From Gemmatimonadota bacterium (GTDB lineage Bacteria > Gemmatimonadota > Gemmatimonadetes > Longimicrobiales > Gaopeijiaceae), in the NCBI GenBank assembly GCA_022823365.1, contig JAJDXG010000052.1, positions 1 to 49,950 of the forward strand: DNA of 49,950 nucleotides, given 5' to 3'. A program made the translations under genes and the position numbers. The notes beneath the pieces are model-generated. The model did no database searches and had not been told where the DNA came from. It saw only the letters and a list, made by a program, of their open reading frames with translations. This document shows positions 1-49,950 of the stretch, piece by piece; the stretch's first letter is position 1, and every line of letters starts with the position of its first letter.

Positions 1-307
1 GGGCGGCGGCGCGGGCGGTGGCCGGACCCACCACGGCGACCCGGGGGGTGGGGGGTGGGCACGTCCCCAGGGCCGCCACCGCGCGCGCGCTCGTGAATAC
101 CACCCAGTCGAATCGGTCGAGGCGCGCGCGCGCCGCCTCCAGCGGCCGGGGGTCGTGCGGCGCGGGGTACTCGGAGGTTGGCCACGCCAGCACTTTCGCC
201 CCCGCCGCCTCCAGCAATGCGTGCAGCCGGTCGCTCCCGGACGCGCCACGCGTCGTCACCACCCGCACACCCGCGAGCGGCGCCGCGGCGGAAACCGGAT
301 CCCCCAT
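1..307 (-). CDS. hemD: Uroporphyrinogen-III synthase, partial (C-terminus beyond window)
   Basis: This frame opens with ATG at 307 and runs off the left edge without a stop, giving about 102 residues. The translation has the N-terminal pattern of uroporphyrinogen-III synthase, which cyclises hydroxymethylbilane in tetrapyrrole synthesis. A strand-helix start (AGVRVVTTRGASGSDRL) is followed by LLEAAGAKVLAWPTSEY, then the family hallmark FDWVVFTSARAVAAL near residues 66-80, where FDWVVFTSxNAV is typical. It lies 36 bp downstream of hemQ on the same strand, which fits a haem-synthesis unit. The C-terminal half is outside the window. The family is sequence-divergent, but motif and neighbour agree. 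Confidence 0.82.
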   Translation of the reverse strand, partial: MGDPVSAAAPLAGVRVVTTRGASGSDRLHALLEAAGAKVLAWPTSEYPAPHDPRPLEAARARLDRFDWVVFTSARAVAALGTCPPPTPRVAVVGPATARAAA

Positions 308-343
308 GCGCCCTATCGCCCCGTCCCCCTGCGTCGAGTCACG

Positions 344-1051
344 CTAACCCAGCGTATCCAGCCACTCTTCGAGGCTCGCGAAGACCCCGGTGTGCAGCGG
401 CGCGTCGCTCGCCGTGTAGCGCCTGCCCTCGGTGCTCCGCAGTTCATGCACGAGCCGGGAAAACAGCCGCAGATCGTCCATCTCGTAAACGACGACGAAT
501 TCCTGATCCTGGAGCCCGAACGAATACAGCAGCAACTGCTTTATGCGCCGGAACTGCTTCCCGATGCGGATGTGCTCGTTCATCATCCCCTGGCGCGTCT
601 CACGCCCGAAGAGATACCAGTCCGCCGTCTTGGTGAACGGGTAGACCACCAGGTATCGCCTGCGCTGCTGGGCGAAGGGATCGACCTCCTGGGCCGAGCG
701 CGCCTTGCTGTATTCGGAGGGGCGCGTGTAGCCCCAGAGCGTGTTGACCGGCTCGACGATGTCCCGGTTCTCGCCCTCTGCCATCGCCCGGCGCATGAAA
801 TAGCGCGCGGCCGCATCATCTTCCTCCGCGCGCACCGAACTCCACACCAGCACGTCGGCTCCGGTTTCGAGGCCCTGCAGCAGATAGGGATGGGCGAGGT
901 CCGCGGTGCCCCGCACATCCTCGAACCAGGCGCGCGCCCGCGCGCGCCTGACCGCGCCGTCCATCGCCCAGAAGCGCGCCGTGAAACGATAGTTGGCGAA
1001 GTGCCCGAGCACCGTCGGGCGCCTCGCCGCGGTCCCCTCGCTGTCGCTCAC
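344..1051 (-). CDS. hemQ: Coproheme decarboxylase / chlorite dismutase family protein
   Basis: A 235-residue protein of the chlorite-dismutase-like haem family. It carries the HemQ signature VYPFTKTADWYLFGRE: the Tyr of the YP-x-x-K motif is the catalytic tyrosine of coproheme decarboxylases. GMMNEHIRIGKQF follows, whose His is the expected proximal haem ligand. The C-terminal block QLLLYSFGLQDQEFVVVYE is also family-typical. HemQ converts coproheme III to haem b, the last step of the coproporphyrin-dependent pathway. The start is GTG at 1051. A purine-rich GAGGAAGAGGA lies directly in front of it, closer than usual, so the true start could differ by a few codons. The neighbouring hemD supports a role in haem synthesis over chlorite detoxification. 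Confidence 0.87.
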   Translation of the reverse strand: MSDSEGTAARRPTVLGHFANYRFTARFWAMDGAVRRARARAWFEDVRGTADLAHPYLLQGLETGADVLVWSSVRAEEDDAAARYFMRRAMAEGENRDIVEPVNTLWGYTRPSEYSKARSAQEVDPFAQQRRRYLVVYPFTKTADWYLFGRETRQGMMNEHIRIGKQFRRIKQLLLYSFGLQDQEFVVVYEMDDLRLFSRLVHELRSTEGRRYTASDAPLHTGVFASLEEWLDTLG

Positions 1052-1105
1052 TCCTCTTCCTCGCTGATGATGATGTCGGATCCCATGCTGACGGACTGAT
1101 ATCTC

Positions 1106-1124
1106 ATGACAATTATACTGTCAT
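1106..1124 (-). promoter_or_regulatory. Inverted-repeat operator overlapping a TATAAT -10 box upstream of hemQ
   Basis: The AT-rich gap between the DmdA-like gene and hemQ holds the inverted repeat ATGACA-N7-TGTCAT. On the minus strand its spacer contains a perfect TATAAT at 1117-1112, placed to start transcription about 55 nt before hemQ. No good -35 lies 16-18 bp upstream. This combination suggests a regulated promoter whose -10 is covered or rescued by a dimeric regulator. The regulator is unknown. Confidence 0.5.
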
Positions 1125-1151
1125 CTACTGTTTACTCTATTGACCCCCGCC

Positions 1152-2300
1152 TTACGACTTGGGAATCTGCTTGCCGGGATCCACGAAGGGCCTCTGCACG
1201 ACCGTGGCGTCCCGCTCACCGTCCGGGGTGGAAACGCGGAGGTGCGTACCCGGGGTTCCGAATGCCGCGGGCACCATGGCGTAGCCGATGTTGCGGTCGA
1301 GCCGCGGCGAATACACCGCCGACGTCACGAAGCCGATCTCCCGTCCGTCACGATGCACCGGCCAGCGGGTCATGTTCAGGTCGAGGGGAGCGCCCGCGAT
1401 CTCGACTCCGGCCAGCAGGCGCGCGGGGCCCTCCGCCGCGATGCGGGCGAGCGCCTCGCGGCCGATGAAGTCGCCCTCCTGGTTGTGGTCCACCTGCCAA
1501 CCGAGCCCGACCTCGTAGGGATTGTTGTCCAGCGTCATGTCTATGCCGTAATTGAGGATGCCGGCCTCGATGCGGCGGATGTCCGACGGTCCCGTGGGAC
1601 AAATCCCGAGATCGCGTCCTGCTTCCATCACGCGGTCCCAGAGTTCCATCCCCAGGCTGCCGTCCCGCAGGTAGATTTCGTAGCCGACCTCGCCGCTCCA
1701 GCCGGTGCGCGTCACCACCACCGGAATGCCGTCCAGGTCGGTGTCGGCGAACCAATAGTAACGCAACCCGCTCACTTCGTCGCCGAAGAGCCTGCTGATG
1801 ACTTCCTTCGATTTCGGACCCTGCACCTGCATGGGCGACACATCCGGTTCGCACAGCTCGACGTCGAGCCCGGAGTTGAGGGCCACCCCCTTCGCCCAGA
1901 GCAGCACGTCGCTGTCGGCCAGCGCCAGCCAGAAGTGGTTCTCGCCCAGCCGCAGGAGCACCGGGTCGTTCACGATGCCGCCGTCCTCGGCGGTGATGAG
2001 CACGTACTTGCCCTGCCCGACGGCGCACCTGGAGAGGTCGCGCGGCGTGAGCAGGTTGGTGAACTCGAAGGCGTCCGGGCCGGTGATCTCCACCTGCCGC
2101 TCCACGCTCACGTCCCACACCGTCACCCCGGTCAGCAGCTTCTCGTACTCGGCCTGCAGGTCGTCGTACCGGGTCGGGAGGAACATGTGGTTGTAAACCG
2201 TATAGCTCCGGCAGCCCGCGCTCAGGGTGGCCTCGAAGTAGGGCGATCTGCGCAGCCGGGCGCCGCGCTGGATCAGGGCCATGTCGAAGGTCGGGGACAT
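1152..2300 (-). CDS. DmdA-like GcvT-family protein (aminomethyltransferase / DMSP-demethylase-like)
   Basis: A 382-residue GcvT-fold protein. Residues 33-41 (YTVYNHMFL), 62-72 (WDVSVERQVEI), 84-90 (LTPRDLS region), 122-140 (FWLALADSDVLLWAKG) and 153-165 (VSPMQVQGPKS) closely follow dimethylsulfoniopropionate demethylase DmdA and its relatives more than glycine-cleavage T protein. TRTGWSGEVGYEIYLR (198-212) and RRIEAGILNYGID (242-254) belong to the folate-binding core. The family transfers a methyl or methylene group from S- or N-methylated compounds to tetrahydrofolate. ATG at 2300 is preceded by GAGGAG. It lies 61 bp downstream of two FAD oxidoreductase genes on the same strand. Whether the substrate is DMSP or a methylated amine cannot be told from sequence. 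A longer in-frame opening upstream is non-coding. Confidence 0.8.
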   Translation of the reverse strand: MSPTFDMALIQRGARLRRSPYFEATLSAGCRSYTVYNHMFLPTRYDDLQAEYEKLLTGVTVWDVSVERQVEITGPDAFEFTNLLTPRDLSRCAVGQGKYVLITAEDGGIVNDPVLLRLGENHFWLALADSDVLLWAKGVALNSGLDVELCEPDVSPMQVQGPKSKEVISRLFGDEVSGLRYYWFADTDLDGIPVVVTRTGWSGEVGYEIYLRDGSLGMELWDRVMEAGRDLGICPTGPSDIRRIEAGILNYGIDMTLDNNPYEVGLGWQVDHNQEGDFIGREALARIAAEGPARLLAGVEIAGAPLDLNMTRWPVHRDGREIGFVTSAVYSPRLDRNIGYAMVPAAFGTPGTHLRVSTPDGERDATVVQRPFVDPGKQIPKS

Positions 2301-2361
2301 GAAGTTCGCTCCTCGGGTGGATTTCAGGTCAGGTGCGGGGGACTCGGGCCGGCTGCCCGGT

Positions 2362-3972
2362 TCACGGTTGATCCCGCCCGCCCAAAGGCGCGCCCCGCTT
2401 CCCGTCGCGCAAGATCTCGCGCGCGGCAAGCCGGCCCGGACCGCCCGTGACGCCGCCTCCCGGATGGGTGCCCGAGCCGCACAGGAACAGGCGCTCCACC
2501 GGCGTCCGGTACCGGCCCCATCCGGGGACCGGCCGCATGAAGAGGAGTTGGTCGAGGCCCATCTGTCCGTGGTATTCGTCACCGCCCGTAAGGCCGAGTT
2601 CGGTCTCGAGGTCGAGCGGGGTAAGCAGGCGGTGGTCGACGATGCGCTCGCGCAGGCCGGGGAGGAACTCGTCGAGCACTTCGAGCGCGCCGGCGAGCAG
2701 GTCATCGTGGGTTGCGCCGTCCGCCCAGCTGCCCGAGCGCAGCCGGTACGGAGCGTAGCGGATCTGTATGGAGGCCAGGTGGCGGCCCGCGGGCGCGAGG
2801 GCGGGGTTGTGGAGTGTCGGAACCACCATGTCCAGGTGCGGGCGCGCCGAGCAGCGCCCGTACTTGGCGTCATCGCCGGCCCGCTCCAGGTAGTCCAGGT
2901 CCGGGGCCACCAGGGTGCGACCGGACAGGCGGTCCACGGCGTCCGGCAGCGGCGGAAGCCCGTCGAGCAGCAGGTGCAGGGCCGCGGTGGTCCCGTGGAG
3001 CTGGATGTTGGCCACCTTGCGGTTGAACTCGGGACCCAGCCGTGGCGCTCCCACCAGTCCGAAGAAGGTGCGGCGCGGGTCGACGCCCGAGACTACGCAG
3101 CCGGCGAAGACCTCTTCCCCGCCAGCCAGCAGCACCCCGGTGGCCACCCCGTCCTCGACCAGAATGCTCTCCACATCGGCCCGGGTGCGGACCTCCGCTC
3201 CGTGCATGCGCGCCGCATCCGCCAGGGCCTCCGAGAGCACGCCCATGCCGCCCCTGACGAAGACGGTCGAGCGAAAACCACAGGCTTCGCTACCGGCGGC
3301 ATGGTAGAACATGCGGAAGGCGCCGCCCATGGCGCTCGGCCCCTGGCGGGCTCCCGCAAGGGCGGTGGTGGCGAGCATCCCCTTGAGAGCATCGTTCACG
3401 AACCAGTCGTCGAGCAGATCGCGCGCCGGCATCGGGAGCGCCCGCAGCAACTCCACGACGGTGCGTTTCCCGAACCGGCCCGCCCGCAGCAGCAGACGCA
3501 GCATGCGCAGCCGTTCCCTGGCGGAAGCGCCGTGAAGGATCGGGGGAGGGTGTTCCAGACCGATCCGCAGCACGCGCGCCATCGAGCGCAGGTAGTCGGC
3601 CCACTCCGGAAAGCGCTGCGCGTCCGCCGGGCTGTAGCGTGCGATCTCGTCGCGGGTTCGTCCGGGATCGCGCCAGAGCGTCAGGGCTTCCCCGCCGCCG
3701 GTGAGCGAGGTGGCCACCGCGGCCGGATGCACCCACTCGAGCTCGCGGGCGTCGAGACCGAGTTCGGAGAGGATCTCTCGCTGGAAGAGACCGGCGTCCT
3801 GGGCAGCCACATTGACCCGGCAGTCGGGAAAGAGCTCATCGCTCGCGGCGGCGCCGCCGACGACCCCCCGGCGTTCGAGCACCAGCACCTTCCATCCCTC
3901 GCGCGCGAGCATGACCGCAGTGACCAGGGCGTTGTGCCCCGCCCCCACCACGACCGCGTCGTAGCCGCTCAC
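2362..3972 (-). CDS. NAD(P)/FAD-dependent oxidoreductase, PYROXD2 / phytoene-desaturase-like (second copy)
   Basis: A 536-residue flavoprotein. The N-terminal Rossmann motif VVVGAGHNALVTAVMLAREG (residues 7-26) reads GxGxxA in place of the usual GxGxxG and is followed by an acidic end (LVLERR) for FAD ribose binding. The C-terminus has LFLCGSGTHPGGGVTGGPG, the FAD-closing motif of the PYROXD2 and phytoene-dehydrogenase-like group. The start is GTG at 3972, overlapping the stop of the upstream paralogue by 4 nt (GTGA), so the two are probably translationally coupled. It is related to the protein at 3969-5573 but clearly diverged. The association with two GcvT-like proteins suggests oxidation of a methylated or carbon-nitrogen-containing substrate. 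The exact reaction is unknown. Confidence 0.82.
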   Translation of the reverse strand: MSGYDAVVVGAGHNALVTAVMLAREGWKVLVLERRGVVGGAAASDELFPDCRVNVAAQDAGLFQREILSELGLDARELEWVHPAAVATSLTGGGEALTLWRDPGRTRDEIARYSPADAQRFPEWADYLRSMARVLRIGLEHPPPILHGASARERLRMLRLLLRAGRFGKRTVVELLRALPMPARDLLDDWFVNDALKGMLATTALAGARQGPSAMGGAFRMFYHAAGSEACGFRSTVFVRGGMGVLSEALADAARMHGAEVRTRADVESILVEDGVATGVLLAGGEEVFAGCVVSGVDPRRTFFGLVGAPRLGPEFNRKVANIQLHGTTAALHLLLDGLPPLPDAVDRLSGRTLVAPDLDYLERAGDDAKYGRCSARPHLDMVVPTLHNPALAPAGRHLASIQIRYAPYRLRSGSWADGATHDDLLAGALEVLDEFLPGLRERIVDHRLLTPLDLETELGLTGGDEYHGQMGLDQLLFMRPVPGWGRYRTPVERLFLCGSGTHPGGGVTGGPGRLAAREILRDGKRGAPLGGRDQP

Positions 3973-5573
3973 CGTCCCCTCCCCCGCCGCCCTCGCCCGA
4001 GATCGGCGAGCACGGTGCCGGCGGCGAGCTTCCCCGGCGCGCCCATGATGCCGCCTCCGGGGTGCGTCCCCGAGCCGCACTGGTAGTAGCCCCGCACCGG
4101 CGTGCGGTATTTCGCGTACCCGGCGGCCGGACGGAGGAAGAAGAGCTGCGACGGGCTCAGCTCGCCCTGGAAGATGTTGCCCTGCGAGAGCCCCGTGGTG
4201 CGCTCGATGTCCAGCGGCGTGAGCACCTGGCGGTGCAGGATGATGTCCTTCAGATTCGGGACGAAGCGCGCAAGCGTGTCGACCACGGCATCGCCGAAGG
4301 CCTCGCGCCTGCCGTCCCAGTCCCCCTCGCGCAGCTCGTAGGGTGCGTACTGGACGAAGCACGACATGACGTGCTTGCCGGGCGGCGCCATCCCGGGATC
4401 GATCGCCGAGGGGATGACGATGTCGATGTAGGGTTCCTTCGAGTAATCCCCGTACTTCGCGTCGTCGTAGGCGCGCTCCAGGTAGTCGAGCGAGGGGCTG
4501 ATGGAGACGGCGCCCCGCAGATGCGGGCCCCATCCGGGCATGCAGGTGAAGTCGGGGGCGGCGTCGAGCGCCAGGTTGACCTTGCCGGAGGAGCCGCGAA
4601 AGCGGAACGCGCGCACCGCGCGGACCAGCTCGCCCGGGAGCTCATCCTCTTCGAGCAGGTCGAGGAAGGTGCGGCGCGGGTCCAGGCTGGACGCGACCAC
4701 CTTGCCGTGCACCTCGTCCCCGTTGGCCAGAGCCACCCCGGTCACGCGGCCGTTCCGGACCAGCACCCGGGCGACCGGCGCATCGGTGCGGATCTCGGCG
4801 CCCGCCTCGCGCGCGGCCGACGCAATCGCCTCCGCGACCGCCCCGGTGCCGCCCTTGGCGAAGCCCCACGCCCGGAAGTGGCCGTCGATCTCCCCCATGT
4901 AGTGGTGGAGCAGGACGTAGGCGGTACCCGGCGAGCGCGGCCCCAGGAAGGTCCCGATGATCCCGCTCGCGGACAGCGTGGCCTTGAGCACGTCGGTCTC
5001 GAACCACTCGTCCAGGAAGTCCGCCGCGCTCATCGTCATCAGCTTCACGAGCAGGTGAAGCTGTTCGGGCTCGAGCCCCAGGAAGTGCCGGGCAAGGCGG
5101 ATCAGGCCCGAGATGTCGCTAGGCCCCAGGCGGGCGGGGTCGGGCGGGACGATGTCGAGCAGGTACTTCACCGCGCGCGCCATGAAGAAGAGCGACCGGC
5201 CGTAGTCGTCGTACGCCTCGGCATCGCGCACCGAGAAGCGGGCGATCTCGCGCCAGGTGCGGTAGTGGTCGCCGTCGCGGTAGAGCCGGTCGCCGTCCGG
5301 GAGCGGCGTGAGCGTGCTCTCGAGCGGCAGGATGGTGAGCCCGTGCCGGGGCAGGTCCAGCTCGCGGATGATCTCCGGGCGCATCAGGCTCACCACATAG
5401 GAGAACACGCTGTAGCGGAACCCCGGGAAGATCTCTTCGGTGACCGTGGCGCCCCCCACCAGCGGACGCGCTTCGAGCACGCACACGTCCAGCCCCGCGC
5501 GCGCCAGATAGGCCGCGTGCACCAGGCCGTTGTGCCCGCCGCCGATCACGATCGCGTCGTAGCTGCGCGCCAT
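3969..5573 (-). CDS. NAD(P)/FAD-dependent oxidoreductase, PYROXD2 / phytoene-desaturase-like (first copy)
   Basis: A 534-residue flavoprotein with the dinucleotide motif GGGHNG at residues 11-16 followed by VCVLEAR. The C-terminal motif YYQCGSGTHPGGGIMGAPG is characteristic of PYROXD2-like FAD oxidoreductases. ATG at 5573 has GGAG nine bases upstream. It lies 67 bp after the GcvT-like gene at 5641-6834 and overlaps the next oxidoreductase by 4 nt. The pair may form a heteromer, as coupled paralogues often do; this is inference. No transmembrane or signal segment is visible, so a cytoplasmic location is expected. Carotenoid desaturation is an alternative, but no crtB-like or other carotenoid gene is nearby. 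Confidence 0.85.
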   Translation of the reverse strand: MARSYDAIVIGGGHNGLVHAAYLARAGLDVCVLEARPLVGGATVTEEIFPGFRYSVFSYVVSLMRPEIIRELDLPRHGLTILPLESTLTPLPDGDRLYRDGDHYRTWREIARFSVRDAEAYDDYGRSLFFMARAVKYLLDIVPPDPARLGPSDISGLIRLARHFLGLEPEQLHLLVKLMTMSAADFLDEWFETDVLKATLSASGIIGTFLGPRSPGTAYVLLHHYMGEIDGHFRAWGFAKGGTGAVAEAIASAAREAGAEIRTDAPVARVLVRNGRVTGVALANGDEVHGKVVASSLDPRRTFLDLLEEDELPGELVRAVRAFRFRGSSGKVNLALDAAPDFTCMPGWGPHLRGAVSISPSLDYLERAYDDAKYGDYSKEPYIDIVIPSAIDPGMAPPGKHVMSCFVQYAPYELREGDWDGRREAFGDAVVDTLARFVPNLKDIILHRQVLTPLDIERTTGLSQGNIFQGELSPSQLFFLRPAAGYAKYRTPVRGYYQCGSGTHPGGGIMGAPGKLAAGTVLADLGRGRRGRGR

Positions 5574-5640
5574 CGAGTTCAGCTCCGGGCCGGGGAGCGT
5601 GCGAAGGCAGGAGTTGCGACGGGGGCGATGCTCACTGTCT

Positions 5641-6834
5641 TCATGCGCGCTTGCGCGCGGGATCGAAGAAGGGGGTCTCCACGACCGTGGCCGGCACCTC
5701 GTGGCGCACGAACTCGACGGTGAGCTCGAAGTCCACCCGTCCGCCGGGACGGGCGAAATCGCGCTGCAGCGTCGCGAGGGCGATGTACTTCTTGAGGATG
5801 GGCGAGAAGGTGGAGCTGGTCACGAACCCGACCTGGGCGCCGGCGGCGAAGATGGGCACCGGCTCGCGCGATGCCTTGCCAGCCACCAGCGGAGGCAGTC
5901 CCACCGAGGCGAAGCGCCGCTCGATGCGCGGCCAGTCGACCTCGAGGCCCGCGAAGGCCCACTTGGAGGGTCGGGCCGCTTCCCGTTCGAGCGCCCTTCT
6001 GCCCACGAAGTCGCGTCCGGGCCGGGGCTGCACCGCCCATCCCAGACCGGCCTCGTAGGGAGACGACTTGCGCGACTCGATGAGCGCAGTCCAAGCCGAC
6101 ACGTAGTCAACTTCCTTGAGCAGGAGCCCGGCCTCGATGCGGGTCACGTCGAGGGCGTCGAGGCCGGCCGGCGCAATGCCGTACCCCCGGCCCGTCTCCA
6201 TGAGCGCGTCCCAGAACTCGAGCGCATGGTCGGGGCGCACCCAGAGCTCGTATCCCAGATCACCCGTGTAGCCGGTCCGCGTGATCGTGACCGGGATCGA
6301 TCCCACGGCGCCCTTCGCAAGTCCGAAGTACGGGAGCGACGCAATGTCCGCACCGGTCACCAGCCGGGTCAGGATGTCGCGCGAGGTGGGCCCCTGCATG
6401 GCGAGTGCGGCCAGCTCGAGCGAGATGTCGCGCACGCCGGCGTCCATCCCGAGCCCGCAATCCTGAAACCAGCGCAGGCACGGATCCGCGGCCGTGACGC
6501 GGAAGCGGTCCACTTCCAGGCGCTGCACGGTGCCGTCGTCGATCAGTTTGCCCGCTTCGTCGCACCACGGGCTGTAGAGAACGCGCCCCTCCTGGCAATC
6601 GGCCACGTTGCGCGTGACGATGCGGTCCACCAGTGCGGCCGCGTCCGGCCCGGTGATCTCGTACTTGCGCAGGGGTGAGATGTCGAAGAGGGCCGCGCCG
6701 CTGCGCACCGCGTAGTACTCGTACTCGTGGCTCGGCTCGTAGCCGAGGGCGATGGCGTACCCGGACCAGTTGCGCCAGCGGCGGTGGTGGCAGAGCGTGG
6801 CGGTGCGCGGGTGGAAGGGTGTTTCGAGGAGCAT
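5641..6834 (-). CDS. GcvT-family aminomethyltransferase-like protein
   Basis: A 397-residue second GcvT-fold protein, only distantly related to the one at 1152-2300. Key blocks are LLETPFHPRTATL at the start, FDISPLRKYEITGPDA (residues 50-65), ALAMQGPTSRDIL near 145, TRTGYTGDLGYELWV near 185, and the folate-binding core VTRIEAGLLL near 225. It should transfer a C1 unit from an N-methyl or aminomethyl compound to tetrahydrofolate. ATG at 6834 starts the conserved LLxTPFHPRT block, which is why this start was chosen, although no strong ribosome-binding site precedes it. It lies 19 bp downstream of the histidine phosphatase gene and 67 bp upstream of the oxidoreductase pair. Confidence 0.82.
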   Translation of the reverse strand: MLLETPFHPRTATLCHHRRWRNWSGYAIALGYEPSHEYEYYAVRSGAALFDISPLRKYEITGPDAAALVDRIVTRNVADCQEGRVLYSPWCDEAGKLIDDGTVQRLEVDRFRVTAADPCLRWFQDCGLGMDAGVRDISLELAALAMQGPTSRDILTRLVTGADIASLPYFGLAKGAVGSIPVTITRTGYTGDLGYELWVRPDHALEFWDALMETGRGYGIAPAGLDALDVTRIEAGLLLKEVDYVSAWTALIESRKSSPYEAGLGWAVQPRPGRDFVGRRALEREAARPSKWAFAGLEVDWPRIERRFASVGLPPLVAGKASREPVPIFAAGAQVGFVTSSTFSPILKKYIALATLQRDFARPGGRVDFELTVEFVRHEVPATVVETPFFDPARKRA

Positions 6835-6853
6835 GCGGCAAGCTGGCTGCGAT

Positions 6854-7408
6854 TCAGAAACGCAGCAAGGTGGTGACCGCGGGTCGCCCCGGCTGGATGA
6901 CAATGATGTAGAGCCGGTCGTACTCCATGTGGTCGATGGGGCCGTGAGGATCGCCCCCGAGCGCCTCCGCGAGGCGCGGCGTGGTGTTGCTGTGGCCCGA
7001 AACCAGATGACGACCGGGGGTCGCTCGAATGGTCTCCGCGAGCTGCTCGAGCTCTCCGGCGCTGTAAAGGGTGAGCTCGACGCCATCGTCCTCGGCGATG
7101 GGACGGGCGGTATCGAGCGTCCGCGTCAGGTTGGTGGAATGGATGTGGGTGAAATCCACGTCCGCCAACAGCGTCCGCAGCCTCTCGACACGCTCTCGCC
7201 CAACGTCGTTCAAGGGCGAGTTCGGGCTGTCATCGAGCCGTTCGGCGTGGCGCACCAGAAAGACGGTCACGGCTTCGTCGGCCGCCGGAGCGGCGACCTG
7301 TGCGTCCAGGCGGATGGGCGCGCCGACCGCAGCCAGGCAGGCCGCGAAGGCAACCAGCGTGCTTGCGTCCGCGCGCCTGCGAAATCGGGGAATTCGCGAT
7401 CGAGTCAT
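6854..7408 (-). CDS. Exported histidine phosphatase family protein
   Basis: A 184-residue protein with a basic N-terminus and a hydrophobic stretch (TLVAFAACLAAVGAP, 17-31) that looks like a signal peptide. It carries the catalytic RHAE motif at 53-56, whose His54 is the expected phospho-acceptor, and the second-histidine block SGHSNT at 137-142. The length and the RHAE...GHSNT pattern fit the SixA / phosphoglycerate-mutase-like branch, which removes phosphate from proteins or small molecules. A periplasmic location is inferred from the leader. It is first in the run leading into the GcvT-like and oxidoreductase genes, with 19 bp to the next gene. A link to their substrate is not evident. Confidence 0.8.
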   Translation of the reverse strand: MTRSRIPRFRRRADASTLVAFAACLAAVGAPIRLDAQVAAPAADEAVTVFLVRHAERLDDSPNSPLNDVGRERVERLRTLLADVDFTHIHSTNLTRTLDTARPIAEDDGVELTLYSAGELEQLAETIRATPGRHLVSGHSNTTPRLAEALGGDPHGPIDHMEYDRLYIIVIQPGRPAVTTLLRF

Positions 7409-7416
7409 GGAACCCG

Positions 7417-7598
7417 CTACTTGAGGGCGACCAGCTGGTCGGGATCCACCCGAACCACGATGTAGGTGATCGCCTCGGTGATCTCGCTGAAGCCGTGCGG
7501 CGAGTTGGTCGGGATGATCACCATGTCCCCCGGCCCGATGTCGCGGCTCTGTCCACCGGCATACCGGCGGCCAGCGCGGCGGCGAGCAGCTTCGACAT
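7417..7598 (-). pseudogene. Cupin-domain protein, decayed (internal deletion and frameshift)
   Basis: ATG at 7598 follows a strong GGAGG and starts a signal-peptide-like run (MSKLLAAALAAGMPV), but that frame stops after about 26 codons. In another frame the sequence GGQSRDIGPGDMVIIPTNSPHGF, ending in ITYIVVRVDPDQ, is the C-terminal half of a secreted cupin protein with its GD...P..PH metal-binding strand pair. The N-terminal beta-strands with the first His pair are missing. The simplest reading is an internal deletion that fused the leader to the C-terminal half out of frame. It lies just after the ICMT gene and 8 bp before the histidine phosphatase gene. Confidence 0.6.
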
Positions 7599-7715
7599 GG
7601 GTGCCTCCGGTCTTCAGTGTGGTCTTGTCCGGGCGGGCCAATACTAGGACATGGCGCGTGGTCCGGTCCACCGGACGCGGGAAGCCGGGTCGAGGAACTC
7701 GCAGGATTGGCCAGG

Positions 7716-8216
7716 CTAGGGCCCGGCGTTCCGCAGGGGTGCCAGGGCGGCGTCCTCGACCCGTATTCGCAGGAGCACGGCGAGTGTGACGAGGAGCCCC
7801 ATGATTGCCGCGATGCGCCATGCCCCGAAGATCATGGGAACCGACACGACCTCGCCCACGACGAGTGCGTAGTTCGGGTGCCGCATGAAGCGGTAGGGCC
7901 CCCGCACCACCAGCGGCGCGCCGGGAACCGTGATGACGCGCACGGTCCAGTACTCGCCCAGGCTCAGCATGACCCAGGCCCGGAATGCCTGCAGCAGCAG
8001 ATAGACCCCGATCCACCACAGGCTCGGGGGTGTGCCGGGGTCGATGAACACGGCCATCGCCACGAACCAGGCAACGTACAGCGCGACGAAGAGCGGAAGA
8101 TGCCAGCGCCCGACCTCTTCGCCACCCCGGGCCAGGAGCCGCGCCGAGTTGCGCCGGGAAAGCGCGATGTAGCCCAGATGCTGAAGGGCCACGATGAGCA
8201 GGATCAGATGGGTCAT
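7716..8216 (-). CDS. ICMT-family integral membrane methyltransferase
   Basis: A 166-residue polytopic membrane protein with about four or five hydrophobic segments. It has the isoprenylcysteine-carboxyl-methyltransferase signature RGPYRFMRHPNY (residues about 108-119), which binds S-adenosylmethionine. Its ATG overlaps the stop of the type III polyketide synthase by 4 nt (ATGA). In Bacillus (BpsB) and Streptomyces (SrsB), ICMT-type proteins coupled to type III polyketide synthases O-methylate alkylpyrones or alkylresorcinols. By analogy this enzyme probably methylates the product of its partner at the membrane. The family assignment is firm; the substrate is inferred from coupling. Confidence 0.85.
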   Translation of the reverse strand: MTHLILLIVALQHLGYIALSRRNSARLLARGGEEVGRWHLPLFVALYVAWFVAMAVFIDPGTPPSLWWIGVYLLLQAFRAWVMLSLGEYWTVRVITVPGAPLVVRGPYRFMRHPNYALVVGEVVSVPMIFGAWRIAAIMGLLVTLAVLLRIRVEDAALAPLRNAGP

Positions 8217-9268
8217 GCCTCGATCAGCATCATCGCGGCGGTGAATCCGGGGCCGAGCGAAGTGAGCAGGATGCGGCCCGTGGCGCCCGCTCGCAGGGCG
8301 CGTTCCAGGACGAACAAGGCCGTGGGCGCGGACATGTTTCCGTGACGGCGAAGGATCTCCCGGGAATGGATCAGGGCATCCGGGGGCAGGTCGAGCGCCT
8401 CCTCCAGGGCGTCGAGAACCCGCGCTCCGCCGGGGTGCGCGGCGTACACGTCGATCTGGCCCAGCGAGAGGTCGCGGGACTGGAGGAATCCCTCGACGGC
8501 GCCGCGAAAGCGCCGCCGGACGATGTCCGGGATGCTGCGCGAGAACAGGACGCCGAACTCACCCGCTTCGCCGAAGTCCCAACCCATGACATCCAGGGAG
8601 CCGGGCCAGGTGTACTCGCCCCAGTCCCGGACCGCCGGCCCCCGGCCCGACGTGCTCAGCACCGCGCCCGCCGCCCCGTCTCCGAAGAGCGCGGCCGCGA
8701 CGACGTTGCCCTTAGACGCGTCGTGCTTCTGGAATGTGAGCGTGCACAGTTCGACGGTGAGGAACAGGACGTTCAGTTCGGGTTCGGCCCGGCACATCGC
8801 GCCGGCACGGGCCAGCCCCAGCACTCCGCCCGCGCAGCCGAGACCGAAGATCGGCAGGCGCCGGATGTCCGGCGGTAGGCGCAGGCGATCGATGAGCAAT
8901 GCGTCCAGGGTGGGGGTCGCCAGGCCCGTGCTGGACACCACGACCAGTCCGCCCACCTCCCCCGGCTCCAGCCCGGCCTGGTCGAGACATCGTGCGGCGA
9001 CCTCTTCCAGGATCGCCAGCGAACACTCGATGTAGGCGTCGTTGCGTTCGGAGAAGGTGCGCGGCTGGCGATACCAGTCCAGCGGCATGGAGATCTGGCG
9101 GGAATCGATTCCGGCGTTCGCGTACACCCGCGCCATGCGGTCGAAGTTGGCAAACGAGTGCGAAAAGAACTCGTAGCCGAGGGGCACCAGCTCTTCCTGC
9201 CGGTACCGGTGCGGCGCGTGTCCGCTGGCCAGGGAGTTGAGGCGAACGGCGTTGTCGTGTGGCGGCAT
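8213..9268 (-). CDS. Type III polyketide synthase (alkylpyrone/alkylresorcinol synthase-like)
   Basis: A 351-residue thiolase-fold enzyme of chalcone-synthase type. The catalytic triad is visible: Cys145 in FGLGCAGG, His278 in AAHPGGARVL, and Asn311 in HGNMSAP. These enzymes condense a fatty acyl starter with malonyl-CoA units to alkylpyrones or alkylresorcinols. ATG at 9268 was chosen because GGGGAG lies four bases upstream; a GTG directly before it is too close to that site. It is coupled to the ICMT-type methyltransferase, forming a two-gene pathway for methylated phenolic or pyrone lipids. The beta-lactamase-like gene ends 10 bp upstream. Confidence 0.9.
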   Translation of the reverse strand: MPPHDNAVRLNSLASGHAPHRYRQEELVPLGYEFFSHSFANFDRMARVYANAGIDSRQISMPLDWYRQPRTFSERNDAYIECSLAILEEVAARCLDQAGLEPGEVGGLVVVSSTGLATPTLDALLIDRLRLPPDIRRLPIFGLGCAGGVLGLARAGAMCRAEPELNVLFLTVELCTLTFQKHDASKGNVVAAALFGDGAAGAVLSTSGRGPAVRDWGEYTWPGSLDVMGWDFGEAGEFGVLFSRSIPDIVRRRFRGAVEGFLQSRDLSLGQIDVYAAHPGGARVLDALEEALDLPPDALIHSREILRRHGNMSAPTALFVLERALRAGATGRILLTSLGPGFTAAMMLIEA

Positions 9269-9278
9269 CACTCTCCCC

Positions 9279-10247
9279 TCACCCGCCAGGCCTCCGCAAC
9301 CTCCGCTTGATCTCCGGGTCGACGCGCGTGCCGTACATGGTGATGCCGGACAGGCGCGAGAAGTAGTCGTAGGCCGCGGCCGACACCGCCTCCACGACCG
9401 CCCCGCCGTCGCCGCCGTAGTTCGACATCACCGAGATCACGTAGGGGCGGTCGGGCACGTCCACGAGGCCCCAGACGGTGGAGACCCCGGTGATCCCGCC
9501 CGGCTTGAACGCGATGGGCACGTTGCGGGGCACCGGGTTGCGGATCGGTCCGCCCTTGAAGATCTCGAGGATCTCGCGCACCCGTGCGCAGCCAGCCTCG
9601 CTCATCGGCAGATCGCAGCTCGCGATCCGCTCCATGATCAGCGCGGCGTCCCGGGGCGTGGAGAGGTTCTCGTTCCCGCGCGCAGATTCCTCCGGCTGGA
9701 TCATCTTGCGCTGCAGCAGGGTGTGCTCGGCCCCGAGCGAGGCGGAGAGGGCGTTCACCTCGTCCATTCCCATCTCGTCGATGAGCACGTTGGTCCCGGT
9801 GTTGTCCGAATACACGATCATGTAGATCGCATAGTCCTCCAGGGACAGCGACGCGCCCCCGTCGGTCAGGTGAAGCAGCACCCCGCTGCCGCCGGTGCGC
9901 ACCTCGTCAGTCATGTCGATGCGGCGACGCAGCAGCCCCGGCTCCTCCTCGGCCCGGCGGAAGAGTTCCAGCAGAATGGGGATCTTGATCGCGCTCGCCT
10001 GCGGGAAAACCAGCTCGTCGTTCACCCGGAAGCGATCCCCCGAGGTGAGATCGATGATATGCACGCCCGCGATGCCCTCATAGTCATCGACGATGCCTGC
10101 CAGCTCGGCCTGCAGCTTGCCGCGCAGAAGGGCGAGATGCTCCTCCTGGGCGGAGACCGGGGTGGTGAGGGAGAGGAAGAGCGCGGAAACGGCAAGGCCG
10201 AGGGCCATGCGGCAGGTGAGGATACGGTACGGCGGCAAAGGCGTCAT
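9279..10247 (-). CDS. Class A beta-lactamase-like exported serine hydrolase
   Basis: A 322-residue protein with a signal peptide ending near SAQ (31-34). Active-site motifs in order are SxxK as SAIK (85-88), SDN (147-149), an ExxN-like ENLS with Glu193 as candidate general base, and KPG (248-250) in the place of KTG. It fits the Beta-lactamase2 family, whose members are either true beta-lactamases or penicillin-binding-type hydrolases. The KPG variant and distance from well-known enzymes leave open whether it degrades beta-lactams. ATG at 10247 is preceded by AGGAGG. It acts in the periplasm. It lies between the polyketide synthase gene and the oxidase gene on the same strand. Confidence 0.82.
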   Translation of the reverse strand: MTPLPPYRILTCRMALGLAVSALFLSLTTPVSAQEEHLALLRGKLQAELAGIVDDYEGIAGVHIIDLTSGDRFRVNDELVFPQASAIKIPILLELFRRAEEEPGLLRRRIDMTDEVRTGGSGVLLHLTDGGASLSLEDYAIYMIVYSDNTGTNVLIDEMGMDEVNALSASLGAEHTLLQRKMIQPEESARGNENLSTPRDAALIMERIASCDLPMSEAGCARVREILEIFKGGPIRNPVPRNVPIAFKPGGITGVSTVWGLVDVPDRPYVISVMSNYGGDGGAVVEAVSAAAYDYFSRLSGITMYGTRVDPEIKRRLRRPGG

Positions 10248-10344
10248 GGTCCCTCCTGATGATGTGCTTCTTGCTGATGGCGGCGCGGCGGTGGCGACTC
10301 CGGGCAGCATCGGGTGACGACCAGGACTCGGCCGCACCAGCTTC

Positions 10345-11493
10345 TCAGATGCGCATCGCCGAGAAGACCGCCCGGTGTGCGGCCACGATGCGTTCCAGCG
10401 CCTCCCGGTTGGGCTCGAGCGACCACTCGCCGCGCTCGGAGGTTCCGCCCAGCACGATTCCGTCGCTGCGCGGCTGCATGTGGATGCCGAGGCCACCGCC
10501 GGAAACGGGGGCTCCGCCGAAGGTGCCGTAGGTCACTTCCGGCTGGGGGATGAGCACGGTCAGCTGTCCCTTGAGGGGGACCATCGTGCGGTCGCCGAAC
10601 AGGTCCCGCGCGCCCAGCCCGGTGCAGTTGACCACGACCGACTCCTCCAGCTCCACCAGTTCGCCTGGCTCGGTGAATTTGCGGATGACGATGCGCCCGC
10701 CGCGGTCCACTACGTCCCGCACCAGGGCATCGAGATAGATGGAGGGTTCGATGCGGATCTGGGTGCGCTGGGTCGCGTAGCGGGTTGCAAACGGATGTTC
10801 CCCGGGCCCTAGCAGCCTCGTTCCCGTGCGCAGGTGCGCGGGAAGCAGCGGCTCGGAGTCCCCTCCCCCGCCTCCCCGCGGGCGCGGCTCGTTGTCGCTC
10901 AGCGCATAGCTGTGGATCCACGACACCCCGTATCCCCGTCCGACGAGCAGTTGCAGCTGCCGGTAGGAAACCTCCGCGGCCTCGCGGAACTGCGCGTCCC
11001 AGGCGGGCGTGCGCAGGTCACCGTCGATGAGACCCGAGGTGGGGGTGAACCCCGCGAAGGACATGTTCGAGGTGGTGTTGGGGGGCACGTCCATCGTGTA
11101 GATGGTCACGTCGAAGCCGCGCCGCTGCAGTTGGCGTGCGGCGGTGAGGCCCGCGGCTCCGCAGCCGATCACGGCGGCCCGGCGGCTTTCGTGCTCCAGG
11201 GCCATCTCGGCAGCCATCGCCCCCGTGCCCCAGGAGAGCGACATCCCCGCTCCGCCGTGCCCGTAGTTGTGGATCACGGTGGTCTCGTCCAGCCGCTCGG
11301 CGCGCAGCAGGAAGCCCGCCGGGCGATGGGGGCGGAGGCCCACAGTCGTGCGGATGATGCGGTCCGGGTCCACGCGCACCGGCGCGAGCCGCAGCGGTGG
11401 CTGACCCGGTGCCGAAGAGCGCACCGCGCACGCACCCAGCCCGCTCCCGAGCAGGCCCAGGCCACCGATCTTCAGCAGCGTTCGTCGGTCCAT
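10345..11493 (-). CDS. Tat-exported FAD-dependent D-amino-acid-oxidase-like protein with permuted domain order
   Basis: A 382-residue protein that starts [11 protein letters not shown] and reaches GLGAC at 18-22, a twin-arginine signal with a lipobox. D-amino-acid oxidases normally begin with the FAD Rossmann motif and end with a VGLRP...HNYGHGGxG block. Here VGLRPHRP (51-58) and HNYGHGGAG (75-83) come first. The FAD motif [17 protein letters not shown] (106-122) follows, and the substrate part ([31 protein letters not shown]) fills the C-terminus. This looks like a circular permutation, still able to form one fold. ATG at 11493 is five bases after GGAG; an adjacent ATG at 11496 is too close. 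It is probably anchored outside the cytoplasmic membrane. Confidence 0.78.
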
Positions 11494-11588
11494 CATCGCT
11501 CCGTCCCATTCTTCAATGGCAGACATCTTCGCCGATTCCCCATCTTGGATGCCTCGCCAGCGACGAGCAACCTTTGAACGCATCGCGG

Positions 11589-11617
11589 TTGATATGCGTA
11601 CCCGTACACGGTACACT
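11589..11617 (+). promoter_or_regulatory. Promoter with embedded inverted repeat upstream of higA
   Basis: TTGATA at 11589-11594 and TACACT at 11612-11617 are 17 bp apart, a good sigma-70-type pair reading toward higA. The spacer and -10 contain the inverted repeat GTACC-N7-GGTAC at 11598-11614. This placement is typical of toxin-antitoxin autoregulation, where HigA would bind and block the promoter. Confidence 0.5.
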
Positions 11618-11619
11618 CA

Positions 11620-11718
11620 TTGATTCCCACATTTCGGCACCGGGGCCTCAAGCGGTTGTACGGTCGTGTGGATGCGAGCAGAAGTCCCGACGCGGGAGAC
11701 CATATTCGATGGCGATGA
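11620..11718 (+). pseudogene. higB: higB toxin remnant (N-terminal ~32 codons only)
   Basis: A short frame opening at TTG 11620 reads [20 protein letters not shown] before stopping at 11718. The SFRHKGLKRLYE-type block is the conserved start of HigB/RelE-family toxins, which normally have about 92 residues. Here about 60 residues are missing, including the catalytic C-terminal strands, so the ribosome-dependent RNase activity should be lost. The stop overlaps the second Met codon of the antitoxin gene as ATGA, so the coupling geometry is kept. The predicted -10 lies so close that the original toxin start may no longer be transcribed. Confidence 0.6.
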
Positions 11719-12026
11719 GACAGCCTCCCCATCCGGGCCGCAGCATCAGGGTTACCTGTCTTGATCCGCTAGGCCTGAGCGTCACCGACGCGGCGAGGGT
11801 GCTGGGCGTAGCGCGGCACACGCTCTCACGCCTGTTGAACGGCCACGCGGGGATATCGGCGGAGATGGCGATTCGGCTGGAAAAGGCAGGTTGGTCCAAC
11901 GCGGAGTTCTGGATGCGCCTTCAAGCGGCCTATGACCTCGCCAGGGCGCGGGAGCACGAAGACCGGATCCGGGTCGACCTCGAACCTCTGGGCCCGCGCC
12001 TCGACGAGCAGCAGGCAGTCGGCTGA
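11709..12026 (+). CDS. higA: HigA-type addiction-module antitoxin (XRE family)
   Basis: A 105-residue HTH protein. [20 protein letters not shown] (residues 6-25) and the helix-turn-helix [19 protein letters not shown] (about 27-45) are followed by [29 protein letters not shown], all standard for HigA/VapA-type antitoxins. It would bind its own promoter and neutralise HigB, but the toxin here is truncated. ATG at 11709 is ten bases after GGGAG; ATG at 11715 is the alternative. With no complete toxin it may act only as a repressor, or as protection against a HigB encoded elsewhere. Confidence 0.85.
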
Positions 12027-12038
12027 CTCCGGAGCGAC

Positions 12039-12641
12039 TCAGCGGGGCAGGACGAAGCTCACCGCCCGGTCCACATCGCGGATGTCCACCACCGCGCCGT
12101 CGGTGAAGTCGATCACGATGCGCCACGGCTGCGTCCCGTCCTCGGCCGCGATCGGCTCCAGCCACACGCGCTCGATCCAGCGTATCCGCAGCAGGGCATC
12201 CTCCAGGGCGGCGAGCTGAAGGTCGGTCTCGGGCCCCGCGCCGATGTAGTAGTTGACCGTCTCCACATCGAAGCGATGGTTGATGCGCCAGCGGTTGAGC
12301 GCCTGGTTGACCGTCAGCCAGTCCTCGCCCGTGTCGATGAGGTGCTGGGCGTGGAAGCGGAGCAGCATGTCGTTGTGCTTGGGGTCCCGCGCCAGTGCCT
12401 CCTCCAGGAAGCGCTCGTACGCTTCCACATCCCCCGCGGCCAGCGACTGCATCCCCTGCAGGAGTTCGGTGTCCGCCTCATCGGGCGTGGCCCGCACCAG
12501 CACCTCCGTGAGCGCCCGTCCCTCCTCGGTGAACCAGCCCGGAGGTTCGGAGCCGCGCGAGAGCCACCACTCGCGTCCGCCCACGACGAGGCACAACCCG
12601 TAGATGACCAGCAGAATCCGGTACTTCTGATACCACGGCAT
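12039..12641 (-). CDS. Membrane-anchored protein of unknown function, TPR-like
   Basis: A 200-residue protein with one N-terminal hydrophobic segment (about 8-22, ILLVIYGLCLVVGG) and a soluble remainder. Residues 55-100 (DTELLQGMQSLAAGDVEAYERFLEEALARDPKHNDMLL) look like two tetratricopeptide-type helical hairpins. The C-terminus (WRIVIDFTDGAVVDIRDVDRAVSF) is a mixed alpha/beta tail. It lies 67 bp downstream of the polytopic membrane protein at 12709-13824 on the same strand, so the two may be co-transcribed. No named family is recognised. It ends 12 bp from the convergent higA gene. Confidence 0.65.
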   Translation of the reverse strand: MPWYQKYRILLVIYGLCLVVGGREWWLSRGSEPPGWFTEEGRALTEVLVRATPDEADTELLQGMQSLAAGDVEAYERFLEEALARDPKHNDMLLRFHAQHLIDTGEDWLTVNQALNRWRINHRFDVETVNYYIGAGPETDLQLAALEDALLRIRWIERVWLEPIAAEDGTQPWRIVIDFTDGAVVDIRDVDRAVSFVLPR

Positions 12642-12708
12642 CCTACGACCTCATTTCCGGCACCTCATCTGCAGCCTGCCATCATTCCACAACCTCCGGC
12701 GCCTCATC

Positions 12709-13824
12709 CTACAACCCCTTCTGAACGCTCTTGTCGCGCACCTTCCAGATGAAGGAGTCGACGTAGTAGTGGGTCAGCGCGTACGCGGCGATCAGCGTCT
12801 CCGCGAAGAGGGCGTAGCTGGCCGCGTAGTCGAGCCCGGCGATGTTGAAGTTCTGGATCGCCGCGTAGGGAGCGAAGTTGACCACCCCGAACCCGAACTC
12901 GTCGAGCGGCCGGTTGATCATCAGTTGCACGACGATGGCGTACGCGCCCCCGCCCAGCAGGAACCACTTGAGCTTGCCCCTGCCCGCCAGCCGGCTCCAG
13001 AAGCCCGGCTTCGACACCTTTAGGTCCGCTTTGCGCCTCATGAAGACGTACACCATCACCATATACTGGACCCCGTGCATGATGCGGTGGGCCACGTTGT
13101 AGATGAGGATTGAGTTGGTGTGCCAGGCCGCGAAGTACCACAGGAAGTAGCTGGCCGCGATGAAGACGTACTTGACGGGATTGATGCGCCCGCCGTTCTG
13201 CACCAGGCGCCACAGGTGCACCGCGTAGCTCGCCAGGTAGATGCCCAGGGCGAGCCAGGCGACCTGCTGCAGCGTCTCGACGAAGCCCGCGGAGATGGGG
13301 ATCTGCATGCGGTGCAGCTCGCGGATCCACAAGTGCCTGAACATGGGCGCCTGGATGAACATGTTCAGGTACAGCGTCCAGTGCAGCGCCAGGTCCCAGC
13401 GGCCGGTGGAGGGCGTGCCCGCGCCCGCCTTAAAGTCGTAGATGCGGCTGAAGCCATGCTGCTGCATGATGCTGTGCTGATGGTCCCAGGCCGTGACCAT
13501 CAGCAGCAGGGTGATCGGCGCCCAGGTGAGCCCCGCGGCGGTGAGCCCGAAGATGACGATGGGCCCGAGGATGAGCCGGTCCTTGAAGCGCGCCCACTCC
13601 TCGGGCATGCCGTAGCTGCGCACCCAGCCCGCGTAGTGGTGGGGCACCGTGATCCACAGGTTGACGGAGGCCACCACGACGTACGGCAGCCACATCTGGA
13701 AGCCCAGGGCGATCGCCACCGCCAGGAAGGGCAGCCCCAGGAACCACACCAGGTCGAGGCGCGGGTTCAGGATGTACCCGGTGCGGAAGGGGGACTCGCC
13801 TGACCGATTGCTCTGTGTGGTCAT
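12709..13824 (-). CDS. Polytopic histidine-rich membrane protein of unknown function
   Basis: A 371-residue protein with about eight hydrophobic segments. Histidines cluster at the membrane edges: HH at 62-63, HxH plus His123 in WDHQHSIMQQHGF (113-125), HRIMH at 246-250, and HYYVD near 352. This spacing resembles the histidine boxes of membrane di-iron or carotenoid-cleaving enzymes, but no family is securely recognised, so an enzymatic role is only inferred. ATG at 13824 is the first start. The smaller membrane-anchored TPR-like gene follows on the same strand and could be a partner. Confidence 0.7.
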   Translation of the reverse strand: MTTQSNRSGESPFRTGYILNPRLDLVWFLGLPFLAVAIALGFQMWLPYVVVASVNLWITVPHHYAGWVRSYGMPEEWARFKDRLILGPIVIFGLTAAGLTWAPITLLLMVTAWDHQHSIMQQHGFSRIYDFKAGAGTPSTGRWDLALHWTLYLNMFIQAPMFRHLWIRELHRMQIPISAGFVETLQQVAWLALGIYLASYAVHLWRLVQNGGRINPVKYVFIAASYFLWYFAAWHTNSILIYNVAHRIMHGVQYMVMVYVFMRRKADLKVSKPGFWSRLAGRGKLKWFLLGGGAYAIVVQLMINRPLDEFGFGVVNFAPYAAIQNFNIAGLDYAASYALFAETLIAAYALTHYYVDSFIWKVRDKSVQKGL

Positions 13825-14113
13825 ACCTGGCGTGCAAGGCGGGTGAAGGGGGGGCGATCTCGGCCGCGAACCATTGCCAGGCGGAGTCGCCGCTCAACTT
13901 CGCCAGCCCGCGGGACCAAGGTCAAGGCGTTTCGTGGCCTCCCCTTCCGTGGTGGATCCCGATCCTCGAATCGCCGCCGCGTGGCTCCTGGCCGGCCGCC
14001 TCCGGCACCCGATCGACCATAGATCCGATGGCGGGATGGTACGAAATGCTCCTTCATGCGCTCCTGATGCAGGAGTCCGTCGTCTCGTTCATCCACCCAT
14101 GAGGAGGTTTCCA
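13825..14113. other. Divergent intergenic region, no gene seen
   Basis: These 289 bases separate the divergent membrane-protein and barrel genes. No coding pattern is visible. A small perfect inverted repeat, CTCCTG-N3-CAGGAG, lies at 14061-14075, and a strong GAGGAGG at 14101-14107 serves the downstream gene. No clear -35/-10 pair was found. Confidence 0.4.
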
Positions 14114-14797
14114 ATGAAGCGCCTATCGCTCGTTGTCATCGCAATGCTGTTCGTTCTCGCGCCCACCTCTCCCGTCTCGGCCCAGGCCACGTTGTCGTTG
14201 ACCGGCGGCGTCAACCTGTCGACCCTCGCTGCAGACGCTCCTTCCGCCCGGGACGTGTGGCACTCCGAATCCCTCGCGAGAATGTCCGTCGGGCTGGCGG
14301 CAACCATCCCGGCTTCGAAACACCTTGGGGTCCAGGTCGGCGTCGCCTACGCGCAGAAAGGCGGTCGTCTGAGCGGGTTGGACAACCGCCAGCTGGTCAC
14401 CGTGGACATGGCCCTCGACTACTTCGAGTTCACGCTCCTGGCCGTGCCGACGTTGCCCCTGTCGTCGTGGGAACGCTCCTCGGTCCGCTTCTTCGTCGGT
14501 CCCACGCTGGCCAGCCGGGTGTCCTGCGAGTTCGACGCATCGGGCTGGCTCGGAGCGGAGCATGTCGCCGCCGCCGGCAGTTGCGACGCGGGACCGGACG
14601 AAATCGAAGCCGCGATGGACCTCGGGGTCGCCCTGGGCGGGGGAATCGCGGTCGGGGTGACGGACCGGGCGGATGTCAACGTGGACCTGCTCTATACGCT
14701 CGGGCTCATCCCCATCGGAGGGGGAGACTCGTACTGGAGCGCACCAAGGCACCGTGTTCTGACTCTTCGGGCCGGCGTGGCGCTTCCGGTCGGGTAG
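14114..14797 (+). CDS. Outer-membrane beta-barrel (porin-like) protein
   Basis: A 227-residue protein with a signal peptide (MKRLSLVVIAMLFVLAPTSPVSAQ) and then alternating hydrophobic strands with glycines and aromatic ends: LSLTGGVNLST, LGVQVGVAYAQKGG, VRFFVGPTLASRV, VALGGGIAVGV, and a terminal HRVLTLRAGVALPVG. This is the pattern of a small 8-strand outer-membrane barrel of the OmpA/porin-like group. GAGGAGG stands six bases before ATG 14114. It lies upstream of the beta-propeller lipoproteins on the same strand, 170 bp away. Specific transport or adhesion function cannot be inferred. Confidence 0.75.
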   Translation: MKRLSLVVIAMLFVLAPTSPVSAQATLSLTGGVNLSTLAADAPSARDVWHSESLARMSVGLAATIPASKHLGVQVGVAYAQKGGRLSGLDNRQLVTVDMALDYFEFTLLAVPTLPLSSWERSSVRFFVGPTLASRVSCEFDASGWLGAEHVAAAGSCDAGPDEIEAAMDLGVALGGGIAVGVTDRADVNVDLLYTLGLIPIGGGDSYWSAPRHRVLTLRAGVALPVG

Positions 14798-14967
14798 GGG
14801 TCGAGCAGCCCTCTCCGACGGCACGGTCGAAACCCAGCTCCGACTCCAATCTGGCGGGCTCGGCATCCGGCGAGGCGACACGATTCCGTACTACTAGTTC
14901 ATTAGTTGACAGGTTGATGAACGCCGCCCCATCGTGCAGAATCGTGTTCCTCGCATTGGGAGCGGGT

Positions 14968-16326
14968 ATGAAGCGCGCGCTGGTGGTGGGAGTGGTCACA
15001 CTGGTGACCGGCGGATGCGGCGAGGGCACGTCCGACTCGTCAGCATCGAACTCGTCGCGACAGGTGGGTGATACGACGTTCGTGTTCTCATCGGCACCCC
15101 TGCGCGGCACAGCCACCCTTCGCGAGGTCTCGCGCATCGGCATGATCGACGGTCCGCCGGAGTACCTGCTGGGCACGGCGCCGATGTTCACGGTCGGGTC
15201 GGACGGAAGTCTCTTTGTCGCCGATGGAGGCACCCTGCGACACTACGATGCGGACGGCACATACGTCAGGACGATCGCACGCCAGGGGCAGGGACCCGGC
15301 GAAATGAGGTCCGTGGTCGGCATGGACCTCTCCGATGACGGGCTCCTGGCCGCGCTGGACCTGGGCAACCGGCGCGTCAATGTCTTTTCGCCCGAGGGCA
15401 CCCTGGTGCGGGAGTTCAGATTGGGTGCAGGTCCGGCGGCGGGAAGACCCGCCTACGGGCGGGACGCCGTCCGATGGGACGATGACGGTCAGCTCTGGAT
15501 CGCACTGAACCTGCCCCGGCGCGGCGCGGACACGCTGGGCACGGGACAGAGACCATTGTTCGGCCGTCTGGCCGGACACGAGCAAGTGACGGACACCGTG
15601 TTCCTCCCTGCTCGAGCCGCAGAGGGCTGCGAGCGCCGACTCCCCTCCTACTCCGGAGGGTTCATGGAGGACAATCGCCTCCGCCACATGCCCTTCGTGC
15701 AATGGTCACGTAGTCGGACGGGCGTGTTGGCCTTTGGTTGCTCGGCCAGCTTCACGATCGATGTCGCCCGGCCGAACGGCGGAATGACGCGGATGTCGAA
15801 GGAATGGAAGCCACGGGTGAGGACGGACGAGGAACATGAGTACTGGTCCGATGGATTCCGTGGCGCCAACCTGCAGCGGCGCAGAAACAACGAGATCCTC
15901 GCCAGCCTGGGACGCGCGGCGGAGGTCATGCCCATTCCTCCCATTCCGATCCTTCCGCGGGAGCGCCCCGCCTTCATGCGACTCTGGCTCACGGACGATG
16001 GCCGATTGTGGGCGTGGCCGGGCGCCCCGGGCTGGAGCCGTGCCTGGACGGAGGAGGAACTCGACTTCCTCAGGCAACAGGCGGGAGGCGAGCGAGTATC
16101 GCCGCGGTCCTGGGAATACTGGAATCCAACGGACGGCTTTGAGGTCTTCGACACGGACGGCCGATGGATCGGTCACGTCAACACTCCTGAGACCTGGGCC
16201 ACAGCTCCCTACCCCGGGAGAGGCGATCCGTACTTCAGGGGCGACACGGTCTGGGCCGTGGTCAGGGAGGAATTCGACGTACGCTACGTCGTTCGGTTCG
16301 AGGTTGAGTGGCCCTCGCCGGAATAG
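14968..16326 (+). CDS. 6-bladed beta-propeller lipoprotein
   Basis: A 452-residue protein. The N-terminus MKRALVVGVVTLVTGGC is a lipoprotein signal with the lipobox cysteine at 17. The body has repeated propeller strands such as GSDGSLFVADGGTLRHYDADGTYVRTI (here broken over blades), GQGPGEM, and LDLGNRRVNVFSPEGTLVREF, as in NHL/6-bladed beta-propeller proteins that are abundant in Gemmatimonadota. ATG at 14968 with GGGAGCGG just upstream was chosen because it gives the signal peptide; ATG at 14917 is possible. Its end overlaps the next propeller gene, so they form one transcription unit. Ligand and partner are unknown. Confidence 0.72.
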   Translation: MKRALVVGVVTLVTGGCGEGTSDSSASNSSRQVGDTTFVFSSAPLRGTATLREVSRIGMIDGPPEYLLGTAPMFTVGSDGSLFVADGGTLRHYDADGTYVRTIARQGQGPGEMRSVVGMDLSDDGLLAALDLGNRRVNVFSPEGTLVREFRLGAGPAAGRPAYGRDAVRWDDDGQLWIALNLPRRGADTLGTGQRPLFGRLAGHEQVTDTVFLPARAAEGCERRLPSYSGGFMEDNRLRHMPFVQWSRSRTGVLAFGCSASFTIDVARPNGGMTRMSKEWKPRVRTDEEHEYWSDGFRGANLQRRRNNEILASLGRAAEVMPIPPIPILPRERPAFMRLWLTDDGRLWAWPGAPGWSRAWTEEELDFLRQQAGGERVSPRSWEYWNPTDGFEVFDTDGRWIGHVNTPETWATAPYPGRGDPYFRGDTVWAVVREEFDVRYVVRFEVEWPSPE

Positions 16327-17414
16327 TGGGATACCAATCGCCCAGCTCCCTGGGGAGCCTGACCGTCTTCCTGCTTGCAGCCTGTGGGGGCGCGGAGGGT
16401 CCTGCCGCGGCTCCCGTCACCGGTACCCTCGACGAGGTATTCGCCGTCGAGGGAGTCCTGGAACTCGGCGAAGACCCCGCCGACTCGATTGCCGAGATCG
16501 GCGTCTTCGTCGAGCGCCGGGACGGTGGCTATGTGATCGGTGACCGCTTCCTGCCGCGGGTGCGGACCTACGACGAAGACGGGCGGCTGGAGGCGGCCTT
16601 CGGGAGATTCGGAGACGGTCCCTTCGAGTTTCGGCGGATCACGGCGGTGGCGGAGATGCCTTCCGGGAGAGTCGCCGTTGCGGACTTCAGCAATTCCCAT
16701 CTGACCTATCTGACCAGTTCCCTGGCTCCCGATATCATGGTGGCGTTGCCGGGAGCCGCGAGGAATGTCCTCGCACTCGGATCCGACCTGCTCGTGCACA
16801 TGATCGTGGGCGACCCCGCCGAAGGGGTATTCGGTCATCCTCGGCTGCTTCACCGGGTGACGCCGGCGGGGTTGGCATGGAGCAGTTACGAACTCCCGTT
16901 CTCCGACTTCGAAAGGCCCTATTGGAGTTCGTTCGCGGACTATGCCGTCGCGACCGGCGATGACTCGACATATGTGACCTCCGGTCTCAGATACCCGATC
17001 ACCGTTATCGACGGGTCGGGGGAGACCGTGGGCACCTTCGGGACCCCGTCCGCCTCCTTCCGCCCGATTCCCGTGCTGGAGCAGGGCGCGTTGGCCAATC
17101 TCGGGAGCTACGGCACTACGCTGGGGGAGTTGCTCGCGAGCTTCGACGTCATCGACCGCATCGACGCGGTCGGTGCGCACCTGGTCCTGACACGGGCTCG
17201 CTTCAACCCTGAGCGCCCGATTTCCCCCAACCGCGAGGTTCTACACACCGTGATCGAGGTCTACGATCGCCACACCGGGACCAAGCTCTACGAGGATGTG
17301 CCGCTTCCAGACGGATCCAGGGTCCTGGGTGGAGGACGGTTTCTGTATCTGCTTGTGGACATGCACGCTCCGCCCTGGCGGATCGCGAAGCTCCGGTTCC
17401 GGGTGCAGGACTGA
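16308..17414 (+). CDS. 6-bladed beta-propeller lipoprotein (second)
   Basis: A 368-residue protein with a hydrophobic leader ending in the lipobox LLAAC near residue 26. Blade-like repeats include GDRFLPRVRTYDEDGRLEAAFG, RFGDGPFEFRRI, and SGRVAVADFSNSHLTYL, matching the NHL/6-bladed propeller pattern. GTG at 16308 has GAGG just upstream and overlaps the previous gene by 19 nt. A second in-frame GTG at 16326 sits in a TAGTG stop-start overlap and is an equally plausible reinitiation start. The n-region lacks the usual basic residues. The arrangement suggests paired surface lipoproteins with linked expression. Confidence 0.7.
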   Translation: MALAGIVGYQSPSSLGSLTVFLLAACGGAEGPAAAPVTGTLDEVFAVEGVLELGEDPADSIAEIGVFVERRDGGYVIGDRFLPRVRTYDEDGRLEAAFGRFGDGPFEFRRITAVAEMPSGRVAVADFSNSHLTYLTSSLAPDIMVALPGAARNVLALGSDLLVHMIVGDPAEGVFGHPRLLHRVTPAGLAWSSYELPFSDFERPYWSSFADYAVATGDDSTYVTSGLRYPITVIDGSGETVGTFGTPSASFRPIPVLEQGALANLGSYGTTLGELLASFDVIDRIDAVGAHLVLTRARFNPERPISPNREVLHTVIEVYDRHTGTKLYEDVPLPDGSRVLGGGRFLYLLVDMHAPPWRIAKLRFRVQD

Positions 17415-17425
17415 GCGAAACCCAG

Positions 17426-17464
17426 ATGTAAGGTATCCATTACATGATGTAACTTGTGCATTAC
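17426..17464 (+). promoter_or_regulatory. Clustered ATGTAA/TTACAT half-sites upstream of the molybdate regulator gene
   Basis: An AT-rich patch holds ATGTAA (17426-17431), TTACAT (17440-17445), ATGTAA (17447-17452) and ATTAC (17460-17464). The first two form an inverted repeat with an 8-bp spacer, and the last two repeat the arrangement. The cluster lies about 95 bp before the start of the HTH/substrate-binding regulator, so it is a good candidate for its autoregulatory operator. It does not match the E. coli ModE site as I know it. Confidence 0.5.
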
Positions 17465-17559
17465 TTTTCGTGGAGGTATCGTTCCGGGCGTGAGGCTGCT
17501 CAAAGCGCCCCCGTCCCGGTTGACCGGGGGGATCCCGGGCACCCGATCGGGAGACGCAC

Positions 17560-18705
17560 ATGCCGGAGACTCAACTCCACAACACCGTCCGGCGATACCG
17601 CCGCGATCTGGGCCTGTCGCAGGAGGCCCTCGGGGACCGGGTCGGAGTGAGCCGGCACGCCATCATGGCCATCGAGGCGGGGCGCCAAGTCCCGTCCACT
17701 ACGCTGACGTTGCGTCTGGCCGACACGTTCGACTGTGCCGTGAAAGACCTCTTCCGCCTCGACCCGATCACCGAACTGCAGGTGCGCCTCCCTCCCCCCC
17801 GCCCCGCCGCGCCCGCATCCCCGCCTTCCCCCTCCTCCCGGGTGGCCGTCGGCCGCGTGGGCGGCGGGTGGACGGCCCATCCGCTCCCCGCACACGCAAC
17901 CGGGGCGGCCGACGCGATCGTGGTGGAGGGAGGAGCGGCCGGGTTCCATTCCGCCCGCGTCCACCCCGTGCGCGGCATGCGGCAACTCGAGCGCAACGTG
18001 CTGGTCGCCGGGTGCGCCCCCCTGCTCGCCAACCTGGCGCACCGGGTCGGGGAGGGGTCGGAGGACGCGCGCGCGACCTGGATCCCTGCCAGCAGCCACC
18101 GCGCCCTGGAGCTGCTGGCTGCGGGCATGGTGCACATCGCCGGACTGCATCTGTCGGGCGGCGCGTCCAGCCAGGCCAACGTGGAGGCGGTGCGGCGCCG
18201 GTTTCCGGGCCGACGCATGCTGGTGGTCAACCTGACCCGCTGGCGGCAGGGCTTCGTGGTGGCCGCGCGCAACCCGCTGGACATCCGCGACGCCGCCGAC
18301 CTGCTCCGCCCCGGCGTGCGGGTGGTGGGGCGCGAGCCCGGCACCGGCGCCGACGAGCTGTTCGCTCGCCTGCTCGCCGACGAACCCGGCGGACAGCCCG
18401 ACTTCTCCGGTCCGGTGGCGGAAGGGCACCTCGACGTGGCCCGGCGGGTCCACTGCGGCGCGGCGGACGCGGGGGTCGCCATCGAGAGCGCGGCGCTCGC
18501 CTGGGGGCTGGGATTCGTGCCGCTGGTGGAGGAGCGCTTCGACCTGGTCATTCCGGCCTCCATTGCCGAGACCCCGCCGGTGTCCCGCTTCCTCGATACC
18601 CTGGACGACCCCGGCTTCCGTGCCGAAGCCGCCTCCCTGCCGGGCTACGACACATCCATCAGCGGGCACGCGAGCACGCTCGAGGCGGAGAGCGCGGGAC
18701 CGTGA
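17560..18705 (+). CDS. One-component regulator: XRE helix-turn-helix plus molybdate-type substrate-binding domain
   Basis: A 381-residue protein. Residues 8-60 form an XRE/Cro helix-turn-helix (LGLSQEALGDRVGVSRHAIMAIEAGRQVPS). After a proline-rich linker (about 76-100) comes a periplasmic-binding-protein-like domain (about 110-370) with VHIAGLHL, NLTRWRQGFVVAARNP, REPGTGADELF and DAGVAIESAALAWGLGFVPL, typical of the PBP_like family fused to HTH or MerR domains in Mo/W regulators. It probably senses molybdate or tungstate and controls the transporter downstream. Its stop overlaps a GTG that could start modA. It is cytoplasmic, with no signal peptide. Confidence 0.85.
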   Translation: MPETQLHNTVRRYRRDLGLSQEALGDRVGVSRHAIMAIEAGRQVPSTTLTLRLADTFDCAVKDLFRLDPITELQVRLPPPRPAAPASPPSPSSRVAVGRVGGGWTAHPLPAHATGAADAIVVEGGAAGFHSARVHPVRGMRQLERNVLVAGCAPLLANLAHRVGEGSEDARATWIPASSHRALELLAAGMVHIAGLHLSGGASSQANVEAVRRRFPGRRMLVVNLTRWRQGFVVAARNPLDIRDAADLLRPGVRVVGREPGTGADELFARLLADEPGGQPDFSGPVAEGHLDVARRVHCGAADAGVAIESAALAWGLGFVPLVEERFDLVIPASIAETPPVSRFLDTLDDPGFRAEAASLPGYDTSISGHASTLEAESAGP

Positions 18706-18764
18706 GGGGCGGGCGGCACCGGAGTGCGGACCCGTCGGCCGCGCTGACGCGGGCGGGCGGTTCG

Positions 18765-19580
18765 ATGCTCAGGTGGGCAGGGGCGAGGCGCGGGCGTCGG
18801 GCGCAGGACAGGCAGTCCGCACCCGGGCTGGTGTGCCTCGCGCTGGTCATTGCGCTGGTCCAGGGTTGTGCCCCGGCCGATTCCTCCCGCATCCTCCACG
18901 TCTACGCGGCCTCCTCGCTCGCAGAGAGTTTCGCCGCCATGGAGCACGCGTTCGAGGCGGCCCATCCCGACACCGACGTGGTGCTCGCTTTCGCGGGCAG
19001 CCAGGTGCTCCGCCTCCAGATCGAGCAGGGCGCCCCCGCCGACGTATTCGCTTCGGCCGATCCGGCGCACATGCAGGCGCTGGTGGAGCGCGGCCGCGTC
19101 CGCCACGGGCGCATCTTCGCGCACAACCAACTGGTGCTCATCGTGCCTCGCGGCAACCCCGCGCGCATCGAGTCCTTCCGCGACCTGCCGCGCGCCAGCC
19201 GGCTGGTGATCGGGACCAAGAGCGTCCCGGTGGGTAGCTACGCGCGCCAGGCACTACGGCGGGCAGAGGCCGCGGGGGAAGGCGGTTTCGCGGCTTCGGT
19301 ACTCTCGCGGGTGGCCTCGGAGGAGAGCAACGTGCGCATGGTGCGAGCCAAGGTGGAGTTGGGCGAAGCGGACGCGGCGATCGTCTACCGGAGCGACACC
19401 GTCTCGGCAGAGCGTGTGCGCGCCATCGAGATTCCCCCCGCGCTCAACGTCAGCGCCGACTACTCCATCGGCATCGTCGAGGGAAGCGTGAACCCGGATC
19501 TCGCCAGGGCGTGGCTCGCGTTCGTCCTTTCCCGGCAAGGTCGCGAGCTCCTGGCCCGGCACGGGTTCGCGGCGGAGTAG
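18765..19580 (+). CDS. modA: Molybdate ABC transporter substrate-binding lipoprotein
   Basis: A 271-residue protein. A basic N-terminus and hydrophobic stretch end at ALVQGC, a lipobox, so it is probably anchored outside the inner membrane. The ModA motif series follows: VYAASSLAESFAAMEHAFEA, FAGSQVLRLQIEQGAPADVF, SADPAHMQAL, NQLVLIVPRGN and VSADYSIGIV. ModA binds molybdate or tungstate and delivers it to ModB. ATG 18765 gives the more usual leader. GTG at 18702 is in frame and overlaps the regulator stop as GTGA, giving 292 residues, and may be the real start. modB follows after 6 bp. Confidence 0.87.
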   Translation: MLRWAGARRGRRAQDRQSAPGLVCLALVIALVQGCAPADSSRILHVYAASSLAESFAAMEHAFEAAHPDTDVVLAFAGSQVLRLQIEQGAPADVFASADPAHMQALVERGRVRHGRIFAHNQLVLIVPRGNPARIESFRDLPRASRLVIGTKSVPVGSYARQALRRAEAAGEGGFAASVLSRVASEESNVRMVRAKVELGEADAAIVYRSDTVSAERVRAIEIPPALNVSADYSIGIVEGSVNPDLARAWLAFVLSRQGRELLARHGFAAE

Positions 19581-19586
19581 CGACGG

Positions 19587-20435
19587 GTGAACCGGCGGGC
19601 GAACCTGCCCGACTCCCTTGGCACCGGGCGCTGGCCATCGCTGGCGGCGGCGGTGCCGATGCTGGTGCTGCTCGCCCTCCCGGTCGTCGCGCTCGCGTTG
19701 GCCTCCTCGCCGGCCGAGCTGGCCGCGGGGGCGCGCCACCCGCTCTTTCTTCCGGCGCTGGGGCTGACGGCGCGCACCACGGTGGCGAGCCTCGTGATCG
19801 TGGTGGCGGCGGGCACGCCGCTGGCGTGGTGGCTCGCGGCCTCCTCCGGCCGCTTGGCACGCGGCGTCGAGCAGTTGGTGGATCTGCCCATCGTGCTGCC
19901 GCCCGCCGTGCTCGGCATCGCGCTGCTCCAGACCTTCGGCCGCAACGGCCTGCTGGGCGGCCCGCTGGAGGCGCTCGGGCTGCAGGTGCCCTTCACCACG
20001 GCTGCCGTGGTGGTCACCCAGGTGGTGGTCGCCTCGCCGTTCTATGTGCAGTCGGCGGCGGCCGCGTTCCGCCGGGTCGACCGCGACCTGCTCATCGTCG
20101 CGCGCACGCTGGGACGGTCGCCGGCCGGGGCGTTCTTCGGGGTGGCGGTGCCGGTGGCGCTCCCCGGGCTGGTCAGCGGGGCCGCGCTGGCGTGGGCGCG
20201 CGCGATCGGGGAGTTCGGGGCGACGCTGCTCTTTGCGGGCAACCTGCCCGGACGGACGCAGACCGCCCCGCTGGCCATCTACACCGCGCTCGAGTCGGAC
20301 GTACAGGCCGCGGTCGCGCTTTCCCTGGTGCTTGCGGCGGTCGCCGTGCTCCTGCTGCTCGGGCTGCGCGCGCTCCCGGGCGGCCGCCTGAGAAGGGTGA
20401 TGGAGGCCGTGGCTGCGGGGGCGTTTCGGCGGTGA
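19587..20435 (+). CDS. modB: Molybdate ABC transporter permease
   Basis: A 282-residue inner-membrane protein with five to six hydrophobic segments (about 18-40, 57-80, 93-112, 130-150, 195-215, 238-258). The EAA loop that contacts the ATPase is seen in [48 protein letters not shown] (spanning several segments), ending in the ModB-typical [12 protein letters not shown]. The start is GTG at 19587, six bases after modA. The stop overlaps the modC start by 4 nt (GTGA). It forms the membrane channel of the molybdate importer with ModA and ModC. Confidence 0.9.
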
Positions 20436-21184
20436 ACCCGACCTGGCACGCCAAGGTCCGCATGCGGATCGGCGAACTCGACCTGGACGTGCGCCTGGAC
20501 GGCGGGGTGCGGCCGGTCGCCCTGGTGGGCCCCAACGGCTCCGGCAAGACCACCCTGCTACGAACCATCGCGGGGGCGTACCGGCCATCCGCCGGGGTCA
20601 TCGCGGTCGGCGAGCGCGTCCTGTTCGACTCCGGCCGGGGCATCGACCTCCCCCCGGAGGAGCGGAGAGTAGGCTACGTGCCGCAGGGCTACGGGCTGTT
20701 CCCGCACCTGCGCGTACTCGACAACGTGAGCTTCGGGCTGGCGGGCTCTTCACAGCGCGACAATGGTGGGCGGGCATCCGCTCTGGCCGTGCTCGAACAA
20801 CTGGAAGCCGATCATCTCGCCGAGCGCTGGCCGGACACGCTCTCGGGCGGCGAGCGCCAGCGGGTCGCGCTGGCTCGCGCGCTGGTCACCGAGCCTCACA
20901 TCCTGCTCCTCGACGAGCCGCTCGCGGCACTCGACGCGGCCGCGCGCCGGACCATGCGCCGTCGGCTCGCGGAGCGGCTGGAGGAAAGCGCCGTGCCGGC
21001 CCTGGTGATCACCCACGACGTGCACGACATCGTGGCGCTGAACGCCGATGTCCACGTGATGGAGGAGGGAAGGATCGTCCAGCGGGGCCCGGCCGACGCC
21101 CTTGCCACTCACCCCGCCACCGAGTTCGTGGCGGAGGTCTTCGCGTCACCGCTGGCTGCCCGCGGCAGCCGTCTTCGGCGCTAG
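20432..21184 (+). CDS. modC: Molybdate ABC transporter ATP-binding protein
   Basis: A 250-residue ABC ATPase. It has Walker [10 protein letters not shown] (about 34-42), the Q-loop region [14 protein letters not shown], the signature LSGGERQR, Walker [13 protein letters not shown], and the H-loop ITHDVHD. It lacks the C-terminal Mop/TOBE domain of longer ModC proteins, since it ends about 25 residues after the ATPase core; short versions are common. GTG at 20432 overlaps the modB stop by 4 nt, so the two should be translationally coupled. It powers molybdate import. Its last 4 bases overlap the convergent FHA gene. Confidence 0.9.
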
Positions 21185-21504
21185 CTGCCGGCATCGCCCC
21201 GCGAGGAATGGCCTGCGTCCGGCTCGGCATCGGCCCGGACGCAGAGCGCGCCCAACTCTCCCGCGGTGATGGTGCACGCACCGAAGCGCAGTACATCCGC
21301 CGGATCGAGCAGGGCCTGACGGATCGGCTGCCACTCGTCCCCCCGGCGCACGAAGGTGCCGCTTCCCGTCGCGCGATCGGCGACGTGGATCCGGCCCTCG
21401 GGCAGACAGACGACTTCCGCGTGGCACCGTGACACGCTGCCGTCACGCAGCACGACATCGCACGTGCCCTTGCGGCCCACGGTCCGAGCGACGATGCGGG
21501 ACAT
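21181..21504 (-). CDS. Small FHA-domain protein
   Basis: A 107-residue protein that is almost entirely a forkhead-associated domain, a phosphothreonine-binding module. Recognisable pieces are GRKGTCDVVLRDGSVSRCHAEV (residues about 10-31) with the conserved GR...S..H set, and ATGSGTFVRRGDEW near 46-60. The tail after residue 85 is unstructured and acidic. It lies 12 bp downstream of the protease-FHA gene on the same strand, so the two FHA proteins probably act together in a Ser/Thr phosphorylation circuit. Its kinase partner is not adjacent; the kinase gene at 45592 is 24 kb away. Confidence 0.8.
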   Translation of the reverse strand: MSRIVARTVGRKGTCDVVLRDGSVSRCHAEVVCLPEGRIHVADRATGSGTFVRRGDEWQPIRQALLDPADVLRFGACTITAGELGALCVRADAEPDAGHSSRGDAGS

Positions 21505-21516
21505 GTCCGAGCCCTC

Positions 21517-23061
21517 TCAGTTATCGGGTTTGCCGGCAGTCACCGGCTGAAGCGCCAGACGCGGCCCGTCACCGAACTGAACCACGGCATCCCGGGCGAG
21601 TTCCCGGGGCGTGAACGGGACCAGCCGTTCACCGTTGACCCAGGTGCCCTCGCGCGAGTTGAGATCCTCGATGAAGAAACGGCTGCCCTTGCGGATCACG
21701 CGCGCGTGACGCATGGAGACGGTCGGGTCTTGGATGACCTCATCGACCAGGGACGGCTGGCGGCCGATCACGAGCCCGCCGTCGGCACGCCGGAGCCCAC
21801 GGCCGCCGAGCCGGAAGTCGATGGGTGTATCGCCGTATTCCGAAGCATCGGCGACGAACCGGAGACCCGGAAGCACGGCCTCGTGCGGAGCGTGCGCCGC
21901 GCCTCGGGGTCGGCGAACAGCTCCCGCCATGGCCCCTCGACCGGGTAGAAAGTACCTGAACGGCAAGTAGAGTCCGGTACCGCCGGCACGCCCGGAGCTG
22001 CCGGGGATCCCCGGGCCGCGACCCCTGTCCACTCCCCCTTCGACCACCCGGACGACCTCCCGGCGCGGCGCGCGCATGGTCAGGAACATCAGGGTGGGAA
22101 ACATGACCGCGGCCATCCCGAGCGTGATCCACAGCCCCACGGCCAGCCGGTCTTCGGCCGCATCCATGCGTCTCTCGGTGGCTTCCACCGCCGACCCTGC
22201 GGCCTCCGCCGCGGCACTGGCCGCTGCCTCCGCCGCTTCCCTGGCCGCGCTGGCCGCCGCCTGCACAGCCTGTTCCGCCGCTCTGGCCGCCGCTTCCGCT
22301 GCCTCTCTCGCGGCGCTGGCTTCATCATCGCTGCAGCGAGAACTGGTCGTATTGACCGCGATGCCGAGAGCCCGCAGTTCCCGCACCGCCTCGGTGATCC
22401 GCGAAGCCACGAACACGCCCTGCGACGCGAGGGCACCCCTGGTGTTCACGCCGACCACCATCCCGCAATCGGAGATCAGCGGCCCTCCGCTGTTGCCCGG
22501 GTTGATCGCCGCGTCATGCTGAACCTGGTCCAGCTCTCTCCCTCCAGCCCTGACATCCCATGGCGCGCGGTACAATCGGCCGATCACGCCCCGCGTCAAT
22601 GTCGTCTGCAGCGACATGTTGCCGGTGATCGCATCCGCGATGCCGGGGAATCCCACGGCCCATACGGTTTCGCCCGTCTGCAGGGGCATGGTTCCGAGCA
22701 GCACTTCGGGCAGCGTCAGACCGTCCACCTCGAGAACGGCGAGGTCCAGTTCGGGAGATTCCCACCGCAGGCGGCCCTCTCTCATGCCGCCGGTGTGCGC
22801 CGAGATCACCTGATGTCCCGCACCGCCGTCTACGACGTGGTGGTTGGTCAGGACGATCCCGGGAGCCACCACCGCCCCGCTTCCGGTGCCGAAGCCGGTG
22901 GGAAGAAGGGTGACGACCCGCACCACGCTGCGGTCGGCCTCCCGGATTCGGTCGACCGCGGTCCTCGACTGGGCAGCTACCGCGTCCGGGCGCACGACGA
23001 GAACAGACCACAGGGTCCATGCCGCGACCACCCCTACGCCTGCGATGCCTCGGCTGGACAT
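21517..23061 (-). CDS. Exported trypsin-like serine protease with alanine-rich stalk, transmembrane segment and C-terminal FHA domain
   Basis: A 514-residue multidomain protein with a signal peptide (about 1-30). Residues 45-235 are a trypsin-like protease with His75 in TNHHVV, Asp106 in ELDLAVL, and Ser191 in NPGNSGGPL. Residues 247-298 are an alanine-rich heptad-like stretch (AAREAAEAA-type repeats), probably a coiled-coil stalk. One transmembrane helix follows (about 306-328), then a basic linker and an FHA domain (about 430-495; GRQ, SMRHA, NSREGTWVNG). The order implies a periplasmic protease linked to a cytoplasmic phosphothreonine reader. ATG 23061 gives the signal peptide; an upstream in-frame ATG at 23172 is unlikely. 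Confidence 0.83.
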   Translation of the reverse strand: MSSRGIAGVGVVAAWTLWSVLVVRPDAVAAQSRTAVDRIREADRSVVRVVTLLPTGFGTGSGAVVAPGIVLTNHHVVDGGAGHQVISAHTGGMREGRLRWESPELDLAVLEVDGLTLPEVLLGTMPLQTGETVWAVGFPGIADAITGNMSLQTTLTRGVIGRLYRAPWDVRAGGRELDQVQHDAAINPGNSGGPLISDCGMVVGVNTRGALASQGVFVASRITEAVRELRALGIAVNTTSSRCSDDEASAAREAAEAAARAAEQAVQAAASAAREAAEAAASAAAEAAGSAVEATERRMDAAEDRLAVGLWITLGMAAVMFPTLMFLTMRAPRREVVRVVEGGVDRGRGPGIPGSSGRAGGTGLYLPFRYFLPGRGAMAGAVRRPRGAAHAPHEAVLPGLRFVADASEYGDTPIDFRLGGRGLRRADGGLVIGRQPSLVDEVIQDPTVSMRHARVIRKGSRFFIEDLNSREGTWVNGERLVPFTPRELARDAVVQFGDGPRLALQPVTAGKPDN

Positions 23062-23219
23062 CGACGCTCTTCTCCTTCCGCCGGGCGAGCCTGCGTCTGG
23101 TACACCCCGCCGGGAAGGAGGTACCGGCGTGCGCGGCCTGGTCGGGTCGCCGGGTTCGAAGTACGGGCTCAAGTACGTAACCTGGCTCCGTGGCCGGGGT
23201 AAATCACCTGATCATCATT

Positions 23220-23235
23220 TGGCATGTGTTTTGCG
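23220..23235 (+). promoter_or_regulatory. Possible sigma-54 promoter
   Basis: TGGCATG-N4-TTGCG has GG and GC elements at the exact sigma-54 spacing (consensus TGGCACG-N4-TTGCW) and lies about 70 bp before the lipoprotein gene at 23306. It matches the core except at two less conserved positions. No activator-binding site was identified. Confidence 0.4.
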
Positions 23236-23305
23236 GGCATGGCGTGGCGAACCGGCTCGTCGCGCGGGCCCTCGCACCTCCACCCACCTGAAGGGGATGA
23301 CAGCC

Positions 23306-23803
23306 ATGAAGAAGGGCATCCTGTTCGCCGTTGCGGCGATGTCCGCTTGTTCCTCCGCCCCGATCTCCTATTACGGCGTGGCGCCGCCCGGCAGGGAGAC
23401 GGCATACCAGTGCGCGGTCGCTCAGCTGAACATTCTGGGCTACACGATCGAGGACGGAAACAGCGACGCCGGCTTTGTCCGGGGCCGCAAGCAGACGTCG
23501 GGTCTGGGGACCCAGATTTTCACCGGCAACACGTACCACGACGTGCTTACGGCAACCGCCTTCGACAACCCCGCCACCGGAGAGACCAACCTGAGGGTCG
23601 TGGCGACCCGCGTCGCGGAACATGACACGGGCCTGCTCGGGGCCCTCACCGACGAGCCGGAGGAGGGAGAGGACATCATCGCGCCCTCGGACAGCGGGAA
23701 GGGCGACGCCCGGGTGCTGCTGGCCAGCTGTGGCGTGTCCAGCGTGACGACTTCCGGGGGGCCGGACAGTTATCTGTTGCAGGGAGCGGCCAGCCCGCGC
23801 TGA
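23306..23803 (+). CDS. Small lipoprotein of unknown function
   Basis: A 165-residue protein with a short lipoprotein signal (MKKGILFAVAAMSAC, lipobox AMSAC with cysteine at 15). The mature part has RETAYQCAVAQLNILGYTIEDGNSDAGFVRGRKQ, a pattern seen in small periplasmic lipoproteins that carry an alpha-beta fold of about 100 residues, and then an acidic segment (DEPEEGEDI). Three cysteines remain after processing and could form a disulfide (Cys near 39 and near 150). ATG 23306 was chosen for the signal peptide, although the ribosome-binding site is only moderate (AAGGGGATGACAGCC). No specific function can be assigned. Confidence 0.65.
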   Translation: MKKGILFAVAAMSACSSAPISYYGVAPPGRETAYQCAVAQLNILGYTIEDGNSDAGFVRGRKQTSGLGTQIFTGNTYHDVLTATAFDNPATGETNLRVVATRVAEHDTGLLGALTDEPEEGEDIIAPSDSGKGDARVLLASCGVSSVTTSGGPDSYLLQGAASPR

Positions 23804-23857
23804 TCCGCGGCGCTCTCTCCGCCTTGGACTCTCCGTCCGACAAGGGCTCTCGCTGTC

Positions 23858-25528
23858 CTACCTCCCCAGCGGAGGGGTAAACGGCGGCGGTCGGCGGTGC
23901 TGCGTGGCCTTCTCGTAGGCGTAGCTGATGCGGATCAGGGTCGGTTCGTCGAAGGGCCGTCCCAGGAGCTGGAGTCCCGCGGGCAGGGTGCCGAACGAGT
24001 ACCCCATCGGCACGTTGAAGGCCGGGAAGCCGGTCGGGGGCGAGAGGATAGAGCTGTTCGCCCCGTAGGTGGTGTTTTCGTCACCGATCAGCCGGGCCGG
24101 GTAGTTGTAGGTCGGATAGACGAGAACGTCCACCTCGTGCTCGTCCATGACGGCGAGCACGGCGTCCTGCAACCGCTTCTGCACCTCCAGGTACTCGGGG
24201 TAGTCCTCGTGCTCCTCGGGCACGTAGTCCACCTCCCGGTTGCGCTCCAGGCTGGCACGCAGGAAGGGGTGGTAGTCCCCCGACTCCACCACCTCGTCCA
24301 GCGTCTTGAACTTCAGTTCGGGACGCGTGGCCAGGTACGACTCGAAGTCGTACTTCAGCCTGCTGATGCTCGGGAAGTCGCCGCGGATGTCGTCCAGGTC
24401 CGGGATGTCGACGGGATCCACGATGACGGCGCCGGCGGCGCGCATGTCCTCGAGCGCCTGCTCCATCACCCGCAGCACCTCGGGATGGATGGTGCTGGGC
24501 TCGTCTTCCTGCTGCTCCTCGTCCTGCCCCTCGCCCGAGCCGGGTTCCTCGTCTTCCCCCGACTCCGGGTCCTCTGAGGGCATCTCCTCGCCCGGGGCGA
24601 GCACCCCGCTTCCGAGCGCGCGCGGATCGTCGTAGTCGCGCGCCTCCTCGAACAACTGGCGCAGCACGCCGATGCGGGCGCCCTGGAGCGCGCCGGCGTC
24701 GAGGAACTGCCGGTAGTTCTCGGGCACCTGCCCCTCGCTCTCGAACGTGACCGGATCCGCGGGATCCTGGCCCACGATCACCTCCAGCACCGCGACCGCG
24801 TCGGCCACGGTGCGGGTCATGGGACCGCCCACGTCGCGGGCGGCGCTCAGCGGGGCGATGCCGTCGCGGCTGGTGAGCCCCATGGTCGTGCGGAACCCGA
24901 CCAGCGCCTGGTGGGAGGAGGGCCCCCGGATGGAACTGCCGGTGTCCGAGCCCAGCCCCACGGCGCCGAAGTTGGCAGCCACCGCGGCTCCGGTGCCCCC
25001 GCTGGAGCCCGCCGTCACCCGGGTCGGATCGTAGGGGTTGCGGGAGAATCCCGGCAGCACGGAACTGAGGGTGAAGGCCCCGCTGGACGCGAACTCGGCC
25101 AGGTTGGACTTGGCCAGGATGATCGCGCCCGCCTCGCGCAGCTTGCGCACCTGGTATGCATCGTCGGGCGGGATTGCTCCGCGGAAAGCGAGGGTTCCGT
25201 TGGTGGTGGGCAGGTCGTGGGTGTCGTAGTTGTCCTTCACGATCACGGGGATGCCGTGCAGCGGACCGGTGAAGCCGGACTCCGCGAAGGCGGCGTCCAG
25301 TTCGCGCGCCCGCTGGAGCGCGAGCTCGCTCACGGTGATGATTGAGTTCAGGTAGGGGCCCTGCCGGTCGTACGCCTCGATGCGGTCGAGGTAGGCCTGC
25401 ACCAGTTCCTCCGCCGTGATCCGACCCTCCTCCATCGCCTGGTGGATATCCGCGATGGTGGCCTCCTCGACCTGGAAGGCGGGCGCGCAGGCGGTGACGA
25501 GCAGGAGGAGGGGAATAACGCGCATCAT
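23858..25528 (-). CDS. Amidase-signature lipoprotein
   Basis: A 556-residue amidase-signature enzyme with a lipoprotein signal (lipobox VTAC, cysteine 14). The Ser-cisSer-Lys triad is visible: Lys98 in VIVKDN, the cis-serine in AGSSGGTG (around 175), and Ser199 in DTGSSIRGP. Such enzymes hydrolyse carboxylic amides. Between residues about 312 and 346 there is an unusual, very acidic insert (EDPESGEDEEPGSGEGQ and onward) that looks unstructured and interrupts the catalytic domain. It lies 6 bp downstream of ilvB on the same strand. Its location outside the cytoplasm suggests a scavenging role. Confidence 0.87.
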   Translation of the reverse strand: MMRVIPLLLLVTACAPAFQVEEATIADIHQAMEEGRITAEELVQAYLDRIEAYDRQGPYLNSIITVSELALQRARELDAAFAESGFTGPLHGIPVIVKDNYDTHDLPTTNGTLAFRGAIPPDDAYQVRKLREAGAIILAKSNLAEFASSGAFTLSSVLPGFSRNPYDPTRVTAGSSGGTGAAVAANFGAVGLGSDTGSSIRGPSSHQALVGFRTTMGLTSRDGIAPLSAARDVGGPMTRTVADAVAVLEVIVGQDPADPVTFESEGQVPENYRQFLDAGALQGARIGVLRQLFEEARDYDDPRALGSGVLAPGEEMPSEDPESGEDEEPGSGEGQDEEQQEDEPSTIHPEVLRVMEQALEDMRAAGAVIVDPVDIPDLDDIRGDFPSISRLKYDFESYLATRPELKFKTLDEVVESGDYHPFLRASLERNREVDYVPEEHEDYPEYLEVQKRLQDAVLAVMDEHEVDVLVYPTYNYPARLIGDENTTYGANSSILSPPTGFPAFNVPMGYSFGTLPAGLQLLGRPFDEPTLIRISYAYEKATQHRRPPPFTPPLGR

Positions 25529-25534
25529 CGTGCC

Positions 25535-27382
25535 TCAGAACAGATCGGAGGGATCGGGCTCCGCGCCCCGGTCCTCGTAGCGATTCGGGATATGGTCGCC
25601 GGTGACCATGTCCTGGTAGGAAAGTCCCGGCCCGACCATCGGATAAACGTGTGCTTCCGGATCGATGACGACTTCCAGGAAGGCGGGCCCGGGAAACTCG
25701 AGGAACTCCCTGACCACCCGCGGCACGTCCTCCTTGCGATCCAGTCGCTTCGCGTACTCGAAGCCGTCCGCCTGCGCCGCCAGCACGAAGTTCTTCTTGC
25801 GCAGCGACTTGTCGCTCGCGGACAGGCGCCCCTTGAAGAACAGGCGCTGCCACTGCATCACCATGCCGTCGCCGAAGTTGTTCAGCACCATGACCTTGAC
25901 CGGAAGATCGTAGGAGGTGGCGGTCTCGAACTCGCCCAGGTTCATGCGGATGCTGGCGTCCCCGTCCACGTCGATGACCAGCTTGTCCGGGCGCGCGAAC
26001 TGGGCCCCGATGGCGGCCGGCAGCCCGAACCCCATCGTGCCCATGCTCCCCGAGGTGAGCCAGAGCCGCGGCTCGCTGAAGTCGCAGTACTGGGCGGCCC
26101 ACATCTGGTGCTGCCCCACGCCGGTGGAGATGATCGCGTTGCCGCGGGTGATGCGGTTCATGACCTCCATGACGTAGTACGGCTGAATGAGCGAACTCTC
26201 GCGGTCGTAGTCGAGGGCGTAGTCGCGCTTGAGCGCCGCGACCTCGGCGTGCCAGTCGGAGAAGTCGGCGCGGAAGCCGATGGAGTGCCCGTACGCCACC
26301 AGGTCGTCGAGCGCCTCCCGGAGCATCCCGGTGTAGTGCCAGTCCGCCGGCTTGACCTTGTGGATCTCCGAGGGATCGATGTCGAAGTGGACGACGCGCC
26401 GGGCCCTGGCCGCGAACTTCTCCGGCACCCCGGCCACGCGATCGTCGAAACGCGCCCCTACCGCGATGAGCAGATCGCAGTCGTCCACCGCGTAGTTGGC
26501 GAACGCGGTGCCGTGCATCCCCAGCATGTGCAGGCAGAGCGGCGCGGTGGTGTCGAAGCTGCCAAGCCCCATCAGGGTGGTCACGCCGGGGATGCCGAAG
26601 TCGTTGGCGAGCCGGCGCAGGGGCTCCGAGGCGTTGCCGTTCACCACCCCTCCGCCGGCGTAGATGAGCGGGCGGCGGCTCTCGCCCAGCATGCCGAAGA
26701 ACTCGTGGCACCGGTCGTGGCTCATCTTGCGGGCACGGAGGGCATCAAGACGGCGGCGGTACCCGGGGATGGGCAGGCGTCCCTCGCCGTGGAAGGACCC
26801 GGTCCAGTTCTGCACGTCCTTGGGCACGTCCACCACCACCGGACCGGGCCGTCCGGTGCGCGCGATCTCGAAGGCCGTGCGCATGGTGGCCTCGAGCTGC
26901 TCCGGCTTCGTCACCAGGAAGACGTGCTTGGCCACCGGCCCCATCACCGCCGTGACCGGGGCCTCCTGGAAGGCGTCGGTGCCGATGGCGGCGGTGGGCA
27001 CCTGGCCGCAGATCACCACGATGGGCACCGAGTCGGCCATGCAGTCGCGCACCGGGGTCACGCAGTTGGTGGCGCCGGGCCCGGAGGTCACGAGCACGCA
27101 CCCCACCTTGCCGCTCGCACGCGCGTAGCCGGCCGCCATGAAGCCGGCGCCCTGCTCGTTCGCGGGCACGATGAGCGGCATCGGCTCCACCCCGTCCACG
27201 GCGTGGTCCTTGTTGTAGCGGAAGACGGCGTCGTAGGTGGGCAGGATGGCCCCGCCGCTGTAGCCGAAGATGGTGTCGATTCCCTCGTCGGCCAGGACCT
27301 GGACGATCATCTCGGCTCCGCTCATTACCTGACCCGCGAGCGGGTGCGCGCGGGAATCGCGGAGCGCGGTGCTGGTTGTCAT
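25535..27382 (-). CDS. ilvB: Acetolactate synthase, large (catalytic) subunit
   Basis: A 615-residue thiamine-diphosphate enzyme, the first common step of valine, leucine and isoleucine synthesis. It has GYSGGAILPTYDAV (40-53), the catalytic Glu76 in ANEQGAGFMAAGYAR, the FAD/substrate blocks PGATNCVTP and GQVPTAAIGTDAFQE, and the ThDP-Mg site DVDGDASIRMNLGEFETA near 460-480. ATG 27382 was chosen since it gives the family-length N-terminus. The small subunit gene is divergent, starting 185 bp away on the other strand, which is unusual because ilvB and ilvN are normally one operon. Allosteric control by valine depends on the small subunit. Confidence 0.94.
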   Translation of the reverse strand: MTTSTALRDSRAHPLAGQVMSGAEMIVQVLADEGIDTIFGYSGGAILPTYDAVFRYNKDHAVDGVEPMPLIVPANEQGAGFMAAGYARASGKVGCVLVTSGPGATNCVTPVRDCMADSVPIVVICGQVPTAAIGTDAFQEAPVTAVMGPVAKHVFLVTKPEQLEATMRTAFEIARTGRPGPVVVDVPKDVQNWTGSFHGEGRLPIPGYRRRLDALRARKMSHDRCHEFFGMLGESRRPLIYAGGGVVNGNASEPLRRLANDFGIPGVTTLMGLGSFDTTAPLCLHMLGMHGTAFANYAVDDCDLLIAVGARFDDRVAGVPEKFAARARRVVHFDIDPSEIHKVKPADWHYTGMLREALDDLVAYGHSIGFRADFSDWHAEVAALKRDYALDYDRESSLIQPYYVMEVMNRITRGNAIISTGVGQHQMWAAQYCDFSEPRLWLTSGSMGTMGFGLPAAIGAQFARPDKLVIDVDGDASIRMNLGEFETATSYDLPVKVMVLNNFGDGMVMQWQRLFFKGRLSASDKSLRKKNFVLAAQADGFEYAKRLDRKEDVPRVVREFLEFPGPAFLEVVIDPEAHVYPMVGPGLSYQDMVTGDHIPNRYEDRGAEPDPSDLF

Positions 27383-27512
27383 GGAAACGCCTCTCGTGAC
27401 GGGCACGGAATGGGTTGAGCGCCGGGGTGAAAAGTCGGACGAAGGCGTCCGAATGGCAAAACACGCGCAGGCACGCTGCATATCTTGCGATGCCCGCGCC
27501 ATCCCGCAAGCT

Positions 27513-27581
27513 TGTACGGCCACGCGCCGCACCCCTGTACCGCCATGCGCCGCATCCCCGGACCGCCATGCGACACACCAT
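27513..27581 (+). repeat. Three tandem 23-bp imperfect repeats spanning the ilvN start
   Basis: Units begin at 27513, 27536 and 27559. Each follows the pattern TGTACCGCCATGCGCCGCATC with a few changes, and the third contains the ilvN ATG at 27568. The duplication places extra CCATGCGC-like starts in front of the gene. Expansion by slippage could shift expression or the N-terminus. Confidence 0.65.
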
Positions 27582-28065
27582 ATCCATTCTGCTTCAGAAC
27601 GAGGCCGGCGCGCTCTCGCGCGTCACCGACATGTTCTCGACCCGGGGCTTCAACATCGAAAGCCTCAACGTGGCGCCCACCAAGGACTACGCCGTCTCGC
27701 GCCTGACCCTGGTCACCAACGGCTCGGACGAGACCCTCGAGCAGATCATGAAGCAGCTGAGCAAGCTGGTGGATGTCGTGGATCTGCGAAACATGACCGG
27801 GCGCGACCACATCATCCGCGAACTGGTGCTGTTCAAGCTGCGCCTGACGACCGGCACCCGTGCGCAGCTGGACGAACTGGTCGCCGAGTTCGGCGGCTCG
27901 ATTCTGGCCGAGCACGAAGGCCACTTCACCATCGAAATCACCAGCAGCGGCCCCAGGATCGACGGCTTCCTGGAGGCCGCCGGGCGGATCGCGGAAACGG
28001 ATGCCCTGGTCCGCAGCGGGGCCATGGCGGTCTCCCGCGGCGCGCCCATCATCTGGCGCGGCTAG
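27568..28065 (+). CDS. ilvN: Acetolactate synthase, small (regulatory) subunit
   Basis: A 165-residue protein with two ACT-type domains. The first covers residues 1-75 (TISILLQNEAGALSRVTDMFSTRGFNIESLNVAPT), the valine-binding ACT fold, and the second covers about 80-160. It gives feedback inhibition by valine and stabilises the large subunit. ATG 27568 is embedded in the third of three 23-bp tandem repeats. No strong ribosome-binding site is visible just upstream. The gene is divergent from ilvB instead of downstream of it. Confidence 0.92.
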   Translation: MRHTISILLQNEAGALSRVTDMFSTRGFNIESLNVAPTKDYAVSRLTLVTNGSDETLEQIMKQLSKLVDVVDLRNMTGRDHIIRELVLFKLRLTTGTRAQLDELVAEFGGSILAEHEGHFTIEITSSGPRIDGFLEAAGRIAETDALVRSGAMAVSRGAPIIWRG

Positions 28066-28083
28066 CAGGCTCGGAGGATCCCG

Positions 28084-28104
28084 CCCGGCGATCGTCGCCC
28101 GGGA
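28084..28104. terminator. Hairpin between convergent genes, weak terminator candidate
   Basis: CCCGGCGA and TCGCCCGGG can form a GC-rich stem with one bulge between the convergent ilvN and S9 peptidase genes. There is no U-tract on either side, so intrinsic termination is uncertain. Confidence 0.25.
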
Positions 28105-28155
28105 CCGTGGACGAGACCCGGGAACGAGCGCGCGCGAGGACGGGGCCGCGCGAGG

Positions 28156-30864
28156 TTACCTGCCCGGCTGCTCCTCGGAGATCGCCCGCACGCGGGTGAG
28201 CTCCAGCCCCAGCGTCTTCCCCTTCATGATGGCCGGCACGCCTTCCTCCATCCACACCGGCTTGCCCAGACGGCGCAGCGCCACGAACAACTCGATCCCC
28301 TGATACCACGGCACCGCTCCGTCCTCGTCGTTGTGCAGCATGAGGATGGGCGTGTTGATCTTGTCGGCGGTGAAGATGGGCGAGTTCTCGATGAAGCGCA
28401 GCGGATACTCCCACAGCGAGCCGCCGATGCGGCTCTGTCCGCGCTCGTACTGGACGGCGCGGCTGCGTCCCGACTGCCAGCGGATGCCCCCGTAGGCGCT
28501 GATCATGTTGGAAACCGGAGCACCCGCCTCGGCCGCCGCGAACAGGTCGGTGCGCGTCACCATGTAGGCGATCTGGTAGCCGCCCCAGGAGTGCCCCTGA
28601 ACGCCGATGCGATCCGTGTCGACGAAGCCATCCTCGACCAGCTCGAGGACACCCGGGACCACGGCGTCGAGCGCGCTCTCGCCCGGATAGCCGTCCCGGT
28701 AGGGGATGTCGGGCACGAAGAGCAGGTAGCCGCGGCTGACGTAGAAGCTGCGGTTGATGGAGGAGCTGCCCGGTGCGGGCGCGGCGTAGCCGTGCAGACC
28801 GTCGGAGGAGCGCTCGTAGAAGTACACCATCATGGGGTACTCCTCTGACGGGTCGAAGCCTTCCGGCTTGTAGAGGATGCCCTGGAGCGGAGTGCCGTCC
28901 ATTGAGGTCCACTCCACGATCTCGGCAGTGCCCCACAGGTAGTCGGACTGCTGGGGATTGGCGTCGGTGACCTTGCGTCCGTCGTCGAGGGCGGGGCCGG
29001 ACACCCACAGGTCCGGGAATTCCTCGAAAGTGGAGCGGGAGTAGGCGAACACCTCGGCGTTCCGCGCCCGGAGCAGGCCGGCGTAGCGGGCGTCGCCGGC
29101 GATTAGAGCCTCGGGGGTGGCGCCCTCCCCGAAGTCGCCCCGCCACAGGCCGGACGACTTGTCGTACAGGTGGAAGGAGGAGAGGTACACCTCGCCGGAG
29201 GGCACCACCGGGTCGGCCGTGTCGAGGTCGACGTAGCGGAAGCGGGTGTCGGACGCGCGCCCGGCGCCGCGGGTGAGGTTGCGGGGCGCGGCGCGGCCGG
29301 TGGGGTCGACCGCCCAGATGTCGTAGCGGTCGTAAACCAGGAAGGCGGCATCGTCCTCCGTCCATCCCGCCTCCCCGTAGGAACGGGACAGGTCCGGCCG
29401 GTCGTCCAGCACGTTGTAGAAGCCCGCGTCGATGCTGCCCGTCAGGTCGATCTCCTCCCCGCTGCCGGTATCGATGGCGACCCAGATGCGGCGGACGCCG
29501 TCCCACCGCGTGATGTAGCCGCCGCCGGGAGAGAGGGTCCCCTGTCCCCGCACCCGCTCGGCCACCTGCCGCCGCGACCCGTCCGCCACGTCGATGGTGA
29601 ACAGGTCCACGTAGCTGGCATCCCACGACACCAGCTGCCGGTAGGGGAGGCCACTCCTCCCCATCGCGACCGCGCCGTCGCCGTCGTCGGCCACCGTTAC
29701 GTCGGGCACCTCGGTGGTGGCGAGCTGCGCCACGCGGCCGCTCCCGAGGTCGAGCACCGCCTGGTAGCTGCGCTCCAGCTCGTCCTCCAGCTGCACCAGT
29801 TGCATGGGCTGCAGCAGAGGGTCCTTCCAGTTCCAGATGTCCACGCGCACGCGCTCGTCCTCGGGGGTGTCGTCCTCCGGATCCGGAAGGGGCCGGGGCG
29901 CACTGTGGAAGAGGACGCGCGCTCCCGAACCGGAGAACGACACCTCGCCGTGCTCGCTCGGGGCCCAGCCGTCGGGGAGCGCCTCCGCGCCGGGCGCTAC
30001 CTGGGAGGTGGCCGCTCCCTCGCGCGCGGCGTACAGCGCGAAGGCGGGCGCCCCGGCCCCGCGGTCGTCGCGGTCGGTGAGGAAGGCGACCGCGCCGTCG
30101 TCGGCGACGGCTAGCCGCAGGTAGCGGCCTTCCCCGCTGGTGACCGCCTCGGCCCCGCCCGTGGCTCCCACGCGGAAGACGCCGTCGGCGGCGCCGTCCT
30201 CCCCGGACGCCGTGTAGTAGAGCGCGCCGCCGTTACCGGCAAAGGCGTAGCTCACCGCGTGGTCGAAGCGGCGCTCCTGCCCGGTTGCCAGGTCGCGCAC
30301 CACCAGTTCGGTGCCGTCGTCCAGGCGGGGCGGGCCGTCGTCGTCATCGCCCTCTGCGCGCTGGGCGCGCCCCTCCTCGTCTTCGTCGTCGTCGGCCTCC
30401 CCCTCCTCCTTCAGGTACGCCATCCAGGCACCGCCGTCTGCGGGCAGACCGAACGACCGGACTTCCGCCACGCGCGTCTCCGACAGGTCGGACAGGTTCA
30501 GGATCAGCAGGGAGTCGCCCGGAGCATCGCGCGAACCCTCGGCGCGGGCCGCGTCCACAGCCTCCTCCGCGGGCTCGACCAGCGCGACCAGAAAGCGGTT
30601 GTCCGCGGTAAAGGCCGGATCGGCGCCCCTGGGAACCGTCACGCGGCGCCCGTCCTCCAGATGCTCCACCACCAGCGTGGCGTCGCCGTCCCCGGGCACG
30701 AGCCGGTAGACCAGCCAGCTGCCATCCCGGGAGAACTCCTCGTCCTGGATCTGGTTCCAGATCGAATAGGCGTCGTGGTCGAGGGGGACCTTCTGCTGCG
30801 CGGAGAGCGCGAGCGGGGCGGTGACCAGGATGGAAAGCGCGAGGAACCAACGGATCGTCTTCAT
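28156..30864 (-). CDS. S9-family (prolyl oligopeptidase-like) exported peptidase, apparently lacking the catalytic histidine
   Basis: A 902-residue protein: signal peptide (MKTIRWFLALSILVTAPLALSA), a long beta-propeller region, then an alpha/beta-hydrolase domain. The nucleophile Ser759 is in GHSWGGY and the acid Asp848 in NDEDGAVPW. In this family the domain usually continues KPVWMxxYN...HG...R..FFDHYL...APVWMxxGVPALxKGKTLG. Here PVWM (869-872) goes straight into EEGVPAIMKGKTLG. About 35-40 residues containing the histidine are missing, as if deleted between the two PVWM-coding segments. The frame is intact. Acidic low-complexity (EADDDEDEEGRA) lies near residue 155. It may be inactive or non-hydrolytic. 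Confidence 0.85.
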   Translation of the reverse strand: MKTIRWFLALSILVTAPLALSAQQKVPLDHDAYSIWNQIQDEEFSRDGSWLVYRLVPGDGDATLVVEHLEDGRRVTVPRGADPAFTADNRFLVALVEPAEEAVDAARAEGSRDAPGDSLLILNLSDLSETRVAEVRSFGLPADGGAWMAYLKEEGEADDDEDEEGRAQRAEGDDDDGPPRLDDGTELVVRDLATGQERRFDHAVSYAFAGNGGALYYTASGEDGAADGVFRVGATGGAEAVTSGEGRYLRLAVADDGAVAFLTDRDDRGAGAPAFALYAAREGAATSQVAPGAEALPDGWAPSEHGEVSFSGSGARVLFHSAPRPLPDPEDDTPEDERVRVDIWNWKDPLLQPMQLVQLEDELERSYQAVLDLGSGRVAQLATTEVPDVTVADDGDGAVAMGRSGLPYRQLVSWDASYVDLFTIDVADGSRRQVAERVRGQGTLSPGGGYITRWDGVRRIWVAIDTGSGEEIDLTGSIDAGFYNVLDDRPDLSRSYGEAGWTEDDAAFLVYDRYDIWAVDPTGRAAPRNLTRGAGRASDTRFRYVDLDTADPVVPSGEVYLSSFHLYDKSSGLWRGDFGEGATPEALIAGDARYAGLLRARNAEVFAYSRSTFEEFPDLWVSGPALDDGRKVTDANPQQSDYLWGTAEIVEWTSMDGTPLQGILYKPEGFDPSEEYPMMVYFYERSSDGLHGYAAPAPGSSSINRSFYVSRGYLLFVPDIPYRDGYPGESALDAVVPGVLELVEDGFVDTDRIGVQGHSWGGYQIAYMVTRTDLFAAAEAGAPVSNMISAYGGIRWQSGRSRAVQYERGQSRIGGSLWEYPLRFIENSPIFTADKINTPILMLHNDEDGAVPWYQGIELFVALRRLGKPVWMEEGVPAIMKGKTLGLELTRVRAISEEQPGR

Positions 30865-30951
30865 GACCCACCTGCTGCCGGAGAGATGTACGCGGAGGGA
30901 GATCTGCGCGGAGGGGAACGGTAGACGACGGCGCGGAGCCGGGCAATCCGA

Positions 30952-30980
30952 TTGACAGAATCCGGGCCCCGGCGTAACTG
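30952..30980 (+). promoter_or_regulatory. Candidate sigma-70-type promoter for the FAH-family gene
   Basis: A perfect TTGACA at 30952-30957 is followed 17 bp later by TAACTG at 30975-30980, a weak -10. Transcription would start about 25 bp before the ribosome-binding site GGAGG that precedes ATG 31014. Confidence 0.5.
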
Positions 30981-31013
30981 TGGAGTTCAACAGCACAACC
31001 CGCGGAGGACAGC

Positions 31014-32171
31014 ATGCGCACTTTCCGGATCCTTGCAACATTGCTCCTGTTGGCGATTCCGCTGCCGGCGTTTGCTCAGGGCGTCCCGGACATCGCCGAG
31101 CCCTTCAAGGTCGGCACCTTCGAGATCGACGGCACGCCCACGGTGTCGCTGGTTCTGCGCGACCAGCTCATCGTCGAGGTCGACGCCGCCAACACCGCAC
31201 TCCAGCGCGATCCTTACTACGCCCGCGTCCAGGCCCCGGCGGACATGCTGGAGCTGATCGAGCGGTACGAATACGGGCTCCAGCGTCGTCTCTACGAACT
31301 GGTCAACCACCTGGTCGAGAACGACATGCTGGGCGCGGGCCGCCCCTCCTACGTGCACGATCTCGGGGACGTGCGCACCCTCCCGCCCATCCTGTACCCG
31401 GGCAAGATCCTCAACGCCGCGGTCAACTTCTACAGCCACGTCAACGAGACCGGCACCGAGGAGGAAAGGGCCGAGGCGCGGCGGCAGCGGCGCGAGAACC
31501 GGGGCGTGCCCTACCTCTTCCTGAAGCCCAGCAAGGGCGCCGTCATCGGCGATGGCGGCGAGGTGGTGCTTCCCTGGGGGCGCGACCGCATCGACTGGGA
31601 GGTCGAACTGGGCGCGGTCATCGGCCGGTCCGCCAAGTACGTGTCCGCCAACGACGCGGAGGCCTACGTGTTCGGCTACCTGGTGTCGCTCGACATCTCA
31701 GACCGCGGCGGACGTCCGCCGGGCGGCAACCCCATGACCTCCGACTGGTTCGTGGGCAAGGGCCACGACACCTTCGCGCCCCAGGGGCCCTGGATCGTGC
31801 CGAAGGAATTCTACGGGAATCCGATGGAGATCCTGCGCCAGACGCTGGATGTCGGCGACGAGCGCATGCAGGAGGCCACCGCCGGCGACATGATCCACTC
31901 GCTCTGGGAGCTGATCGAGTACGGCTCCTCCATCATCACCCTCTTCCCCGGTGACGTCGTCAACAACGGCACCTCCGGGGGCGTCGGCATGGGCACGGCC
32001 GTCCGGGGGGCACAGCGCTTCCTGCAGCCGGGCGAGCAGATCTCCGCCTCCATCGACGGAATCGGCACGCTGAACCTGTCAGTGGTGAGCGAGCCCCAGC
32101 CGCAGGGACTCACGGGCGCGCACCTGCCGCCGGTGCGGACTTATCGGGGACCGCCTCCGGGAGGGGATTGA
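31014..32171 (+). CDS. Exported fumarylacetoacetate-hydrolase-family protein
   Basis: A 385-residue protein with a clear signal peptide (MRTFRILATLLLLAIPLPAFAQ), which is unusual because FAH-fold enzymes are normally cytoplasmic. The core has KILNAAVNFYSHVNETG, FLKPSKGAVI, WEVELGAVIGRSAKYV with the conserved metal-ligand E-x-E arrangement, DWFVGKGHDTFAPQGPWIV, and TLFPGDVVNNGTSGGVGMG. FAH-family members cleave or decarboxylate beta-diketo acids such as acylpyruvates, using Mg or Mn. GCGGAGGAC precedes the ATG. It is convergent with the DUF885 gene, with 1 base between the stops. The substrate is unknown. Confidence 0.85.
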   Translation: MRTFRILATLLLLAIPLPAFAQGVPDIAEPFKVGTFEIDGTPTVSLVLRDQLIVEVDAANTALQRDPYYARVQAPADMLELIERYEYGLQRRLYELVNHLVENDMLGAGRPSYVHDLGDVRTLPPILYPGKILNAAVNFYSHVNETGTEEERAEARRQRRENRGVPYLFLKPSKGAVIGDGGEVVLPWGRDRIDWEVELGAVIGRSAKYVSANDAEAYVFGYLVSLDISDRGGRPPGGNPMTSDWFVGKGHDTFAPQGPWIVPKEFYGNPMEILRQTLDVGDERMQEATAGDMIHSLWELIEYGSSIITLFPGDVVNNGTSGGVGMGTAVRGAQRFLQPGEQISASIDGIGTLNLSVVSEPQPQGLTGAHLPPVRTYRGPPPGGD

Positions 32172-32172
32172 C

Positions 32173-33852
32173 TCAGTTCACCTCCAATATCGCATCCTTC
32201 TCCCCGATCATCTCCCAGCGCGTGAGCACAATGGGGATCACGCCGGCGCCGTAGAAGGCGTCAAAAAAGCGCTTGACGGTGAAGTCGTCGCCCTCCTGGA
32301 TGGCGTACTCGGACAGCAGTTCCTCGATCTGGATCTTGCCGGTGACGTAGCTGGTGCCGTATCCGGGCTGCCTGAGGTAGAGGCTCTGCTCGCCGCGCAC
32401 CAGGTCTCCCTCGGTAAGCCATCCGCGCGGCGTCCAGGTCATCGCGTGAGCGACAGCCTCCTCCATGTCGAAGACGTCGCCGTGCAGGTTGAGGCCGCTC
32501 AGCGCGCGCGCCGCCCGCTGCGCCAGCATGATCCAAACGAGTTCGCGGGCGCGGGGCGAGTTTTCGTCCAGAAGCCCAAGGTGCATGAACATCTCCTCGA
32601 CGCCGGTCGCGAGTCCCTCGGAGCGTGAGTCGAAGATGTTGTAGAGCGAGGGCACGGCCCGGATGGGGCTCGGGTGCGGGTCCTCGCGCATGCGCGCCAG
32701 CTCGATCCAGTGGTGCATGTGCGGGCGGAAGGCGTCCGGGTCGCGGTAGATGACTTCCTGGAAGAAGTTGCGCAGTTCGCCCGGCTCGACTGGGCTGAAG
32801 CTCCCGTTCACCGCCCTGAGCGCGGGATCCATGTAGTCGAAGATGGTCTCGATCTCCTCTTCTTCGAGGAAGCGCATGTAGAGGTCGACGGACTCGTTCA
32901 GGCGCCGGTCGTATTCCTCGGCGGAGGCGATGCGCTCGAGTTCGGGGAGAGCGCGGTTGCGGTTCTCCTCCAGGCGCATGGAGAAATGCGAGCGCGCAAG
33001 CTCGCGGCGCATGAGGGTCACCTGCTCCTCCCACGAATACGGGACCAGGTGGACGTTCTGCATGTACCAGGTGTAGTTGTCGGCCCCGACCCCGGACGGT
33101 CCGGTGCGCGTGGAAGCCCCTTCCTCCAGCCAGCCGCTGAACTCCTCGGAGGCGGCGCGCGCGTCGGCGATGGCCTGGTCGAGTTCGGCGCTGGTGCCGG
33201 ATACCTGCTCGGCGTAAGTGTCGAGGTCGCGGGCCTGACCGGCGAAGTCGCGGATGCCGGCCAGCCAGAGGTCGCGGGCGTTGGAGTCGGCGAGGTTCAC
33301 GCGGGCCTGTTCCAGAAGCGCGGGTATAGACCCGATGCGGGCCGTGAGTTCCGCCGCATCCGCGTCCGACAGCGGGTAGTCGTAGGTCCAGGTATCGACC
33401 CAGCCGTGGATCACGGCGCCCTCATGGGCCGGCACGTCGCTCTCCGCCAGGAACATGATGACGTAGAAGGCCGGATCGCGCGCCCAGGGACGCCGCACGC
33501 GGTGGTCGAAGTCGAGCCCGTTCATCTCCGCGCGCACCAAGTGCCAGTCGATCTGTTCGGCGACCGGCCAGCCGTCCGGGGCGAGCGCGTTCAGACGCAG
33601 CTGCCACTGCGGGAGCTCGGCGTGCTGGCGCGCCATCGCCGCTGCGGAATAGTCCGGGACGCCGTCGACGAAGTTGGGCATCTCGAAGGCGCGCCACTCC
33701 TCGAAGAGCTCGACCAGGTCCGCGTGCGAGCCGGGGCCCGCGGCCACGACGGGGTCGCCGGGATCTGACGTGCACCGCACGAAGAGAAATCCGACCGCGA
33801 TGAGCGCGATTCCGGTGACGAGGAAGGATGGACGAAGTTTGCTGCGGGACAT
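32173..33852 (-). CDS. DUF885-like exported protein with degenerate motifs
   Basis: A 559-residue protein with an N-terminal hydrophobic anchor or lipobox-type leader (LIAVGFLFVRC, cysteine 27). It is largely helical. The C-terminal blocks RSEGLATGVEEM and QPGYGTSYVTGKIQIEELL align with the EGWAxYxE and YPGQATxYKLG blocks of DUF885 proteins. The HExxPGHHLQ-type metal-binding motif normally found between these parts is not visible, so a metallopeptidase activity is doubtful. ATG 33852 is the usual start. It lies 123 bp downstream of the CocE-type gene on the same strand and may share its regulation. A periplasmic location is likely. Confidence 0.72.
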   Translation of the reverse strand: MSRSKLRPSFLVTGIALIAVGFLFVRCTSDPGDPVVAAGPGSHADLVELFEEWRAFEMPNFVDGVPDYSAAAMARQHAELPQWQLRLNALAPDGWPVAEQIDWHLVRAEMNGLDFDHRVRRPWARDPAFYVIMFLAESDVPAHEGAVIHGWVDTWTYDYPLSDADAAELTARIGSIPALLEQARVNLADSNARDLWLAGIRDFAGQARDLDTYAEQVSGTSAELDQAIADARAASEEFSGWLEEGASTRTGPSGVGADNYTWYMQNVHLVPYSWEEQVTLMRRELARSHFSMRLEENRNRALPELERIASAEEYDRRLNESVDLYMRFLEEEEIETIFDYMDPALRAVNGSFSPVEPGELRNFFQEVIYRDPDAFRPHMHHWIELARMREDPHPSPIRAVPSLYNIFDSRSEGLATGVEEMFMHLGLLDENSPRARELVWIMLAQRAARALSGLNLHGDVFDMEEAVAHAMTWTPRGWLTEGDLVRGEQSLYLRQPGYGTSYVTGKIQIEELLSEYAIQEGDDFTVKRFFDAFYGAGVIPIVLTRWEMIGEKDAILEVN

Positions 33853-33975
33853 GGCGGCCTCCCGGATCTGCGGTCCAATCGATGAGCAGGCTGCTCGCTT
33901 GTTCAGTCTACTCGATGTGCGGGCTGCTCGACATGAGGCGCCGTCACGGTTCGTGGGGACCGCGCCCGCCTGCCG

Positions 33976-35844
33976 TCAGGAGCCGCCCTCGCCCAGCGCC
34001 TGTGCGAGCGCCGCGCGGCCCCCCACCACCGGCAGATCGAGGGCCGTCGCCGCCAGGTCGACGGTCAGCCGGGTGCCGGGACCGGGGTGGAGGGTGAAGT
34101 CGGCGTCGCTGGAGAAGATCATGAGCCCGATACGCTGGCCGGCCGGGATGATCTGGTCGTCGGGCTGAAGGTCGAAGGCGAGATCGACGAACTCGCCCGG
34201 GACAAGTGGCGTGCTCTCGGTGAGCGAGACCGCGTTCTGCGGATCGGCCCAGCCGCGCGTGATCAGGTTGTCGTTGATGCTGGCGCCCTCCGACCAGGGA
34301 AGCGATACCAGCCAGACCGACAGGTTGGCGGCGGCGCGGTCGGCGGCGAGGCGGAGGGAGACGCGGGCAACGCCGGACAGGTGCACGCCTTCCGCGAACT
34401 CGGGCGTCGCGAACAGCAACCGGTGCTCCGAGGCCTCCGCCCCGGCCAGGTCGGCGCCGGAGAAGCTCACGTCATCGGTGAGCGATTGCTCCCCGGCGGC
34501 GGGATCGGGCTCGAGCGAGAGCATCCCCTGCATCCCTCCCTCGCCGGACGGGTGCATGCGCACCGGCTCCGCGTCGGGGTTGGGATAAGAGGGATAGGGC
34601 GTGGGGCTCAGGCGGTCGTCGCCCTCCCGCACGATCCACGCGCCCGGATCGTTCTCCACTCCGTTCTCGATTCCGTACAGATACCGGGAGAACCAGCGGT
34701 TCATGAGGGTGAGCGGTGGCTCGCCCCCGTGGCCCTGCTGGTGGTAGTACACCTGCACCGGCACGCCCCGGTCGCGTAGCGCCGCCACAATGCGGTAGCT
34801 GTGCTCGGGCATCACGTTCCAGTCGTTGAATCCGTGCGCCATGAGCGTCGGGGCGCGCACGCCGTCGACGTGGTTGAGGTAGTCGCGCCCAGCCCAGAAG
34901 TCGTTGTAGTCCCCGGAGGCGCGGTCGAAGCGCGCCTGCATGAGGTCGCTGCGCACAGTCTGGTTGCAGTAGTCGCGCCGCTCCATCGGGCCGCTGTTGA
35001 TGAAGTCGTAGAGGACGTCGATGTCCTCGCCGGGGTAGCCGCCCGGCGACCGCACCAGCCCATGTGACCGGTAGTAGTGGTAATACGACGTGTTGGGGGC
35101 CACCGGAATGATGGCCTCGAGCCCCTCCACGCCCGTGGTGGCGGCGGCGAGCGGCAGGGTGCCGTTGTAGGAGGTGCCGATCATGCCCACGCTGCCGGTG
35201 GACCAGTAGGCGCTCACCTCCTCCCCGCCCTCGACCTCGGTGAAGCCGCGCGCGCGCCCGTTCAGCCAGTCGATCACCGCCTTGGGGGCGAGGGACTCGT
35301 TCTCGCCGCCCACCGTGGGGCAGCCCTGTGACTGTCCCGTCCCGGGGGACTGCGAGTGCACCACCGCGAACCCGCGCGGCACCCAGGTGGCGATGTGCGA
35401 GTTCGAGATGACCGGCTGCTCCTCGATGTGGTCCATCGGGGGCATCACGGTGCGCGGCGGAGGCGGCGCGCCCACCTCCTGGCGGATGTCCCAGAAATAG
35501 CTGAAGTCGAGGCCACCGGTACCGGAATAGTACGGGCTGGTCTCGTAGATCACTGCGACCTCGAGCCCGGACTCGGTCGCGGCGGGGCGGGTCACGTCCA
35601 CATGCACCCGGTCGGGAGCGCCGTCGCCGTCGGAGTCGAAGTCGGTCTCGACCCAGAGTTCGTGCCGCACCCAGGTGGCCGAATCCGCGAACTCCGGGAC
35701 GACCTGCGCCTCGCCGTCCTCGAAGACGGGCCGGGGACCGTCGTAGCAGGCCGCGGCTGCGAGCAATGGCAGGGCGGTGCCGAGTGCGCATGCCCGCGCG
35801 ACGCGGGGAGGATTCGAGCGGGAGAGGGGAAAGATGTTCTTCAT
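33976..35844 (-). CDS. CocE/NonD-family (Xaa-Pro dipeptidyl-peptidase-like) lipoprotein hydrolase
   Basis: A 622-residue alpha/beta hydrolase of the S15/CocE type. The leader ends in LLAAAAC, a lipobox with cysteine 33. The triad is Ser225 in GTSYNG, Asp341 in HGFNDWNV, and His372 in QQGHGG. A C-terminal jelly-roll domain (about 430-600; FSGADLAG, VHLSGVARVSLRLAADRAAANLSVWLV) is typical of Xaa-Pro dipeptidyl-peptidases and cocaine-esterase relatives. It should cleave peptides or esters outside the cytoplasm. It starts 49 bp away from the left repeat of the tRNA-Ala island, so the island inserted next to it without cutting it. Confidence 0.9.
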   Translation of the reverse strand: MKNIFPLSRSNPPRVARACALGTALPLLAAAACYDGPRPVFEDGEAQVVPEFADSATWVRHELWVETDFDSDGDGAPDRVHVDVTRPAATESGLEVAVIYETSPYYSGTGGLDFSYFWDIRQEVGAPPPPRTVMPPMDHIEEQPVISNSHIATWVPRGFAVVHSQSPGTGQSQGCPTVGGENESLAPKAVIDWLNGRARGFTEVEGGEEVSAYWSTGSVGMIGTSYNGTLPLAAATTGVEGLEAIIPVAPNTSYYHYYRSHGLVRSPGGYPGEDIDVLYDFINSGPMERRDYCNQTVRSDLMQARFDRASGDYNDFWAGRDYLNHVDGVRAPTLMAHGFNDWNVMPEHSYRIVAALRDRGVPVQVYYHQQGHGGEPPLTLMNRWFSRYLYGIENGVENDPGAWIVREGDDRLSPTPYPSYPNPDAEPVRMHPSGEGGMQGMLSLEPDPAAGEQSLTDDVSFSGADLAGAEASEHRLLFATPEFAEGVHLSGVARVSLRLAADRAAANLSVWLVSLPWSEGASINDNLITRGWADPQNAVSLTESTPLVPGEFVDLAFDLQPDDQIIPAGQRIGLMIFSSDADFTLHPGPGTRLTVDLAATALDLPVVGGRAALAQALGEGGS

Positions 35845-35892
35845 GGGCTCGGATCACCGGGGCGAGAAGGACCAGCGGGCCGATGGCCCGAA

Positions 35893-35936
35893 GAATGGAG
35901 CCAGCCGGAATCGAACCGGCGACCTCCTGCGTGCAA
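35893..35936. repeat. Left attachment-site repeat (att), 44-bp copy of the tRNA-Ala 3' end
   Basis: Identical over 44 bp to 39659-39702, which covers the last 41 nt of the tRNA-Ala gene and 3 bp beyond it. It is not a complete tRNA: the rest of the anticodon arm, the D-arm and the 5' acceptor strand are absent here. It marks the outer border of the island. Confidence 0.85.
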
Positions 35937-36222
35937 GAACTCGGGACCGACGGGACGGAGAACACCGCCGGTGGCCCAAGTTACTCGGCACATCGTGGGG
36001 AAACAACGCGGATGCAGCCAAGCCTCCGGTTATCGACCTCCCGCTCGTTACGCTCACCAGATTCTCCAGGCGGGGGCAGGTCCTCTGCCGACCGGGTCCA
36101 CGAAACCACGCCGTGGCATCACACCCGACTTGAGAGGCTTTGCGGGCATCCGGTAGATTGCACCTGCGACCAACTGAGATTGATCGCCGCCGCGATGGCG
36201 GTAGCACCGCAAGGAGTTGTAG
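35937..36222. other. Left end of the island, no gene recognised
   Basis: Together with 35845-35892 this is a 378-bp stretch without a gene. The 48 bp before the repeat are host flank. The 286 bp after it show no convincing coding pattern on either strand, and no recombinase or excisionase remnant. AAGGAG just before 36223 is the ribosome-binding site of the first cargo gene. Confidence 0.45.
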
Positions 36223-36513
36223 ATGGTAGCCACAGAGGCCGTCCAGGCGGCAAAGGACTACATCCTGGAGCTCTTTCAAGATGAAAAAATCGCCCGTGTT
36301 GGCCTGGAGGAGCTCGAATTCAGGGCCACAGACGAGATGTGGGAAGTAACGATCGGGTTTGAGCGCCTTTGGCATTCCGACTCGCCCGCTCGACTAGGCA
36401 CCGTCCTTCTCGCTCCGCTGGCGAAGCCTCGCCGAACCTACAAGACTGTCTGTGTTCGCGACGATGGGACGATCGTTTCCCTGAAGCACCGCGATGTCTC
36501 CGTCCCGGCCTGA
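36223..36513 (+). CDS. Small protein of unknown function coupled to a PIN-domain gene
   Basis: A 96-residue soluble protein, mostly charged. The N-terminal part (VQAAKDYILELFQDEKIARVGLEELEF) is probably helix then strand, followed by an immunoglobulin-like or split beta-barrel-like run (WEVTIGFERLW, RTYKTVCVRDDGTIVSLKHRDV). No known antitoxin DNA-binding motif is visible. AAGGAG stands ten bases before the ATG. Its 3' end overlaps the PIN gene by 20 nt, so the two should be translated together. This is the arrangement expected of a toxin-antitoxin or effector-adaptor pair, but that function is inference. Confidence 0.7.
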   Translation: MVATEAVQAAKDYILELFQDEKIARVGLEELEFRATDEMWEVTIGFERLWHSDSPARLGTVLLAPLAKPRRTYKTVCVRDDGTIVSLKHRDVSVPA

Positions 36514-36994
36514 CGGAAATCCTCCGGACGGTGTCTTCGTCGACGCCAACCTTCTGGTGCTACTCGTCGCGGGGGCGCTGGATCCTGACATCATCGCGCG
36601 GCACCGGCGGTTGCGGACGTTCGGTCCCGAAGACTTCGAACGAGTGCAGGAGATGGTAAGCGGCTTCGAGCGCGTTCTGGTCACGCCCAACACGCTCACG
36701 GACGCGTCGAATCTCCTGGGGCAGCATCGGGAGCCGGAGAGATCCCGGCTGTTCAAGACTCTCCGCATCCTGATCGGCGAAAGCCATGAGGTCGTCGTGG
36801 CCAGCGCCGATGCGGCCGGGCACCCGTCCTTCTCCCGACTCGGCCTGACCGATGCGGGGCTGCTGGGTCTCGTGTCACGGGACACGCCACTCGTCACCGT
36901 GGACCTCGACCTCTACCTTGCCGCGTCGCGGGCGGATCCGTCCTCAGCCGTCAACTACCGCCATCATCAAGAGCGGTACGCTCGATCCAACTGA
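36494..36994 (+). CDS. PIN-domain-like protein (putative nuclease)
   Basis: A 166-residue protein with a PIN-type arrangement of acidic residues: Asp17 in VFVDANLLVLLV, a threonine/aspartate pair in PNTLTDASNLLG near 74-85, Asp in GLTDAGLL near 124, and VDLDLYLA near 140. These acid clusters coordinate metal for RNase activity in VapC-like and other PIN proteins. It is larger than typical VapC toxins (about 130 residues). It overlaps the upstream gene by 20 nt. A DUF262 restriction-type gene follows 106 bp later. Cleavage of tRNA or mRNA upon phage attack is a reasonable inference, not seen. Confidence 0.68.
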   Translation: MSPSRPDGNPPDGVFVDANLLVLLVAGALDPDIIARHRRLRTFGPEDFERVQEMVSGFERVLVTPNTLTDASNLLGQHREPERSRLFKTLRILIGESHEVVVASADAAGHPSFSRLGLTDAGLLGLVSRDTPLVTVDLDLYLAASRADPSSAVNYRHHQERYARSN

Positions 36995-37100
36995 TTCCAA
37001 CCGCCCCTCTCAGACGCTGGAACAATCCGCTCCGGCTCCTCGGCACTCGTCCCCGGCGAGGCGCAAAGCCAATCTGCATAACCCTCGAACGAGACGGCTA

Positions 37101-39581
37101 TTGGATACCCGACACATTGCTTTTCTTGAGCTCTTCAACTCCCAGGTGCAATACGTGGTGCCCCGCTGGCAGCGGAGGTACTGCTGGGGTCAGGCCGACA
37201 TCGAGAGGCTGATCAAAGACCTCGTGGCCATCGCGAAGGCACCGGACGGCTCGAGAGCGGCGCATTACGGCGGTACCCTGCTTACATTCCCAGAGTCGAG
37301 TGCGGTGCAACCAGTCACCGTTCACCGAGTCGTTGATGGTCAGCAGAGGCTCACGACGGTCAGCATTCTTCTTGCCTGCATCGCCGAGGTACTCGGCCCC
37401 GATGGACGATGCCGAGGCTGGACCGCCAAGACCATCAGGAACGACCGGCTCACGAATCCCGAGAAGCCCCCCGACAGATTTCGGAAGCTGCGGTTGCAGG
37501 ACGGAGATGAAGAGGAATACCGATCTGGACTCGAAGGTAATCCGGATGGGCCAGGCGCGGTTGCCCAAGCTTGGAGGACTGCGCGAAGGCAGGTGCGACG
37601 ATACGACATCGCTGAACTCCTCGCGGGACTCGAACGGTTTCGTGTGGTCAGCATCGGTCTGAAGGAGTACGACGATCCCCAACAGATTTTCGAGAGCCTG
37701 AACGCGACAGGGCGACCGTTAGCCGAGAGCGAGAAGCTCAAGAACTGGCTGCTGATGGCTCTGCCGGATGGGGAGCAGCAGGAGCTATACGACCGCCACT
37801 GGAAGCGGATAGAGGTCTCGCTTGATGCCGAGTACTCGACGGACCCGATCGACACTTTCCTTCGGGATTTCTTGCGTTGGAAGACCGGTGAACTGCGTGG
37901 CGTCAGGCACGTCTACGAGGATCTGCGACGGTGGGCCGTAAAGAACGGCAAGGCTGAGAATCGTAAGGCCCTATGCTCCCAGCTAGCGGATCTTGCCGTC
38001 CACTACGGCGTGCTCATGGGTACCGGCGGACCTCACGACGACAAGAACGTTGAACGTGAGCTGCGGCATCTGAGGGCAATGGGGTTTGATACCCATCGCC
38101 CTCTGACCCTTCGCCTGCTCCACGAAGCGGATTCGGCCCAAGGCGTTGGGTGGACTGACGCGATGCTGGCGAAGGCTTACGCAGGTATCGGGACATGGGC
38201 AACCCGGTTCTGGCTTTCCGACCGCCCGATGGCCGGGATGAATAAGGCGTTCGCCGAACTTGCCCACGGGCCCGGCCCGACAGGTCACGATGATCCCGCT
38301 GAATTCTGGCTGGGACGGATCCGAAGATTTCGCAACTCACGCGTAGAAGTGCCCGACGACGAGGCGGTGCGAGGCGGAATCCGCAATCGAAAGGCTTACG
38401 GCGCGAGTGCAACGCGTGTCACCAAGGCGGTCCTCTGCGCGATGATGGAGTCGGAGCAGCGCGGCGATTCCCCCGCACGTGATGACCTCACGGTCGAGCA
38501 CGTGATGCCGCAGAAGCTGACAGACGAATGGAGGTTGACGTTAGGAGATGATGCCGATCGGATTCATGATTGGTATCGCGACCGACTCGCAAACCTGACG
38601 CTGAGCGGAGTTAACTCGGAACTGGGATCGAAGCCATTTGAGGAGAAGCGAGAAATTATGAAGCGCAGCGGTATCCTTTTGACCAGGGTAATCGCAGACG
38701 AAGATGCCTGGAACGAAGCGGCCCTGGAACGGCGTGCCGAAGATCTCGCGGACCAAGTGCTTAGGCTCTGGCCCTGGTCGGATCCCGACGCGCACGCCCG
38801 CAACACACCAACTGGCACGTGGCGGATGAGATGGCGCATTGAGGAAGGCGACTGGCACGAGGAAAGCGCAGCAAGTCAGATGGTGCTCAACGTCGCCGGA
38901 GCGCTTCTCACCCGCGATCCTAAGAACGCCGAGCGACTACGGGGTGACGCCCTCTCCACGACCTTGCAGATGGCAAGCCAGTACCCAGCCGGTAGCAAGG
39001 CCCGGAGCCTCACCATGCGGGCCGTACCCGGGCACGATTCCTTCGTTATGTATCCTTACGCGCGGGACTACCCGACGAGCGCTGCACGGTGTCGAGAAAT
39101 GGGAGACCGATGCGGGCTCCCGGTCGAGATCGAATTCCCAGACACGCCGGATACGATCAAGGCGTTTTGGGAGTTTCTCAAAGCGCAAACGGGAGGTCTG
39201 CCAGGTCAGTCTGACGAGTGGCGTAGTTGGAATTGTTGGACGACCGGGCTCAACGAGGCCGGTGACATGATTGGTGTCAGTCTCGCCGAAGATTGGATGG
39301 GCATCTACCTCAGGGCCTCCGAGTACCAAGACACGCCCAAGCGAGCCGAGCGCATGCTGCAGTACTCCCGTAAGATTCGCGAGCTGATGGGAGACCAGGA
39401 ATTCGATGGGAATGAGGCGTCACGGAGCAGGAAGGGGAGGAGTATCACGGTTCGGCGCGCTTGGGACCGCAACGACGGGGACGGATGGCCGACATCAGCG
39501 CGGTGGATCAAGGACCAAGCGGATCGGCTGCAGGCCATCGCCCAAGCGCTTGCTCCGATCCAGGAGAAAACGACCGGCTAG
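37101..39581 (+). CDS. DUF262/DUF1524 (GmrSD-like) type IV restriction-type protein with C-terminal DUF4268-like domain
   Basis: An 826-residue protein. Residues 1-300 form a DUF262 domain: VVPRWQRRYCWGQADIERL (19-37) and the nucleotide-binding ParB-like DGQQRLTTV (79-87). A DUF1524 HNH-type nuclease follows with E466-H467 in TVEHVMPQKL and the trailing NLTLSGVNSELGSKPF. The C-terminal part (about 720-826; WRSWNCWTTGLNEAGDMIGV, WMGIYLRASEYQDTP) resembles DUF4268. GmrSD-like proteins cleave modified phage DNA using NTPs. TTG 37101 was chosen because the family starts at this point (DTRHIAFLELFN); the longer open frame upstream overlaps the PIN gene and is not family-like. Confidence 0.85.
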   Translation: MDTRHIAFLELFNSQVQYVVPRWQRRYCWGQADIERLIKDLVAIAKAPDGSRAAHYGGTLLTFPESSAVQPVTVHRVVDGQQRLTTVSILLACIAEVLGPDGRCRGWTAKTIRNDRLTNPEKPPDRFRKLRLQDGDEEEYRSGLEGNPDGPGAVAQAWRTARRQVRRYDIAELLAGLERFRVVSIGLKEYDDPQQIFESLNATGRPLAESEKLKNWLLMALPDGEQQELYDRHWKRIEVSLDAEYSTDPIDTFLRDFLRWKTGELRGVRHVYEDLRRWAVKNGKAENRKALCSQLADLAVHYGVLMGTGGPHDDKNVERELRHLRAMGFDTHRPLTLRLLHEADSAQGVGWTDAMLAKAYAGIGTWATRFWLSDRPMAGMNKAFAELAHGPGPTGHDDPAEFWLGRIRRFRNSRVEVPDDEAVRGGIRNRKAYGASATRVTKAVLCAMMESEQRGDSPARDDLTVEHVMPQKLTDEWRLTLGDDADRIHDWYRDRLANLTLSGVNSELGSKPFEEKREIMKRSGILLTRVIADEDAWNEAALERRAEDLADQVLRLWPWSDPDAHARNTPTGTWRMRWRIEEGDWHEESAASQMVLNVAGALLTRDPKNAERLRGDALSTTLQMASQYPAGSKARSLTMRAVPGHDSFVMYPYARDYPTSAARCREMGDRCGLPVEIEFPDTPDTIKAFWEFLKAQTGGLPGQSDEWRSWNCWTTGLNEAGDMIGVSLAEDWMGIYLRASEYQDTPKRAERMLQYSRKIRELMGDQEFDGNEASRSRKGRSITVRRAWDRNDGDGWPTSARWIKDQADRLQAIAQALAPIQEKTTG

Positions 39582-39658
39582 CTGTAATCCGTCGGAGGAC
39601 CTCGCCCAAAAAGGCAGGGGTCAAGGGGCGGGAACTCCGCCTCCCAAGCGCGACGTTC

Positions 39659-39702
39659 GAATGGAGCCAGCCGGAATCGAACCGGCGACCTCCTGCGTGC
39701 AA
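39659..39702. repeat. Right attachment-site repeat (att) inside tRNA-Ala
   Basis: Perfect partner of 35893-35936. It includes the last 41 nt of the tRNA-Ala gene plus 3 bp downstream of it. Cross-over anywhere in these 44 bp would restore the tRNA after excision. Confidence 0.85.
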
Positions 39703-39734
39703 AGCAGGCGCTCTCCCGACTGAGCTATGGCCCC
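39662..39734 (-). tRNA. tRNA-Ala (anticodon TGC)
   Basis: A 73-nt cloverleaf on the minus strand. The acceptor GGGGCCA pairs with TGGCTCC and contains the G3-U70 pair that is the alanine identity element. D-loop AGCTCAGTCGGGAGAGC, anticodon loop CTTTGCACG (anticodon TGC), and T-arm GGTTCGATTCC are canonical. The discriminator is A, and CCA is not encoded. Its 3' 41 nt serve as the attachment site of the adjacent island. Confidence 0.97.
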
Positions 39735-39927
39735 GCTACGGAGCTGCGGTCCGGACTCCGCAGATCTCCGCTCCCTTGCCCCCGCCTCCAGCCCCGCGCG
39801 TGACCGGCAGGCAGGCGGGAATGTAGGAGCGAGCACCGATCCGTTCCAGTCTCGGGTCTGGGCGCCTGATCCGCGGTCCGGACGCAGCGCGTCTCCGCCG
39901 GGGCTGCGCACTGCGTCGCGGGCGCGA

Positions 39928-39933
39928 TATACT
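39928..39933 (+). promoter_or_regulatory. -10 element directly before the gmhB-like start; leaderless transcript likely
   Basis: TATACT ends 8 nt before ATG 39942, so transcription would begin at or next to the start codon. No ribosome-binding site precedes the ATG. The -35 region (TGCGCA) is weak. Confidence 0.45.
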
Positions 39934-39941
39934 TTCGCATC

Positions 39942-40538
39942 ATGACCGCCCCCCGCACCTCCCTTCCGGGAGCCGTCTTCCTCGACCTCTATGGCACGGT
40001 CGCGAGAGAGGTGGGCTACATCAACCACCCCGACCGCTTCCGCCTGCATGACTTCTCGGCCGAGGCCATCCGGCTGCTCAACCAGGCCGGTTACCGGGTG
40101 TTCGTGGCCACCAACCAGTCGGGGATCGCGCGCGGCTATTTCACCGAGGAGGTGCTGAACGAGGTGCACCGCCGCCTGGTCGGCGGGCTGGCGCGCGAGG
40201 GGGCCCGCGTGGAAGCCGTGTACCACTGCCCGCATCTCCCTGCCGAGGGACGGCCGGCGGTGTGCGACTGCCGCAAGCCCCTTCCGGGGATGTTGGTCAG
40301 GGCGGCACGCGAGCACCGGGTGGAACTGGCGACCTCCTGGATGGCCGGCGACATGATCACGGACGTGGAGACCGGACACGCGGCGGGCACGCGCGGGATT
40401 CTGCTGCGCACCGGTTACGGGCGCGGCCAGATCGAGTACCAGCGCCACCGCTGGCGCGTCGAGCCCGACCTGATCTGCGACGACCTGCTCGCGGCCGCAC
40501 ACGCGATCGTGGCCGCGTTGCCGCAGGACCCGAGGTGA
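39942..40538 (+). CDS. gmhB: HAD-superfamily GmhB-like (heptose bisphosphate phosphatase-type) protein with altered DxD motif
   Basis: A 198-residue HAD protein of histidinol-phosphatase/GmhB type. The zinc-binding set of GmhB is kept: Cys96, His98 (CPH) and Cys108, Cys110 (CDC), then Lys112 in CRKP. Motif IV is GDMITDVETG (Asp137/Asp141). Motif I reads FLDLYGT (Asp15, Tyr17) in place of DxDGT, so the second Asp, the usual general acid, is replaced by Tyr. It should dephosphorylate D-glycero-beta-manno-heptose 1,7-bisphosphate. The adjacent kinase gene of the same pathway, 7 bp downstream, supports this. It may be less active or have a different acid. Confidence 0.78.
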   Translation: MTAPRTSLPGAVFLDLYGTVAREVGYINHPDRFRLHDFSAEAIRLLNQAGYRVFVATNQSGIARGYFTEEVLNEVHRRLVGGLAREGARVEAVYHCPHLPAEGRPAVCDCRKPLPGMLVRAAREHRVELATSWMAGDMITDVETGHAAGTRGILLRTGYGRGQIEYQRHRWRVEPDLICDDLLAAAHAIVAALPQDPR

Positions 40539-40545
40539 CGAGGAC

Positions 40546-41553
40546 ATGGACTCCGGCGACCGACTGAAGCGCGCTCGCGACCGGGCGCGGAAAGGGCTCG
40601 GCGCACTTGCCGGCCGCCGCATCCTGGTGGCGGGCGACTTTCTGCTCGACCGCTATCTCGTGGGCCGGCCGACGCGCCTCTCCCGCGAGGCTCCCGTGGT
40701 CATCATCGAACAGGAGGATGACGATGTGAACCCGGGGGGCGCGGGGAACGCCACCCGCAACGTGCGCGCGCTGGGCGGAGAGCCGATCCCGCTGGGGCTG
40801 GTGGGAGAGGACCGGGAGGGGGAGCGGGTGGTCGAACTGCTCCGGGCGGCCGGTATCGACACGCGCGGGATTCTTCGTGACCCGGAGCACCGCACCGTGA
40901 CCAAGACCCGGATCCTCGCGGGAGCCGCCAATGCCGCCAAGCAGCAGGTGCTGCGGATCGACCAGGGCGGAGAATACGGCGCGGGCCGGATCGACCGCCT
41001 CGTCCGGCGCGCGCGGACACTGCTCCCCGAGGTGGACGCGGTGCTCCTCTCCGACTACGGATACTCGACCCTGGCGCCACAGATGCGTTCCTGCCTGATC
41101 CAGGGTGCGCGCGCGCACGGCATCCTTTCGTGCGCGGATTCGCGCTACCGGCTGTCCGAGTTCCGGGGTGTCACGGTGGCGACCCCGAACGAAGAGGAAC
41201 TGGCTGCGGTCATGGGCCGCGTCCTGCGCGGCGACGCCGACGTAGCCACGGCGGGGAGGGAGTTCCTGAGCCGCCTCGATTCACGCGCCCTGGTGGTCAC
41301 GCGCGGAAGCCGGGGGATGAGCGTCTTCGAGGGTACGGAACACTGTCGGAACATTCCGCCCGCCCGCCGGGGAGAGGTGGCGGATGTGACCGGCGCGGGC
41401 GACACGGTGGCGAGCGCATTGGTGCTGGCGCTCTCGGCGGGGTTCGGAATCCTGAGCGCGGCGGTTCTGGCGAACGCGGCCGCTTCGGTGGTCGTCGGAC
41501 GGCGCGGGGCCGCGACCGCTGCGCCCGCGGAGGTGGCTCGGGCGCTGGCCTGA
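40546..41553 (+). CDS. hldA: D-glycero-beta-D-manno-heptose-7-phosphate kinase (PfkB family)
   Basis: A 335-residue PfkB-family sugar kinase. It has GDFLLDRYLVGRPTRLSREAPV near 28-50, NPGGAGNATRNVRALGG near 65-80, an HldA/RfaE-type TVTKTRILAG block, and the catalytic DVTGAGDTVASAL near 280, whose Asp is the base. HldA phosphorylates heptose 7-phosphate, a step in ADP-heptose synthesis for lipopolysaccharide cores. It lacks the C-terminal nucleotidyltransferase of bifunctional HldE. With the gmhB-like gene 7 bp upstream it makes a heptose operon. The adenylyltransferase must be elsewhere. Confidence 0.87.
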   Translation: MDSGDRLKRARDRARKGLGALAGRRILVAGDFLLDRYLVGRPTRLSREAPVVIIEQEDDDVNPGGAGNATRNVRALGGEPIPLGLVGEDREGERVVELLRAAGIDTRGILRDPEHRTVTKTRILAGAANAAKQQVLRIDQGGEYGAGRIDRLVRRARTLLPEVDAVLLSDYGYSTLAPQMRSCLIQGARAHGILSCADSRYRLSEFRGVTVATPNEEELAAVMGRVLRGDADVATAGREFLSRLDSRALVVTRGSRGMSVFEGTEHCRNIPPARRGEVADVTGAGDTVASALVLALSAGFGILSAAVLANAAASVVVGRRGAATAAPAEVARALA

Positions 41554-41567
41554 TCCGAATCGTCCCG

Positions 41568-41599
41568 TATCGACTTAGTCCACTAGACTAAGTCCGATA
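41568..41599. other. Near-perfect inverted repeat after hldA
   Basis: GACTTAGTC (41572-41580) and GACTAAGTC (41586-41594) are perfectly complementary around a 5-nt loop. The match extends outward over TATC and GATA with one bulged base. No U-tract follows. It could be a terminator shared by the convergent genes or a dimer-binding operator. Confidence 0.5.
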
Positions 41600-41640
41600 T
41601 CTGGATGGGACGGTCGAGCAGGCGTGGCGCAGGCCCGTCG

Positions 41641-42057
41641 TCAGAGCACGATCACGACGACGAGCGCCTCCCACAGGGGCGTGCTGGGCGACGAGACGAC
41701 CCCATCGATGTGATCCCCGTGCCATCTGAAGCCGCAGGGGAGGGAGGATCCTTCGACCGGATCAATGCTTAAGTAGGGGCTCTCCGCATGCTCGCGGACG
41801 TAGCAACCAATCCACATCCAGGGCACCCGGTCCATGTCTCCGGCCTCCGGAAAGAGATGCCCGACACCGATCCCGGCTCGGCTGAGCTGCCCCTTGAAGG
41901 CGTAGCGGAAGCCGGTGAAATCCGCGGGGCCCTCGTATCCCGCCGGCACCACGGTGGGCTCAAGCTCCCCGGGTACCCGCGGGATGTCCGGGGACCCCAG
42001 AGGATCTTCGCCACAGGCAACAGCCAGCAGCAGAACCACCGTCGAGGCCTTCCTCAC
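41641..42057 (-). CDS. Small lipoprotein of unknown function
   Basis: A 138-residue protein. The GTG start at 42057 overlaps the stop of the amidase gene by 4 nt (GTGA). The leader MRKASTVVLLLAVAC ends in a lipobox. The mature part is rich in proline, glycine and aromatic residues (VPAGYEGPADFTGFRYAFKG, DRVPWMWIGCYVRE) with two further cysteines near 101 and 120. No family is recognised. It is last in the run proline dehydrogenase, amidase, lipoprotein, but no functional link is evident. Confidence 0.6.
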   Translation of the reverse strand: MRKASTVVLLLAVACGEDPLGSPDIPRVPGELEPTVVPAGYEGPADFTGFRYAFKGQLSRAGIGVGHLFPEAGDMDRVPWMWIGCYVREHAESPYLSIDPVEGSSLPCGFRWHGDHIDGVVSSPSTPLWEALVVVIVL

Positions 42058-43718
42058 GCTTCCACCGCCCGGGCCGCGCGCACGAGCGTGGCTTCGTTCC
42101 AGGGCTTCGCCACGAGCTGCACCGCGAGCGGCAGTCCGTGCGCACCTTCGCCGCAGGGCACGCTGATCGCTGGCCAGCCGAGCGCGTTGAACAGATTCGT
42201 GAGGTCGGTGGAGGCAGGCATATCCAACAATGGGGCCACGCCGGGCTGGCAGGGCAAGCTCAGAAGATCCACGTGGCGGCACGCAGCATCCCAGCGCCTA
42301 CGGATCCAGTGCCTGAGCCGCTGCGCGCCGAGGAAATCCCGGGCCGAGAAGGTGAAGGCGGCGACCAGGCGGCCACGGGAGAACTCGCCGTAGTCGTCGT
42401 AGTGGGCCCTCAGCAACGGCGTGTGATGCGCGGCGGCTTCCACGCCCAGCGTGAGCACGGCGACCTGGCGCAGCAGGTGGATCTCGTCGAGGTCGACCTC
42501 CACCAGGGTGGCGCCCGCCTGCTCCAGAGCACGGTTGGCACGCACCCACGAACGCGCGGCCGCATCCTGGAGAGGCGCGGCGAGGTGCAGGTCCCGGGGC
42601 ACGCCGACGCGGACACCAGGCAGGTCGGCATGCAGACCGCGCAGGCCTTCCGTCGGGTCACCCGGCGAGCCCGCCATCGCCAGGAGTGGAGCAGACCGGG
42701 TGCGGGGGTCGCGCGGATCGGGTCCCGCGATGGCGGCCAGCACGAGCGCGGCATCCTCGACGCTGCGCGCGAGGGGACCCACATGGTCGAGCGACCACGC
42801 CAGCGCCATGCAGCCGTGCAGGCTCGCGCGCCCGAAAGTGGGCTTGAGGCCCACAACCCCGCACAGCGCCGCCGGGATGCGGATCGATCCGCCCGTGTCC
42901 GTCCCCAGGGCGGCGTACACCATGCCGCCCGCCACCGCCGCCGCCGACCCGCTGCTCGACCCGCCAGCATCGCGGGTGGGGTCGCGGGGATTGGGGGTGG
43001 GCCCGTAGTGCGGGTTGGTCGACCCCGGCCAGTACGCGAACTCCGACAGCCGGGTCTTGCCCACGATGACCGCTCCCGCCGCGCGCAGACGCTCCACGGC
43101 CGCCGCGTCGTGGTCGCTGACGTGATCGGCGAACACCTTCGATCCGGACGTGGTGACCGTGTCCTTCATGGCCAGGAGATCCTTGACCGCGACCGGAATC
43201 CCGTGCAAAGGGCCGCGCCATCCACCGCCCGCCACTTCGTCCTGCGCGCGGCGCGCCGCCGCCAACGCCTCCTCCGCCAGCACCAGCTGAAAGGCATTGG
43301 CGCGGCCATCATCCTCTTCGATGCGGGTCAGCGCCTGCTCGGTGAGTTCTACCGGAGACACCGCACCAGCGCGCACCAGCGGCGCCAACTCGGCGATGGT
43401 CGAGGGCCAGCGCGCAGGCTCCGGTTGCGCCCGAGCAACGGATGGGGACGGGGTAGCGGTCTGGGGCGGGCCAGCGGCCGCACCCGCAGCGCCCCTCCCC
43501 TCCCCGTCTGCCCCGGGTCCGGCGAGCGACCATCCCGACAGAAAGTCCGGAATGCAGTCGTCGCCCGCGGCTCCAAGCAAGGCACGAAAGACCACCGCCC
43601 GGTCCGCGATGCCCTCCGCCACGACCCGCTCGATGTCCTCTTCCCGCGCGGGGATCCCCGCCGCGCGCAGGTTCGCCCGCAAACCCGCGACGGCGAGATC
43701 CCTATCGCGTGAAGACAC
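42054..43718 (-). CDS. Amidase-signature family protein (AtzF/GatA-like)
   Basis: A 554-residue protein. Residues 1-70 form a helical N-terminal part (LAVAGLRANLRAAGIPAREEDIERV) followed by a low-complexity Ala/Pro/Gly linker (about 72-105). The amidase-signature core follows with the Lys in IPVAVKDLLAM, the cis-Ser in DAGGSSSGSAAAV, and the nucleophile in DTGGSIRIPAA, so the triad is complete. It differs from the lipoprotein amidase at 23858 by having no signal peptide, so it should be cytoplasmic. GTG at 43718 overlaps the proline dehydrogenase gene by 17 nt. The substrate is unknown; a role in amide or urea-derivative breakdown is possible. Confidence 0.82.
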   Translation of the reverse strand: MSSRDRDLAVAGLRANLRAAGIPAREEDIERVVAEGIADRAVVFRALLGAAGDDCIPDFLSGWSLAGPGADGEGRGAAGAAAGPPQTATPSPSVARAQPEPARWPSTIAELAPLVRAGAVSPVELTEQALTRIEEDDGRANAFQLVLAEEALAAARRAQDEVAGGGWRGPLHGIPVAVKDLLAMKDTVTTSGSKVFADHVSDHDAAAVERLRAAGAVIVGKTRLSEFAYWPGSTNPHYGPTPNPRDPTRDAGGSSSGSAAAVAGGMVYAALGTDTGGSIRIPAALCGVVGLKPTFGRASLHGCMALAWSLDHVGPLARSVEDAALVLAAIAGPDPRDPRTRSAPLLAMAGSPGDPTEGLRGLHADLPGVRVGVPRDLHLAAPLQDAAARSWVRANRALEQAGATLVEVDLDEIHLLRQVAVLTLGVEAAAHHTPLLRAHYDDYGEFSRGRLVAAFTFSARDFLGAQRLRHWIRRRWDAACRHVDLLSLPCQPGVAPLLDMPASTDLTNLFNALGWPAISVPCGEGAHGLPLAVQLVAKPWNEATLVRAARAVEA

Positions 43719-44622
43719 TGCGGACGACGAAGCCCAGGTTGGCGGGCCGCTCCGCGAGGCGACGCATGTACCACGGGTACCAGTGCGGCCCGTAGCTGAT
43801 GAGTACCCGCACGGGAATCCCGCGCCGCCTGAGTGCCAACTGTTCACGCGTCCGAATCCCGTAGAGCATCTGCACTTCGAAGGTATCCCGGGGAAGTTCC
43901 ATCTTCCGCGTCTCCTCCAGGATGCGGCCCAGCAGGACGGTGTCGTGGGTTGCGATGCCGTGGGGCGCGGCCGGATTCGCGTCTTCGAGCATGAGCCGGG
44001 TCAGGACCATGAAGTTCTCGTCCACATCCGGCTTGCGGGGCCAGGCGATCTCCGCCGGCTCCTGATAGGCCCCCTTCACCAGCCGCAGGCGCGCGCCCAG
44101 CGAGAGCAGCCGCTCCACATCCGCGGCCGTGCGGTACAGGTACGCCTGCACACACAGGCCGAGGCCCGGGTATCGGGCCAGCGTGGCGGTGAAGATGTCC
44201 AGCGTCTCGTCGACGTACGGCGACGCCTCCATGTCCACCCACACGATGTCCTCCTGCTCCGCTGCCGCTGCCGCCAGCCGCTCCAGATTGGCCTGCGCCA
44301 CCTCGGGGCCCAGGTCCTGGCCGAGCTGGGTCAACTTGATTGAGATCTGGCTGGGCAGTTGCTCCGCCGCGATGCGCTCGATCAGGTCCAGGTAGTGCCG
44401 TACGACCCCCTCGATCTCGTCCCCGTCCCGGAGGGCTTCGCCGAGCTTGGTGAACACCGTCGAGATGTCGTGCTCGGCCATTGCCCGGGCAGCCCCCAGC
44501 GCCGCGTCCGCGGTCTCGCCCGGCATGAAGCGCGATACCGCGCGGCGCGCAAAGGCGCGGCGGCGCATCTGGCGCTCCATCCATCGGTTCTCGGAAGCCC
44601 AGAGCAGAACCTGGCGCAGCAC
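43702..44622 (-). CDS. Proline dehydrogenase (monofunctional, FAD)
   Basis: A 306-residue TIM-barrel flavoenzyme that oxidises proline to pyrroline-5-carboxylate. It has SIKLTQLG, the FAD/proline-site blocks VDMEASPYVDETLDIF and VQAYLYRTAADVERL, LRLVKGAYQEP, THDTVLLGRI, and EVQMLYGIRTREQLALRRRG with the C-terminal YPWYMRRLAERPANLGF. Length and motifs match bacterial monofunctional ProDH. GTG 44622 starts the family-typical LRQVLLWASENRW. The frame stays open further upstream, but a 20-codon upstream ORF with a strong ribosome-binding site ends 2 nt before the GTG. The partner P5C dehydrogenase is not in the window. Confidence 0.88.
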   Translation of the reverse strand: MLRQVLLWASENRWMERQMRRRAFARRAVSRFMPGETADAALGAARAMAEHDISTVFTKLGEALRDGDEIEGVVRHYLDLIERIAAEQLPSQISIKLTQLGQDLGPEVAQANLERLAAAAAEQEDIVWVDMEASPYVDETLDIFTATLARYPGLGLCVQAYLYRTAADVERLLSLGARLRLVKGAYQEPAEIAWPRKPDVDENFMVLTRLMLEDANPAAPHGIATHDTVLLGRILEETRKMELPRDTFEVQMLYGIRTREQLALRRRGIPVRVLISYGPHWYPWYMRRLAERPANLGFVVRSVFTR

Positions 44623-44624
44623 GG

Positions 44625-44687
44625 CTAGTTCCGCTCCGGGGTGAGCCCGCGACGAGGTCGCGGCTCGGGATCGGCGTCGTCGGGCAT
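44625..44687 (-). CDS. Proline-rich 20-codon upstream ORF in the proline dehydrogenase leader
   Basis: ATG 44687 stands seven nt after AGGAGG, a much stronger start than that of the enzyme gene itself. The peptide begins MPDDADPEPRPRRGL and ends after 20 residues with TAG, 2 nt before the proline dehydrogenase GTG. Five of the 20 residues are proline, and the first half alternates acidic residues with proline. The Salmonella MgtL leader (MEPDPTPLPRRRL...) has a similar DPxPxPRR core and responds to proline supply. Here it may couple translation of the enzyme to proline-tRNA status. Protein-level expression is not shown. Confidence 0.55.
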   Translation of the reverse strand: MPDDADPEPRPRRGLTPERN

Positions 44688-44722
44688 CCTGGTTTCCTCC
44701 TGATGTGGCGCGGGAGTGAGGC

Positions 44723-44751
44723 AGTATACCCGGCCCGGTCAGGTCGGCCAA
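44723..44751 (-). promoter_or_regulatory. Promoter for the leader ORF and proline dehydrogenase
   Basis: On the minus strand TTGGCC (44751-44746) and TATACT (44728-44723) are 17 bp apart. Transcription would start near 44716, leaving a leader of about 30 nt before the upstream ORF. Confidence 0.6.
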
Positions 44752-44825
44752 GTCGGTTGACCGTGACCCTCGCCTTCTTCCTCGATCACCTGGAGCGGAG
44801 GCTGGACCCGGCATAGGTTGGGCAC

Positions 44826-45590
44826 ATGCTCAAGACCCTGCTCCTCGAAGAAATGACCTGGCCCGAGGTGGAGCGGGCCCTGGCCGACGGGTTCACTTCG
44901 GTCGTCGTGGCCGTGGGCGCGATCGAACAGCACGGCAGGCACCTGCCGCTGCTGGTGGACGCGGCGCGCGGCGACCGGCTCGCGCTCGAGGTGGCGCGCC
45001 GTCTCGGGCGCAGTCTCGCAGGCCCTACGATTCGCGTGGGATGCTCCGAGCACCACATGGGCTTCCCGGGCACGATTTCGGTGGCCACGGACACCCTCAA
45101 GGCGATCTGCCTGGACTATGTGGGCAGCCTCGCTCGGCACGGTTTCCGCACCATCTATCTGGTGCCGTCCCACGGAGGCAACTTCGCGCCCCTGGCGGCC
45201 ATGCTCGACGAACTCCGGGCCGCCGGCGCCCCCGATTGTGAGGTGCACGCGTACACCGACCTGCTCGAGTTCGTAGGGCTGTGGCAGGGTGCGGTGCGGG
45301 AAGTGGCGCCCGGCCTCACCGATCGCGTCGGAGGTCACGCCGACATCGCCGAGAGCTCGGAGATGCTCTGCATCCGGCCCGACCTGGTGCGGGAGGAGCT
45401 GGCCGAGCCGGGGTACGTCGGCGGCTTCGACGCGGCGCTGGCGGAGCGGATCTTCGCGGAGGGGCTGCGCGCGGTCACCGCCAATGGCGTGCTGGGGGAC
45501 CCGCGCGGGATGAACCGCAAGATCGGGGAGCGGTGCATCGCCCGCGCGGCCGAAGGCATCGCGGCGGCGTTCCAGGCAGAAGGGAGGTGA
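44826..45590 (+). CDS. Creatininase-family amidohydrolase
   Basis: A 254-residue protein. The metal-binding pattern of creatininase is visible: VGAIEQHGRHLPLLVDAARG (Glu, His and Asp ligands, about 31-50), the SHGGN block near 118-122, and GGHADIAESSEML near 173-185 with Glu and His. Family members include creatinine amidohydrolase, MftE of mycofactocin synthesis, and formamidopyrimidine deformylases. No mycofactocin genes are nearby. It is divergent from proline dehydrogenase and convergent with the kinase gene, with only one base between the stops. The true substrate cannot be told from sequence. Confidence 0.85.
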   Translation: MLKTLLLEEMTWPEVERALADGFTSVVVAVGAIEQHGRHLPLLVDAARGDRLALEVARRLGRSLAGPTIRVGCSEHHMGFPGTISVATDTLKAICLDYVGSLARHGFRTIYLVPSHGGNFAPLAAMLDELRAAGAPDCEVHAYTDLLEFVGLWQGAVREVAPGLTDRVGGHADIAESSEMLCIRPDLVREELAEPGYVGGFDAALAERIFAEGLRAVTANGVLGDPRGMNRKIGERCIARAAEGIAAAFQAEGR

Positions 45591-45591
45591 A

Positions 45592-46419
45592 TCAGCGACG
45601 AACAGATCGAACAGCTGCTTCCGGTCCTCGGGACGCGCTCGCAGCGGCGAACATCTCGTCAACACTATCCAGCTTCCTCCGCAATTCGCGCGGACTGAAG
45701 CCACGGTCATCCGCTGTTGGGTCTGACTCGACCAGGTATCGGCCCAGGAAGTCGTTTCTCAGAACTTCAAAGACGTAACGGTCCCGAAGTTGCAGTTCCT
45801 CGTACCTGACGCATTCCAGCAGTCCCTTCAGCGAACGCGCAATGCCCAGGTAGTCGATGGGATCCCCGTGTCCCGCCGGCTTGAAATCCATGACTCTAAA
45901 CTGCACATCCCCTCTGAGATCGTACCGTGAGCGTGTTACCAGCACATTGTCCGCGTGAATGTCTCCGTGAACCATTCCGCGCTGTTCAAGCTCAAAGAGC
46001 AAACCAAACATGGCACTCAGGAATTGCTCGATAAACCCCAGCTCCACATTCCCCCGATTCGCCCTGATGAACTGCTCCAGCGACGTACCCCTTACGTACT
46101 GGCGGACAAACACCACGAACTCGCGTCCCAACACGGGATCTTCCCAGGATTGCACATCCAGATACGGGACGACGCATGGATTCTCCAGAACATTCGCCTT
46201 CCTGGCTTCCTCGAGGTAGACGTCCGGCTCGTGTTGATACGCAGGAAGATTCTCTATTGGTACGAACTTGAACGCCAGGTCACCATCTATGTGGGCCGCA
46301 TGTGCACGATATACACGACCGATTGCCCCCGTACCGATGTGCTCTACGATTTCGTGGTTTCGAAAGAACGGAAAAATCCTTCCCAGGAAGTGCTCTTCGG
46401 GAGGAAGTTGTCGTTGCAC
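45592..46419 (-). CDS. Eukaryotic-like protein kinase (soluble)
   Basis: A 275-residue kinase without membrane anchor. The glycine-rich loop is GTGAIGRVYRA (29-39), the ATP-anchoring Lys51 is in LAFKFV, and an alpha-C Glu is near 70. The catalytic loop HGDIHADNVLV (151-161) has HGD in place of HRD. The metal motif is VMDFK (Asp178), a DFG variant with Lys for Gly. The activation segment is very short. It is last of a three-gene operon, 13 bp after the GT9-like gene. It may phosphorylate protein or a sugar or lipid; the HGD form is shared with aminoglycoside-type and sugar kinases. GTG is the start codon. Confidence 0.78.
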   Translation of the reverse strand: MQRQLPPEEHFLGRIFPFFRNHEIVEHIGTGAIGRVYRAHAAHIDGDLAFKFVPIENLPAYQHEPDVYLEEARKANVLENPCVVPYLDVQSWEDPVLGREFVVFVRQYVRGTSLEQFIRANRGNVELGFIEQFLSAMFGLLFELEQRGMVHGDIHADNVLVTRSRYDLRGDVQFRVMDFKPAGHGDPIDYLGIARSLKGLLECVRYEELQLRDRYVFEVLRNDFLGRYLVESDPTADDRGFSPRELRRKLDSVDEMFAAASASRGPEAAVRSVRR

Positions 46420-46432
46420 CGGTCGGGAGAAC

Positions 46433-47410
46433 CTATTCTGGCCGGGACCGGGGATTCAGGTATTCGATTGCTCCGCCATCGAAGTACCACTGGATCCGGC
46501 GGATCACTTCTTCCGCAGTAATCATGTCCATGCAACGGGGCAGGTCGCCCACCACATCCACGCAGAGTTCGTCAGGCCCGTCCTTGTAGTCTCCATCGCC
46601 CAGCGGCACCGTTCGCGACTTCCAGCATCCTCCGTTGTCGCAGCACCGCAGCGCACCGACGGTGTGAATGAACTGGTGGTGCGGGTAGGCCTCCCAGTGA
46701 GGTGGCTCGCGGCCGCCGGCCACGACTACGCACGGGCGGTTCCTGGGCATGCCGGGCTTCACCTCCACCGCTGCGGCCAAGTGCATCGGCAGACTGATCG
46801 GCGTCACGACGCCTTGCGCATGATACATGAGCCGTACGAGTTGGCGAAGGGTGGTTTGCCCCCTCATGTCGACGACCCCGTCAAGCGGCGGATGATGATG
46901 TCCGAACTCCCCAATCTGGACGAACTCCACGCGGCCTCGAAAATGATCGACGACGGCCTGGTACCGTTTCGGATCCCACCACTTGATCGTGTAGTCGAAC
47001 TTGCCACCGGCGTCGATCATCCAGAACGGGGTGGACTCCCCGTGAACCTCCTGCACGCGCGAGAACCACTCCTTCTCACCATCCGAGATGTGAATGTCTC
47101 CCTTGAAGGCGCCCGGCTCGATCCGAAGTTCCAGCTGCTCGTTCAGGTAGTGGATGAAGCCGTGCAGGAAGTGATAGGGCCTTTGGTTGCTCTGATGGAT
47201 CAGCGGGTAGTGGCAGTCCAGGACTTGCACGTCCGGATCGTCCTCATCCAGCGAAACGAGGTGCGGGTTGTTCTCCCACAACGCGGGACAGGAAGTGCGG
47301 ACATCGGTCAGGAAACGTTCGGGATGGCACCTGTGCAGGTCGCGGACCGCGGCGGTGAGCATCACGATGTCACCCGGCGACTGAAAGTTCCTGAGTATCA
47401 GCTTGCGCAT
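46433..47410 (-). CDS. GT9-like glycosyltransferase (heptosyltransferase superfamily)
   Basis: A 325-residue GT-B type protein. It begins MRKLILRNFQSPGDIVMLTAAVRDLHRCHP, the classic N-terminal loop of GT9 ADP-heptose transferases, and has LRQLVRLMYHAQGVVTPISLPMHLAAAV near 190-217, the nucleotide-sugar site. A cluster of cysteines (CCDNGGC near 255-261, then Cys near 280 and 292) suggests a bound metal, as in autotransporter heptosyltransferases of the TibC kind. It lies 13 bp downstream of the secreted metallopeptidase gene and 13 bp before the kinase gene. It may glycosylate that protein or another surface target using ADP-heptose, but this is inference. Confidence 0.75.
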   Translation of the reverse strand: MRKLILRNFQSPGDIVMLTAAVRDLHRCHPERFLTDVRTSCPALWENNPHLVSLDEDDPDVQVLDCHYPLIHQSNQRPYHFLHGFIHYLNEQLELRIEPGAFKGDIHISDGEKEWFSRVQEVHGESTPFWMIDAGGKFDYTIKWWDPKRYQAVVDHFRGRVEFVQIGEFGHHHPPLDGVVDMRGQTTLRQLVRLMYHAQGVVTPISLPMHLAAAVEVKPGMPRNRPCVVVAGGREPPHWEAYPHHQFIHTVGALRCCDNGGCWKSRTVPLGDGDYKDGPDELCVDVVGDLPRCMDMITAEEVIRRIQWYFDGGAIEYLNPRSRPE

Positions 47411-47423
47411 TGGCTGGCTGTTC

Positions 47424-49950
47424 TCATCGGATCCTGAAGGCCCATACCGATATGTGGCCCGGGATGGAAGCGCCGTTCGGGGACGTTACCCTGATGGACG
47501 TCGGCCCTCGCGAACCGCCTGGATTCCACTCCAGGTACGACGTGGATCCGGCTCGGACATTCCACTGGCGAGTGAACTCCGCGAATGTCGATTCGTAGGG
47601 CTGAAGATGGTGGCTGGGCCCGAAGCGGCTCCAGATGTCGTCGAGATCCCAGGTCGTCATGCCGAATGCGTCCCAGCCGTTCAGATCGATCCACAGCGAC
47701 ATATAGAAGTCCGTAAGAACCTGCTCGGCCGGCCAGCCGCTAACGTTCGCCAGGGAAGCCAGCCCCGTCGTGGGAGATCGCATGAGGCGATGCATCAGGG
47801 CCTTCTCGCCGCCCGGGTACTCGCCTCCCCAGCGGTCCATCGCGAACCGGAGCACCATTGACGGAACATCGTAGACGGCTCTGAACGCGTTGGTGCAAGG
47901 GCCGTCGTTGCCCTCCTCCGGACTACCGATCCAGCTGCACTCCTCCGGCGCGTTCGGGATCCGGCGCGTGTCTGTCGGATCGTTCGAGTCCCACCCGAAG
48001 AACCTGGCCAGGCCGAGAGTCCATGATTCGTACCACTCACGGCCCTCAGACCACTGTTCGTAGCCCATGTTCCGGCCCGATTCATGCCCGAAGAGGCCGT
48101 AGGCCACCAACTGTTCCGAGAGCGTCGCGCCGCCTTCCAGCTCCCAGGTGGTGAAGTTGGCTCCCCCGAACACCAGGGCGGCGCCCTGCGCGAGGTGGGT
48201 GATCTCGTGCGTCAGCAGAGACGGGTAGTATGCAAGGGTCTGCTCCTTCGTCCAGGCGTGTCCGAAGACACCCGCGGGATCGGGGACGCGACCAAAGAGA
48301 ATCTCGGCCTGGTTGCTGGTGGCGCACTCCTCGGACGGATAGAGGTCTCCAAACCAGGCCCACCCCCCGAGGAACGAGTCCGGATCGTCCTGCTGGTTGG
48401 CCTGCTTCGTCATGAGGATCGTGACTCGGCCGTTCCCGTCAACATCGGACAGGCCCCCAAAGTAGTCGTTGTGAACCCCCTTCGCACGGGCTCCGTAGAA
48501 GGCGTCCAGTCCTGCAAGCTCGGAGTCGGTGAAGGTCCCGCTCGGGTTCTCGATGTCGTCGAGCCACACGGTGTGGTCGCCGATGCGCCGAACCACGGCC
48601 CCCATCTGGTCGCGGGCCGAGCAGGACGTGCCTCCGGCAAACAGGCTGAGCGTGTCTCCAACGGACAGAGCGAGCGTTTCTCGAGCACGCGCCATCGCAG
48701 GGTCCACTCGACCCAGCCTCCGGACGATCCCCCGGTTCCGGCTCATCACCTCGCTGTGGGGGCGCTCCCAGTCGTGCGGACCCTCGACGAACTCCTGCCG
48801 GGAAGGTGTGGCGGCGCCTGCCGGAGCGGCCACAGCGGCCCTCGTCACCGGGAACCGCGGGGCCGGCGCCACGGCTTCGCGGGGCGCCGCCGAGTAGGCG
48901 AAAGGCGATCGGGCGGCCACTACCGTCGGGTCTCCGACGATGCTGGTCGCGGCAACCGGAGTCAGAGAGGCCGGCTCTTCAGATATGGAGACCACTCCGA
49001 TCACATATGCGCCTCCCGCATCGTCTCCCGGCACGTGGAGGCAGCCGTTCCCGCCATAGGTGTAGCGGTACCAGCCCACGGGAAGATCGATGTCTTCCCT
49101 GCTGCGCGGGCTCACGCCCACCAGCCGGGCGTCACTGTCACCCTGCACCGTCACGCGCAGCTCGGCGCGCCGAGGGGGCAGGCAGTCGCTGTAGGGGACC
49201 GTCACCGAAAGGCGCGTCGCACTCGACGCCGTCACGGTCGCGGCCAGACCCCCGATCATAACTTCGTTGTCGCCGGGAACACTCGAGAACCCGGAGCCGC
49301 TGATGGTCGCCTGCGCGCCCTCGAGCAACGTTGCCGGTGCGACATTGGAGATGACCAGGGACCCCGGGATCTCCGACGTCACCTGGATGCTCTGGCTGGC
49401 GCCCAGGCCTTCCGGATCGGTTGCAGTGACCGTCACGGTCGCCGTCCCGGGCGTCACCGCGAGAATCTCAAACTCCTGCTCGGACACCGAGGCCAAGACT
49501 ACGGATGCGTTGGTTGTGCCGGCCGTCAGCATCAACGGGTCGCCGTCAGGATCGGAGAAGTACTCGGATCCGGCCCACGAGCGCGTCTCGCCGACCGTCA
49601 CGGTCTGCGGAGGAATCGTGTCCGTGACTTCCGGCGCCCGGTTCGGCACGGTGACGGCGAAGCTCTGCCGGGCCGAGAGGCCGCCCCCGTCCGTGGCCGT
49701 CACGGTCACCGCGGCGGTGCCCGACGCCATGCCGGCGACCGTCAGGACGCTGCCCGACACGGCCACCCTCACACGGGTCGTGTCCGACGAAGCCGCCCCG
49801 AACTCCAGGTCGTCCCCGTCCGGGTCCGAAAACTGCCCGGCGACGTCCACCTCCGACACCCCGCCCACGGCGACTTCCAGGTCCCCGATCGCGCCGACCG
49901 CCTCCGGCGCCCGGTTCGGCACCGTGACGGCGAAGCTCTGTTGGGCCGAG
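47424..49950 (-). CDS. Large repeat-containing secreted metallopeptidase-like protein, N-terminus beyond window
   Basis: At least 841 residues, open at the right edge. From the N-terminal side it has two Ig-like/cadherin-like repeats of about 90 residues, each with PNRAPE, FSDPDGD and GTA-VTVTATD motifs. An IPT/TIG-type domain follows (ATISGSGFSSVPGDNEVMIGG), then a linker. A metallopeptidase-like domain has HEITH (48195-48209) with a downstream WELEGGATLSEQL that could hold the third zinc ligand. The C-terminal part is another beta domain. It looks like a large surface or secreted adhesin/protease. It starts the three-gene operon with the glycosyltransferase and the kinase. Confidence 0.8.
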   Translation of the reverse strand, partial: SAQQSFAVTVPNRAPEAVGAIGDLEVAVGGVSEVDVAGQFSDPDGDDLEFGAASSDTTRVRVAVSGSVLTVAGMASGTAAVTVTATDGGGLSARQSFAVTVPNRAPEVTDTIPPQTVTVGETRSWAGSEYFSDPDGDPLMLTAGTTNASVVLASVSEQEFEILAVTPGTATVTVTATDPEGLGASQSIQVTSEIPGSLVISNVAPATLLEGAQATISGSGFSSVPGDNEVMIGGLAATVTASSATRLSVTVPYSDCLPPRRAELRVTVQGDSDARLVGVSPRSREDIDLPVGWYRYTYGGNGCLHVPGDDAGGAYVIGVVSISEEPASLTPVAATSIVGDPTVVAARSPFAYSAAPREAVAPAPRFPVTRAAVAAPAGAATPSRQEFVEGPHDWERPHSEVMSRNRGIVRRLGRVDPAMARARETLALSVGDTLSLFAGGTSCSARDQMGAVVRRIGDHTVWLDDIENPSGTFTDSELAGLDAFYGARAKGVHNDYFGGLSDVDGNGRVTILMTKQANQQDDPDSFLGGWAWFGDLYPSEECATSNQAEILFGRVPDPAGVFGHAWTKEQTLAYYPSLLTHEITHLAQGAALVFGGANFTTWELEGGATLSEQLVAYGLFGHESGRNMGYEQWSEGREWYESWTLGLARFFGWDSNDPTDTRRIPNAPEECSWIGSPEEGNDGPCTNAFRAVYDVPSMVLRFAMDRWGGEYPGGEKALMHRLMRSPTTGLASLANVSGWPAEQVLTDFYMSLWIDLNGWDAFGMTTWDLDDIWSRFGPSHHLQPYESTFAEFTRQWNVRAGSTSYLEWNPGGSRGPTSIRVTSPNGASIPGHISVWAFRIR
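49631..49677. repeat. Direct DNA repeat, copy 1 (domain linker of the surface protein)
   Basis: A 47-bp segment matching 49904-49950 with about three mismatches. It encodes the inter-domain linker and the end of each Ig-like repeat (SFAVTVPNRAPE region). Such near-identity at DNA level suggests recent duplication or gene conversion and could allow repeat number change. Confidence 0.7.
49904..49950. repeat. Direct DNA repeat, copy 2, reaching the window edge
   Basis: Partner of 49631-49677. It continues beyond the window, so further repeats are probable upstream in the same gene. Confidence 0.7.

What the first reader, a model, noticed from the sequence alone, without database searches (positions are those of the whole stretch)
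35893..39702. Compact tRNA-Ala island carrying a PIN pair and a DUF262/DUF1524/DUF4268-like restriction protein, without an integrase
Seen: a perfect 44-bp direct repeat, one copy in the 3' end of an intact tRNA-Ala, and cargo of three genes in 3.8 kb with codon use unlike the flanks. Known: DUF262 plus DUF1524 proteins (GmrSD, BrxU, SspE) are nucleases against modified phage DNA. Inference: this is a minimal satellite-like defence island that moves with an integrase in trans, or a remnant.
Basis: partly seen in the sequence, partly recalled or inferred. Interest (0 to 1): 0.78.

Follow-up and report, generated by a model that had tools for sequence, protein, structure and literature searches.

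The report
Old tRNA island with swapped defences
A small stretch of foreign DNA sits in a bacterial tRNA-Ala gene; it entered the lineage long ago, carries no insertion enzyme of its own, and related species hold different toxin-antitoxin or anti-virus genes at the same spot, so it is a mostly ordinary but unusually readable case of bacteria restocking their defences.

Summary
A perfect 44-bp repeat flanks 3.7 kb of lower-GC DNA with three open genes; 41 bp of the repeat are the 3' half of an intact tRNA-Ala(TGC).

Relatives explain it. G006 (same genus) has the exact empty site. G001, G003, G005 and G008 have the same displaced tRNA fragment and the same ~85-bp left end, but other cargo (BrnT/BrnA, HepT/nucleotidyltransferase, lipoproteins). 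The left end is 92-94% identical to G001, G003 and G005, roughly as diverged as the flanking genes, and G006 nests inside the occupied clade. This points to one old, inherited insertion with cargo turnover and a precise loss in G006, rather than a currently moving satellite. No tyrosine integrase was found in the insertions or near this tRNA in 18 relatives.

The cargo is composite. The small gene and PIN-like gene are orphans of an Hma (DUF499, BREX-related) operon: they lie between HmaB and HmaC in intact relatives, and a decayed HmaB tail remains. The third gene is an intact single-chain GmrSD (type IV restriction) protein, weakly DUF4268-like at its end.

Verdict: a remnant tRNA defence island, a new member of a known kind. 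The best thread is that the pair recurrently outlives its Hma operon.

The parts
35893..35936 (-). Displaced 3' half of tRNA-Ala (outer copy of the 44-bp repeat)
   Evidence: Perfect repeat; same distance from the hydrolase gene in G001, G003, G005, G008, and continuous with the single tRNA in the empty site of G006
35937..36022 (.). Left end of the insertion, shared by five species with different cargo
   Evidence: 92-94% identical to G001, G003, G005 and 78-84% to G008
36057..36130 (+). Decayed 3' tail of an HmaB (DUF1156 methylase) gene
   Evidence: DNA alignment to HmaB tails scores 36-48 against a shuffle maximum of 26; a similar remnant is in G008
36223..36513 (+). Small gene, 96 aa, predicted cystatin/NTF2-like fold; partner of the PIN-like gene
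   Evidence: Conserved beside the PIN-like gene in other genomes; model pLDDT 83, fold matches
36494..36994 (+). PIN-like nuclease gene, 166 aa, with D in place of the near-invariant E at position 70
   Evidence: Conserved D17, E/D70, D120, D137; purifying selection
36995..37054 (+). Possible remnant of the HmaC gene start (weak)
   Evidence: Above all shuffles against three of four relatives but by a small margin
37101..39581 (+). Single-chain GmrSD-type gene (DUF262-DUF1524, C-terminus weakly DUF4268-like)
   Evidence: Pfam above cut-off; full-length homologues at 79-81% and 55-60%; DNA module borders 37055-39541
39659..39702 (-). Inner copy of the 44-bp repeat, within the intact tRNA
39662..39734 (-). 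Intact tRNA-Ala(TGC)
   Evidence: ARAGORN

Best explanation
This is an old genomic island that entered the 3' half of tRNA-Ala(TGC) by site-specific recombination, probably with a tyrosine integrase, in an ancestor of the genus. It left an intact tRNA at one border and a 41-bp displaced tRNA half at the other. No integrase remains. The island has since been inherited mainly vertically while its cargo was eroded and replaced, and one lineage (G006) returned exactly to the empty site by recombination across the repeats. Shown: repeat, empty site, shared left end, nested empty lineage, cargo differences. Inferred: integrase type, single origin, mode of loss. In this genome the cargo has two layers. 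The small gene and the PIN-like gene are the orphaned middle of an Hma operon (shown by synteny in relatives and by a decayed HmaB tail). A GmrSD-type gene lies beside it, not original to that operon. Its likely action is NTP-dependent cleavage of modified phage DNA by the DUF262 and HNH-type DUF1524 domains (inferred from the family). The small/PIN pair most likely works like a toxin-antitoxin RNase pair or backup effector (inferred).
For: Repeat and tRNA. Empty site in G006 with 91-94% identical flanks. Same fragment and left end with other cargo in four species. Flank tree puts G006 with G003 and G005 at 98% support; a clade of the four nearest carriers without G006 is rejected, p-AU 8e-7. 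Hma synteny, erosion and HmaB remnants. PIN-gene remnants in G003 and G005. Module borders of GmrSD. No integrase, with the positive control found.
Against: Nearby non-coding flank (80-88%) is less conserved than the left end, so repeated arrival of one element family is not excluded. Five genus members have other genes at the tRNA and no repeat. All genomes are drafts; the G006 junction could in principle reflect strain mixture.
Confidence: 0.72

Rival explanations
1. A minimal element, still mobile, that inserts into tRNA-Ala and is excised by an integrase supplied in trans; the five occupied species reflect separate arrivals of one element family with different cargo.
For: Same end sequence with different cargo; precise empty site in G006; left end better conserved than the adjacent non-coding flank; many tyrosine recombinases in each genome.
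Against: Left-end divergence roughly follows the flanks; decayed Hma pieces are shared between species at the site; the left end is not seen elsewhere in 121 genomes of the family except one weak 47-bp match; no exact 35-bp att core in viral contigs; no helper identified.
Confidence: 0.2
2. G006 is primitively empty or received an empty allele, and the other species gained the island separately.
For: Only one empty species was found in the genus; draft genomes.
Against: G006 nests inside the carriers and its flanks show no sign of import.
Confidence: 0.12
3. The repeat is a by-product of tRNA duplication unrelated to the cargo.
For: Other tRNA-like fragments exist in this genome, for example on contig C6.
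Against: In all five occupied sites the fragment is exactly at the cargo border, and the empty site has one tRNA copy only.
Confidence: 0.03

Closest known systems
tRNA-borne defence hotspots of genomic islands (E. coli survey, PMC10121019)
   Same: tRNA target, variable defence cargo at one place, presence in only some genomes
   Different: Here no integrase or other mobility gene is left and much of the history looks vertical; very small size
Hma system, also called DUF499-centred BREX-related system (PMC8565338, PMC12839542)
   Same: The small/PIN pair lies between HmaB and HmaC of complete Hma loci in related bacteria
   Different: In the window HmaA and HmaC are gone and HmaB is a decayed tail; the published definition is three genes without the pair, though PIN nucleases are noted as less common backup effectors
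GmrSD type IV restriction enzymes, single-chain form (PMC4619093, PMC4437046)
   Same: DUF262 and DUF1524 in one chain with DGQQR and EHVMP-type motifs; DUF4268 is a known C-terminal addition
   Different: About 265 extra C-terminal residues only weakly matched to DUF4268; substrate unknown
Phage satellites and hitcher elements such as PICMI (PMC10803314, PMC11389934)
   Same: Small and site-specific; satellites often carry defence genes
   Different: Satellites normally carry an integrase and replication or packaging functions; none here

Membership tests
tRNA-integrated genomic island | Direct repeat of the tRNA 3' half at both borders | tested here: met
   44-bp perfect repeat, 41 bp in the tRNA
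tRNA-integrated genomic island | Empty site with one intact tRNA in a relative | tested here: met
   G006
tRNA-integrated genomic island | Own integrase | tested here: not met
   No integrase family among the three window proteins or in the insertions of relatives; hence called a remnant
GmrSD type IV restriction enzyme | DUF262 (GmrSD_N) and DUF1524 (GmrSD_C) domains above cut-off | tested here: met
   92.7 and 77.5 bits against cut-offs 33.2 and 23
GmrSD type IV restriction enzyme | Conserved DGQQR and HNH-type motifs | tested here: met
   Invariant in the alignment of nine homologues
GmrSD type IV restriction enzyme | Cleavage of modified DNA | not testable with these tools
   Needs a bench assay
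Hma / DUF499 BREX-related system | HmaA helicase, HmaB methylase and HmaC ATPase together | tested here: not met
   Only a decayed HmaB tail and perhaps the HmaC start remain; the window holds orphans, not an Hma system
PIN-domain nuclease | Four acidic motif positions | tested here: inconclusive
   Conserved in the family, but the window protein has D for E at position 70 and no PIN profile passes its cut-off
Type II toxin-antitoxin pair | Two small overlapping genes kept together | tested here: met
   20-bp overlap; pair conserved across several phyla
Type II toxin-antitoxin pair | Toxicity relieved by the partner | not testable with these tools
   Needs expression tests
Phage satellite or mobilizable island moving in trans | Evidence of transfer or excision with a helper | tested here: inconclusive
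   Precise loss in G006, but no att core in viral contigs and no helper identified

The most novel reading that the evidence does not exclude
The small/PIN pair is an addiction-type guard of Hma operons that is kept longest after the helicase, methylase and ATPase genes decay (intact orphans in the window, L030 and L032), and the tRNA island acts as a long-lived, integrase-less dock that is repeatedly restocked with such pairs.
Probability: 0.22. Interest if true: 0.6.

Novelty: new member of a known kind. Interest (0 to 1): 0.38.

Why it matters
It is a compact case in which the history of a defence island can be read across one genus: probably one insertion, several sets of replaced cargo and one exact loss. 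It also shows a five-gene form of the Hma locus with an embedded small/PIN pair that is not in the published three-gene definition and that recurrently outlives the rest of the operon. Whether that pair is an addiction guard or a backup effector of Hma is directly testable.

Tried and rejected
Integrase in trans: no exact copy of a 35-bp att core in viral contigs; no integrase near this tRNA in relatives. Earlier integrase scans with home-made queries were not trusted: and most queries were frames of doubtful identity, one profile missed its positive control and another found it only weakly; only the Pfam scan with a working control is used. That scan looked at frames of 260 aa or more nearest the tRNA, and only 25 of 96 families were listed, so other recombinase types are not ruled out.

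Contig C6 as a helper site: its tRNA-like fragment belongs to another tRNA, so not pursued.

GmrSD plus PIN pair as one system: rejected, since the 79-81% GmrSD homologues have no PIN gene within the roughly 1.5 kb of flank held on each side.

Structure of the GmrSD protein: model too poor to search (pLDDT 49.5). By sequence its solved relatives are DUF262 proteins, SspE and a DUF1524 domain. The small protein gave only cystatin/NTF2-like matches, too common a fold for a functional inference. The PIN profile found nothing useful in the PDB. Two Pfam calls failed on coordinates.

Full report
OBSERVATION. The window is a whole contig (G000:C7) of a 3.8-Mb draft genome. The perfect 44-bp repeat is exactly where stated. 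ARAGORN finds one tRNA in the window, tRNA-Ala(TGC), 39662-39734 minus. The repeat covers the tRNA from the anticodon loop to its 3' end plus 3 bp and is unique in the genome as a pair. The enclosed 3.7 kb has the lowest GC of any stretch of that size sampled in the contig (61.5% against 68.0%). Codon use is atypical for the small gene and the GmrSD gene but host-like for the PIN-like gene.

EMPTY AND OCCUPIED SITES. The gene to the left (33976-35844, a CocE/X-Pro-peptidase-like hydrolase by my own reading of its sequence) and the genes to the right are conserved in the genus. In G006 the hydrolase start and the tRNA are 51 nt apart with nothing between; flanks are 91-94% identical. In G001, G003, G005 and G008 a 40-45-bp tRNA fragment lies at the same distance from the hydrolase, then cargo, then the intact tRNA. 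The cargo is BrnT/BrnA in G001 and the same pair by sequence in G008; a HepT-like gene and a nucleotidyltransferase in G003; lipoprotein-like genes (my reading) and an ECF sigma factor in G005, which is split between two contigs. G004 has HicA/HicB-type genes and a truncated BrnA by sequence; G002, G009 and G010 have similar genes; G007 has a BrnT-like remnant. None of these five has the repeat.

ONE OLD INSERTION. After the fragment all five occupied sites share about 85 bp, seen nowhere else in 121 genomes of the family save one weak 47-bp match. Identity to the window is 92-94% for G001, G003 and G005 and 78-84% for G008; flanking DNA is 90-92%. The flank tree places G006 with G003 and G005 (98% support), and a clade of the four nearest carriers without G006 is rejected (p-AU 8e-7). 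The simplest history is one insertion before these species split and an exact loss in G006. Caveats: the non-coding flank is less conserved (80-88%) than the left end, five species lack the repeat, and all are draft assemblies.

CARGO LAYER 1: THE SMALL GENE AND THE PIN-LIKE GENE. The two overlap by 20 bp. Homologues at 84-90% occur in genomes labelled Gemmatimonadetes and in single ones labelled Gammaproteobacteria and Rhodothermales; 56-58% homologues occur in genomes labelled Nitrospira, Dehalococcoidia and Alphaproteobacteria. In L028, L029 and L033 the pair lies between HmaB (DUF1156 methylase) and HmaC (DUF499 ATPase) of a complete Hma set. The window keeps a decayed HmaB tail upstream (alignment scores 36-48, shuffle maximum 26) and so does G008 (41-53, maximum 28). 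A remnant of the HmaC start is only suggestive. G003 and G005 keep 29-40 bp of the start of the PIN-like gene. The pair shows purifying selection (dN/dS 0.14-0.26 for PIN, 0.15-0.31 for the small gene), although these are pairwise values that include time spent inside an operon. The window protein alone has D instead of the near-invariant E at motif position 70, which may reduce activity. In L030 and L032 the pair also stands beside eroded Hma genes, while in L129 HmaB and HmaC stretches surround only a 44-residue remnant of the PIN-like gene. PIN endoRNases are described as less common backup effectors in BREX and DUF499 systems (PMC12839542); Hma was defined as three genes (PMC8565338).

CARGO LAYER 2: GmrSD. 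The protein has GmrSD_N and GmrSD_C above cut-off, with DGQQR and EHVMP-type motifs conserved in nine homologues. Full-length homologues are 79-81% identical in two genomes of another genus and 55-60% in others; the two closest have no PIN gene or tRNA in the flanks held. DNA similarity to those two loci starts at 37055 and ends at 39541, giving clean module borders. DUF4268 at the C-terminus is weak (E=0.11) but is a known addition in this family (PMC4619093). Action on modified phage DNA is inferred from the family (PMC4437046, abstract).

INTEGRASE. A Pfam scan of 106 frames from the insertions and from the neighbourhood of this tRNA in 18 other-genus relatives finds no tyrosine integrase, while the positive control, an integrase on contig C6 of this genome, is found. 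Every genome of the genus has tyrosine recombinases elsewhere, so help in trans cannot be excluded.

MECHANISM. Shown: target, repeat, empty site, module borders, remnants. Inferred: tyrosine-integrase insertion, because the repeat begins in the anticodon loop, a usual crossover place in tRNA genes (general knowledge); loss of the integrase; restocking by recombination; loss in G006 by recombination across the repeats. Nothing shows current mobility.

CONCLUSION. A real, well-bounded and mostly ordinary remnant tRNA defence island with a readable history. The orphaned Hma-associated pair is the thread worth following.

Noticed in passing
35937-36022: The left end is more conserved between species than the neighbouring non-coding DNA. 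It lies upstream of the hydrolase gene that the insertion separated from the tRNA, so it may now serve as that gene's promoter region.
   Followed up: no
L151 (G000:C6), 5149-6309 and about 11402-11432: A tyrosine integrase of 386 aa, a second integrase-like stretch (8660-9352) and a tRNA-like fragment of another tRNA (looks like tRNA-Thr) lie within 7 kb: probably a second, decayed tRNA island in this genome.
   Followed up: partly
L028, L029, L033: A five-gene form of Hma: HmaA, HmaB, small gene, PIN-like gene, HmaC.
   Followed up: partly
L099-L103 and G005:C23: Two DUF262/DUF1524 genes side by side (about 565-680 aa each) in several relatives.
   Followed up: no
L129 (G034): HmaB and HmaC stretches with only a 44-residue remnant of the PIN-like gene between them: the reverse of the orphan pair.
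   Followed up: no
G001:C63:2526-3409: A second copy (83% identical) of the tRNA-Ala and downstream gene region in G001; duplication or contamination.
   Followed up: no
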